Below, one piece after another: positions 1-45,617 of a stretch of DNA of 45,617 nt; position 1 is the stretch's first letter, and each line of letters starts with the position of its first letter. Both the position numbers and the translations under genes were made by a program. This DNA comes from a bacterium (GTDB taxonomy: Bacteria; Sysuimicrobiota; Sysuimicrobiia; Sysuimicrobiales; Segetimicrobiaceae). The stretch lies in contig DATGJN010000054.1 of the NCBI GenBank assembly GCA_035295165.1, forward strand, positions 1 to 45,617, written 5' to 3'. The notes beneath the pieces were generated by a model that was not told the origin of the DNA, made no database searches, and saw only the letters and a program-made list of their open reading frames with translations.

Positions 1-696
1 TTGCGCCACCGGCGCGGACGCGCTAACCGACGGACGCGCGCTGCGAACTGATTGCGGTTCCGGAGGCATGGTCATGCTCGCACCTGATTTTTCCGTAGCC
101 TGCTAGACGACCATGGGCGGCTCGGCGATCTCTCGCGGCGATGCCGGTCACGGCCTCGAGCGTCGGAGCCACTACGTGGGCGGGCCCGACGAACTCGCGG
201 CCCTCCGTGTAAGATCACCGCAACCGGCGTCGATCGCCCGCTTCCCCGAGAAGCGCGTTCAGCCGCCGTTCGCCCGGCGGTCAGGCTCATCCCGCCGAGC
301 GGGGTGACGTGATGTGCGCCGTTGCTCGCGGACGCGATGATCAACCAAGAGCGCTGTGCACCGACGGGACTGCGACTTCCGCGAACCCGAGGCCTATCCC
401 GCCGCCCCCGGCTGACCGATCCCCTCGAGAGCACCGGGCGCGGTCTCAATATTTGGGAGGCGCATGAAGGATCGATCCACCGATCCGCCGTCGTCGCCAT
501 CGATCTCCAAGGAGTCTTAAGGGAGCCTGGTGCTAAGGAGACGCTCCGATCATCCGTTCGGTTGCTGCAAAATGGAACGCGCGACGCCTTGTTGGTGTTC
601 CGATTTGGAACGAAATCTTGCTTCTCGTTGACTGCGGCTTTCCTCCACGCGCACCATGATGTTGAACGTCTATTTGAGAAAAAAGGGGGGGGCAAA
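1..696. other. Upstream region of the glycerol locus, no confident gene
   Basis: No convincing protein gene lies here. A reading frame without start runs from the window edge to a TAG at 104-106 on the + strand and could be the tail of a gene outside the window, but the 34 residues show no recognisable domain. An 18-codon ATG frame at 464-520 has a fair Shine-Dalgarno sequence (GGGAGG) and could be a leader peptide. An inverted-repeat cluster sits at 597-617. The long frame that runs into glpF from position 322 looks non-coding before the GTG at 697. Confidence 0.5.
597..617. promoter_or_regulatory. Candidate operator upstream of glpF
   Basis: Two overlapping inverted repeats are visible: GTTCC-GATTT-GGAAC at 597-611 and GATTT-GGAACG-AAATC at 602-617. 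The core TGGAACG also occurs about 35 bases upstream, near 573. The position, about 80 bases before the glpF start in an otherwise non-coding leader, suits a repressor or activator site for the glycerol operon. No regulator gene is next to it, so the binding protein is unknown. Confidence 0.35.
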
Positions 697-1443
697 GTGT
701 CAACCTTTGCGGCAGAGCTCATCGGCACGATGGTGCTGATCATTCTAGGTGACGGCGTCGTGGCCGGTGTGGTACTCAACAAGACGAAATCCCAGAACAG
801 CGGATGGATCGTCATCACGGCGGGGTGGGGACTGGCCGTCGCAATCGCCGTGTACGCGGTCGGGCGCATCAGCGGCGCCCACATCAACCCTGCCGTGACG
901 ATCGGCCTCGCGTCGATCGGGTTGTTCCCGTGGTCCCAGGTGCCGATGTATATCCTCGCGCAGATGATCGGCGCGTTCCTTGGCGGGGTCATCGTCTACC
1001 TGGCCTATCTGCCCCACTGGCCGGTCACTGAGAACGCCGACCTGAAGCTCGCGGTCTTCTCGACCGCTCCGGCGATTCGCAACTACGGCGCAAACCTCGT
1101 CACGGAGATCATCGGCGCGTTCGTGCTCGTGTTCGGCGTGCTCGCCATCGTCGGCAACTTCAGCGCGGGTGTCATGACGGACACCCCGCTGCGCACGGCG
1201 TTCGCCACCGCGTTTCCGCCCCTGCTCGTAGGGTTGCTCGTGTGGGCCATCGGCCTGTCGCTCGGCGGGCCGACCGGGTACGCGATCAATCCCGCGCGCG
1301 ACCTGGGGCCGCGCATCGCGCACGCGGTACTTCCAATCCCCGGCAAGCGCGACTCGGATTGGAGCTACAGCTGGGTACCCATCGTCGGTCCGATCATCGG
1401 CGGTGTGCTCGGCGCGCTCTTCTATCACGCGATGTTCCACTGA
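697..1443 (+). CDS. glpF: Glycerol uptake facilitator (aquaglyceroporin)
   Basis: A 248-residue MIP-family channel that lets glycerol cross the cytoplasmic membrane by facilitated diffusion. The two half-helix signatures are present: NPA at residues 64-66 and NPARD at 198-202. The Asp after the second NPAR is typical of glycerol facilitators rather than water-only aquaporins. About six hydrophobic membrane segments are seen. The start is the GTG at 697, directly after a run of A and G that serves as ribosome binding site; the frame is open further upstream, but that part does not look like protein. It is followed by glpK, so the imported glycerol would be trapped as glycerol-3-phosphate. Confidence 0.93.
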   Translation: MSTFAAELIGTMVLIILGDGVVAGVVLNKTKSQNSGWIVITAGWGLAVAIAVYAVGRISGAHINPAVTIGLASIGLFPWSQVPMYILAQMIGAFLGGVIVYLAYLPHWPVTENADLKLAVFSTAPAIRNYGANLVTEIIGAFVLVFGVLAIVGNFSAGVMTDTPLRTAFATAFPPLLVGLLVWAIGLSLGGPTGYAINPARDLGPRIAHAVLPIPGKRDSDWSYSWVPIVGPIIGGVLGALFYHAMFH

Positions 1444-1553
1444 CCGGATAGGAACTAACCGGCGAATCCGCGGGGAGTGGCCGGGCTCCGGCCGGCGAAG
1501 CACGGGAGTTGCTCCACAAACTAGGGTCAAGTCGATCGAGTGGAGGGGCTGTG

Positions 1554-3053
1554 ATGGCGAAGTACGCAGCGGCTGTGGACCAGGGGACCACCAGCACGCG
1601 CTTCATGATTTTCACCGAAAAGGGCGAGGTCGTCGCCGTTGACCAGAAAGAGCACGAGCAGATCTACCCCAAGCCAGGCTGGGTGGAGCACGACCCCGTG
1701 GAGATCTGGCAACGCACCCAAGAGGTCATCAAGGGCGGGCTGGCCAAGGGCAAGATCTCGGCGAAGGACCTCACCGGGGTCGGCATCACGAACCAGCGTG
1801 AAACGGCGGTCGTGTGGGACAAGAAGACCGGCAAGCCCGTCTATAACGCGATCGTGTGGCAGGACACTCGGACCGACACGATCTGCAACGAGCTGGCCAA
1901 GGACGGCGGTCAGGATCGCTTCCGTTCCAAGGTCGGCCTGCCGCTGGCGACCTACTTCTCAGGCCCGAAGATCAAGTGGATCCTCGACAACGTTCAGGGC
2001 GTCCGCGCGTCGGCGGAGCGCGGCGACGCCGTCTTCGGCAACATCGACACCTTTGTGATCTGGTGGCTCACCGGCGGACCGAACGGCGGCCTGCACATGA
2101 CCGACGTGACCAACGCCAGCCGGACGATGTTGATGAACCTGGAGACGCTTGACTGGGATCCGGAGATCCTGCGCATCATGGGCATACCGAAAGCGATGCT
2201 GCCCGAGATCCGGGCATCGAGCGACGTCTACGGCCCGGCAAAGGGCGACCTCGCCGGGATCCCCGTCGCGGGAGATCTGGGGGACCAGCAGGCGGCGTTG
2301 TTCGGGCAGACCTGCTTCGGCGTCGGCGAGGCGAAGAATACCTACGGCACCGGCTGCTTTATGCTGCTCAACACCGGTGAAAAGGCGATCCAGTCGAAGT
2401 CCGGCCTGCTCACCACGCTCGGGTACCGCATCGGCAAGCAGAAGCCAGTGTACGCGCTGGAAGGCTCCATCGCCATCACCGGGGCGCTCGTGCAGTGGCT
2501 CCGCGACAACCTTTCGATGATCGCGAAGTCCGCGGACGTCGAAGCGCTCGCCAAGACGGTCGACGACAACGGCGGCGTCTATTTTGTCCCGGCGTTTTCG
2601 GGGCTGTTCGCCCCGTACTGGAAGAGCGACGCCCGCGGCGTGATCGCCGGGCTGACCCGCTACGCCAACAAGGGCCACCTCGCGCGCGCGGCGTTGGAGG
2701 CCACGGCGTTCCAGACGCGTGAAGTGCTCGACGCGATGAACAAGGACTCCGGCGTGAAGCTGACCGCGCTCAAAGTGGACGGAGGCATGGTGTTCAACGA
2801 CCTGCTCATGCAGTTCCAGGCGGACATCCTGGGGGTGCCGGTGATCCGCCCCAAGGTCGCCGAGACCACCGCGCTGGGCGCGGCGTACGCCGCCGGGTTG
2901 GCGACGGGGCTGTGGTCCAACGTCGAGGGCCTGCGCGCCAACTGGGCCCGGGACAAGGAGTGGCACGCGCAGATGCCCGCGGACAAGCGCGAGCAGCTGT
3001 ACAAGACATGGCTGAAGGCTGTCACCAGAACGTTCGATTGGGTGAACGCGTAG
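1554..3053 (+). CDS. glpK: Glycerol kinase
   Basis: A 499-residue FGGY-family kinase, the usual length for GlpK, converting glycerol and ATP to sn-glycerol-3-phosphate in the cytoplasm. The N-terminal phosphate-binding motif DQGTTSTR is at residues 9-16. The substrate-contacting Arg-Glu pair is at 82-83 within ITNQRET, and the [13 protein letters not shown] segment carries the expected catalytic Asp. The ATG at 1554 is chosen because GGAGGGG precedes it and because the family N terminus ([14 protein letters not shown]) starts there. It lies 110 bases after glpF and 37 bases before dhaK, probably in one operon. Confidence 0.96.
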
Positions 3054-3090
3054 ACGCGAGGCCGAGAGGATCCCTCGAGGGGGGACCACG

Positions 3091-4092
<1,002 letters not shown>

Positions 4093-4118
4093 GGGTTCCG
4101 GTCCGGAGGGTAGAGAGC

Positions 4119-4757
4119 GTGTCGATTTCACGCGACGCCGTGCTCGATTGGATCAAAGCGTACGCCGCGGCGATCACGACGTCCAAGGACTACCTGACCA
4201 AGCTCGACGCGGACATCGGTGACGGCGACCACGGGACGAACATGGATCGCGGCTTTCAGAGCGTCCTGGCGAAGTTGCCGAGCGTTGCCGACAAGGACAT
4301 CGGCACCATCTTCAAGACGGTGGGAATGACGCTGGTGTCCACTGTCGGCGGCGCCGGCGGCCCGCTGTACGGGACGCTGTTCATTCAAATGGGGACCGCC
4401 GTGGCGGGCAAGATGGAGCTGACCCTGGCAGACTGGGCGGCGGCGGTGCAGGCGGGCGTCAACGGCGTCGTCATGCGTGGCAAGGCCAACCTCGGGGACA
4501 AGACCATGGTCGACGCATTGACCCCGGCCGCCGCGTCGCTGAAGAACGCCGCCGCCAACGGGGTGGCGTTCAACGAGGCGCTGCAGGAAGCGGAACACGC
4601 GGCGGCGGAAGGCATGATCGCCACGATCCCGCTTGTCGCGCGCAAGGGACGGGCGAGTTACCTCGGGGAGCGCAGCGCCGGCCATCAAGACCCCGGGGCG
4701 ACCTCGTCGCACATGTTGCTCAAGACCGCCGCGGACACGTGGGCTCGCGCGGGTTGA
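4119..4757 (+). CDS. dhaL: Dihydroxyacetone kinase, ADP-binding subunit DhaL
   Basis: A 212-residue DhaL subunit, the usual length. It carries a tightly bound ADP that is phosphorylated by DhaM and then donates phosphate to dihydroxyacetone on DhaK. The Mg-ADP site is visible as Asp30, Asp35 and Asp37 in LDADIGDGDHG, followed by GGAGGPLYGT and the GRASYLGERSAGHQDPGA loop near the C terminus. The GTG at 4119 is preferred over the ATG at 4080 because GGAGGG stands about 8 bases upstream and the protein then begins like its relatives. It lies 26 bases after dhaK. A perfect 19-base inverted repeat separates it from the dhaM fusion gene. Confidence 0.95.
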   Translation: MSISRDAVLDWIKAYAAAITTSKDYLTKLDADIGDGDHGTNMDRGFQSVLAKLPSVADKDIGTIFKTVGMTLVSTVGGAGGPLYGTLFIQMGTAVAGKMELTLADWAAAVQAGVNGVVMRGKANLGDKTMVDALTPAAASLKNAAANGVAFNEALQEAEHAAAEGMIATIPLVARKGRASYLGERSAGHQDPGATSSHMLLKTAADTWARAG

Positions 4758-4798
4758 ACGTGCGTGGGCGGGACCCCAACCTCGCCCGCCCCGGATAT

Positions 4799-4842
4799 GC
4801 AGTCCGACGGCGTGGAGCACCCACTCCACGCCGTCGGACTGC
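4799..4842. repeat. Perfect 19-bp inverted repeat between dhaL and dhaM
   Basis: Arms 4799-4817 and 4824-4842 are perfectly complementary over 19 bases, with a 6-base loop (CACCCA). No T-run follows. The stem ends 9 bases before the GTG start of the dhaM fusion, next to its weak ribosome binding site. It could lower readthrough, protect an mRNA end, or mask the dhaM ribosome binding site and so set subunit ratios. Confidence 0.85.
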
Positions 4843-4851
4843 GGACGGACC

Positions 4852-7380
4852 GTGATCGGACTCGTTATCGTCTCCCATAGCGCCCAACTCGCCGACGGCG
4901 TCGCGGAGCTCGCGCGCGGTGTCGCTGGTCCCGACGTGCGTATTGCGGCGACGGGCGGGCTCGAACTCCCGGGACATCCTCTGGGCACGGACGCACAGCT
5001 GGTCGCCCGGGCGATCGAGCAGGTCTATTCCGACGACGGCGTGCTGGTGCTCATGGATCTGGGAAGCGCCGTGCTGAGCGCGGAGATGGCGCTGGAACAA
5101 GTTCCCCCAGAGCGCCGCGCGCATATCCTGCTCTGCGACGCACCGTTGGTCGAGGGTGCGGTGGCCGCCGCCGTGCAGGCACGCCTCGGCAGCACGCTCG
5201 AGCAGGTGGCCGCCGAGGCGCTCGGTTCACTGGCTCCCAAAAGCGCGCAGTTGGCGCCGTCGACACCGGCGCGCGATGTCGACGGGGTACGCCCCGGCGC
5301 GGCGCCGGTCGCGACCACGGTAGCTCCGCTCCGCGTGACGGTCGGGAATCGTCTCGGGTTACACGCGCGCCCCGCCGCGCGGTTCGTGCAAACCGCCAGC
5401 CGCTACAACGCCGAGATCCAGGTGCGCAATCTCACCGCAGGGCGCGGCCCGGTAAACGCCAAGAGCGTCAATGCGGTTGCAACGCTGGGAGCCCGCCAGG
5501 GACACGAGATCGAGGTGGCCGCGAGCGGCGCCGACGCTCAGGCTGCTCTCGACGCGATCCGAGCGCTCTCCGAGGTGAACTTCGGGGACGCGTCAGGCGC
5601 CGAGACGTCGCTGGCGACGCCCGGAAGCGGCGTGGCGAGATCGCCCGCGCCGTCTTCGGACGCTGCGGCCCTCGCGGGACTAGCCGCGTCTCCGGGAGTG
5701 GCGGTCGGCCCGGCACGCCTTTTCCGCTCCCCCCTGCCGCCGATCAGCGCGACGCCCGCGGGCGATCCCCAGCACGAGTGGGAGCGCCTCATCGCCGCTC
5801 TCGGAACGACGCGCGCGCAGCTTCAGCGCATCCGAGATGACGTCGCCGCGCGCGCCGACCCCGACGCCGCGGCGATCTTCGACGTCCACGTGCTCTTTCT
5901 CGACGACCAGGCCCTGCTGGACCCCGCTCGCCGAGCGATCTTCGACGACCACCTCAGCGCCGAGGCGGCGTGGGCGCGGGCGACCGAGGAGATCGTCGCC
6001 GCCTATCGCGCGCTCGACGACGAATACCAGCGGGCGCGGGCGGGGGACGTGACCGACGTGGGCGACCGCGTCATCCGTAACCTGCTCGGCGAGACGCAGG
6101 CTCCGCCGACGATGCGCGCGCCCGGTATCCTGGTCGCGGCCGAACTCACCCCGGCGGATGCCGCGCGTCTCGACCCGGCGCTTGCCCTTGGCATCTGCAC
6201 GGCGTTTGGCTCGCCGACGGCGCACAGCGCCATCCTGGCGCGAACGTTGGGCATTCCGGCCGTGGTCGGGTTGGGGCCGCGCATCTTGGACGTCCCGGAC
6301 GGAACGCTGATCATCGTGGATGGCGCCGAGGGGCGCGTCTGGGTGGCCCCCGAGCCCGCCATGGTCGCCGAGTATCAGGGCCGCGTCGCGACGGCGCGCG
6401 CTGCGGAAGCGACGGCCCGTGTTCCCGCGGGCCGCGTGGCCACGCGGGACGGGCACCGGGTCGAAGTCGTCGCGAACATCGGCTCACTCGCGGACGCCAA
6501 GGCCGCGGTGACCGCGGGTGCCGAGGGGGTCGGGCTGTTCCGCACCGAGTTTCTCTTCCTCGACCAACGCACCGCGCCGGACGAGGAGACGCAGGTCTCG
6601 ACCTACCGGGCCGCGGCGCTGGCACTCGGGGGCCGTCCGCTGATCATCCGGACGCTCGACGCCGGCGGCGACAAGCCGCTGCCGTACCTGAACCTGAGGG
6701 CGGAAGCCAACCCGTTCTTGGGCTGGCGGGCGATCCGGCTGTCCCTGGCCCACCCGGAACTGTTCAAAACGCAGTGCCGCGCGATCATCCGGGTGGCGGC
6801 CGAGTTCCCGGTGAAGGTGATGTTCCCCATGATCGCCACCCTGGGAGAGATCCGGTCCGCCCGCGCACTCCTCGACGAAGCGCGTGAGGAGGTCCGGCGC
6901 CGCGGTCAGGGCGTTCCACGGACGATGGAAACCGGGATCATGCTGGAGGTGCCGGCCGCGGCGGTGCGTGCGTCCACGTTCGCCCCGTGCGTCGACTTCT
7001 TCTCGGTCGGCACGAACGATCTGACCCAATACACGATGGCCGCCGAGCGGGGCAACGAGCGGGTAGCGGCCCTGGCCGACGCACTCCAGCCGGCCGTGTT
7101 GCAACTCATCGGCCAGGCGGTCGATGCCGCGCACGCATGCGGCAAGTGGGTCGGGGTGTGCGGCGAGCTCGCGGGAGACCCGGCTGCCGTGCCGGTACTG
7201 GTGGGGCTCGGCGTCGACGAATTGAGCATGAGCCCCCCGGCCATCCCGCGCGTCCGAGAGACCATCGTCGGATTGGACTATGCGGCCTGTCGCAGGCTCG
7301 CACAGGCGGTACTCACGCTGGATGCGGCCGATGAGGTGCGGACCCACCTGCGTCGCTGGAGCGCGGCCGGCGCATCGTAA
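4852..7380 (+). CDS. dhaM: DhaM-HPr-Enzyme I fusion (multiphosphoryl transfer protein)
   Basis: An 842-residue fusion of three phosphotransfer modules. Residues 1-125 form the mannose-type EIIA domain DhaM with phosphoryl His9 (IVSHS). Residues 160-245 form HPr with His171 in GLHARPA. Residues from about 275 to 842 form a complete PTS Enzyme I: His458 in SPTAHSAILAR, the PEP-site loops GLFRTEF and GTNDLTQY (720-727), and Cys770 in VCGELAGD. In E. coli DhaM the Enzyme I part is truncated and general EI and HPr are needed. Here one chain could take phosphate from PEP to DhaL-ADP unaided. The GTG at 4852 gives a normal DhaM N terminus. No sugar PTS permease is in view, so this PTS looks dedicated to dihydroxyacetone. 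Confidence 0.93.
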   Translation: MIGLVIVSHSAQLADGVAELARGVAGPDVRIAATGGLELPGHPLGTDAQLVARAIEQVYSDDGVLVLMDLGSAVLSAEMALEQVPPERRAHILLCDAPLVEGAVAAAVQARLGSTLEQVAAEALGSLAPKSAQLAPSTPARDVDGVRPGAAPVATTVAPLRVTVGNRLGLHARPAARFVQTASRYNAEIQVRNLTAGRGPVNAKSVNAVATLGARQGHEIEVAASGADAQAALDAIRALSEVNFGDASGAETSLATPGSGVARSPAPSSDAAALAGLAASPGVAVGPARLFRSPLPPISATPAGDPQHEWERLIAALGTTRAQLQRIRDDVAARADPDAAAIFDVHVLFLDDQALLDPARRAIFDDHLSAEAAWARATEEIVAAYRALDDEYQRARAGDVTDVGDRVIRNLLGETQAPPTMRAPGILVAAELTPADAARLDPALALGICTAFGSPTAHSAILARTLGIPAVVGLGPRILDVPDGTLIIVDGAEGRVWVAPEPAMVAEYQGRVATARAAEATARVPAGRVATRDGHRVEVVANIGSLADAKAAVTAGAEGVGLFRTEFLFLDQRTAPDEETQVSTYRAAALALGGRPLIIRTLDAGGDKPLPYLNLRAEANPFLGWRAIRLSLAHPELFKTQCRAIIRVAAEFPVKVMFPMIATLGEIRSARALLDEAREEVRRRGQGVPRTMETGIMLEVPAAAVRASTFAPCVDFFSVGTNDLTQYTMAAERGNERVAALADALQPAVLQLIGQAVDAAHACGKWVGVCGELAGDPAAVPVLVGLGVDELSMSPPAIPRVRETIVGLDYAACRRLAQAVLTLDAADEVRTHLRRWSAAGAS

Positions 7381-7420
7381 CCCGCGCCCGCACGGACCCG
7401 CAGCCGGTTCACGGGCAGGT

Positions 7421-7792
7421 CTAGCGGGTCACCACCACAAGCGTCAACACGAGGCTGTACAAGAACATCGCACCCCCGAGCACCGTCAGGCCGAGGCTGA
7501 GCCTGCGCTCTGCGTCTCCAGACACGCCCAGGTCGATCAGGATGGCTCTGAGGCCGGCAAACGCGTGGAAGATGACCGTAGCGGCGAACACCGTCTCCAC
7601 CACGAACGCGACCGGATTGCGGAGGTATGCGACCACCTCGCGGTAGCCGAGAATCCCCTGCTGGCCGGAAAAGTGCTGGGCGGCCATGTGGAGCGTGACG
7701 AGCACGACCAAAACGATGCCCGATGCCGCCTGCAATATCCAGGCCCAGGAGGAATATCCCCGCGATCCGGTGAGCACGGACACATCCTTCAT
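7421..7792 (-). CDS. Complex II-type membrane anchor, SdhD-like
   Basis: A 123-residue protein with three hydrophobic helices, resembling the second membrane anchor of succinate dehydrogenase or fumarate reductase. The helix motif FHAFAGLRAILIDLG (residues 75-89) matches the SdhD pattern in which a His (here His76) ligates heme b and an Asp follows about 11 residues later. His35 and His40 lie in helix 1. Its ATG overlaps the sdhC-like stop as ATGA, so translation is probably coupled. It is the last gene of the glpA-sdhB-sdhC-sdhD-like set and converges with the dhaM fusion 40 bases away. No sdhA is adjacent, so a role with the GlpA-type flavoprotein is proposed. Confidence 0.8.
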   Translation of the reverse strand: MKDVSVLTGSRGYSSWAWILQAASGIVLVVLVTLHMAAQHFSGQQGILGYREVVAYLRNPVAFVVETVFAATVIFHAFAGLRAILIDLGVSGDAERRLSLGLTVLGGAMFLYSLVLTLVVVTR

Positions 7793-8196
7793 GACGGCAG
7801 CACCCTGAATATCCGCAGCGCGCAGTAGGCCAGGACGAGCGCGCCGGTCGTCATCAGGCTCCAGAACACGGTCTTCTGCCGGGGCACGCCGACGTTGATG
7901 GCCAGAAGCGACAGCCGGATTCCGTTCAGTCCGTGATAGAGCAGCGCCGCGAGCAACAGGATATCGAACGCCAGAAACGGCGGTGTGCGAAACAGCCGCA
8001 TGGTGCCGTCCCAGGCGCCCTCGCCGAGATAGAGGGCGCTGATCGCCGCGAAGTGCACGAAGAGATACAGTGTCAGCAGCAGCCCCGTGATCCGGTTCAG
8101 CACGAACGCCCACATACCGAGACGCCGCCGGCGCGCGTCGAACCAGCCCGCCACCTCTGCCCACCTCACCGGCTGCTCACGTTCGCTTCGTATCAC
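7789..8196 (-). CDS. Complex II-type cytochrome b subunit, SdhC-like
   Basis: A 135-residue three-helix membrane protein of the SdhC family. The first helix carries NRITGLLLTLYLFVH (residues 34-48), the family signature with the quinone-site Arg and Gly. The second carries YHGLNGIRLSLL, where His88 aligns with the SdhC heme b ligand before the GIR motif. The GTG at 8196 is chosen because GGGAGGCG lies just upstream, and it overlaps the sdhB-like gene by 20 bases. With SdhD it would anchor the iron-sulfur subunit and pass electrons to quinone. Inferred partner is the GlpA-type flavoprotein rather than SdhA. Confidence 0.85.
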   Translation of the reverse strand: MIRSEREQPVRWAEVAGWFDARRRRLGMWAFVLNRITGLLLTLYLFVHFAAISALYLGEGAWDGTMRLFRTPPFLAFDILLLAALLYHGLNGIRLSLLAINVGVPRQKTVFWSLMTTGALVLAYCALRIFRVLPS

Positions 8197-8929
8197 GGTC
8201 GCCTCCCGACGGAGCGGCCAATGCCCCCCGCCCGAACAACCTCTTGATGCGCTCACGAATCAGCCTGGCCCGGAGCGCCATGATCGCCCCGGCAGGATTC
8301 ACGTCAGACGGGCAGACCTCGGTGCACTCGAACGCGGAGTGGCACTGCCACACGCCGTGCTCACCGTCCAGCAACCGGAGCAGGGACGGGACGTCGGCCT
8401 CCCGAGGCTCGGCGATCACCCGCTCCGCGGCCGCGAGGGCGGCGGGGCCGAGATAGTGCGGGCTCGCAAGCATCACCGGGCAGGCCGAGAGACACAGCCC
8501 GCACTCGATGCAGTTCTCAAACCGGTGGAAATCGCCGGGTTCGCCGAACGGCTCCGCGCGACGGATCAGGGGCATGCCGACCTGCTGCATCCGCTTGAAC
8601 AGCGGGGCCGGATCCACCACGAGATCGCCGAGGACGGGGAACGAGCGGAGCGGTTCGATCGTCAAGGTGCCGCCGTCGGTGGTGACATCCTGGACGGTTG
8701 TGACACAGGGCAGCTTCTCCACCCCGTTCACTCGCAACCCGCAGGACCCGCAGGAAGCGTGATGGCACGCGTGCCGGAACGCGAGCGTGCGGTCCTGACG
8801 CGCCCAAATGACCTCGATGCCATCCAGCACCGTTTCGTCCGGCCGGATCTCCACGGTGAACGTGTCGTGGCGGGTTGCGGACCCATTTCCGGTCGTCCTG
8901 GAGATCCGATACCGGACCCGCCAGGTCAT
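8177..8929 (-). CDS. Complex II-type iron-sulfur subunit, SdhB-like
   Basis: A 250-residue SdhB/FrdB-family protein with every cluster ligand present. The plant-ferredoxin [2Fe-2S] site is Cys55, Cys60, Cys63 and Cys75. In the C-terminal domain Cys140, Cys143, Cys146 and Cys206 match the [4Fe-4S] ligands, and Cys150, Cys196 and Cys202 the [3Fe-4S] ligands of E. coli SdhB. In known complexes this subunit wires a flavoprotein to quinone at the membrane. Its ATG overlaps the upstream glpA-like stop as ATGA, a sign that the two proteins are made in equal amounts. That the flavoprotein here is GlpA-type and not SdhA is the remarkable point. Confidence 0.92.
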   Translation of the reverse strand: MTWRVRYRISRTTGNGSATRHDTFTVEIRPDETVLDGIEVIWARQDRTLAFRHACHHASCGSCGLRVNGVEKLPCVTTVQDVTTDGGTLTIEPLRSFPVLGDLVVDPAPLFKRMQQVGMPLIRRAEPFGEPGDFHRFENCIECGLCLSACPVMLASPHYLGPAALAAAERVIAEPREADVPSLLRLLDGEHGVWQCHSAFECTEVCPSDVNPAGAIMALRARLIRERIKRLFGRGALAAPSGGDRDTKRT

Positions 8930-10104
8930 GATGTCGCCTGCGCATAGAATTCGCGAGACGACGCCAGCACCGTCTCGCGGGTCAAACACGGAGCCGTCAC
9001 ACCCAGCGCGCGGCACACGACGTCCGCGGTCTTCTCGGCCATTGCCCGCGCCGTCGTCATCTTGCCGCCCGTGATCGTGACAAAGCCGTGCACCGAGTCG
9101 CGCGTGTGGTCGAAACACTCGAACGTACGGCTCAGCTCGCGTCCGCTGGTACCGGCCGCACCGATGAGCGGCCTTGCCACGGCAAAAGCGCCGTTCATGT
9201 GCGCCCGGCGGAGCACCGGGAGGAGTTCCGCCCCTTTCTCGAGCATCAGGCGGACGTGGTCCTGCGGCACGGGGATGTAGTCCGCATGCTCCACGGGCCA
9301 CGAGGTGGTGCCGATGATGGAAGTCCGCCGCTGAGGCAGGACGATATCGCCGTCGGCGGGTTTGTTGAGCCGGTTGATGACCATGTTGCACACCCGCATG
9401 TCCATGGAGACCATGACGCCCGGGGTGGGGTTGACCGGAACCGAGATCCCGGCCATGGCGGCGACGTCGGACGCCCAAGCGCCGGTCGCGTTGACGACCA
9501 TGTCGCTCTCGATCTGATAGATGCGATTGCGCAAGCGATCCCGTACCCGCACACCCCGGATCGTGCCCCGGCCGTCGCTAAGCAACTCTACGACTTCCGT
9601 GTACGGATGGACTTCAGCACCGTTGCGCATGGCCGTGGCCAGCAGGCGCAGGCAGAATCGGAAGGCCTCGAATGTGCCGTCGGGCACACGAACCGCCGCC
9701 AGGAGGCCGGGGTTGAGGTTCGGCTCGAGGGCGAGCGCCTGCTCGCGGGTCAACTCCTCGTACGGGATGCCGCACGCGGCGCACGCGGTGAGAAACGGCT
9801 CTTTGTAGGCGAGGTCGGCGTCGCTGAGGGCGACAAACAACCCATCGTTCAATTCGAGGCCATCGGGCATGATCCGGCGCAGGATCATGTTTTCCTGGAT
9901 GCATTCGACGGCGGCCTCGTGGTCCCTCACGCAATAGCGGCCGCCGCTGTGCAGCACGCAATGACATCGTCCGGTGGTACCCGAGCCAATCTCGCCGCGT
10001 TCGACTACGACGACCTTGCAGCCGCGGAGGGCCAGATCGTGAGCGGTCGCCGCGCCGGTGGAACCCGCCCCGATGACTACCACGATGCGCCCGTTATGCG
10101 CCAC
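8926..10104 (-). CDS. glpA: Short GlpA-type glycerol-3-phosphate dehydrogenase flavoprotein
   Basis: A 392-residue FAD-dependent oxidoreductase of the DAO fold, expected to oxidise sn-glycerol-3-phosphate to DHAP. The dinucleotide-binding GAGSTG is at residues 12-17. The GlpA-type segment TTGRCHCVLHSGGRY (43-57) and GGKMTTARAMAEK near the C terminus match the N-terminal two thirds of E. coli GlpA. The C-terminal BFD-like cysteine domain of GlpA (about 150 residues) is absent. No glpB or glpC is nearby; SdhB-, SdhC- and SdhD-like genes follow with overlaps. The GTG at 10104 is the start. I infer a membrane complex passing electrons to quinone. The alternative is another DAO-family substrate. 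Confidence 0.85.
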   Translation of the reverse strand: MAHNGRIVVVIGAGSTGAATAHDLALRGCKVVVVERGEIGSGTTGRCHCVLHSGGRYCVRDHEAAVECIQENMILRRIMPDGLELNDGLFVALSDADLAYKEPFLTACAACGIPYEELTREQALALEPNLNPGLLAAVRVPDGTFEAFRFCLRLLATAMRNGAEVHPYTEVVELLSDGRGTIRGVRVRDRLRNRIYQIESDMVVNATGAWASDVAAMAGISVPVNPTPGVMVSMDMRVCNMVINRLNKPADGDIVLPQRRTSIIGTTSWPVEHADYIPVPQDHVRLMLEKGAELLPVLRRAHMNGAFAVARPLIGAAGTSGRELSRTFECFDHTRDSVHGFVTITGGKMTTARAMAEKTADVVCRALGVTAPCLTRETVLASSREFYAQATS

Positions 10105-10235
10105 GAATCCCCAGCCCGCAGGGAACCACGATCCCCTGATCAGCGGTGATTAACTTCCTCACGCAGACCCGATCTTCCTGCCGAAGCTGGCCCGTGCGGG
10201 CACGCGGTCCGGCCGAAGCCGTGACCGTCGTCGTC

Positions 10236-10754
10236 CTAGTTTTCGATTTGGGGGCCGCTCTCTGGCCCTTGCGCGGGCGGTCGTGGGCTCGGGGTTTCTG
10301 TCGGAGGCCCGCTGTCGGCGCTGTAGGGAGGGACGAGACGGTCGTACGACTCGCGCATCAGCGGGGAAGAGACCATGAAGTCCGCCGACGCCCTGTTGCA
10401 CGCGACCGGCACGTTCCACACGACGGCGACGCGGAGCAGCGCGCGCACGTCCGGATCGTGTGGCAGCGGTTCGAGCGGATCCCAGAAGAAGATCAGGAAG
10501 TCAATCCCACCGCGCGAGATCCGGGCGCCGATCTCGAGGTCGCCGCCGAGCGGCCCGCTGTGGAACGTGGTGACCGGAAGTCCTAGCTCGTCCGAGATCA
10601 TGCGCCCCGTGGTGCGCGTTGCGTACAGGCGATGCCGTTCGAGCGACCCGCGATTGAACCGCATCCAGTCGACCAGGTCGGCCTTCTTGTTGTCGTGCGC
10701 GATACACGCTATGCGCTTCTCGCGGCCCATGCGAACCCGGTTGTACGTTTCCAC
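10236..10754 (-). CDS. mgsA: Methylglyoxal synthase
   Basis: A 172-residue enzyme converting DHAP to methylglyoxal and phosphate, a bypass that relieves triose-phosphate build-up. The core matches MgsA closely: IAHDNKK with His20, GGD with catalytic Asp72, and FFWDPLEPLPHDPDVRALLR with His99 and Asp102. A Pro/Ser/Glu-rich tail of about 30 residues after position 142 is longer than in the 152-residue E. coli enzyme. The GTG at 10754 is preferred to the ATG at 10730 because AAGAGGTG lies about 6 bases upstream. It lies 131 bases upstream of glpA on the same strand, so the DHAP producer and this consumer may share a transcript. Confidence 0.93.
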   Translation of the reverse strand: METYNRVRMGREKRIACIAHDNKKADLVDWMRFNRGSLERHRLYATRTTGRMISDELGLPVTTFHSGPLGGDLEIGARISRGGIDFLIFFWDPLEPLPHDPDVRALLRVAVVWNVPVACNRASADFMVSSPLMRESYDRLVPPYSADSGPPTETPSPRPPAQGPESGPQIEN

Positions 10755-10917
10755 GTCCGCACCTCTTGGCCAGGACTTCCATTCCTGCCCCTGGAGTCCT
10801 TCCATCGCTGGCGACGAGGACTGCGATGAGACCGTGGCAACGCGTCCGCACCGCCCCGCGCGAAGCGGTTGTGGTTGGGCGGGGCGCGGCGCCGACTTCA
10901 GTGCGGTGGCGTACGTA

Positions 10918-10970
10918 TGCTACAATGAGTCCTGGCCGAGACGCCCCCGGGGGTTCCCCAGGGGCGTCTC
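10918..10970 (+). promoter_or_regulatory. Extended -10 promoter and leader hairpin before the GNAT gene
   Basis: TGCTACAAT at 10918-10926 fits an extended -10 element (TGnTATAAT). The -35 region is poor. The predicted leader carries a hairpin with perfect 10-base arms, GAGACGCCCC at 10938-10947 and GGGGCGTCTC at 10961-10970. The inner GGG/CCC bases can lengthen it. It ends 28 bases before the ATG at 10999. This region also separates the divergent mgsA. Confidence 0.5.
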
Positions 10971-10998
10971 GCCGTTCGGCACCGAGGAGGTGAGGTCG

Positions 10999-11514
10999 AT
11001 GCGCCCCCGCGGGGCGACCCCGGACGACGCCGCCGCCATCGCCCGAATCTACAACGAGGGCATCGAGGACCGGGTCGCGACCTTCGAAACGCGACCCCGC
11101 TCGCCGCAGGACGTGGCGGCGTGGTTCGACGGGATCCACCCCATCGTGGTCATCGAGGACGGCGGGACGATCGTGGCGTTCGCGTCGACGTCCACCTACC
11201 GCCCGCGAGAGTGCTATGCGGGAATCGCCGAGTTCTCAGTCTACGTCGCGCGCAGCGTGCGGGGGCGCGGTGCCGGACGTGCGGCGATGGAGGCGCTGAT
11301 CGACGCGGCCGAACGCGCCGGGTTTTGGAAGCTGGTGTCCCGCGTGTTCACCGAGAACACCGGGAGCCTCGCGCTGCTTCGCGCGGTGGGCTTTCGCGAA
11401 GTCGGCACATACGAGAAGCACGCCCAACTCGACGGCGTCTGGAAGGACGTCGTCATCGTCGAGCGGCTAATTCCCGCGAACCTAAGCGGTGGCGGTTCGC
11501 CGTCCCGCGTCTAG
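10999..11514 (+). CDS. GNAT acetyltransferase, phosphinothricin/arsinothricin-type
   Basis: A 171-residue GNAT-fold N-acetyltransferase. It begins with RGATPDDAAAIARIYNEGIEDRVATFE, which resembles the phosphinothricin N-acetyltransferase (Pat/Bar, ArsN1) group, and has the acetyl-CoA loop RSVRGRGAGRAAMEAL in the middle and ENTGSLALLRAVGFREVG near the C terminus. Proteins of this group acetylate the amino group of glutamate analogues or amino acids such as methionine sulfoximine; the true substrate cannot be read here. The ATG at 10999 has a strong GAGGAGGTGAGG ribosome binding site. It stands alone, divergent from mgsA. Confidence 0.85.
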   Translation: MRPRGATPDDAAAIARIYNEGIEDRVATFETRPRSPQDVAAWFDGIHPIVVIEDGGTIVAFASTSTYRPRECYAGIAEFSVYVARSVRGRGAGRAAMEALIDAAERAGFWKLVSRVFTENTGSLALLRAVGFREVGTYEKHAQLDGVWKDVVIVERLIPANLSGGGSPSRV

Positions 11515-11556
11515 CCCGCGACCCGCCGGCCAGACCCTACCCGTCGTTGGCCGTCT

Positions 11557-11700
11557 TCACGACGCCCGCTCGCAGAACGCCGGGTGTGCATCCTTGCGGT
11601 GGGCGTGCTCGACATGCTCGGTTCAGATGTCCGCGACGTCCTCGACAGTGTGCGCCGTGAATTCGGCGTGGCGCGGGGACGTGCTCTGCGGCACGCGCAC
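11557..11700 (-). pseudogene. Small ORF interrupted by an in-frame TGA
   Basis: A strong ribosome binding site (AAGGAGGCG) is followed by GTG codons at 11700 and 11694. The frame reads HAEFTAHTVEDVADI, meets TGA at 11625-11623, then continues as TEHVEHAHRKDAHPAFCERAS to a TGA at 11559-11557. Both halves look like one 47-residue protein with a His-rich end, loosely like small metal-binding DUF1059-type proteins. It lies 75 bases downstream of the GYD gene on the same strand. A nonsense mutation is the plain reading. I see no selenocysteine element, though I cannot exclude one. Confidence 0.45.
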
Positions 11701-11774
11701 CGCCTCCTTCAAAGGTTCCGGCCTCGGTTGCGTCCACGATGCCGGGTGACGCACGCTGAGGCGCGGAGCGGCGG

Positions 11775-12068
11775 CTACGGAATTGCTTGGGTGATCTTGC
11801 TCATTTCCTCCTTCGTGAACGCGCGCATGCTGAGCCCCCGCACGTTGCCGAGCTTCCCCAGCCCGAGCGCGAGGCTGCTGAACACCGTGTCGTTCGGCGC
11901 CTCGATGATCGCGACGATGTCGTGCGGGCCCATGGTCCAGACGAGTTGGTGCACCTTGCACCCCATCTTCTCAGCGCCCGCCATGAACGCCTCCCCTCGC
12001 TTGACGCTGTCCTTCACGTCCCGAGCCCCTTGATCGGTCCAGTTCGCAAGCGTGACGTACAGCGGCAT
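11775..12068 (-). CDS. GYD domain protein
   Basis: A 97-residue protein of the GYD family, small alpha/beta proteins of the dimeric ferredoxin-like fold with no established reaction. Typical features are the N-terminal MPLYVTLANWTDQGARDVKDS, the GCKVHQLVWTMGPHDIVAIIEAPND centre and the RAFTKEEMSKI end. Its ATG has an excellent ribosome binding site (AAGGAGGGAG). It is followed on the same strand by the interrupted small ORF at 11557-11700. Function unknown. Confidence 0.88.
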   Translation of the reverse strand: MPLYVTLANWTDQGARDVKDSVKRGEAFMAGAEKMGCKVHQLVWTMGPHDIVAIIEAPNDTVFSSLALGLGKLGNVRGLSMRAFTKEEMSKITQAIP

Positions 12069-12199
12069 CCCGTCTCCCTCCTTGTCGTTGAACGCACAAG
12101 CCCCAGATGGCGTGCGCCTACTGGGGCCTAGACGTCAGGTACGAAGAGAATCGGCATCAGAGTTCGCGGCGTGAGCCGCCACTCCTGTCTGGGCGCTCC

Positions 12200-13792
12200 C
12201 TATCTCAGTCCGTACGCGACGACCGTGTGTCCGGCGCCGACGTAGACCCGGCCCCCGGCCACCGCCGGCGTAATGAACTGGTGCGCGCCACTGAGCGCAT
12301 CCGCGCCGGACGACGCATACACCTCCGCTCCGGTCAGCCCGTTCAACGCGTGGAGCACGCCCTCCCCGCTGTCCACGACCCACACGAGCCCGCCGTCCGC
12401 GCCGGCGCTCGACACCGCGGGCGCCCCCGCGTTACGCATGGACCCGCTGCACCACGCAACGTCAAACCCAGGGGCGGCGCCCAGTTTGAGCGCGGCGACG
12501 CCCCCGGTCCCACGGCACGGCGACGGCTGGCTGCCGCGGCCCGGAACGAGCACGAACCGCCCGCCGACGCCCGCGTCCCAGTACGCCGCGGAAGAGAACA
12601 CCTGCGGACCGCCTCCCTGGCACGAGCCGAAAACGCAACGGCTGTAGACGGCCTCGCCGGAGATCCCGTTGCCCTTGGAGACGCCGCCCATATTGTCGGC
12701 GTTGATCAGATACGCCACGCCCTGTTTGCCGGCGATGAACACGAGGTGTGGCACCGGGCCCGGCTGAGGCGGCAGCAGGAGCGGGGCCGTCGACCCCAGG
12801 TCGGTGTCGCGGTCGTTCAGCGCGACGAAATTGCTCGGCACGAAGTAGTCCTGCGCCGCGCCGGAGAAGCGCAGCGCCGGTTGGGTCTCCAGCCGGATCA
12901 CGGCATTCCCGAAATCCACCGGCCCTTCAGAATCGCTATTCCCGGTCGACGCGTAGAGCCTGCCGGAGGCGTCCACCGCGATTCCCCCGGCGGCCCAGAT
13001 CGCGCCCATGCGACCGGTAGGCACGGCGTACGATTGCTGGTGCGCCGGGTCGCCCGCGGGCACGCCGACGACCCACCCGTGGTACTGCGCGCAGTCTCCC
13101 CAGTACCCGCCGAACGGCACGTAGACGACGCCCCGCACCAGCGCGAGCGCGCCCCGCTGTTGCTGCGTCCCCGGATCGAACCGCCGGCCGCCCGACGGCG
13201 GCGGCGCGATCGTCGCCGGCCACCCGGGGCGCATCCGACCGGTCGCCAGATCGAGCGCCGCCGCCTTGTACACCTTCGTCTGACCGCCGTCCGGCGTGGT
13301 GAGCCCGACTACGTACAATGTCGACGCGGCGCGATCAATAACGGGCGTGCTGGTAATGCCTACCGGATCGATGTTGCCGCAGGGCAGCGACGCGCGTGAC
13401 ACCGGCGCGCCGAGCGACACGGGGCCCCACGCGACCTTGCCGGCGGCGGCGTCGAACGCGTAGACGAGGTCGCGCTCAGTCACGACGTAGACGAGGGTCC
13501 GCGGGACGGCGCCGGCGACCACGACGCCGGATACCACGAGGGGCTCGGCGTAGATCTCGCCGTCGGTGGAGCTGGTCCAGAGCTTCCCGAAGCGCCCGCC
13601 GCGGACGGTGTCGGGAGTCAACGTCCGCTCGGCCGCGTTCCACCCAGTGCGGGCGAAATCGCCGTGGAACGTGAGCACGTTCGACGCGCCGGGAGCCGGC
13701 GCCGGAGCAGCATCCGGCGGCCCGGTGAGAAGCACCGCCGCGAGCAGGAAGATGGCGAAGCACATGGTATGCCACAGGGACCGTGTCCTCAT
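12200..13792 (-). CDS. Secreted PQQ-like beta-propeller protein
   Basis: A 530-residue protein with a Sec signal peptide (MRTRSLWHTMCFAIFLLAAVLLTG, cleavage likely near residue 30) and repeated PQQ-like blades. Examples are YVVTERDLVYAFDAAAGKVAWG near the N terminus and LHALNGLTGAEVYA with VYVGAGHTVVAYGLR at the C terminus. Such eight-bladed propellers include quinoprotein dehydrogenases, but I do not see the tandem-Cys and cofactor pattern of an enzyme, so a structural or binding role outside the cytoplasm is as likely. The ATG at 13792 has GGGAGGTG upstream; the longer open frame to 13900 is not needed. Divergent from the YihY gene. Confidence 0.8.
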   Translation of the reverse strand: MRTRSLWHTMCFAIFLLAAVLLTGPPDAAPAPAPGASNVLTFHGDFARTGWNAAERTLTPDTVRGGRFGKLWTSSTDGEIYAEPLVVSGVVVAGAVPRTLVYVVTERDLVYAFDAAAGKVAWGPVSLGAPVSRASLPCGNIDPVGITSTPVIDRAASTLYVVGLTTPDGGQTKVYKAAALDLATGRMRPGWPATIAPPPSGGRRFDPGTQQQRGALALVRGVVYVPFGGYWGDCAQYHGWVVGVPAGDPAHQQSYAVPTGRMGAIWAAGGIAVDASGRLYASTGNSDSEGPVDFGNAVIRLETQPALRFSGAAQDYFVPSNFVALNDRDTDLGSTAPLLLPPQPGPVPHLVFIAGKQGVAYLINADNMGGVSKGNGISGEAVYSRCVFGSCQGGGPQVFSSAAYWDAGVGGRFVLVPGRGSQPSPCRGTGGVAALKLGAAPGFDVAWCSGSMRNAGAPAVSSAGADGGLVWVVDSGEGVLHALNGLTGAEVYASSGADALSGAHQFITPAVAGGRVYVGAGHTVVAYGLR

Positions 13793-13884
13793 GCGACACC
13801 TCCGGGAGGGTACGGGCACCATGAATCCGCGCGGCTCCGGCATCGCCTGAACCGGCCGGCCGAGGGGATCACAGGACCAGGGCG

Positions 13885-14826
13885 ATGGCGCGACAACCAT
13901 TGGTCTCCGACACGCATCCGCTGCCCGCGAGGGCGCCGGGCCGGTTTGGGCACGCGGGCGTCGCGTTCGTCCAGGCGATCGAAGGGCTTTGGAACCACGG
14001 CGACCTGTTTTCCGGCGCCGCGATCAGCTTCTACGCGCTCTTCTCGCTGCTGCCGCTTGTGATCCTGTTCGCGCTCGTTCTGAACCTCGCCTTCCCGCAC
14101 GCGCACCCCGATCGGATCCTCTCGCGTCTGCTCGGCGGCGCGCAACATCCCGACATCCTGGCCCTCACCGTGCAGGACGCCTACGATCACCGGGGGTCGC
14201 TCGGCTGGTTCGGGAGCCTCACCCTGATCTTGGCCGCCACGGGCGTGTTCGGCGCCATTCAGGTCGCGCTAGACCGCGTGTTCGAGTGTCACGGCCGGTT
14301 TCTGCCGACCCGGCTCGCCGTGGGCGTGCTCATGATGGTGGGGTCACTGGTGATCTTCCTCGGCGCGATGATCTCCACGGTCCTGACGCTCCGGGTCATC
14401 CGGGAGGCCGGGCTGGCGCCGCTGCTCGGGATCCCCGTCGATCCCCGCCGCGGCGGCGGGCGGGCCGTGCTGACGGTCTTCCCCGCCGTGGCGCAGTTTG
14501 GGATCTTTTGGGTTGGCTATCGGTTTCTGCCCAACGTGCCGCTGCGCTGGCGCGAAGCGTGGCCGGGCGCCGCGATCGCCACGGTGCTCTGGCAGATTAC
14601 GAGCTACTGTCTCGGCTTGTACATCGGGCGCGTCGCGGACTACACCACGCTCTACCACTCGCTCAGCGTGATCGTCGCGCTCCTCGCGTGGATCTACGCG
14701 CTCGCGTGCACCTTCCTGTTCGGCGCCGAGTTCGTCGCCGCGTATGCGCCCAGGCGGTCGGTGCCGCGGCAGCTGCGCACGGGGGGTATCCCGATCCCCG
14801 GGGAGGGAGATCCGGCGTCCCGGTGA
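13885..14826 (+). CDS. YihY/BrkB family membrane protein
   Basis: A 313-residue integral membrane protein with about six hydrophobic helices. The family signature is visible at SGAAISFYALFSLLPLVILFALV (around residues 43-65) and at RFLPNVPLRWREAWPGAAIATVLWQ in the second half. The C-terminal tail is Pro/Gly/Arg-rich and cytosolic. Once misassigned as ribonuclease BN, the family has no settled function; a transport or envelope role is usually supposed. It is read on the + strand, divergent from the propeller gene, and precedes the nitrilase-family gene by 47 bases. Confidence 0.88.
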   Translation: MARQPLVSDTHPLPARAPGRFGHAGVAFVQAIEGLWNHGDLFSGAAISFYALFSLLPLVILFALVLNLAFPHAHPDRILSRLLGGAQHPDILALTVQDAYDHRGSLGWFGSLTLILAATGVFGAIQVALDRVFECHGRFLPTRLAVGVLMMVGSLVIFLGAMISTVLTLRVIREAGLAPLLGIPVDPRRGGGRAVLTVFPAVAQFGIFWVGYRFLPNVPLRWREAWPGAAIATVLWQITSYCLGLYIGRVADYTTLYHSLSVIVALLAWIYALACTFLFGAEFVAAYAPRRSVPRQLRTGGIPIPGEGDPASR

Positions 14827-14873
14827 ACTACCCAGGCGCGGGCGCGACCACGTGCCCGCGCGAGGAGGCTCGC

Positions 14874-15692
14874 ATGCGTATCGCGCTGTGCCAGTTGATC
14901 TCGTCCGCCCACAAGGCGGAGAACCTCGAGGCCGCGCGGCTGGCGATTCGGGAGGCCAAGCGAAAGGGCGCGGACGTCGCGCTGCTGCCCGAGGTGTTCA
15001 TGGCATTCCTCGCGCCGCAAAGCTCCGTTGCCACGGCCGACGTCGCGGAATCGGCAGACGGGCCGTTCGTATCCGCGCTCGCCGCGGAGGCACGCGCCCA
15101 GCGGCTCTACGTCGGCTGCGGGATCTACGAGACCGCGCCCGGCGAACGCAGCCGCGCCCACAACACGACGGTGCTCCTCGGCCCGGACGGGGACCTCCTG
15201 CTGAGGTACCGTAAAACGCACCTCTATGACGCGTTCGGCTACCGGGAGTCCGACCGGATCGTCCCCGGCACCGAGCCTCCTGGGGTGGTACGCACCCCGC
15301 TCGGAACGTTCGGGCTGCTCGTGTGCTACGAGCTGCGGTTCCCGGAGCTGACCCGCATGGTCGCGCTCGCCGGCGCCGACGTGCTGCTGCTCCCCGCCGC
15401 GTGGGTGGCCGGAGCGCTCAAAGAGTACCACTGGGTCACGCTGCTCGCCGCGCGCGCGATCGAGAATACGATCTTCGTGGCCGCCGCGGATCAGGTCGGC
15501 ACGATCTGCGCGGGGCGCAGCCGGCTCGTCGACCCGATGGGCGTCACGCTCGTCGATGCCGGGGAAGAAGCGGGCGTGGTCGTCGGCGAGGTCGACCTCG
15601 AACGGATCGCGCGAGTGCGGGAGAAGCTGCCGGCGCTTCAGCACCGGCGCGAAGGACTGTATGCGCCGCGCGAGGTCTCCGCGCGGCGGTAG
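14874..15692 (+). CDS. Carbon-nitrogen hydrolase (nitrilase superfamily)
   Basis: A 272-residue cytoplasmic amidohydrolase with the full Glu-Lys-Cys triad: Glu40 in LLPEVF, Lys114 in YRKTHLYD and Cys151 in LVCYELRFPEL. The HLYDAFGYRESD stretch after the Lys resembles the Nit2/omega-amidase and deaminated-glutathione amidase branch, which hydrolyses amides of 2-oxo acids, but I would not fix the substrate. The ATG at 14874 follows CGAGGAGG. It converges with the aminotransferase gene, with a strong hairpin between. Confidence 0.9.
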   Translation: MRIALCQLISSAHKAENLEAARLAIREAKRKGADVALLPEVFMAFLAPQSSVATADVAESADGPFVSALAAEARAQRLYVGCGIYETAPGERSRAHNTTVLLGPDGDLLLRYRKTHLYDAFGYRESDRIVPGTEPPGVVRTPLGTFGLLVCYELRFPELTRMVALAGADVLLLPAAWVAGALKEYHWVTLLAARAIENTIFVAAADQVGTICAGRSRLVDPMGVTLVDAGEEAGVVVGEVDLERIARVREKLPALQHRREGLYAPREVSARR

Positions 15693-15725
15693 CCGGCCGG
15701 TCACGATCGCACGCTGAGTAGTGGC

Positions 15726-15757
15726 GGGGCCGGCCGCACGAACGTGCGGCCGGCCCC
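15726..15757. terminator. Bidirectional terminator-like hairpin
   Basis: Perfect 14-base arms, 15726-15739 and 15744-15757, with a GAAC loop. It lies between two convergent genes and could end both transcripts. No T-run is present on either side, so its action would rest on the GC stem or on Rho. Confidence 0.7.
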
Positions 15758-15804
15758 GGCGTTCTTGGACGAACGGATGCCTGCGAGCTCCGGTGCGGCC
15801 CGCC

Positions 15805-16761
15805 CTAGCCGCGGGCCGCGGCCTTGACTCCCCCGTAGACGGGCGTGAGCCAATGCCGATAGTGGGGCACGCGTCCTTCCGCCACCGAGAAGTACGTCTC
15901 TTGCAGCCGCCTCGTCACCGGGCCCGGCTTCCCTGTTCCGACCGGGTAGTGGTCCACCGAGGTAATCGGGGTAACCTCCGCGCCGCTGCCGCAGAAGAAC
16001 GCCTCGTCGGCGATGTACATCTCCGTGCGGTCGATCTCCCGCTCCTGGACCGGAATCTTGAGGACGTCCCGCGCGAGCTCGAGGATCGTGTCGCGCGTGA
16101 TCGATTCGAGAATGTTGGATGTGATCGGCGGCGTCACGAGCGCGCCGTTCCGGACCATCGCAAGGCACGCCCCGGGGCCTTCGGACACTTTGCCGCGCTC
16201 GTTCAACAGAATCGGCTGCCCGGTGAAACCGTTCAGGCGCGCCTCCACCGACGCAAGCCGCCCCTGATGGTAGTTGGCCCCCGCCTTGACACGCGGCGGG
16301 ACGTTGGTGTCAGCAATCCGCGTCCACGTACTGATGCACGTGTCCACGCCCGTCTCGACTTCTTCGCCGTGCGGCGAGAGCCGGGGCAGAATGAATCCGC
16401 CGATCCGCCCCTCGCTGGGCGGCCACGTCCGTCCTTCCCCTTCGCCGACGTACAGAGTCAGCCGGAACCACACCGTGCCCTCGAAGCGGTTGGCGCGCAA
16501 CACCTCGATCTCCGCGCGCGTCAGTTCCTCCGGCGACCACGGAATGGGCATGCGCATGATCTTCGCGGAGTTCCGCAGACGCGCCATGTGTTCGTCGTTG
16601 CGGAAGATGTACAGCTCGCGTTCGTCGCCGTTCCAGTAGGCGCGGACGCCCTCGAACACGTTGGCGCCGCGCAGCACGGTCGCGGTCGACACGTGCACCG
16701 TGGCGCGTTCCCAGGGAACGACCGCGCCATCGAACCAGACCCACTCGGGATGTCCCGCCAT
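15805..16761 (-). CDS. ilvE: Branched-chain amino acid aminotransferase
   Basis: A 318-residue class IV PLP aminotransferase that interconverts leucine, isoleucine and valine with their 2-oxo acids, using glutamate. The PLP-binding Lys159 is in VKAGANYH, and Glu194 in KVSEGPGACL is the cofactor-ring partner. The arrangement FEGVRAY, then ITSNILESITRDTILELA, then EAFFCGSGAEVTPI follows E. coli IlvE closely. The ATG at 16761 gives the family N terminus (EWVWFDGAVVPWE) and has GGAGGAG upstream. It is last in a - strand run after ligD, 109 bases downstream of it; the link to ligD seems positional only. Confidence 0.93.
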   Translation of the reverse strand: MAGHPEWVWFDGAVVPWERATVHVSTATVLRGANVFEGVRAYWNGDERELYIFRNDEHMARLRNSAKIMRMPIPWSPEELTRAEIEVLRANRFEGTVWFRLTLYVGEGEGRTWPPSEGRIGGFILPRLSPHGEEVETGVDTCISTWTRIADTNVPPRVKAGANYHQGRLASVEARLNGFTGQPILLNERGKVSEGPGACLAMVRNGALVTPPITSNILESITRDTILELARDVLKIPVQEREIDRTEMYIADEAFFCGSGAEVTPITSVDHYPVGTGKPGPVTRRLQETYFSVAEGRVPHYRHWLTPVYGGVKAAARG

Positions 16762-16870
16762 GCCCCACACGCTCCTCCGCCGGCCGCGCCGGCCGTCGCT
16801 CGTGACGGTTCCTTCGCTCCGCTGCGCCCGAATCCTCGTTGGGCCGGGCATGGCCCACGGACACGAGGCG

Positions 16871-19624
16871 CTACCGCGGCGTCTTCCGCGGCGGCGATGC
16901 GGCGCCGAGGGGCTGCGGTGTACTCAGGATGCCGGCCCACAGATCGCCGACGTGCGCGAGCCGGTCGAACACGGTCGCGATCGTCCATCGCAGCGGATCC
17001 ACGCCCGTGCGAAGCTCATCCCACGTCACGGGAACACTCACCGTCGCCTCCGGCACGGGGCGGAGGCTGTACACGCTGGCGATCGTTTTGCCACGGACGT
17101 TCTGGTTGTAGTCGAGGAACACTTTGCCGACGCGCTCCGGAACGGCCCAGGCCGTGGTGAGGCGCTCGGGGTGGTGCCGCACCAGCCACGTCGCCAGCGT
17201 CTTCGCGAAGGCGTGGGTCTGCGCGTACGTGTAGCGCCGCGCGATGGGAACGAACACGTGGATCCCGGTCTTGCCGGACGTCTTCACAAACGACCGCAGG
17301 CCGAGCGCCCCCAGTGCCTCGTCGACCCACAACGCCGCTTCCCGCGCCGCCTCGAATCCGTGCCGAGTGTACTCGGGATCCAGCTCCCCATGCCGCCGCT
17401 CCGGCCCCTTCCCCGGCGGGTAGATGAACGGATCGATGTCGAACGCGACAAAATCGGGATAGTTGAGCACGCTGCGCTCGAGTGCCACTTCCTCGCCGGA
17501 GAACGTTGTGGTCGGGCGCGCGCGTCCACGTCCCGGCACCGGGGTCGTGCGCGAGAACCACGCGTGCATCTCGATGCAGCCCAGTTGCGCGAGCCACAAG
17601 AGCGTGGCCTCATCCGCCCCGACGACCGCGTCGATGTCCCGGTGTCCCTGGTCGGACCAGATTCGCGCCGTTCGGACGAACGCTGGCGCGTCGGGCACGT
17701 CCTTCTGAAAGAAGTCGTCGCCGGCGATCCCGTTGGGGAATCTCCGCAGAGCCAGGGGCCGATCCCTGAGGTGCGGCAGCAGGTGGGGAGCGATTCGCCG
17801 GTAGTAGTCGATCACATCGCCCTTTGTGAATCCCGATCCCGGGAAGAAGACTTTGTCGAGGTTGGTAAAGGTCAGCCCCGCTGGGATCGCGGCCGCGCCG
17901 TCGCGCGTCCGTGCGCGCCGCTCGGGTCGGGACGCCGCCGGACGCCCGCGGCCTCCGAGGGCGGCGTCCATGGCTTCCTCGTCCGGCGCGGCCCGGGACG
18001 TCAGCACGTCCTGAGGTCGCATGTCGTCCCGTACCTTGACGAAAACCGGAAACCGCAGCATCCCGTCGGTCGTCCACCCGCCGTGCGACACCTCGACGAC
18101 AACCTGGGGGCGCACCCAGGTCGGCGGGGCCAGCGGCCGGGGCCGCGTCGCGAACGGGCACGTCCGCGTCACGAGCGGCTCAAGTCGATGCTTGAGCGCG
18201 CGCATGTCGGCGTCGGTCAACCCGCCTCCGACCTGCCCCACCGGAACCAGCCGGCCCGACGTGGGATCGTGCTGGCCGAGCACGAGCGCACCGAACACGC
18301 GCGACCGCTGTCCTTTTCCCCGCGTGAACCCGCCGACGACGGCGTCGATCGTCGCTCGCACCTTGACCTTCTGCCAATCCGGGCTGCGCACTCCCGGCCG
18401 GTACGGACTCGCCGCGCGCTTCCCGACGATCCCCTCCAGCCCGTGGCCGCGCGCCGCCTCGAACAGCGCCAACCCGTGGCCCTCCACCACGTCGGTACGC
18501 AGCAGGCCCTGCGGAAGCGCAAGCGCGTCGAGCGACCGGCGCCGCTCGGAGAGCGGTGCCCCGCGGAGGTCGCGCCCGTTCAGGTAGAGACAGTCGAAGA
18601 CGGCGTAGACGATCCCGATGCCGCTGGCCCGGCCGTCCGACGTGGGATCCACGTGCAACCGCTGCTGAAGCCGCGCGAAGCTCGACCGGCCGTCCTCGTC
18701 CGGCGCGATGATCTCGCCGTCGAGCACCACGCTTTCGACGTCCAGCCGGGACAACGCGTCGACGATCTCGGGGAACTGGGCGTTGAGGCGGCGCAGCGTA
18801 CGGCTGGAGAGCCCGACTTCCCGAACGGCCCCGCGCCGCCGCACGTACGCAAGCGCGCGCACGCCGTCCCACTTGACTTCGAAGATCCAGCCGGGCCGGT
18901 CGAACGGCTCGGCGGCGGCCTGCGCGCGCATCGGCGCGAACGGAGCAGGGAACGGGTCGGCGCCCTCGTCTTCGCCCGCGCTGCCGCGCTTGGACGCGCC
19001 GCCGCGACGGGGGGTCCCCGGGCTGGTCGCCTCGGGCGGCACGGCCGGCTCCCACCGCTCGCCCGCATCGGCCGCGATCTCCTCGATGGCCCGGCCGCTC
19101 TTCACCGACCGCGTCCCGAGCGGTGAGTACGGAGACACCGCGAACCTGTCCTTTCCTTTGAACAGCAGCCAGTCGCGGCCGGCGTTCCGTTTCGTGCGGA
19201 CAAAATGAAACTCGCCGCGCATCTTCTCCCCGAAGCAGTCCAGGGTCAGCTTGCCCGCACGGAACCCCGCCGCCGGGTCGCCCTCCCGGCATGTGTATGT
19301 GCCGCGGTCCCACAACATGACCGAGCCGGCGCCGTAGTTTCCGGGCGGGATCACGCCCTCGAACTCCCCGTACTCGATCGGATGGTCCTCGACCAGCACG
19401 GCCAGGCGCTTGTCGGCCGGATCGAGCGACGGCCCTTTGGGCACCGCCCATGACCGGAGCACGCCTTCCATCTCGAGACGGAGGTCCCAGTGCCGCCGGG
19501 TGGCGTGATGCTCTTGGACGACGAAGTGCGGCCCGGCGGCCTCCGGGCGCTCAGCCGCGGCCTCCCCGCGGGGTTCCGGCGTCTCGTCGAATCGGCGTTT
19601 CCCGTGGTACTCCCTAAGTCCCAT
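16871..19624 (-). CDS. ligD: Multidomain DNA ligase D (PE-LIG-POL)
   Basis: A 917-residue NHEJ enzyme. Residues 30-165 form the 3'-phosphoesterase domain (HHATRRHWDLR at 39-49, SWAVPKGPS). Residues from about 230 to 530 form the ATP-dependent ligase with nucleotidyl Lys251 in VKWDGVRAL. Residues from about 583 to 917 form the primase-polymerase with the metal-binding FDIDP at 728-732. Breaks would be trimmed, filled and sealed by one chain. The PE-LIG-POL order is that of Pseudomonas LigD; Mycobacterium has POL first. LigD usually acts with Ku, but no Ku gene is in the window. The start overlaps the end of the DUF72 gene by 11 bases. Confidence 0.95.
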   Translation of the reverse strand: MGLREYHGKRRFDETPEPRGEAAAERPEAAGPHFVVQEHHATRRHWDLRLEMEGVLRSWAVPKGPSLDPADKRLAVLVEDHPIEYGEFEGVIPPGNYGAGSVMLWDRGTYTCREGDPAAGFRAGKLTLDCFGEKMRGEFHFVRTKRNAGRDWLLFKGKDRFAVSPYSPLGTRSVKSGRAIEEIAADAGERWEPAVPPEATSPGTPRRGGASKRGSAGEDEGADPFPAPFAPMRAQAAAEPFDRPGWIFEVKWDGVRALAYVRRRGAVREVGLSSRTLRRLNAQFPEIVDALSRLDVESVVLDGEIIAPDEDGRSSFARLQQRLHVDPTSDGRASGIGIVYAVFDCLYLNGRDLRGAPLSERRRSLDALALPQGLLRTDVVEGHGLALFEAARGHGLEGIVGKRAASPYRPGVRSPDWQKVKVRATIDAVVGGFTRGKGQRSRVFGALVLGQHDPTSGRLVPVGQVGGGLTDADMRALKHRLEPLVTRTCPFATRPRPLAPPTWVRPQVVVEVSHGGWTTDGMLRFPVFVKVRDDMRPQDVLTSRAAPDEEAMDAALGGRGRPAASRPERRARTRDGAAAIPAGLTFTNLDKVFFPGSGFTKGDVIDYYRRIAPHLLPHLRDRPLALRRFPNGIAGDDFFQKDVPDAPAFVRTARIWSDQGHRDIDAVVGADEATLLWLAQLGCIEMHAWFSRTTPVPGRGRARPTTTFSGEEVALERSVLNYPDFVAFDIDPFIYPPGKGPERRHGELDPEYTRHGFEAAREAALWVDEALGALGLRSFVKTSGKTGIHVFVPIARRYTYAQTHAFAKTLATWLVRHHPERLTTAWAVPERVGKVFLDYNQNVRGKTIASVYSLRPVPEATVSVPVTWDELRTGVDPLRWTIATVFDRLAHVGDLWAGILSTPQPLGAASPPRKTPR

Positions 19625-20378
19625 CGGTCAGCTCCATCAGCCGGCGTGCGTACGCGACCGCCTCCGGGCCGGTCTCGTGCGTGAAGTAGCAGAACACCGG
19701 CCGCAGGCTGGCGTGTTCCCCGAGGTGGTCCGCCCACGTCCGCAGCTGCTCCTCGGTGTACTGCAACCGGTGCAGGCGATAGTAGCCGAACGGCGCGGTG
19801 TGCACGAGGGGCTCGCAACCGTTCTCGTCCTCGGCCACGCACAGCGCGACCCGATGCGTCCGCAGCAGCGCGTACGTCGCCTCATCGTGCCAGCTCGCGT
19901 GGCGGAACTCGACGGCCGCGTACGGCAGCGGCGGCAACGCGACCAGGAACCGCTCGAGCACCGCGAGGTCGCGCCGGAACGAAGGCGGGAGCTGGAACAG
20001 CACCGGGCCGAGCCGCTTCCCCAGTTCGCCGGCGCGTTCGGCCAGCCAGCGCAGGTCGTCGTCCACGTCGCGAAGACGCTTCTGGTGCGTGATCCGCCGG
20101 TGCGCCTTGATCGCGAAGCGGAACCCCGCGGGCGTCTGCGCCTGCCACGCCGCGAGCATCGCCGAGGTGGGCATCCGGTAGAACGACACGTTGATCTCGA
20201 CCGTCGGCAGCGCCGTCGCGTAGTGCGAGAGAAGACGATCGTTCGCGAGATCGGACGGGTAGAATCCGCCTTTCCACTCGGGGAACGCAAATCCCGACGT
20301 GCCGGCCAAGATGCGCCGTGAGGCGCCGGCTCCGCTGTCCGCTCCGGGCGTCTGTGCCCCTGGAGTTCCGTCCCGCAT
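19614..20378 (-). CDS. DUF72 (YecE-like) protein
   Basis: A 254-residue TIM-barrel-like DUF72 protein. The family start LAGTSGFAFPEWKGGFYP is at about residues 25-42, followed by LPTVEINVSFYRMPT, FRFAIKAHRRITHQKRL, VLFQLPPSF, AAVEFRHASWHDE and FCYFTHETGPEAVAYARRL in the usual order. No reaction is firmly established for the family. It overlaps the ligD start by 11 bases and follows the ABC permease by 24 bases, so it probably belongs to the same transcript and may be linked to DNA repair. Confidence 0.9.
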   Translation of the reverse strand: MRDGTPGAQTPGADSGAGASRRILAGTSGFAFPEWKGGFYPSDLANDRLLSHYATALPTVEINVSFYRMPTSAMLAAWQAQTPAGFRFAIKAHRRITHQKRLRDVDDDLRWLAERAGELGKRLGPVLFQLPPSFRRDLAVLERFLVALPPLPYAAVEFRHASWHDEATYALLRTHRVALCVAEDENGCEPLVHTAPFGYYRLHRLQYTEEQLRTWADHLGEHASLRPVFCYFTHETGPEAVAYARRLMELTDGT

Positions 20379-20402
20379 CGTCTGCCTCCCTGGCGCTCGG
20401 CG

Positions 20403-21260
20403 TTACCCCTCGGTTCGCAGCAGCAGCCCCATCTCGCGCGCGATATGCATCACCCACGCGAACACCGCCACGGCGATCGCCAGCAACACCATGTTGGTCG
20501 CCGCGGCCCACCCCACGTGCGCCCACGGGACCGGTCTGCCGCCGAGCACCGCCCGCATGCCCTCGAACGCGTGCGTCGTGGGCAGCAGCCAGGCGATCCG
20601 CTGGACCGCGGGCGGGAGGACGGAGACGGGGTAAAACACCGCCGAGAACGGTTGGAACAGAAACGCCACGGCCCAGGCGAGCACTTCGGCCCCCTGGCCG
20701 AAGCGCAGCAGGAGCGCCGTCGTGATGATGCCCATCCCCCACGCCGCAAGAATGAGGTTCAGAATGAACGGCAGGAGCGGGAGCCCGTAGTGGAAGATAT
20801 TGAACGAGTACAAGAGGAGAGCGAGCGCGGCCAGGAGCGTCCCGATGATGGCGATCTTCATCACGCCGAGCAGCATCGTGGCGCAGAGAAACTCCACCGT
20901 GCTCATCGGACTCACGAACACGTTCACCAAGTTGCGCGTCCAAACGTCCTCCAGAAACGACACGGAGATCGCCTGCTGCACGCGGAAGAAGATGTCCCAC
21001 AGGATCATCCCGCCGAGCAGGAACGCCACGGCCGCGGCGCCGCCACCCCGGAGGCGCCCGACATAGACGCTGAGGAAGCCCCACACCAGGAGATCCATCA
21101 CGGGCCAATACACGAGCTCGAGCGACCGGAGCAGGCTCCGCCGGTACAAGAACAGCTGCCGCTCGAGCAGCGCCGCGATCCGGCCCGCGCTCAGGCCCGG
21201 GCGGAACGGGGCCACGTCGGCGGCGAGAAGGTCGTCCGACGCCCGCGGGGCGATGCTCAT
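20403..21260 (-). CDS. ABC-2 type transporter permease
   Basis: A 285-residue membrane protein with about six helices, typical of ABC-2 exporter permeases. Features include YWPVMDLLVWGFLSVY in the first helix, LGGMILWDIFFRVQQAISVSFLEDVW in the next, and the FYPVSVLPPAVQRIAWLLPTTHAFEGMR motif before the last helix. It pairs with the ATPase just upstream. The ATG at 21260 overlaps that gene's stop as ATGA, which decides the start over the GTG at 21269. The substrate is not evident. Confidence 0.88.
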   Translation of the reverse strand: MSIAPRASDDLLAADVAPFRPGLSAGRIAALLERQLFLYRRSLLRSLELVYWPVMDLLVWGFLSVYVGRLRGGGAAAVAFLLGGMILWDIFFRVQQAISVSFLEDVWTRNLVNVFVSPMSTVEFLCATMLLGVMKIAIIGTLLAALALLLYSFNIFHYGLPLLPFILNLILAAWGMGIITTALLLRFGQGAEVLAWAVAFLFQPFSAVFYPVSVLPPAVQRIAWLLPTTHAFEGMRAVLGGRPVPWAHVGWAAATNMVLLAIAVAVFAWVMHIAREMGLLLRTEG

Positions 21261-22033
21261 GGCGTCCACGCGCTCGATGCGTCCTCTCGCGCCAAATCGA
21301 GAAACATGTGCTCCAGCGTGTCGCGCTCGAATCGTCGGAGCACGTCGCCCGGCGGTCCGTCCGCGAGCAGGCGGCCGCGATGAAGAAACAGGATGCGGTC
21401 GCTCAACCGCTCGACCTCCTGCATATTGTGGGAGGTGTAGAAGATGGTCATGCCGCGTTCCTGCCGGATCTCCTTGAGGACCGAGCGTACCCGCTCCGCG
21501 CCATCGGGATCCAGGCTCGCCGTCGGCTCGTCGAGGAAGAGCACGTCGGGATCGTTGAGCAGGGCCTTCACCAGGCCAAGCCGCGTCCCTTCGCCGGAGG
21601 ACAATCGGCCGGCCGTGCGGTTGCGCATCTGGGTGAGCCCGAACCGATCCAAGAGACGCTCGATACGCGCGGACGCTCCGCGCACGCCGTACAGCCGCGC
21701 AAACACGACCAGGTTCTCGCCGACCGTGAGGTTCCCCGGCAGCGAGACGTACGGGGAGGTGAAGTTGACGCGGGACAGGATGCGCTGGCGATCCTCTGGC
21801 ATCGGCAGACCCAGGATCTCCACGCGTCCGCGCGTGGGGGTGAGCAAGCCCAGCAACATCCCGAGCGTCGTCGTCTTCCCGGCGCCGTTCGGACCGAGAA
21901 AACCGACGATCTCCCCGCGCGCGACCGCGAATGAGAGATCGTCCACGACGGCGAGGGCGCCGTAACGCTTCGTCAGGTGCTGAGCGACGATCGCGGGACC
22001 GGGCGGGCGGCGTGTCACGGCAGCATTATACAC
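21257..22033 (-). CDS. ABC-2 type transporter ATPase
   Basis: An ATPase of up to 258 residues for an exporter. It shows Walker A GPNGAGKTT, a signature segment LSSGEGTRLGLVKAL that deviates from the usual LSGGQ, Walker B VLFLDEPTASLD and the switch His in FYTSHNMQEVERL. Two GTG starts are possible, 22033 and 22018. A TATAAT box at 22030-22025 overlaps the region; if it is the -10 element, translation would begin at 22018 on a nearly leaderless mRNA. It is first in the - strand run of exporter, DUF72, ligD and ilvE. Confidence 0.9.
   Translation of the reverse strand: MYNAAVTRRPPGPAIVAQHLTKRYGALAVVDDLSFAVARGEIVGFLGPNGAGKTTTLGMLLGLLTPTRGRVEILGLPMPEDRQRILSRVNFTSPYVSLPGNLTVGENLVVFARLYGVRGASARIERLLDRFGLTQMRNRTAGRLSSGEGTRLGLVKALLNDPDVLFLDEPTASLDPDGAERVRSVLKEIRQERGMTIFYTSHNMQEVERLSDRILFLHRGRLLADGPPGDVLRRFERDTLEHMFLDLAREDASSAWTP
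22025..22030 (-). promoter_or_regulatory. Candidate -10 box for the - strand exporter operon
   Basis: A perfect TATAAT lies on the - strand between the two possible GTG starts of the ABC ATPase. The matching -35 position (GACGGG) is poor. If used, transcription would start near 22018, giving a leaderless message. Confidence 0.3.
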
Positions 22034-22090
22034 CGCCGCCCCCGCGGCCCGTCGGAGGGCCGCGCGCTTCTGTTACAATCGCGATCGGCC

Positions 22091-22124
22091 TTTCGTACGA
22101 CTACGATCTCCCGTATAATACGGG
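22091..22124 (+). promoter_or_regulatory. Promoter with palindromic operator before the opu genes
   Basis: TATAAT at 22114-22119 is a perfect -10 box in the short divergent region. It is embedded in the 15-base palindrome CCCGTATAATACGGG (22110-22124), with perfect 7-base arms about a central A. A protein bound there would block RNA polymerase. The -35 match (TTTCGT at 22091) is weak, so activation or relief of repression, perhaps by osmotic stress, is plausible. Confidence 0.55.
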
Positions 22125-22170
22125 TACTGTACGGCCAGCGGCTTACCACGGCTCGCACTGAGGCGCTCCA

Positions 22171-23208
22171 TTGACGAACAGCCTGGACGGCCTGGCTACT
22201 ATTGCGTTTCGCGCGGTCACGAAGCATTATCCGAACGCGACGCGGCCCGCCGTGGACGCGGTGTCGTTCGACGTACGGCCGGGCAGCATCTGCATGCTGG
22301 TCGGCACATCGGGATCCGGCAAGACGACCCTCCTCCGCATGGTGAACCGGTTGATCGAGCCGACGTCCGGCGAGCTGTTGATCGGCGACCGCAACATCCT
22401 CGACGAGGACCCGATTACCCTGCGCCGGCGGATCGGGTATGTGATCCAGCAGGCCGGCCTGTTCCCTCACATGACCGTCGCCGAGAACGTGCGCGTCACA
22501 CCGGAGATCGCCGGGTGGCCGCGCCCGCGTCTCGACGGCCGCGTGGACACGCTCCTGACGCTCGTCGGCCTCGCCCCCACCGAGTACCGCGGTCGTTATC
22601 CGCGCGAACTCTCCGGCGGCGAGCAGCAGCGCGTGGGGATCGCCCGGGCGCTTGCCGCGGATCCCGAGATTCTCTTGATGGACGAACCGTTCGGCGCGCT
22701 CGATGCGATCACGCGCGGCCGCATGCAGCAGGAACTGCTCCGCATTCAGCACGGCGTGCGCAAGACGATCTTGTTCGTCACCCACGACGTCGAGGAAGCG
22801 CTTCGTCTCGGCGACCAGATCGTGGTGCTCTCCGCGGGCAGGTTGGTCCAGTCCGCCACCCCGATCGAGATCCTGGCCCGGCCGGCGGACGACTTCGTCC
22901 GCCGGTTGGTCGGAGCCGACAACGTCGTGCGTCAGCTGGAGTACCTGCCCGTGTCGGTCGCGCTCGACCCAGACGCGACGCCGCCCGCCGCGACGATTCC
23001 CGTTGTCCCCGCGACGTCGCTCCTCGACGCGATGCTGACGCTGCTCGACACCGGTGCGGCCGCGCTCGCCGTCCAGCCGGCGGCGGGGGCACCGCCCGCC
23101 GGCTACGTCACGCCGCGGAGCATCATCCGGCAGATCGCCGCGACCCGTCCGGGGAACCCCATCGGCGCTCCGGCCCAGCAGGCCCCGGTGGGCGCCCGGC
23201 CGCGGTAA
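22171..23208 (+). CDS. Compatible-solute ABC transporter ATPase (OpuCA-like)
   Basis: A 345-residue ATPase of the glycine betaine/carnitine/choline importer family. Walker A GTSGSGKTT lies at about residues 45-53, the Q-loop in IQQAGLFPHMTVAENV, the signature LSGGEQQRV at 147-155 and Walker B LLMDEPFGALD at 168-178. The C-terminal part (about 260-330) is only a remnant of the tandem CBS domains that sense ionic strength in OpuCA, so osmosensing may differ. The start is a TTG at 22171. Two permease genes and a binding protein follow. Confidence 0.88.
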   Translation: MTNSLDGLATIAFRAVTKHYPNATRPAVDAVSFDVRPGSICMLVGTSGSGKTTLLRMVNRLIEPTSGELLIGDRNILDEDPITLRRRIGYVIQQAGLFPHMTVAENVRVTPEIAGWPRPRLDGRVDTLLTLVGLAPTEYRGRYPRELSGGEQQRVGIARALAADPEILLMDEPFGALDAITRGRMQQELLRIQHGVRKTILFVTHDVEEALRLGDQIVVLSAGRLVQSATPIEILARPADDFVRRLVGADNVVRQLEYLPVSVALDPDATPPAATIPVVPATSLLDAMLTLLDTGAAALAVQPAAGAPPAGYVTPRSIIRQIAATRPGNPIGAPAQQAPVGARPR

Positions 23209-23214
23209 GCATCG

Positions 23215-23871
23215 ATGCATTTCCTCCTCGACCCGGTCAACTACGATCTCGGCGATCCGTCGAGCATCCCCAACTTGCTCGTGCAGCACCTGATGATCGT
23301 CGGCACGAGCATGTTGATCGCCGTCGTGATCGCGTTGCCGATCGGCGCCGCGATCGCGCGCCACCGGCGGATCTATCTCCCGGTCATCACCGTGGCCGGC
23401 CTGCTGTATACGATCCCGGGCCTGGCGCTGCTCGCGTTTCTGGTGCCCGTCACGGGCCTGAACGCGACGACGATCATCATCCCGCTCATCCTCTACGCGC
23501 AGCTCGTCTTGATCCGAAACACGACCGCGGCGATCCAGGCCGTGGACCCGGTCCTGCTCGAGACCGCGCGGGCCGTGGGGATGACCCGCGGCCAGATCCT
23601 CCGCCGCGTCGTGACCCCGCTCGCGCTGCCGCTAGTGGTCGCCGGCGTGCGTGTGGCGACGGTGACGACGATTGGCATCGCCTCGCTTGCGTCGCTCGTC
23701 GGGGCCGGCGGGCTGGGTGATCTGATTTTTTCGAGCATTCAAAACACGAACTACGACGAGGTGCTGGGCGGCGCGATCGTGATCGGCGCCCTCGCCGTGG
23801 CGATCGATTTCCTGCTCCTCGCCGTGCAGCGCGCGCTCAACCGTGGCCGTCTGCCGGTGTCGGCTTCGTGA
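23215..23871 (+). CDS. Compatible-solute ABC permease (OpuCB-like)
   Basis: A 218-residue permease with about six helices, 6 bases after the ATPase gene. It has the family's N-terminal LVQHLMIVGTSMLIAVVIALPIGAAIARH, TIPGLALLAFLVPVTGLN in the middle and the EAA-type ATPase-contact loop ETARAVGMTRGQILRRVVTPLALP, followed by IASLVGAGGLGDLI. It forms half of the membrane channel with the next permease. Confidence 0.92.
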   Translation: MHFLLDPVNYDLGDPSSIPNLLVQHLMIVGTSMLIAVVIALPIGAAIARHRRIYLPVITVAGLLYTIPGLALLAFLVPVTGLNATTIIIPLILYAQLVLIRNTTAAIQAVDPVLLETARAVGMTRGQILRRVVTPLALPLVVAGVRVATVTTIGIASLASLVGAGGLGDLIFSSIQNTNYDEVLGGAIVIGALAVAIDFLLLAVQRALNRGRLPVSAS

Positions 23872-23923
23872 GGCCCCGACGCCGCGCCGCGGCGTCCAGC
23901 CACCCCAACCCGAGAGGACCGCG

Positions 23924-24589
23924 ATGGTAGGGCGCCTCGCCGCGTTTGTCGCCAACCCCGCGAACTCGTACGCGGCGCATACCGTCCAGTACGTGACGTT
24001 GTGCGCCGCCGCCGGGGCGCTCGCCGTCTTCGTCGGAACCGCGCTCGGCATCGCCGTGGGGCGGCGACCGACATTCGCGTTCGTCGCGGTGAACGTGACC
24101 GGCCTCATGCGCGCGATCCCCGTGATCGCGTTCCTCGCGTTCGCGATCCCCTACCTGGGTTTGGGCTTCACGCCCTCGCTGGTCGCGCTCACCGTCCTCG
24201 GCATCCCGCCGATCCTCCTGAACACCTACACCGGCATCCGCGGCATCGACGCGGCGACGATCGACGCCGCGCAGGGCTGCGGGATGACGCGGTGGCAGAT
24301 CGTCCGGCGGATCCAGATTCCCTTGGTCCTTCCGGTGATCGCCGCCGGCGCCCGGACGTCTGTGGTGCAAATCGTCGCGACCGCGACGCTCGCCGCGATC
24401 ATCGGGGCGGGCGGATACGGCGACTACATCCTGTCCGGGTTGTACCAGGTGGACACCACGCAGATCCTGGCCGGGGCCGTCCCGGTCACGCTGCTCGCCA
24501 TGCTCGCGGAGATCGGACTCGGCCGCGTGCAGTATGTCCTCACGCCCGAGGGACTCCGGACGGTTGCGGGGGGTGAGACGCGCTCATAG
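23924..24589 (+). CDS. Compatible-solute ABC permease (OpuCD-like)
   Basis: A 221-residue permease with about six helices, second of the pair. The contact loop DAAQGCGMTRWQIVRRIQIPLVLP and the following AAIIGAGGYGDYILSGLYQVDTTQILAGAVPVTLLA are typical. The ATG at 23924 is chosen over the open frame from 23843 because GAGAGGAC lies just upstream and the extra N-terminal residues look non-coding. The gap to the binding-protein gene is 145 bases. Confidence 0.9.
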   Translation: MVGRLAAFVANPANSYAAHTVQYVTLCAAAGALAVFVGTALGIAVGRRPTFAFVAVNVTGLMRAIPVIAFLAFAIPYLGLGFTPSLVALTVLGIPPILLNTYTGIRGIDAATIDAAQGCGMTRWQIVRRIQIPLVLPVIAAGARTSVVQIVATATLAAIIGAGGYGDYILSGLYQVDTTQILAGAVPVTLLAMLAEIGLGRVQYVLTPEGLRTVAGGETRS

Positions 24590-24734
24590 GACGCGCCCGG
24601 CACGCACGCTCCACGGCCCGAGGCATCCACTTGCGTCCGTCGGAGTCCGGCGGGCTCGGGACCCCGGGTCCTTTCAGGGAGATTGCAGACGCACGCTGAG
24701 TACGGGATACGAGGACTAACAAGGAGGGACGGCA

Positions 24735-25643
24735 ATGGGACGACGAGTACGGACGCCCCGCGTGCTGGCGGTGTGCGTTCTCGCGTTGCTCGTGCTGGTG
24801 GCGACCGCGAGCCCGTGGTCCGCAGCGCGAGCCGCGGGCATGACGCACTTGACGATCGGCGGCAAGCTCGACACTGAGGCGCAGCTCCTGACCAAGATGT
24901 ACGCGCTGCTCCTGCGGCACGCGGGCTTCGACGTCACCGAGAAAGCCAAGCTGGGGACGAACGATATCGTCTTCAACGCGATTAGGAGCGGGCAGATCGA
25001 CCTCTACCCGGAGTTCACGGCGACGGGGTTGGCCCGGCTCGGGCTCAAGACCACGCACGACGACCAGCGCGACTACGCGCTCGTCAAGTCCGGCTACGAA
25101 CAGAAGTATCGCATCACGTGGCTCGAGATGGCGCCGTTGAACGACACGTACGGCATCTGCTCCAGCCAGGCGCGCGCCGGCGCGCTGCACGCAACGAAGG
25201 TCTCCGATCTCGCGTCGGCCGCGGCCACGCTCACGGTGGCGACCCCGCCGGACGGCCAGACCGATCCGAGCGTGCTCCCCGGCATGAAGGGTGCCTATGG
25301 TTTCACGTTCGGCAAGGTGGCGGTACTGGACGAAGCCCTCACGTTTACCGCCGTCCAGCAGCGCAAGGCGGATGTCAACGTTTGCTATACCACGAGCGCG
25401 CTGATCGCCAAGGACCACTTCGTGCTGCTCGATGACGACCGGCACCTGTTCCCGATCTACCATCCGGCGCCGATCGTGCGCGACGCCACGCTGCAAAAGG
25501 CGGCCGGCCTCGCGGCTGCGCTCAACGCGCTGGCGCCCAAGCTGACCACCCAGGTCAGCCAACAGCTCCAGCTCGAGGTCGTCAACGGCACTTCCGTGAC
25601 CCAGGCGGCGACGAACTGGTTGAAGAGCGCGGGGCTCTTGTAG
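24735..25643 (+). CDS. Compatible-solute substrate-binding protein (OpuCC/OsmX-like)
   Basis: A 302-residue extracytoplasmic binding protein with a Sec signal peptide ending near ARAAG (about residue 35). No lipobox cysteine is seen, so it is probably periplasmic or otherwise soluble outside. The mature part has the family pattern: LTIGGKLDTEAQLLTKMYALLL, IRSGQIDLYPEFTATGL, DTYGICSSQ and CYTTSALIAKDHFVLLDDD. Ligands in the family are quaternary amines such as glycine betaine, choline or carnitine. A strong AAGGAGGG precedes the ATG. A 15-bp hairpin follows the gene. Confidence 0.88.
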   Translation: MGRRVRTPRVLAVCVLALLVLVATASPWSAARAAGMTHLTIGGKLDTEAQLLTKMYALLLRHAGFDVTEKAKLGTNDIVFNAIRSGQIDLYPEFTATGLARLGLKTTHDDQRDYALVKSGYEQKYRITWLEMAPLNDTYGICSSQARAGALHATKVSDLASAAATLTVATPPDGQTDPSVLPGMKGAYGFTFGKVAVLDEALTFTAVQQRKADVNVCYTTSALIAKDHFVLLDDDRHLFPIYHPAPIVRDATLQKAAGLAAALNALAPKLTTQVSQQLQLEVVNGTSVTQAATNWLKSAGLL

Positions 25644-25666
25644 CGACGCCACCCCGCAACCCGCCC

Positions 25667-25701
25667 GCGGGCCCGGACGGCGGACGGCCGTCCGGGCCCG
25701 C
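25667..25701. terminator. Terminator-like hairpin after the opu genes
   Basis: Perfect 15-base arms, 25667-25681 and 25687-25701, with a 5-base loop (GGACG). It stands 24 bases after the binding-protein stop. No T-run follows. Confidence 0.7.
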
Positions 25702-25789
25702 CTCTGCCCCGACAGGAGGCGGACGCGCCCCCACCGAAGCCGCCACGTACCGGGTCCATCCCGTGAACTCGCTCGCAAGGAGGCACTCG

Positions 25790-26905
25790 ATGAAGGACGA
25801 CATCTTGCTGCACATCCCCGGGCCGATCCCGGTTGAAGCGGATGTGCTCGCGGCAATGGCGCAGCAGGTTCGCCAACACTACGGGGGAGAGTGGCTCGGC
25901 TACTACCGGGTATTCATCGAACGGCTCCGCCAAGTATACGCCACCACCGGATCGGTCTATCCGATCCCGTCGTCCGGCAGCGGCGGCGTGGAGGCGATGA
26001 TGGGGAGCCTGATCGGCCCCGACGGGCGCGTCGGGGTCATCGTCAACGGGTTCTTCGGCAACCGCGTCCTGCAAATCGCCCGCGCGTACTCCGCCCAGGT
26101 CGACACGCTCGAGATTCCGTGGGATCGCCCCGCCGACCCCGGGGAAGTCCGGACTTGGCTGCGACGCACAGGCGTCCCGCTGCTCGGCGTCGTGCACAGC
26201 GATACGTCGACCGGCGTCATCAACCCCGTGGCCGAAATCGCCGCGGCCGCGCGCGAAGAGGGTGTGGCCGTCGCGGTGGACGCGGTCTCGTCCCTGGCCG
26301 GCATGCCCGTCGAGACCGACGCCTGGGGGCTCGCGGCCGTCTCGTCCGCATCCCAGAAGTGCCTCGAGGCGCCGCCCGGACTCGCGCCCGTCGCGATCAC
26401 ACAGCTCGGATGGGACGTGATCGACCGGCAGTCCGGGCCAGCGCGAGGGTGGTACTTCAACCTTCGGACGTGGCGTCAGTTCGAACACGACTGGCCCCAT
26501 CACCCCTACCCGGTGACCATCGCAACGAACAACATCTTCGCCCTCGATCGGGCACTGGAACGGATCCTCGCCGAGGGCCTGGAGGCCCGCTACGCGAGAC
26601 ACCGCAGGGCCCAGCAGATGCTCCGCCGGGGGCTCGAGCGCCTCGGGTTCACTCTGCTGGCGGACGACCGATGGGCGTCGCCCACGATCACCGTGGCGTA
26701 TCCGCCGAAGGGCGTCGACGCCGATGCCCTAATCAACGGACTTCGGGCGCGCCACCGCGTGGCGATCGCCGGCGGCCTCACGCAGCTCGCGGGCAAGGTG
26801 GTGCGGATCGGCCACCTCGGCACGCAGGCGTATCCGGAACGGATGCAGCGTGTGCTCGACGCGCTCGAGGCGTGCCTGAAGGAGCGGACTGCCGCGCGGG
26901 CCTAG
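25790..26905 (+). CDS. Class V PLP aminotransferase (serine/alanine-glyoxylate type)
   Basis: A 371-residue fold-type I aminotransferase of the alanine-glyoxylate/serine-glyoxylate group, moving an amino group between small amino acids and glyoxylate or pyruvate. LLHIPGPIPV at the N terminus, SGSGGVEAMMGSL, VHSDTSTGVINPV, AVDAVSSLAGMPVETDAWG and the PLP-Lys segment SASQKCLEAPPGLAPVAI are all in family order. The ATG at 25790 follows CAAGGAGG and is preferred to the GTG at 25763. Its place after a betaine-type transporter may hint at glycine or serine formation from imported osmolytes, which is only inference. A hairpin (7-bp arms) begins at the stop codon. Confidence 0.9.
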   Translation: MKDDILLHIPGPIPVEADVLAAMAQQVRQHYGGEWLGYYRVFIERLRQVYATTGSVYPIPSSGSGGVEAMMGSLIGPDGRVGVIVNGFFGNRVLQIARAYSAQVDTLEIPWDRPADPGEVRTWLRRTGVPLLGVVHSDTSTGVINPVAEIAAAAREEGVAVAVDAVSSLAGMPVETDAWGLAAVSSASQKCLEAPPGLAPVAITQLGWDVIDRQSGPARGWYFNLRTWRQFEHDWPHHPYPVTIATNNIFALDRALERILAEGLEARYARHRRAQQMLRRGLERLGFTLLADDRWASPTITVAYPPKGVDADALINGLRARHRVAIAGGLTQLAGKVVRIGHLGTQAYPERMQRVLDALEACLKERTAARA

Positions 26906-26923
26906 CGCGGGCCGGGCCCGCGC
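26905..26923. terminator. GC hairpin at the end of the aminotransferase gene
   Basis: Arms GCGCGGG (26905-26911) and CCCGCGC (26917-26923) flank a 5-base loop, starting on the last base of the TAG stop. There is no T-run. Confidence 0.5.
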
Positions 26924-26955
26924 GTCGCCCCGACATCCCTGCGGTCCGGGGAGAC

Positions 26956-27786
26956 GTGCCCCTCCGGCGGCGAGAGGAGAGGCCGACGACGCGCCTCGTC
27001 GTGGTCGCCGACATCCACTGCGGCCCGGACCGTGACACCCAGCTCGGGAGCCGGGCGCCCGCCCTGCTCGACGAGTTGGTGGTCGAGGCCCGCGCGTTCG
27101 ACGCCCACTGCATCGTCGATCTCGGGGACCGCATCAACAGCATCGCACACGGTCAGGACCGGGTGCGCACGGTCTACGTGCGGCGCCGGCTCCAGCAAGC
27201 CGCCGTCCCCGTGTACCACGTCGTGGGCAACACCGACGTGGCGTGCCTGTCCAAGGACGAGTTGACCGTCGCGCTCGACAAGTCCGCCCCGCACGAGATC
27301 ATCGATCTCGACGACGTGCGCCTGGTGCTCCTCGACAGCCTGGATCCTCCGATCGAGCAGACCGGCGGGGCGATCGGCGAAGCGCAGCGGGCGTGGCTCG
27401 AGACCGCCCTCCACACCGATCGGCCGTGCATCGTGTTCTGTCACCACCCCCTGGATGAACAGCCGCTGGACGGGCACCGATACTTTGAGGCCCGCCCACA
27501 CCTCGCGGCCGCCCGCGCCCGGGCCGAAGCGCGACGGGTGTTCGAGCAGGCCGGCCGCGTTCGCGCGGTGTTTGCCGGGCACATGCACTGGACGCGCCTG
27601 ACCCGCATCGGCGCGGTTCCGTACGTCACGCTCACCTCCTTGGTCGACTGCGCCTACACCGGTGGCGAACCGTGCAACGCATACGCGCTCGTCACGGTCG
27701 ACGCGGGATGTGTCGACGTGAATGTCGTGGGCCTCCGACCGGCGCGTTTCTCCCTCACGACACACTCGGAAGCCGCCGGCGGGTAG
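26956..27786 (+). CDS. Metallophosphoesterase
   Basis: A calcineurin-like phosphoesterase of about 276 residues with the two-metal site motifs in order: ADIHCG (Asp19, His21), LGDRIN, VGNTD, FCHHPLD and FAGHMHW. The layout resembles class III cyclic nucleotide phosphodiesterases, but the substrate is not fixed by sequence. The GTG at 26956, after GGGGAG, is my choice of start; the GTG at 27001 would cut into the first motif. It follows the aminotransferase by 50 bases. Confidence 0.85.
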   Translation: MPLRRREERPTTRLVVVADIHCGPDRDTQLGSRAPALLDELVVEARAFDAHCIVDLGDRINSIAHGQDRVRTVYVRRRLQQAAVPVYHVVGNTDVACLSKDELTVALDKSAPHEIIDLDDVRLVLLDSLDPPIEQTGGAIGEAQRAWLETALHTDRPCIVFCHHPLDEQPLDGHRYFEARPHLAAARARAEARRVFEQAGRVRAVFAGHMHWTRLTRIGAVPYVTLTSLVDCAYTGGEPCNAYALVTVDAGCVDVNVVGLRPARFSLTTHSEAAGG

Positions 27787-27822
27787 GTCTCGTCGCGATC
27801 GTGGAATCGATCATCTACACTC

Positions 27823-27881
27823 TTGACGCGCGCAGGGTCGCCGGGTTATCATTAGGGTAGCGAACTGTTAGGATATCTAAC
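27823..27881 (+). promoter_or_regulatory. Promoter and MarR-type operator of the exporter operon
   Basis: TTGACG at 27823-27828 and TATCAT at 27847-27852, 18 bases apart, form a good sigma-70-type promoter. Just downstream lies GTTAG-GATAT-CTAAC (27867-27881), an inverted repeat with 5-base arms and the spacing typical of MarR-family operators. The marR-like gene starts 19 bases later, so autorepression of this regulator and its exporter is likely. The ATG at 27901 lacks a clear Shine-Dalgarno sequence. Confidence 0.65.
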
Positions 27882-27900
27882 TGATGCGCATCCACCACCG

Positions 27901-28380
27901 ATGAAAACGATCACGCGTCCCACGCGCCCATCCGCGGCGGCCGACGCCTGTGCGACCCGACTGGTCGACGTCGCGCCGCTGGCGGTGCGGTTTGTGCGCG
28001 CCCAGATGCGCCGGCAGATGCCGGGGCTCACGATGGCGCAGTTCCGCGCCATGTCGTTCGTGTACCGGCGCGGCGGATGCTCGCTGCGGGCCCTCGCGGA
28101 TCACTTGGGTGTCACCCCGCCGAGCGGATCGGCGCTCGTAGACCGGCTCGTGAGCCGCGGGGTGGTGACGCGTGCCCCAAACCCTGCAAGCCGGCGGGAG
28201 GTGTCGCTGCACCTGACCCGTACCGGCCGGACGCAGTTCGAGGCGGCCAAGGACGCGGCGCGCGAGAAAACGGCGGGTGTGCTCGCCACCCTGCCGGACG
28301 TCGTCCTGCGTCGCATGACACAGGATTTGGACGCGCTCGCAGCGGCGTTCACGATCGCGGAGGTGAATCCGGACCGATGA
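27901..28380 (+). CDS. MarR family transcriptional regulator
   Basis: A 159-residue winged-helix repressor. The recognition-helix region is [28 protein letters not shown] (about residues 62-89), followed by the wing [22 protein letters not shown] and a C-terminal dimerisation helix. MarR proteins usually dissociate from DNA when a small, often aromatic, compound binds. Its stop overlaps the next ATG as ATGA, so it is co-translated with the ABC exporter it probably controls through the operator at 27867-27881. Confidence 0.92.
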
Positions 28381-29255
28381 CAAGACCCCAACCCAGCACG
28401 GCGCGGCCCGCCGGGGCGCCGGCAGTCGCCGACGGTCGTCGGGCGACCGGGACGACGATCGAGCCGGCGATCCGGGCGGCGGAACTCACCCGGCGTTTCC
28501 GCGACCTCGTCGCGGTCGATGCGGTGTCGATCGACGTGCACGCCGGGGAGATCTTCGGGCTCCTCGGCCCGAACGGCGCCGGCAAGAGCACGATGATCAA
28601 GATGCTGACCACGCTCCTGCCGCCAACCAGCGGGCGCGCATGGGTGGCGGGGTTTGACATCGCGAGCGAGCCGACCGTCGTGCGGCGTCACATTGGATAT
28701 GTCCCGCAGGCCCTCTCGGCCGATGGCGCGCTCACCGGGTACGAGAATCTGCTCGTCTCGTCCAAGCTGTACGGGCTGGCGCGCGCAGAACGGGCCCGGC
28801 GCATCGTGGAGGCCCTCGAGCTCGTGGGGCTGAGCGACGCGGCGGACCAGCTCGTGCGCCAGTATTCCGGCGGCATGATCCGGCGGCTCGAGATCGCACA
28901 GGCCATGCTGCACCGGCCGACCGTGCTGTTCATGGACGAGCCCACGGTCGGACTCGACCCGGTGGCTCGCCGCGCCGTGTGGGAGCACGTGCAGCGGCTT
29001 CGGGATATGTTCGGCACGACGATTCTCATCACGACGCACTACATGGACGAAGCCGACGATCTCGCGGATCGTGTCGCGGTCATGCACCAGGGACGCGTCG
29101 CCGCCGTCGGCGCGCCCGACGAACTGAAGGCGGCCGTCGGTGCCCAGGCAACCCTGGACGACGTATTCATGCAGTTCACCGGCGCCAGCATCGAGACAGG
29201 AGGCAGCTACCGTGACGTCCTACGCACCCGCCGTACCGCGCGCCGTCTCTCCTAG
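28377..29255 (+). CDS. DrrA-like ABC exporter ATPase
   Basis: A 292-residue ATPase of the DrrA/NodI-like drug-exporter group. Walker [10 protein letters not shown], the signature [15 protein letters not shown], Walker [17 protein letters not shown] and the His switch [15 protein letters not shown] are complete. The C terminus has the [10 protein letters not shown] end typical of drug-exporter ATPases. It begins with ATGA overlapping marR and overlaps the permease gene by 44 bases. Control by MarR suggests efflux of a toxic small molecule. Confidence 0.93.
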
Positions 29256-30036
29256 CCCGACCGGGGCCGTCGCGTTCCTCGGGCACATGTTGGCCGTGGC
29301 CGATGCCGAGATCCGCAAGTTACGCCACGATCCCCTTGAACTCGTGATGCGGGCGGTGCAGCCCACGCTGTGGCTCGTCGTGTTCGGACAGGTGATGTCC
29401 CACCTGCGGGGCGTTCCCACCGGCACGCTGCGCTATCTTGACTTCATGGCGCCGGGCATCCTGGCGCAGAGCGTCCTGTTCATCGCCATTTTCTACGGGG
29501 TGTCGGCGGTCCGCGAGCGCGACCTCGGTGTTCTGAACAAGTACATGGTCAGCCCGATCTCCCGCACGGCGCTCGTGCTCGGCAAGGCGATCTCGGCCGG
29601 CGTGCGCGCACTCTCGCAGGGGGTGATCGTATACATCCTCGCGCTGCTGATGGGCATCCGGACGAACTGGGAGCCGTGGAACGTGGCCGGCGTGCTGGTG
29701 CTCATCGTGATGGGGTCCGCAGTGTTCTCGACGTTCTCGCTCGTGATCGCGTGCATCGTCAAGACCCACGAGCGCGTCATGGGCATGGGACAGGTGATGA
29801 CGATGCCGTTGTTCTTCGCGAGCAACGCGATCTATCCGATCGTGCTCATGCCGGCCTGGCTCAAGGCGGTCGCCTCCGTCAACCCCTTGACCTACGAGGT
29901 GGACGGCCTGCGCGCGTTGATGGTGCAGGGGGGCACGACCTCGTTCGGGCTCGGCGTCGATTTTGCCGTGCTGCTTGCGTTCGTGGCAGCGCTGGTCGCG
30001 ATCGCGACCCGGCTGTATCCGCGGCTCGTGGTCTAG
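29212..30036 (+). CDS. ABC-2 exporter permease (DrrB-like)
   Basis: A 274-residue permease with about six helices, partner of the ATPase it overlaps. RAVQPTLWLVVFGQVMSHL opens the first helix; FMAPGILAQSVLFIAIFYGVSAVRERDLGVLNKYMVSPISRTALVLGK and the late SNAIYPIVLMPAWLKAVASVNPLTYEVDGLRAL are hallmark ABC-2 segments. The GTG at 29212 has AGGAGG about 10 bases upstream. Confidence 0.93.
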   Translation: MTSYAPAVPRAVSPSPTGAVAFLGHMLAVADAEIRKLRHDPLELVMRAVQPTLWLVVFGQVMSHLRGVPTGTLRYLDFMAPGILAQSVLFIAIFYGVSAVRERDLGVLNKYMVSPISRTALVLGKAISAGVRALSQGVIVYILALLMGIRTNWEPWNVAGVLVLIVMGSAVFSTFSLVIACIVKTHERVMGMGQVMTMPLFFASNAIYPIVLMPAWLKAVASVNPLTYEVDGLRALMVQGGTTSFGLGVDFAVLLAFVAALVAIATRLYPRLVV

Positions 30037-30049
30037 CGACCGACACGCC

Positions 30050-30070
30050 CGGGCGCGGGCGGCGCGCCCG
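30050..30070. terminator. Terminator-like hairpin after the MarR/exporter operon
   Basis: Arms CGGGCGCG (30050-30057) and CGCGCCCG (30063-30070) are perfectly complementary with a 5-base loop, 14 bases after the permease stop. No T-run follows. Confidence 0.6.
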
Positions 30071-30269
30071 ACGAACCTGGCGCACGGCAACCGCGGTGTC
30101 CCCGTGTCCCACTCGCCGCCGGCGTCGATCACACCCTGAGCTCCCGGCTCGGCGGACGGTCACATCCGGCGAGGTCGATAGGGAAACCCTCGTCGTCTGG
30201 GCAACACTCAGTCGCAGGAAGCGCGTTGCCCGTCTGGGACGGCGCCGCACACCGTGCTGAGTGGGGTCC

Positions 30270-32162
30270 GTGGTGTCCGACACGATTCCTGAAACTCGAA
30301 GCCGTCCTGCTGGCAACTCCGCGCTGCGGGCCCTGAGCCTGTCGGCGTTGGGGGTCGTGTTCGGCGATATCGGAACGAGCCCCCTCTACACCCTGAAGAC
30401 GGTGCTTGTCCTCACCGGCGCGGCCCCTGCTCCGGCCGTCATCCTCGGCGCGTTATCGCTCATCATCTGGACCCTGATCATCGTGGTCAGTATCAAGTAC
30501 GTCTCGGTTGCCATGCGTCTCGATAACCAGGGTGAAGGCGGCATTCTCGCGCTCATGTCGCTGCTCGTGGCCAAGCGCCGGTCCAGGGTCGTCATTGTCG
30601 CATTCGGGCTGCTGGGAGCCGCGCTGATCTACGGCGACGGGGCGATTACACCCGCGATCTCCGTGCTCTCGGCGGTCGAAGGGTTGAACATCATCGCGCC
30701 CTCGTCCGCGGCCTACGTCCTGCCCGGCTCCGTCCTGATTCTCGTCGTGCTGTTTCTCATTCAGCCTCAAGGCACGGCCCGGATCGGCAGGGCATTCGGC
30801 CCGATGATGCTGTTGTGGTTCGTGACGATCGGCCTTCTCGGCATCTGGGGCATTGCCCGGCACCCGTCGGTGCTGCTTGCCGTCAATCCGCTCTACGGTC
30901 TCTCCTATCTGTTCTCCCACGGGGTGACCGGGTTTCTCGTGCTCGGAGGTGTGTTTCTGTGTGCGACGGGCGCCGAGGCGCTGTTCGCCGACATGGGGCA
31001 CTTCGGTCCACGGCCCATCCGTCTTGCCTGGTCGGCCCTGGTCTTTCCGAGTCTCGTGCTGAACTATGCGGGTCAGGCCGCGCTGGTCCTCGAGGGCGCG
31101 CCCACGTCCGACAATATCTTCTACCGGCTGTGCCCGTCGGTCTTACTGATGCCGTTTGTTGTGCTGGCGACGATTGCCACGATCATCGCCAGCCAATCGA
31201 TCATCACCGGTGCCTTTTCGATGACGCGCCAGGCCATCCGACTGGGATGGCTGCCGAGATTGTACATCACGCAGACGTCGGCGCAAGGATATGGGCAGAT
31301 CTACGTTGGTATCGTCAACTGGATCCTCATGATCGTCACGTGCGGTCTCACGATCGTCTTTAGAACGTCAGGCAATCTCGCGGCCGCCTACGGCGTGGCG
31401 GTGTCGGCCACCATGCTTGCGACCTCGATCCTGCTGTTTGTCGCGATGCGCGAGATCTGGAGATGGGGCGTCCTCAGGGCGGGCGCGGTCGCCGGCGCAT
31501 TTCTGATCGTCGATACGGCGTTCTTCACGGCCAACCTGTCAAAAATTGCCTCCGGCGGATATGTGCCGCTCGTTCTGGCGGCGCTCGTGTACGGTGTGAT
31601 GCTCGTTTGGCATCGCGGAGCGGACGCGGTGGCCGTGCGGCTTCAAGAAGCGGTCCTGCCGATCGGTCCGTTCCTGGAGAATATCTCGCAGGGAAGAATT
31701 CCGCGCGTGCCGGGCACCGCCGTCTTTCTGACACGCACCCGACGTGACGTGCCCCCCGTGATGGTGTGGCATGTCAAGCATAACCGGGCGCTGCACGAGC
31801 GTCTGTTTGTTCTTACGGTCGACACGGAACCGGTGCCCTGGGTCGCGAGCGCCGACCGACTCACCGTCGCGGAAATCGCCCCTCAGTTCTGGCGCGCATC
31901 CGCCCGGTACGGGTTCATGGAGCGGCCCGATATACCGGCGCTGCTCCGGCAGGCCCACGCCGGTGGCTGCGGGATCGATCCTTCCGACGTCACCTATTAC
32001 GTCGGCCACGAGACCGTCGTCTCTCGCGACGACGGCATGGGATTGCCGAAGTGGATTGAAGCGCTGTTCGCGCTCATGCAACGCAATTCCGTCCACTTGA
32101 GCGACTATTTCCGGCTTCCGTCGGATGCGCTGGTCGAGATCGGGCGGCAAATCTCAATCTAG
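30270..32162 (+). CDS. kup: Kup family potassium transporter
   Basis: A 630-residue K+ uptake system (KUP/HAK/KT type, proton-coupled in studied members), normal in length. The hallmark GVVFGDIGTSPLYTL is at about residues 28-42. Twelve hydrophobic segments follow up to about 430, with YGDGAITPAISVLSAVEGL and CATGAEALFADMGHFG. The hydrophilic C-terminal domain runs from about 450 to the end. Start choice among GTGs at 30261, 30270 and 30273 is uncertain. The upstream 230 bases show no c-di-AMP riboswitch that I can recognise. Base use looks less GC-rich at third positions than in neighbouring genes. Confidence 0.93.
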   Translation: MVSDTIPETRSRPAGNSALRALSLSALGVVFGDIGTSPLYTLKTVLVLTGAAPAPAVILGALSLIIWTLIIVVSIKYVSVAMRLDNQGEGGILALMSLLVAKRRSRVVIVAFGLLGAALIYGDGAITPAISVLSAVEGLNIIAPSSAAYVLPGSVLILVVLFLIQPQGTARIGRAFGPMMLLWFVTIGLLGIWGIARHPSVLLAVNPLYGLSYLFSHGVTGFLVLGGVFLCATGAEALFADMGHFGPRPIRLAWSALVFPSLVLNYAGQAALVLEGAPTSDNIFYRLCPSVLLMPFVVLATIATIIASQSIITGAFSMTRQAIRLGWLPRLYITQTSAQGYGQIYVGIVNWILMIVTCGLTIVFRTSGNLAAAYGVAVSATMLATSILLFVAMREIWRWGVLRAGAVAGAFLIVDTAFFTANLSKIASGGYVPLVLAALVYGVMLVWHRGADAVAVRLQEAVLPIGPFLENISQGRIPRVPGTAVFLTRTRRDVPPVMVWHVKHNRALHERLFVLTVDTEPVPWVASADRLTVAEIAPQFWRASARYGFMERPDIPALLRQAHAGGCGIDPSDVTYYVGHETVVSRDDGMGLPKWIEALFALMQRNSVHLSDYFRLPSDALVEIGRQISI

Positions 32163-32180
32163 ACCACCCTGTTCCACCTT

Positions 32181-32567
32181 GTGAACCGGCGCGGTGGGCG
32201 TCATCGGGATGTCATTCCCCTGCGGTACGCTGGCCCCATCATGCACCTCTGTGGAGAACTTGCCGTGCGGTATCAGGACGAGATCAGTGCCTTCTACCTC
32301 CACGGCTCCGGGTTGCACGCCGACGACCGCGCTCAGTCCGGTCCGGAGGCCGTCCCCGTGCGGAGAATCCGACACGAGGTCGCGTCCCGCCTGGAAACGC
32401 TTCCCCTACGCCACCGCCTACCGCTTCTGCTCGTGGATTTCGAGGGATTTTCCTGCGACACGGCCGCACGGATTCTGTCAATCCCGAGATGGGTGCTGGG
32501 CGCCCGGCTGGCGAAGGCCCGCTGGGCGTTCAGCTATCTGAAGCCATTCCGGACGAGAGCCGCGTGA
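32181..32567 (+). CDS. Truncated ECF sigma factor-like protein
   Basis: A 128-residue protein (GTG at 32181; the ATG at 32241 is an alternative). Residues 63-121 resemble sigma-70 region 4 of ECF factors: ETLPLRHRLPLLLVDFEGFSCDTAARILSIPRWVLGARLAKAR follows the usual helix-turn-helix pattern, but WVLGAR replaces the common GTVKSR. Residues 26-41 (ELAVRYQDEISAFYLH) look like the start of region 2.1. The rest of region 2, needed for core binding and -10 recognition, is missing. It may be a degenerate sigma factor or a regulator using region 4 only. It lies 18 bases after kup. Confidence 0.6.
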   Translation: MNRRGGRHRDVIPLRYAGPIMHLCGELAVRYQDEISAFYLHGSGLHADDRAQSGPEAVPVRRIRHEVASRLETLPLRHRLPLLLVDFEGFSCDTAARILSIPRWVLGARLAKARWAFSYLKPFRTRAA

Positions 32568-32607
32568 CACAGGCGGCGCTCGCTCCCGACTGGGGGGAGC
32601 AACGAGT

Positions 32608-33255
32608 TTGAGTTCGGAGCGCGCTCCGTGGAAAATCACCGCCGTCTCACTCGCGGCCACCGTGGGGGTCTGGCTGGGGGTGATGGGTTCGCACGCCCCG
32701 CGCCTCAATTTGGCGGTCTCCGGTGTGACCCGACAGTCGGCCGCGCGCGAGTCCAGGGTCACGCCGGACGATCCCGGGCGGCGGGGTGCCACAATCGATG
32801 GAGCGGGCCGCCGCGCGGCGGCCACTGGCCACAAGCTCGAGCGGTCGCGTAGCCCACGTGCTGGATCGAACGGCGACCGCGAACGAACGACCACCCCAAC
32901 GACGGGGTCAAGCGCGACGACGGCGGTCGCAGCGCCCGGCGCGTCAGGCCCACTGCTCTCAGATATGTGGTATGCGAGCCGCGCGCACGAGATCTATCCG
33001 GTCATGACCGTGGCACCGAGCGATCAGATCCTGACCGGCTTTCAGATCAAGGTTCGGCCCGGTGGCGGTGGCACCGAGACCGTCACGGTCACGGACCTTC
33101 AGGACAACACCGCCCAGACCGCGACCATTAGCCGCGACAACCGGTTGTACTTTGTCGAGACGCGCCTAGGTGACGACGGTGCGGACGGGGAGACCAACAA
33201 TGGCGATGACGGATTCGTCGTCACGGACACGCAGGGTCGCATCCTCGGTCCGTAG
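32608..33255 (+). CDS. Membrane-anchored protein of unknown function
   Basis: A 215-residue protein starting at TTG 32608 after GGGGGGAG. One N-terminal hydrophobic segment (about residues 8-30) is a signal anchor. A long low-complexity Ser/Thr/Arg/Gly linker (40-110) leads to a beta-rich C-terminal part that has GGGGTETVTVTDLQDNTAQTATI and a very acidic GDDGADGETNNGDDGF run, which might bind cations. I do not recognise the family. It follows the sigma-like gene by 40 bases and overlaps the next gene; a link to envelope or salt stress with kup is a guess. Confidence 0.6.
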   Translation: MSSERAPWKITAVSLAATVGVWLGVMGSHAPRLNLAVSGVTRQSAARESRVTPDDPGRRGATIDGAGRRAAATGHKLERSRSPRAGSNGDRERTTTPTTGSSATTAVAAPGASGPLLSDMWYASRAHEIYPVMTVAPSDQILTGFQIKVRPGGGGTETVTVTDLQDNTAQTATISRDNRLYFVETRLGDDGADGETNNGDDGFVVTDTQGRILGP

Positions 33256-33667
33256 CGTTCGGCCGGTTGGCCCACGCGTGGTCGCGCGTCTCGGCACCGC
33301 CCTGGTCCTGGGGCTGTTCGGATATTGGGAGCTCACGGGTCCCAGCCAGTGGACGGGCTACGTTCCCCAGGCCATCGCGTCGTACGCGTCGCCGGTGGCG
33401 CTCGTCCTGCTCCACGGGTGGGTGCTGTTTGTGCTCTCGGTCGCGGCGTTGATCGACCTCATGCCGTCCATCGTCTCCTGGATCGCCGTCGCGATGATGA
33501 CCGAGGTCGTCGCCGGCTTGCTGCTCACGAGTGGGGACACCTCGATTCTCGTGCGTGACGTCGGGGTGCTGACATTAGCTCTGGCGTGGGCCCTGGACTG
33601 TCGTCCTACGACCCCGGGGGATCACGATCTCGTCGGCAAGCAACGAAGTCCGGTAGCATCGCGATGA
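33200..33667 (+). CDS. DoxX-like small membrane protein
   Basis: A protein of about 155 residues with four hydrophobic segments. ARLGTALVLGLFGYWELTGPSQWTGYVP followed by a loop and the late SILVRDVGVLTLALAWALD resembles the DoxX-like family of four-helix membrane proteins, whose roles are mostly unknown (some associate with oxidoreductases or thiol stress). The ATG at 33200 has GGGGAG 8 bases upstream, giving a 56-base overlap with the preceding gene; the frame is open back to a GTG at 33170. The assignment is by pattern only. Confidence 0.55.
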   Translation: MAMTDSSSRTRRVASSVRSVRPVGPRVVARLGTALVLGLFGYWELTGPSQWTGYVPQAIASYASPVALVLLHGWVLFVLSVAALIDLMPSIVSWIAVAMMTEVVAGLLLTSGDTSILVRDVGVLTLALAWALDCRPTTPGDHDLVGKQRSPVASR

Positions 33668-33698
33668 CCAGGGTGAACTCAACTCGGCAAACGGAGGG

Positions 33699-34310
33699 AT
33701 GCTGTTGCCGCTCCATTTCAACTGGCAGGTCGAGGCACATCCGATATTGGCCCATTTCCCGATCGCGCTGTTGTGTTTGGCCTTCCTGTTCGACGTCATC
33801 GGGGTGCTGTGGAAGTCACAGTCCTTCCGCAACGCAGGCCTGTATTGCCTGGTCGCCGGGGCGGTCGGCTCGGCGCTGGCCGTGATCAGCGGCCGTCTCA
33901 CCCCGGAGGCCCGGGAGCACGAAGGAGGCGCGGGGCTCAGAACGCTCCAGACCCAACTGCCGGCCATCCAGCGGTTCTTCAGCGGGGGCCGCGTGCAGGT
34001 CCACGAACACTGGGGCTACGTGCTCCTGGCGGTCGTCGCGCTGTGGCTCGTTGTACGAATCGCGGTCCACCTCAACCGGCTGCGCCGCCCCGGATTGGCG
34101 ATGATCGCGGGCGCGCTGACGCTCATCGTGCTCCTGATCACCGGGTACTACGGCGGCGAGCTCGTCTACCGCGACCGGGGGCGCGGCAGGGACGCCGGCT
34201 ATGTCGCGCCGGCGGTACGGGACCCGAGCCCGGCATGGACGAGTGTCGAGCGCGCCCATCGCGACGCGTCCGCTGGCGTGCTCCCGCTTCGTACGGAAGC
34301 TAGGCGGTAG
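33699..34310 (+). CDS. DUF2231 membrane protein
   Basis: A 203-residue membrane protein of the DUF2231 family. It opens with the characteristic HPILAHFPIALLCLAFLFDVIG, has four hydrophobic helices and ends the last with LLITGYYGGELVYRDRGRG. The conserved His pair (EAHPILAHFP) and later VHEHWGY suggest metal or heme ligands, which some annotations propose. Function unknown. GGAGGG abuts the ATG at 33699, so the TTG at 33705 may be the true start. It converges with the quinone reductase gene 9 bases away. Confidence 0.85.
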   Translation: MLLPLHFNWQVEAHPILAHFPIALLCLAFLFDVIGVLWKSQSFRNAGLYCLVAGAVGSALAVISGRLTPEAREHEGGAGLRTLQTQLPAIQRFFSGGRVQVHEHWGYVLLAVVALWLVVRIAVHLNRLRRPGLAMIAGALTLIVLLITGYYGGELVYRDRGRGRDAGYVAPAVRDPSPAWTSVERAHRDASAGVLPLRTEARR

Positions 34311-34318
34311 CCAGCGGA

Positions 34319-35290
34319 CTACCCAGGGAGCAACAGCACCTTCCCGGTCGTCACGCGGGCGGCGAGGGCCCGATGAGCGTCCGCGGCCTGCGCCAGCGGG
34401 AACGTGCGATCGATCCGCACCCGGAGGCGGCCCGACACCATCCACCCCAGGACGGCCTCCGCCCGCTCGAGCAGCGCGTCGCGGGTCTGGACGTAGTTGC
34501 CCATCGTGGGCCGGGTGACGAACAGCGAACCCTTTGGGGCGAGGACCTGGGGGTCCATCGACGGCGCCGGCCCGCTGGACTGACCGCAGAGCACCATATA
34601 ACCGCGCGGCGCCAAGCAATTCAAGCCCTTGTCGAACGTGGTCTTGCCCACCGAGTCGTACGCGACCTGCACGCCCCGCCCGCCGGTGAGCCGCTTGACT
34701 TCCGCTTCAAAGTCCTGCGATTCGTACAGGATGACTTCGTCCGCGCCCGCCTCGCGCGCGAGCTTCGCCTTCTCCGGCGTGGAGACCGTCCCGATGACGC
34801 GGGCGCCGCGCATCTTCGCCATCTGCACGAGGAGCAGCCCGACGCCGCCCGCCGCAGCGTGGACGAGCGCGGTGTCCCCCGCCTTGAGCGGGTACGTGGA
34901 ATGCGAGAGGTAGTGCGCGGTCATGCCCTGGAGCATCACCGCTGCCGCCTGGCGAGCGTCCACGCCGGCCGGCAGCGACACGAGACGCGCCGCCGGGATG
35001 ACCGCATGCGTGGCGTACGCGCCGAGCACACCCGCGTACGCCACGCGATCGCCGGCCCGCACCTCCGCGGTCCCCGGACCCACCGACTCCACGACGCCGG
35101 CGCCCTCGGAACCCGCCGTGAACGGCAGCGGAATCTTATACTGACCCATTCGCTGGTAGATGTCGACGAAGTTGACGCCGCACGCCTCGAGGCGCACCAG
35201 CGCTTCTCCCGCGCCCGGCGCCGGCGTCGGCAGTTCCTCGTACCGCAGCGCCTCGGGCCCTCCGTACGCGTGCACGCGCACCACTCGCAT
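34319..35290 (-). CDS. NADPH:quinone oxidoreductase (zeta-crystallin type)
   Basis: A 323-residue zinc-free medium-chain dehydrogenase/reductase. VHAYGGPEALRYEELPTP opens the catalytic domain, GVNFVDIYQRMGQYK and GSEGAGVVESVG follow, and the nucleotide site is AAAGGVGLLLVQMAKMRGARVIGT. The enzyme would reduce quinones or enones with NADPH in the cytoplasm. The ATG at 35290 follows GGGAGGG; the open frame to 35440 is not needed. It lies 29 bases downstream of the aldehyde dehydrogenase on the same strand; both could detoxify reactive carbonyls. Confidence 0.92.
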   Translation of the reverse strand: MRVVRVHAYGGPEALRYEELPTPAPGAGEALVRLEACGVNFVDIYQRMGQYKIPLPFTAGSEGAGVVESVGPGTAEVRAGDRVAYAGVLGAYATHAVIPAARLVSLPAGVDARQAAAVMLQGMTAHYLSHSTYPLKAGDTALVHAAAGGVGLLLVQMAKMRGARVIGTVSTPEKAKLAREAGADEVILYESQDFEAEVKRLTGGRGVQVAYDSVGKTTFDKGLNCLAPRGYMVLCGQSSGPAPSMDPQVLAPKGSLFVTRPTMGNYVQTRDALLERAEAVLGWMVSGRLRVRIDRTFPLAQAADAHRALAARVTTGKVLLLPG

Positions 35291-35319
35291 CGCGCCCTCC
35301 CGCCGGTTGCCGCGTCTTG

Positions 35320-36735
35320 TTACGACAGGTGAATCACCACCATCTTGAGTTCGGACATCTCCTGGACGGCGTACTTCGGGCCCTCCTTGCCGAAGCCGCT
35401 GTCTTTCAGCCCGCCGTACGGCATGAGATCCGCCCGCCACTGGGGGCCCCAGTTGATGTGGATGTTGCCGGCTTCCACCTCGCGCGCGAACCGCATCGCC
35501 GAGTTGATGTTCTGCGTGAACACCCCGGCGGACAGCCCGTAGTTGGTGTCGTTGGCCAGCGCGATCGCGTCATCGACCGTCGCCGCCGGCGTCACCGCCA
35601 CCGCCGGACCGAACAGCTCGCTCTTCGAGATCCGCATCTCCGGCGTGACATCGGCCAGGACCGTCGGCGCGTGCATCGCGCCCCGACGTTCGCCGCCGAC
35701 GACGAGCTTGGCGCCGGCCGCCACGGCTTCCTTGACCCACGCCTCGACGCGCTCCGCGTCCGCCTCCCGCACCATCGGCCCCATCCGGGTCCCCTCGTCC
35801 AACGGGTTGCCGGTCGTGAGCGCGGTGACCTTGGGCTTCAGCGCCGCGAGGAACTCCTGATAGATGGGTTGCAGCGGGATGACGCGCTGGGCGCTGATGC
35901 ACACCTGCCCCGCGTTGGCGTACCCGGTGGCCGCGACCGCCGTGGCGACCTTCTCGAGATCGGCGTCCGGCATGATGATGAGCGGCGAGTTGCTCCCGAG
36001 CTCCATCGTAACCTTTTTCAGACCCGCGACCTTGCAGATCCGTTCGCCGACGTCGCGGCTGCCGGTGAACGTGATCTTTCGCACCCGCGCGTCCGCGCAC
36101 AGGGCCTCGCCGACGTCCTTGCCGCTCCCCGTGATGCACTGGATGGCATCGCCCGGCACCCCGCACTCCAGCAGGAGCTGGGTCAGCTTCAAACCGCTGA
36201 GCGGCGTGTCGCTCGCCGGCTTCAGGATAACGCTGTTGCCGGCGGCGAGCGCCGGGCCGACCTTGTGCGCCACAAGATGCAGGGGGAAGTTGAACGGGCT
36301 GATCCCCACCACGACGCCGCACGGCACGCGCAGGGTGAAGCCCATCTGCGTCTTGACGCCGGGAGCTCCGTCGAGCGGGATGACTTCTCCGTAGAGGCGC
36401 TTCGCCTCCTCGGCGGAGAGCGCGAGGATCTCGGCCGCGCGCGCCACCTCGACCCGGGCTTCGCCGATGATCTTGCCCTCCTCCAGCGTGATCGTGCGCG
36501 CGAACTCCTCGGTGCGCGCGAGCAGCAGGTCCGCCGCCTTGCGGAGGATCTGGAAACGCTCGTAGCCGGTCAGCCGCCGCATCACGGCGGCGCCTCGGAC
36601 GGCGGTCGCGAGCGCGCGTTGTACGTCATCGGCGTCCGCCTTGGGAATCGTATCGACCACCGAGCCGTCGTAGGGGTTGATCACGGGAATCGTCTGCCGC
36701 TTGTCGATCCACTCGCCACCCACGTACATCTTCAT
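35320..36735 (-). CDS. NAD(P)-dependent aldehyde dehydrogenase
   Basis: A 471-residue ALDH-superfamily enzyme oxidising an aldehyde to the acid. Catalytic Cys279 is in NAGQVCISAQRV and the general base Glu245 in MELGSNSP. The cofactor segment GISPFNFPLHLVAHKVGPALAAGN and FTGSRDVGERI are typical. The sequence resembles the lactaldehyde/glyceraldehyde-3-phosphate dehydrogenase (non-phosphorylating) branch, but the substrate is unproved. The ATG at 36735 has GGGAGGGAG upstream. A 7-bp hairpin (36754-36774) separates it from the DUF3105 gene. Confidence 0.93.
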   Translation of the reverse strand: MKMYVGGEWIDKRQTIPVINPYDGSVVDTIPKADADDVQRALATAVRGAAVMRRLTGYERFQILRKAADLLLARTEEFARTITLEEGKIIGEARVEVARAAEILALSAEEAKRLYGEVIPLDGAPGVKTQMGFTLRVPCGVVVGISPFNFPLHLVAHKVGPALAAGNSVILKPASDTPLSGLKLTQLLLECGVPGDAIQCITGSGKDVGEALCADARVRKITFTGSRDVGERICKVAGLKKVTMELGSNSPLIIMPDADLEKVATAVAATGYANAGQVCISAQRVIPLQPIYQEFLAALKPKVTALTTGNPLDEGTRMGPMVREADAERVEAWVKEAVAAGAKLVVGGERRGAMHAPTVLADVTPEMRISKSELFGPAVAVTPAATVDDAIALANDTNYGLSAGVFTQNINSAMRFAREVEAGNIHINWGPQWRADLMPYGGLKDSGFGKEGPKYAVQEMSELKMVVIHLS

Positions 36736-36753
36736 CGCCGATCTCCCTCCCTG

Positions 36754-36774
36754 GCGGCCGACCACACCGGCCGC
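36754..36774. terminator. Hairpin between DUF3105 and aldehyde dehydrogenase genes
   Basis: Arms GCGGCCG (36754-36760) and CGGCCGC (36768-36774) with a 7-base loop. It may end the DUF3105 transcript or stabilise the aldehyde dehydrogenase mRNA start. No T-run. Confidence 0.4.
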
Positions 36775-36793
36775 ATCAAGTTCCTACGTCGCC

Positions 36794-37387
36794 CTACGGA
36801 AGGTCTTCCCGCCCTTGATCGACGTGCGCGCGATAGAACTCCAGCACCTTGGCCCGGTCGAACAAGTCGAGCCACATCCGCCAGTCCCACGACAGCAGCG
36901 CAAACCGGTGCGACATGTTCACGTAGGGGGCGAACACGAGCTTGACGTCCCCGAACTTGCTCGGCGGGAACTCCCGCAGCATCGCCCGGAACTGCGTCAC
37001 GAGATCGTCCGAGATCGGCGGCTTGTACAGGACCACGATGTAGCCGTGCTCCAGGTTGTGAACCCAAAAGCCGGGTTCGAGTCCCTCCACGTAGACGCCC
37101 GCGGGGGCAGGCGCCGGATAGTGCGGCCCGGACGCGGGCGGTCGGGCGCGGTACGGGACGACGGTTCCGACTGGCACGTGTGCGTACCCCTCATCCGGGA
37201 TGCGCTCACCCGCCTGCGGCGCCGCCGCACGCGGATGCGCCGCCGACCACGACCATACGCCGCCGGCTGCGATGAGCGCCACGACCAGGAGTCCCCAGGC
37301 CCACGGACGCGCGCGCACGGGCGGTGCGGGCACCTCGGGCGTCCCACGCCGCTGGGCGCGGCGTTCGCGCCGAGACGTCTGCGGCAT
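36794..37387 (-). CDS. DUF3105 membrane-anchored protein
   Basis: A 197-residue protein with a basic cytoplasmic N terminus, one membrane helix (about residues 29-48) and an external DUF3105 domain. The hallmark is PPASGPHYP followed by FWVHNLEHGYIVVLYKP, with later FAPYVNMSHRFALLSWDWR. His residues in these motifs may bind metal. Function is not established. It is divergent from the phosphoesterase gene. Confidence 0.9.
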   Translation of the reverse strand: MPQTSRRERRAQRRGTPEVPAPPVRARPWAWGLLVVALIAAGGVWSWSAAHPRAAAPQAGERIPDEGYAHVPVGTVVPYRARPPASGPHYPAPAPAGVYVEGLEPGFWVHNLEHGYIVVLYKPPISDDLVTQFRAMLREFPPSKFGDVKLVFAPYVNMSHRFALLSWDWRMWLDLFDRAKVLEFYRAHVDQGREDLP

Positions 37388-37560
37388 GCCAGGTCACGCT
37401 CCTTGCGCGGTCCCGCGCCAAGACACCGCGACGCGGCCCGGTCAACTGCCATGGTCTTCCCGCTGTGTCGCCTCCCCCCCTGCCGCGCCCAACCCAGGCT
37501 CATCTGCACGCGCGTCGCGCCGTGGGAGCCGGGACCGGGCGTGTCGAAGACACTGCCGCG

Positions 37561-38130
37561 ATGCGGATCCTCGCCTGCGCAGACCTCCACGGCCGCCCCG
37601 ACCGGATCGCCCGCGTGCGCGCCCTCGTGAGCGAGCACGCCCCGGCCGTCGTCCTGCTTCCCGGCGATCTCACCCACGGCGGCCGGGGCGAGGAAGCCCT
37701 CGGCCTGTTGGAGATTCTTCCGGTCCCGGTGCTCGCCGTTCCCGGCAACATGGACGGGCCCCGAGCGGTCGCCGAGATCGTCGGACGCGGGGCGCTCGCC
37801 GGAGGCACGCCCGTCGAGATCGCCGGCGTCACGTTCGGGGGACCGCACGCGACGTCACGATGCGACGTGCTCGTGACGCACGAACCTCCTGCGGGCACAC
37901 TCGACGTCGCGTACTCCGGTCAGCACATCGGGACCCGGGCCGTCTTGGATCTCGTGATGCAACTCCGGCCGCGCGTGCTCACCTGCGGCCACGTGCACGA
38001 AGCCGCCGGCATCGAGCGCCTCGGCGAGACGCTCGTCATCAACTGCACGATGGGCGACGGCAAGACCGCCGGCGCGTTGATCGAGCTCGGACCCGAGGAC
38101 ACCTCGGCGCGGCTGCTCACCGATGCCTGA
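37561..38130 (+). CDS. Metallophosphoesterase, YfcE/MJ0936-like
   Basis: A 189-residue calcineurin-like phosphoesterase. Metal-binding motifs in order are ADLHG, LPGDLTHGG, VPGNMD, THEPP and CGHVHEAAG. The small size matches the YfcE/MJ0936 phosphodiesterase group. The ATG at 37561 starts the first beta strand; the open frame further upstream looks non-coding. It overlaps the SIS-domain gene by 8 bases, so the two are translated together and may act on related phosphates. Confidence 0.88.
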   Translation: MRILACADLHGRPDRIARVRALVSEHAPAVVLLPGDLTHGGRGEEALGLLEILPVPVLAVPGNMDGPRAVAEIVGRGALAGGTPVEIAGVTFGGPHATSRCDVLVTHEPPAGTLDVAYSGQHIGTRAVLDLVMQLRPRVLTCGHVHEAAGIERLGETLVINCTMGDGKTAGALIELGPEDTSARLLTDA

Positions 38131-39193
38131 GCGCCAGCCAGCCGCGGACGCGCCGGGGCAACTGATGCGCCGCGAGGTCTTCGAACAGCCCGACGTCGTG
38201 GCGCGCCTCTACGATGCCGAGGGCGGGACGATCGCGGCACTGGGCCGTCGGCTGCGTCGCACGCCGCCGCCGTTGATCGTGCTCGCGGCGCGAGGCACGT
38301 CCGACAACGCCGCGCTCTACGGCCGGTATTTGATCGAAACGACGTGGGGCGTCCCCGTCTCGCTGGCGGCGCCGTCGGTCCTGACCATCTACGGCGCACG
38401 ACTCCGGTTGCGCGGGGCGGTGGTCGTCGGGCTCTCCCAGTCCGGCGCCTCGCCGGACATCGTCGAGTTCATCGAGACCGCGCGACGATACGGCGCCCGC
38501 ACGGTCGCCGTCACGAACCAGGAGCGGTCCCCACTCGCGCGCGCGGCCCACGACGCGTTGCTCCTCCGCACGGGCCCCGAGCGCAGCGTCGCGGCGACGA
38601 AGACGTATACTGCGCAGCTGACGGCGCTCAGCCTGCTCGTGGCAGAGGCGGCGGGCAGCCGGCGCCTCGTCGATGCCCATCAGGCGCTCCCCGCCCTCAT
38701 GGCGCGCGCGCTCGCCACCGACGACCGGATTCGCGAGGTGGCCCGGCGCTGGCGGCGGGCCGACGAGTGCTTGGTGACGTCCCGCGGGTACAACTACGCC
38801 ACCGCGCGAGAGGCCGCCCTCAAGCTCAAGGAGACCTGCTACCTGGTGGCGGAGCCGATCTCGGCCGCGGATCTTCTCCACGGGCCGATCGCCGTCGTCC
38901 AGCGCGGCTTCCGTGTGCTGCTCGCGGCGCCGCCGGGCCGCGTGCTTCCCCATCTCTCGGCACTCGCCTCGAAACTGCGACGGCGCCACGCCCACACGGT
39001 CGTGCTCTCGTCAGATCGCCCACTGCTCCGCAAGGCCGTCGTGCCGGTAGAGATGCCGACGGTGCCGGACGAACGCCTCAGCCCGCACGTGTACGTCCTC
39101 CCGCTCCAACTGCTTGCGTACCACCTGTCCCTCGCGCGCGGGCACGATCCGGACCATCCGCGCGGGCTTCGCAAGATCACGCGGGCGCGCTGA
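38123..39193 (+). CDS. SIS-domain sugar-phosphate isomerase/deaminase
   Basis: A 356-residue protein with two SIS domains, like the isomerase half of GlmS and the NagB-II type glucosamine-6-phosphate deaminases. The first domain shows ARGTSDNAALYGRYLIE and GLSQSGASPDIVEFIETAR, with TKTYTAQL closing it. The second shows TSRGYNYATAREAALKLKETCYLVAEPISAADLLHGP, the segment that in GlmS holds the catalytic Glu and His. It has no glutaminase domain, so ammonia-dependent synthesis or, more likely, deamination of an amino sugar phosphate is expected. Confidence 0.88.
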   Translation: MPERQPAADAPGQLMRREVFEQPDVVARLYDAEGGTIAALGRRLRRTPPPLIVLAARGTSDNAALYGRYLIETTWGVPVSLAAPSVLTIYGARLRLRGAVVVGLSQSGASPDIVEFIETARRYGARTVAVTNQERSPLARAAHDALLLRTGPERSVAATKTYTAQLTALSLLVAEAAGSRRLVDAHQALPALMARALATDDRIREVARRWRRADECLVTSRGYNYATAREAALKLKETCYLVAEPISAADLLHGPIAVVQRGFRVLLAAPPGRVLPHLSALASKLRRRHAHTVVLSSDRPLLRKAVVPVEMPTVPDERLSPHVYVLPLQLLAYHLSLARGHDPDHPRGLRKITRAR

Positions 39194-39222
39194 GCGCGGA
39201 GCGCAGGCTCCCGGACGGACGG

Positions 39223-39963
39223 CTAGTAGAGGCCGCCGTTCACATCCACGATGGCGCCGTGCATGTGCCGCGCCCCAGATCCCGCAAGGAACGTCACCAC
39301 CTCCGCGACGTCCTCCGGCGTGGCCAGGCTCCGGAGCGGGGTCCGCTGCGCCAGCGCCGCGCGCTCTTCCGCGGTCGTGTACGCGGTGACGAAACGGGTC
39401 TCGACTGGTCCCGGGCAGACGCAGTTGACCCGGACCCCGGTACCGGCGAGTTCGGTCGCGAGGTGGCGGGTGAGCCCCACCAGCCCGTACTTGGAGCAGG
39501 TGTAGTGCGCGCCGTTGACGAGGCTCGATCGCCGACCGGCGATCGAAGAGATCAAAACAATCGAGCCACGCCGGGACGCCAGCATCGGCGGCAGCGCCGC
39601 CTGCACACAGAACAGGGCGCCCCTGAGGTTGACCGCGAGCACGCGGTCCCAGTGCTCCTCGGTGATCTCGAGCAGCCGTTCGGGAAATCCCACGGCCGCG
39701 TTTGACACGACGACATCGATCCGCCCGAACTCGCGGAGCGCCCGCTCGACGAGCGCCTGCACCTGATCCCGCCGCGAGACGTCCGCAACCACGGACAGGC
39801 AGGCCTGCCCAGCAGCGCGCACCGCGTCGGCGGTGGCCGCCGGCACTTCCAGGTCGCCGGCGACGATGCGGGCGCCCTCCGCGGCGCACGCCAGGGCCAC
39901 GGCCCGGCCAATACCGCGCGCCGCCCCGGTGATCAAGACAACGTGCTCGGCCAACCGGCCCAC
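39223..39963 (-). CDS. Short-chain dehydrogenase/reductase
   Basis: A 246-residue classical SDR. The cofactor motif TGAARGIG is at residues 12-19, NAA at 88-90, and the catalytic Ser140, Tyr154 and Lys158 are in order. PGPVETRF and the C-terminal GAIVDVNGGLY are usual. The GTG at 39963 gives 6-base spacing from GGGAGGG and the common MGRL start; the ATG at 39969 abuts the same ribosome binding site. Substrate unknown. It converges with the SIS gene. Confidence 0.9.
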   Translation of the reverse strand: MGRLAEHVVLITGAARGIGRAVALACAAEGARIVAGDLEVPAATADAVRAAGQACLSVVADVSRRDQVQALVERALREFGRIDVVVSNAAVGFPERLLEITEEHWDRVLAVNLRGALFCVQAALPPMLASRRGSIVLISSIAGRRSSLVNGAHYTCSKYGLVGLTRHLATELAGTGVRVNCVCPGPVETRFVTAYTTAEERAALAQRTPLRSLATPEDVAEVVTFLAGSGARHMHGAIVDVNGGLY

Positions 39964-40121
39964 GCGCATCCCTCCCTGCGCGGCCCCGTCGCATTCGGGC
40001 CGCTGTCGCCCGCGGGCGCCTTCTCCTGAAGCCGGCCCGGGTCCTCTCGAGCGGGGCACGCCGCCCCATCCGCCGCTCCGGCGTGAGCGTGCTAGACTGA
40101 CGACGGAGGCCGCCAGCGATT

Positions 40122-40392
40122 TTGGGCGACGTCGTATGTGGGAGATCACCTCCGCCCGGAGCACGACCTGCCCAAGCCGGCCGGTTCAACACCTTTGACC
40201 ACAACACAAACCTGCACGACATCTACGATCCGGCGCACGCGTGGTCGTCGCGCGCGCCGCTCCCGACGATGCGCAGCGGTGTCGCCTCGGCTGTCCTCGA
40301 CGGTTAGATCTTCATCTTCGATCCCGGCCGGAGGTCTCGTCAACGGCGGCAGCCGGCCCGCCGCGGTCAACGAGGCGTTCGTCCTGTCGTAG
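40122..40392 (+). pseudogene. Kelch-repeat protein remnant
   Basis: From about 40185 the frame reads TNLHDIYDPAHAWSSRAPLPT then MRSGVASAVLDG, a clear kelch (galactose-oxidase-like) blade. It meets TAG at 40305-40307, goes on as IFIFD, and then needs a +1 shift to continue as PAGGLVNGGSRPAAVNEAFVL before TAG near 40390. One stop plus one frameshift within a conserved repeat marks a decayed gene; only about one blade remains. Its 3' end overlaps the end of the opposing hydrolase gene. Confidence 0.7.
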
Positions 40393-41749
40393 GCGCTCGT
40401 CGTACCGCCTCGCGCACCCCGAAGCACACGCAGCCGGTGCTGGAACGCTCCCCGTCGTGCCGGGCCACGTCCTGCGGCGCCTGCGCACGGTCAGCGCGGT
40501 GCGTCATGATGCTCGGCTCCTCGCCCGGCGCGTCATCGCGAAGCGCGTCAGCCACGTCCGGGATCGCCGCCTCAAGGAGACCCTGGTGGCGCACGGCGCC
40601 GAGGTTCACCGTCCGTCGGAGCCGGTCGGCGAGGCCGGGGATGCCGCTGCCGCCGTTGATGGGGAGCCCCAGCGCGCTCGCTGTCAGCACGATGCCGTCC
40701 CCGGCGCCGTAGGAGAAGCCAGCCTTCGGGAGTGTGCCCGTTACCCCAGCCCATGTGCCGGGAGCGGCGGAGTCCGTCGTGCGATCGCCGTAGAAGGCGT
40801 AGACGCGCACCCCGTCGGGTAGCGGGCGCGCGTTGAGCTCGTCCAGCACGGGGTTACGTCCGTCGGACGGAAGCTCCCACCGCGCGTCGGCTCGCGGCCG
40901 CCAGAACGGGAACGTCGGCAGCAGTCCGCGGGCCGCGGGGGTCCGCGCGAGGCCGACCACCGGGTACCACGCGTCGACATAGGACATGACCGCGCCCTCG
41001 TTCGGCACGCCGACCATCACAAACCGGTCGACGAGATCCTCCCAGTCGGGGGCGAATGCTATGTCCCATCGCGCCACGAGTCCGCCGAGGCTGTATCCGA
41101 CGACGTTGATCCGCGCGGCGTACGACGCGGGCAGCACAACGGCGTGTACGTAGGTCGCCAGCGCGCGGGCGGCTTCTTGCACGCTGAGACTGCGAGACCG
41201 ATACCGGAACCAAAACAGATTCGGCCACGGGCCGCCGGCGCGATACCCTCGCTGTTCGAGACCGGAGATCACCGCGCCGTCCGGCCTTGCCACACCGAAC
41301 TCGTTGAGGTAGCCGGGCACGATGACCGTCGGCAGCAGCAGCAGGCCCGTCAATCGAGCCGCGGCTCCCTCGCTCCCCTGGCGCACGGTGAGCTCGATCG
41401 CGATCGGCAGGTTGCTGTCGAGCGGCGGCACCGGGCGAAACTCGAGACCGGAAACGCCGTCGACCTGCCCGGTGCCGGCGCGCAGATCGATGACGATTGG
41501 AATACGGGATGCAATCACAGGCACCGCAGGCAGGTCGACGACCTCGTGACCGAGCGTGACGGCGCCTTGCAAGAGGAGCTGCATCTCCGGCCGGAGCCCG
41601 GTGACCGCCGCATCGACCCTGACCCGTCCCGGCGCGACCGTGCGAAACTCGACGATGCGGACGCCGAGCGGGGCCGCCGCGTACCCATGAGATGGGAACA
41701 GCGATACGGCCACGACGACGCTCAAGACGACGGAGAGGATCGTTCGCAT
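40367..41749 (-). CDS. Secreted alpha/beta-hydrolase (lipase-like)
   Basis: A 460-residue protein with a Sec signal peptide (residues 1-26, cut near GYAAA). A beta-rich N-terminal domain (27-140) precedes an alpha/beta-hydrolase: VIVPGYLNEFG holds the oxyanion strand, GYSLGG has nucleophile Ser220, and Asp351 and His388 (GAVRHQG) complete a plausible triad. A PGAP1/LipB-type lipase or esterase is likely. Residues after about 403 are Arg/Asp-rich and unlike the rest; this tail runs into the kelch pseudogene region and may be readthrough after loss of the original stop. Confidence 0.8.
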   Translation of the reverse strand: MRTILSVVLSVVVAVSLFPSHGYAAAPLGVRIVEFRTVAPGRVRVDAAVTGLRPEMQLLLQGAVTLGHEVVDLPAVPVIASRIPIVIDLRAGTGQVDGVSGLEFRPVPPLDSNLPIAIELTVRQGSEGAAARLTGLLLLPTVIVPGYLNEFGVARPDGAVISGLEQRGYRAGGPWPNLFWFRYRSRSLSVQEAARALATYVHAVVLPASYAARINVVGYSLGGLVARWDIAFAPDWEDLVDRFVMVGVPNEGAVMSYVDAWYPVVGLARTPAARGLLPTFPFWRPRADARWELPSDGRNPVLDELNARPLPDGVRVYAFYGDRTTDSAAPGTWAGVTGTLPKAGFSYGAGDGIVLTASALGLPINGGSGIPGLADRLRRTVNLGAVRHQGLLEAAIPDVADALRDDAPGEEPSIMTHRADRAQAPQDVARHDGERSSTGCVCFGVREAVRRAPTTGRTPR

Positions 41750-42186
41750 GCTGGCCACTTCCTGACGACGACTCCGGCGCTGGTGTGGACGCTGATCGCC
41801 GGGCGACATGTATGACGCATTTATAGTGCAGAATGTGACAGCCGGCTACCCCCCGCGGTGACACACGGTGGCACGTCGAGAAACCGGACCGGCCGGAATT
41901 GACTGGGTTCAGAACCGAGGTGAAATCGGAACGACGGGACCGTCACGCCGCGCTTGGGCGGACCGCGCACTCGAGTCATCCTTCACCGGTCGGCGGCCGC
42001 CGTGAACAATAATATGCCGACTGCAGCGGTACAGGCCCGAGTCTGCGGTTGGGGACAGTTGGACTAAACCGTGTCGACCGGGAGCTGGCCTTCCACGTGA
42101 CATTGCCCCAGTTGATGACCCGCGGATAGCTCTCTGCGACCCCAGACAGGCACGTTACGCCGAACGATGCGCCGCAAACGACGGCA
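41750..42186. other. Intergenic region, no gene recognised
   Basis: About 440 bases between the start of the secreted hydrolase and the end of the deacetylase. I find no convincing reading frame on either strand, no RNA gene, and no clear terminator. A promoter for the hydrolase should lie at its left side; TATAGT at 41822-41827 is read on the + strand only and does not help. Confidence 0.5.
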
Positions 42187-43038
42187 TCAGGCCGACCCGC
42201 CCGGCGGCCCTGCCTCTCGCGCGACGAACTCCTCCACCGCCGCGTCCATCCGGACAAAGGTCGCTCCCAGCGCGGCGAGCGCCTCGATCAGCCGCTCTAG
42301 GACGATCATGCGGTGCCCGCGTCCCGTGACCTGTGGATGGAACGTGTACGTCAGCACGCCCCATTGCTCGGTCTGGACCATGTACCGGAAGTCGTCCACC
42401 CAGTTGTCGAGCACGTCGCCGCCTCGCCGGAGCCCCGGGAGGATCCCGTTCGGGGTGCGCGCGTACTCGAAGTGCGGGTAGTCGTCGAGCGACCAGCTCA
42501 CCGGCATCTCGACGAGCTTCGTGGCGGTCCCCCAGCGGACCGGCCGGTCGGGTGCGATATCGTCCCCCTGGCGCGCCCGGTACGGCAGGCAGTCGTGCGC
42601 CATCATGCTGCTGTCGTACACAAACCCGTGCGTCAATAGAAGGGACACGGTGTGCGGACTGAGATCCCACGCCGGCGACCGGTAGCCGCGGGCCCTGCGG
42701 CCGGTGATGCGCGCAAGCGCCTCGTTCCCGCGAACCAGCACCGCCTCCTCGTCCTTGGCCGACAGCGTCGCCGGCGGCTCGTGCAGGTAGCCGTGGTTGC
42801 CGATCTCGTGCCCCTCCCCGTGGACGCGCGTGCACATCTCCGGGTAGGTTTCGATCGTGTGCCCCGGGATGAACCACGTGGACGCGATCCCGTGGCGCTT
42901 GAGCAGATCGAGAATGCGCCCGGCGCCGACGGCGCCAAACTCGCCTCGCGACATCGCCGTCGGCGTCACCGCACCCCGCGCGATCCAATTGGACACGGCG
43001 TCGAAGTCGAACGTCAGACACGCGAGGTGTCGCGTCAT
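42187..43038 (-). CDS. Polysaccharide deacetylase-family protein
   Basis: A 283-residue NodB-fold hydrolase. The metal site is complete: Asp11 and Asp13 in LTFDFD, and His82 and His86 in EIGNHGYLHE. YRSPAWDLSPHT and VLTYTFHPQVTGRGHRM near the C terminus supply the other family motifs. There is no signal peptide, so a cytoplasmic substrate is likely, as in the PuuE/allantoinase-like and peptidoglycan-unrelated members; amide hydrolysis of a small molecule is as possible as sugar deacetylation. AAAGGGGG precedes the ATG. Confidence 0.9.
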   Translation of the reverse strand: MTRHLACLTFDFDAVSNWIARGAVTPTAMSRGEFGAVGAGRILDLLKRHGIASTWFIPGHTIETYPEMCTRVHGEGHEIGNHGYLHEPPATLSAKDEEAVLVRGNEALARITGRRARGYRSPAWDLSPHTVSLLLTHGFVYDSSMMAHDCLPYRARQGDDIAPDRPVRWGTATKLVEMPVSWSLDDYPHFEYARTPNGILPGLRRGGDVLDNWVDDFRYMVQTEQWGVLTYTFHPQVTGRGHRMIVLERLIEALAALGATFVRMDAAVEEFVAREAGPPGGSA

Positions 43039-43211
43039 GGCATCCCCCTTTGAGCATCAGGTCGCAGCGAACGTCGTGCGTGAGCCATCAATACAGTTAT
43101 GCGCCGGCCCATACCGGCCCTGTCGGGGCGGGCGCACGCCCCACTCGTAGCAGGATTCTCGTCTCGCCCTCCATATGGGTTCTGTGAGGAGCGGTCCAAG
43201 GAGGGAGACCG

Positions 43212-43625
43212 ATGGCTGACACGATCCGCGTGATGGACTACTACTACATCGAGGCCACCGATAAGCCGGGCGAGGGCGCCCGGGTGCTCCGTCATCTCAG
43301 GGAAGCCGGCGTCAATCTCGCAGTCCTGCACGCCTTTCCGAGCGGGCGCCGGACACAAATCGATTTCGTGCCGACGAGCGGCGCGAGCCTCAAGGCCGCG
43401 GCCAGATCCGCCAAGTGGAAGGTCGTGGGACCGAAAAAGGCGTTCGTGATCGAAGGCGACGATCGGGTCGGGGCGCTCGCCGAGTACTTCGCCATGCTGG
43501 GCGACGCGGGGGTCAACATCACCGCAGTCAGCGCCGTCACCGCCGGGGCCGGCCGGTTCGGGGCGATCCTCTGGGTGGATCCCCACAACGTGAAGCGCAC
43601 GGCCAAACTTCTCGGCGCCGGCTAG
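43212..43625 (+). CDS. ACT-domain protein
   Basis: A 137-residue protein with two ACT-like modules: residues 9-66 (YYYIEATDKPGEGARVLRHLREAGVNL) and 75-137 (AFVIEGDDRVGALAEYFAMLGDAGVNITAVSAVTAGAGRFGAILWV). ACT domains bind small ligands, often amino acids, and regulate enzymes. No enzyme domain is attached. The ATG has AAGGAGGGAG upstream. It may form an operon with the small genes after it. Confidence 0.85.
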   Translation: MADTIRVMDYYYIEATDKPGEGARVLRHLREAGVNLAVLHAFPSGRRTQIDFVPTSGASLKAAARSAKWKVVGPKKAFVIEGDDRVGALAEYFAMLGDAGVNITAVSAVTAGAGRFGAILWVDPHNVKRTAKLLGAG

Positions 43626-43705
43626 CGCGGCGGCTCAAGACGCGCGTCTCGCTCGCCTGGGGCATCGGGTCTCCGCAGTGCCCGGGCCACCGGCAAGGTC
43701 GAGGC

Positions 43706-43918
43706 GTGGAGTTCGTACCACGCCTGGGCGACGATCACGTCGTGGAAGAGGAGGTTCCGTGGCACCGGAAAGGACCGCGACTCCTGCACTTCTGTGGCGC
43801 TTGCATCGAGACGGTCCCGCCAGCGGCCGTGTGTCTTCGACGCCCGGGGGACACTTGGGGATGCGGGGCGAATCGCCTCATGTGCTTCGCGACAATACGT
43901 TCCACAAGGAGGAACTGA
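43706..43918 (+). CDS. Possible small protein, weakly supported
   Basis: A GTG-started frame of 70 codons whose stop lies only 2 bases before the next gene's GTG. It reads VPRLGDDHVVEEEVPWHRKGPRLLHFCGACIETV in its first half, with a CGAC pair that could bind metal; the second half looks less like protein. The ribosome binding site is moderate. It could equally be untranslated leader for the next gene. Confidence 0.25.
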   Translation: MEFVPRLGDDHVVEEEVPWHRKGPRLLHFCGACIETVPPAAVCLRRPGDTWGCGANRLMCFATIRSTRRN

Positions 43919-43920
43919 CG

Positions 43921-44214
43921 GTGCGAACGATGTTGCATGTGACGATTCCGGTCGAGCAAGGGAACAAGGCGATCAAGGACGGATCCCTCGCCAAGACGTT
44001 GCAGGCGTTCATGGACGAACACAAGCCCGAAGCCGCCTACTTCTTTCCGCATCAGGGCATGCGCTCCGCGTTCTTTGTCTTCGACATGAAGGACACCACC
44101 GACATCCCGAGGATCGCGGAACCCATGTTCATCAATTTGAATGCCTCTATCGAAGCGGCCCCCGCGATGAACGTTGACGATCTGAAGGCGGGACTAGGCA
44201 AATTCAAACTGTGA
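43921..44214 (+). CDS. Small conserved-type protein of unknown function
   Basis: A 97-residue protein starting at GTG 43921 with AAGGAGG upstream (the ATG at 43930 is an alternative). The sequence LHVTIPVEQGNKAIKDGSLAKTLQAFMDEHKPEAAYFFP, RSAFFVFDMKDTTDIPRIAEPMF and INLNASIEAAPAMNVDDLKAGLG has the strand-helix-strand order of a dimeric ferredoxin-like fold, like the GYD proteins. No function known to me. Confidence 0.75.
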   Translation: MRTMLHVTIPVEQGNKAIKDGSLAKTLQAFMDEHKPEAAYFFPHQGMRSAFFVFDMKDTTDIPRIAEPMFINLNASIEAAPAMNVDDLKAGLGKFKL

Positions 44215-44679
44215 GCCGCTGAGGCCTGGGGGCAGGGCACTCGCCTGCTCACCCCTCGGCAAGGGAATTCGCAACCGTAGACGGTGACAGGTGTTGTGTG
44301 GGCAGGAACACTAGACGCTTGGCTGCCAACACGGCATCCTCGAGCGCCGGACCGGCGGAGAGGATCGTGTCGTCGCGACGGGAAACAGCGACGTCGGTCG
44401 TCTGCGCCGGACGCCCAGGGGACGAGAGGACGGAAGATTCGCCGAGCCTTAACCTCACCCTAGACCGGGGCCTTCGGGAAGGTTCGTGCTTCTTCGCGGA
44501 ACGCCGTGATACGTCTGATCTAGCGCGTCGAATTAACGCCTAGCCTTCGTGGAGGTTCGGGGCCGTTTGGCAGGGTTCGGAACCTGTTCGGTTCCCCATA
44601 GGTTACCAGGAATGATCGGAGTCGCATTTTCGTGGCGCGAACGAAGCGGGAGAATAACAGCCACGGCTGAGGATCTGGG
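44215..44679. other. Intergenic region, no gene recognised
   Basis: About 465 bases with short frames on both strands (44298-44543 + and 44249-44458 -) that show no recognisable domain and no good ribosome binding site. An inverted repeat GGAACC-TGTTC-GGTTCC lies at 44579-44595, about 85 bases before the next ATG, and may be an operator or a weak hairpin. Confidence 0.45.
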
Positions 44680-44988
44680 ATGCCGCGCTACAAAGTGATG
44701 GTAGACGACAATTTCCGCTACGAGGACCCCGAAGAACGCTGGGAACACGGCGTCTACGACACCGCCGAGGACGCGCTGGCGGCATGTCGCCGGATCGTCG
44801 ATCAGTCGTTGCAGGCGTCCTATCGGCCCGGCATGTCGGCGCAAGCTCTCTACGACCACTACACGAGTTTCGGCGACGACCCGTTCGTCGTGATTGTCGA
44901 TGGCGTCGACGACAGTTTCAAGTTCTCCGCCTGGAGTTATGCGCAAGAGCGCTGCCGATCGATTTGCGGCCCGGATCCGGCAACCTGA
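44680..44988 (+). CDS. Conserved hypothetical protein
   Basis: A 102-residue protein: PRYKVMVDDNFRYEDPEERWEHGVYDTAEDALAACRRIVDQSL, then YRPGMSAQALYDHYTSFGDDPFVVIVDG and FSAWSYAQERC. I recognise this as a type of small hypothetical protein found in unrelated bacteria, often near mobile regions, but no function is assigned. TGAGGA stands upstream of the ATG. Confidence 0.75.
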   Translation: MPRYKVMVDDNFRYEDPEERWEHGVYDTAEDALAACRRIVDQSLQASYRPGMSAQALYDHYTSFGDDPFVVIVDGVDDSFKFSAWSYAQERCRSICGPDPAT

Positions 44989-45095
44989 ATTGTAAGCGGG
45001 GCCACCGGGCACAGCGCATTCGCGGAACGGCCTTGCCGCAGATATACTTCGTACGCAAAGGTGAGGAGCGTATGCTCCCGCATTGATTTGTTCCG

Positions 45096-45320
45096 CTAAC
45101 TGCGAAGTGCGAGCGTCAAATCCACGTGATACAACCCAACGCCGTCGCGGACAATCATGGTGGGATCCAACGCATACCAGATTGTGTTGACGAGTCCTGT
45201 GGGGTCTTTCGATTGGAAATAGAGACTCGATGGATCGGTGGGGACGGTATTGTTGTTAGTACGGAATTGCGCCCTCAGGCGAACGGAAGAACCTGGATAG
45301 TAAAGGGTCGAGGTCGCCAT
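45096..45320 (-). CDS. Phage-like structural protein, truncated
   Basis: A 74-residue frame: MATSTLYYPGSSVRLRAQFR, then DPSSLYFQSKDPTGL and VRDGVGLYHVDLTLALRS. It resembles the first two thirds of small phage virion proteins that begin with a FxPG(S/D)xVRLRA strand and go on to a YYRW segment, which is missing here. Third codon positions are far less GC-rich than in the rest of the window. Its ATG is 5 bases after the stop of the next frame upstream. Confidence 0.45.
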   Translation of the reverse strand: MATSTLYYPGSSVRLRAQFRTNNNTVPTDPSSLYFQSKDPTGLVNTIWYALDPTMIVRDGVGLYHVDLTLALRS

Positions 45321-45325
45321 CGAGC

Positions 45326-45556
45326 CTATGCGGACGCACTCAATGTGGGAGCCTCCGCTGTTCCCGTATCTTGAGAAACGGGAACAGAGAGAACAGCGGA
45401 TGCTGTCGCATTACCAGTGTACGCATATGTACCAGCAGACTCCTTTTCCATCGCCGCGAGTTTCGGGACATAGCTGACTAGTGCATTGTCCGAAATGTAT
45501 TGATACTTAACGATGGGTGGTGTATGCTCAATGCATGAGCCGACCCCCTGCGCCAC
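45326..45556 (-). CDS. Phage-like reading frame, probably broken
   Basis: A 76-codon frame ending just before the preceding feature and in the same AT-richer base composition. It reads LVSYVPKLAAMEKESAGTYAYTGNATASAVLSVPVSQDTG. Its 5' end overlaps the transposase-like start on the other strand, so the real gene was probably cut when the element inserted. No function recognised. Confidence 0.3.
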   Translation of the reverse strand: MAQGVGSCIEHTPPIVKYQYISDNALVSYVPKLAAMEKESAGTYAYTGNATASAVLSVPVSQDTGTAEAPTLSASA

Positions 45557-45617
45557 TGATGCTGCGGGATGAGCACCGAGCGGAGATCCACCGACAGCTG
45601 CGGCAACGGACGCTGTT
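45535..45617 (+). mobile_element. Start of an IS630-like transposase, cut by the window end
   Basis: From the ATG at 45535 the frame reads SRPPAPLMLRDEHRAEIHRQL and runs open to the window edge. This resembles the N terminus of IS630-family transposases, which precedes a helix-turn-helix. Only 27 codons are visible, and the element's end repeats cannot be identified. Confidence 0.45.

Follow-up and report, generated by a model that had tools for sequence, protein, structure and literature searches.

A short GlpA-type flavoprotein encoded with SdhB-, SdhC- and SdhD-type subunits in bacteria: a likely glycerol-3-phosphate:quinone oxidoreductase

The glpA-sdhBCD locus and its neighborhood

The window, by which we mean the whole analyzed stretch of 45,617 nucleotides, is contig C54 of a 4.79-Mb assembly that is 97.9% complete. 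It contains four overlapping genes for a flavoprotein, an iron-sulfur subunit and two membrane anchors, as well as several genes of glycerol and dihydroxyacetone metabolism:

322..1443 (ORF), plus strand: glpF, glycerol facilitator (Pfam MIP); in the same operon in many relatives
1509..3053 (ORF), plus strand: glpK, glycerol kinase (TIGR01311, 742 bits); adjoins glpA in most relatives
3091..7380, plus strand: dhaK, dhaL and dhaM, PTS-type dihydroxyacetone kinase (TIGR02363, TIGR02365, TIGR02364, TIGR01417)
7421..7792, minus strand: sdhD-type membrane anchor, 123 aa (Sdh_cyt, 54 bits)
7789..8196, minus strand: sdhC-type membrane anchor, 135 aa, GTG start (Sdh_cyt; TIGR02970 above cut-off)
8177..8929, minus strand: sdhB-type iron-sulfur subunit, 250 aa, with 11 cluster cysteines (Fer2_3, Fer4_8, TIGR00384)
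8926..10104, minus strand: glpA-type FAD subunit, short form, 392 aa, GTG start (Pfam DAO, 166 bits; TIGR03377 partial)
10239-10805, minus strand (same strand as glpA): mgsA, methylglyoxal synthase, 134 bases upstream of glpA

The genes glpA, sdhB, sdhC and sdhD follow one another in this order on the minus strand with overlaps of 4, 20 and 4 bases, which agrees to the base with the layout of the original prediction. Neither sdhA nor glpB nor glpC was found near these genes using open reading frames and Pfam domain searches of the neighborhood, so that their predicted absence from the locus is borne out. The predicted neighbors glpF and glpK are present as well, but they belong to a larger glpF-glpK-dhaK-dhaL-dhaM operon, which lies on the plus strand and is convergent with glpA-sdhBCD. 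As the MIP domain of GlpF begins near residue 128, the true start of glpF is located further in than the start of the open reading frame; glpK probably starts with the ATG at 1554. The product of glpK supplies glycerol-3-phosphate, and DhaM is a full-length EIIA-HPr-EI fusion. The genes dhaK, dhaL and dhaM accompany glpK and GlpA-SdhBCD in most loci (window; L020-L030, L099-L113), and they are kept there although dihydroxyacetone phosphate comes directly from glycerol-3-phosphate oxidation. While the linkage to glpK and glpF is conserved in the relatives, that to mgsA, which had been proposed along with it, is not, and mgsA was rejected as a member of the module since it is not found at the relatives' loci.

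The short GlpA flavoprotein

The flavoprotein matches the model TIGR03377 (glycerol3P_GlpA) from position 2 to 382 of 530 with 436 bits, the cut-off being 552.8 bits. It therefore lacks the C-terminal Fe-S (bfd-like) domain, in line with the prediction of a GlpA that stops at 392 residues before the C-terminal cysteine domain, and this domain is also missing in the alignment with GlpA of Escherichia coli. All SdhB-linked GlpAs are similarly short with ~389-395 aa, whereas canonical GlpAs comprise 507-552 aa, sequences cut by a contig end having been set aside. The residues R56, Y57, R311, R326, K348 and R353 are invariant in the alignment of 24 of 24 linked GlpAs and 11 of 11 GlpAs of the GlpABC type. 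They align with R54, Y55, R317, R332, K354 and R359 of E. coli GlpD, which we take, following GlpD structures, to be the glycerol-3-phosphate site, and the substrate-site residues common to the FAD-dependent glycerol-3-phosphate dehydrogenases (GlpA/GlpD/GlpO) are thus kept in GlpA of the window. An AlphaFold model of this protein, based on an alignment of 11 sequences, is of poor quality (mean pLDDT 62).

Since the DAO superfamily is broad and GlpA scores below the equivalog cut-off, the flavoprotein might feed SdhBCD with electrons from another small hydroxy acid or an amine. However, the low score is due to the missing C-terminal domain, as the 436 bits were reached over 382 positions; moreover, the substrate-site arginines and the lysine of GlpD/GlpA are all kept and the gene sits together with glpK and glpF, which makes a different substrate very unlikely.

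The SdhB subunit and the membrane anchors

The iron-sulfur subunit scores 172 bits against TIGR00384 (dhsB), for which the cut-off is 88. All of the 11 predicted cluster cysteines are present in the alignment (C55, C60, C63, C75; C140, C143, C146, C150; C196, C202, C206), and a motif check identified the [2Fe-2S], [4Fe-4S] and [3Fe-4S] cysteine motifs of complex II. A histidine beside the first [2Fe-2S] cysteine, H53, occurs in 24 of 24 linked SdhBs versus one of 16 other SdhBs; by analogy with complex II, this position would face the flavoprotein. SdhC and SdhD each have three hydrophobic stretches according to hydropathy. The histidine predicted in each anchor is also there, as His48 and His88 of SdhC and His35, His40 and His76 of SdhD are invariant across nine aligned relatives.

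An SdhB without SdhA in the source genome

In profile searches, three SdhB genes and two SdhA C-domains stand out in the genome. Both SdhAs directly adjoin the two other SdhBs, on contigs C104 and C20, and therefore the SdhB of the window is the one without an SdhA. The original prediction had named a sole sdhBCD set with an orphan sdhA elsewhere as the situation that would speak against it; this possibility is rejected, as two complete sdhA-sdhB pairs are located elsewhere in the genome. Furthermore, no match to GlpC over cut-off and no match to the GlpD C-domain PF16901 was found in the whole, 97.9% complete genome, by which a canonical GlpABC or GlpD at another site is rejected as well. The DAO-family paralogs found in the genome are 26-34% identical to GlpA of the window and of other types, and by eye they look glycine/sarcosine-oxidase-like. 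Because GlpC and the GlpD C-domain are unmatched and the paralogs are of other types, glpA-sdhBCD is, as judged from these searches, the only recognized flavin-dependent glycerol-3-phosphate dehydrogenase of this organism. Two genomes of the same genus lack the glpA-sdhBCD set and contain SdhBs only of the ordinary type, and a genome of the same family (G033) has a canonical glpK-glpA-glpB arrangement. Therefore, glpA-sdhBCD is accessory in this lineage, a module that was probably acquired laterally.

Distribution and conservation in other genomes

Searching the contigs of bacterial and archaeal genomes with GlpA gave 33 loci. The best 11 of these, with 55-66% identity, belong to Chloroflexota/Anaerolineae and one Bacillota MAG, and in nine of the 11, which is every case where the contig continues, glpA is followed by sdhB. 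The remaining GlpA loci (38-44% identity) have no adjacent SdhB of the linked type, and there was no archaeal locus among the 33 of this one search. Within the same Chloroflexota genomes, a profile of the linked SdhB yields 367-431 bits for linked SdhBs versus 198-224 bits for SdhA-linked ones. With this profile, an SdhB of the linked type is detected in 16 of 400 Chloroflexota genomes, 50 of 396 Anaerolineae (the class of G049; ~13% of the sampled genomes) and one of 249 genomes of the phylum to which the Bacillota carrier belongs.

The neighborhoods of 62 further positive genomes were examined. A short GlpA is encoded directly upstream of the linked sdhB in 58 of them, at a distance of at most 600 bases in 57, whereas in L161 glpA overlaps sdhB by ~20 bases. 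SdhC and SdhD follow downstream in nearly all of the loci with GlpA upstream of the linked SdhB, and the usual operon is glpF-dhaK-dhaL-glpK-glpA-sdhB-sdhC-sdhD-dhaM. Of the four exceptions, two are interrupted by the end of the contig (L080, L152), and in the other two the linked sdhB lies away from glpA (L145, L146); in all four, a short GlpA is present elsewhere in the genome, on another contig or at a contig end. The linked-type sdhB of L145 (5939-6610) and of L146 (3990-4661) stands by itself, flanked by efp and prs, and the short GlpA of these genomes is encoded on a different contig. In one of these four genomes, G720, the missing link is seen, as glpA extends into the beginning of sdhB where the contig ends (L168). 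The glpA-sdhB pattern is not a binning artifact, as contigs 3.3 and 4.0 Mb long (G260, G423) show it as well, and chance adjacency or an assembly artifact is rejected by about sixty genomes, some of them with megabase-long contigs. Hence, the search for glpA beside sdhB without sdhA that had been proposed recovers the pairing across relatives, and the lack of conservation that would have counted against the prediction is not observed.

The Bacillota MAG (DDT20) contains a variant of the locus (L020:6164-7994), in which the gene after the linked sdhB is neither sdhC nor sdhD but encodes a protein that matches the CCG domain (PF02754) twice. Modules of this kind occur in GlpC, and it looks as if the C-terminal half of GlpC had been kept on a complex II-type SdhB. 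No SdhB other than the linked one was found in this genome. Because the CCG-domain protein takes the place of SdhC/D there, SdhCD are not universal partners. A further arrangement is found in Chloroflexota genome G450 (L112, G450:C214), where a canonical glpA-glpB-glpC is located directly beside glpA-sdhB-sdhC-sdhD. In a plasmid collection, no SdhB with more than 38% identity was among the matches listed. Two haloarchaeal plasmid records encode a short GlpA-like protein of ~420 aa (L092:3938-5194, L094:2974-4248), beside which neither glpBC nor sdhB is listed.

Phylogeny of the linked subunits

In the SdhB tree, the 24 GlpA-linked proteins form one clade (SH-aLRT 98) apart from 16 SdhA-linked or other SdhBs, as the original prediction would have it. 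Correspondingly, the 24 SdhB-linked GlpAs form one clade (SH-aLRT 99) apart from GlpABC-type and haloarchaeal GlpAs. Both are quick trees with SH-aLRT support only and uncertain roots. The mirror-tree correlation between GlpA and SdhB is r 0.92 (23 loci), a figure that is inflated by shared ancestry.

These data bear on the possibility that sdhBCD encodes an ordinary complex II base, whose SdhA partner has its gene elsewhere, and that glpA is its neighbor by chance. The genome indeed encodes SdhAs elsewhere, and SdhB is above the general dhsB cut-off. However, each SdhA already has its own adjacent SdhB, GlpA adjoins this SdhB clade in the great majority of the further genomes (58/62), the clade excludes every SdhA-linked SdhB, and carrier G043 is without any other SdhB. 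We thus regard an ordinary complex II base as highly improbable.

Proposed function of GlpA-SdhBCD

Since the SdhB is unpaired with sdhA, the operon is conserved, the linked subunits form exclusive clades and the substrate and cluster residues are kept, glpA-sdhBCD very probably encodes a membrane-bound glycerol-3-phosphate:quinone oxidoreductase that uses the base and the electron relay of complex II. For this predicted enzyme we infer a physical complex, its substrate, electron path, heme content, quinone type and direction as follows. The short GlpA would oxidize glycerol-3-phosphate to dihydroxyacetone phosphate on FAD while docked on its dedicated SdhB. From the FAD, the electrons would pass over the [2Fe-2S], [4Fe-4S] and [3Fe-4S] clusters of SdhB to quinone at a site that SdhB may form with SdhC and SdhD, with the conserved histidines of the two anchors as putative ligands of heme b. 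SdhB would thereby do the work of the lost C-terminal Fe-S domain of GlpA as well as of GlpB and GlpC, and SdhC/D would stand in for the membrane link of GlpC. That the complex acts mainly in reverse, with quinol as the reductant that converts dihydroxyacetone phosphate into glycerol-3-phosphate for lipid synthesis in the manner of fumarate reductase, is scarcely to be expected: there are anaerobes among the carriers, for example in Anaerolineae, and complex II homologs are able to run in either direction, but the potential of dihydroxyacetone phosphate/glycerol-3-phosphate lies below that of menaquinone, so that by textbook potentials oxidation is downhill, and the association with glpF and glpK suggests a role in the breakdown of glycerol.

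Comparison with known systems

A GlpA-SdhBCD has already been proposed for archaea. In Thermofilum-related archaea glpA is followed by counterparts of sdhB, C and D, and for T. pendens the complex is drawn with a proposed role in membrane anchoring and electron transfer (PMC11962113, Fig. 9; Commun Biol 2025). With glpA followed by sdhB, sdhC and sdhD, without sdhA and with conservation in relatives, the locus of the window is of this GlpA-SdhBCD type. Gene order and proposed role are the same, whereas the Thermofilum loci are archaeal and the present ones bacterial. The combination is not categorically new, and the "new" oxidoreductase of the original prediction has to be qualified, as it was already proposed for an archaeon from gene order, while its occurrence in bacteria is added here. 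In the open-licence literature, preprints excluded, no other paper describing glpA-sdhBCD was found. What is new is the distribution among bacteria, the clade of dedicated SdhBs and the variant with a CCG protein replacing SdhC/D. Moreover, the article states that glpB and glpC are the consistent partners of glpA in bacteria (PMC11962113), which is contradicted by the present loci.

Compared to GlpABC of E. coli, the catalytic domain of GlpA is ~42% identical over the matched stretch and has the same substrate residues, but GlpA here lacks the C-terminal Fe-S domain, and SdhB, SdhC and SdhD stand in place of GlpB and a CCG-type GlpC. Compared to complex II (SdhABCD), the three cluster motifs of SdhB and the two three-helix anchors with conserved histidines are the same; however, there is no SdhA, the flavoprotein belongs to the DAO fold family and SdhB forms a clade of its own. 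GlpD, too, is an FAD enzyme of the DAO fold and shares the substrate-site residues, but it attaches to the membrane on its own and does without an Fe-S subunit, and its C-domain PF16901 was not found in the source genome. It is conceivable, though less likely than not, that the loci represent a bacterial class of glycerol-3-phosphate:quinone oxidoreductase of their own, in which a DAO flavoprotein replaced SdhA on a complex II base with an exchangeable membrane module, i.e. SdhC/D in Chloroflexota and a CCG protein in one Bacillota lineage, and which may have originated in bacteria independently of the Thermofilum case. Annotation pipelines probably miss GlpA-SdhBCD, with GlpA under the equivalog cut-off and SdhB/C/D counted as complex II. 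The defining subunit of complex II is normally the SdhA/FrdA flavoprotein; if the proposed function is true, the Fe-S and membrane part of the complex would be a reusable entry point for electrons into the quinone pool, and GlpA-SdhBCD would constitute a third bacterial route of respiratory glycerol-3-phosphate oxidation beside GlpD and GlpABC.
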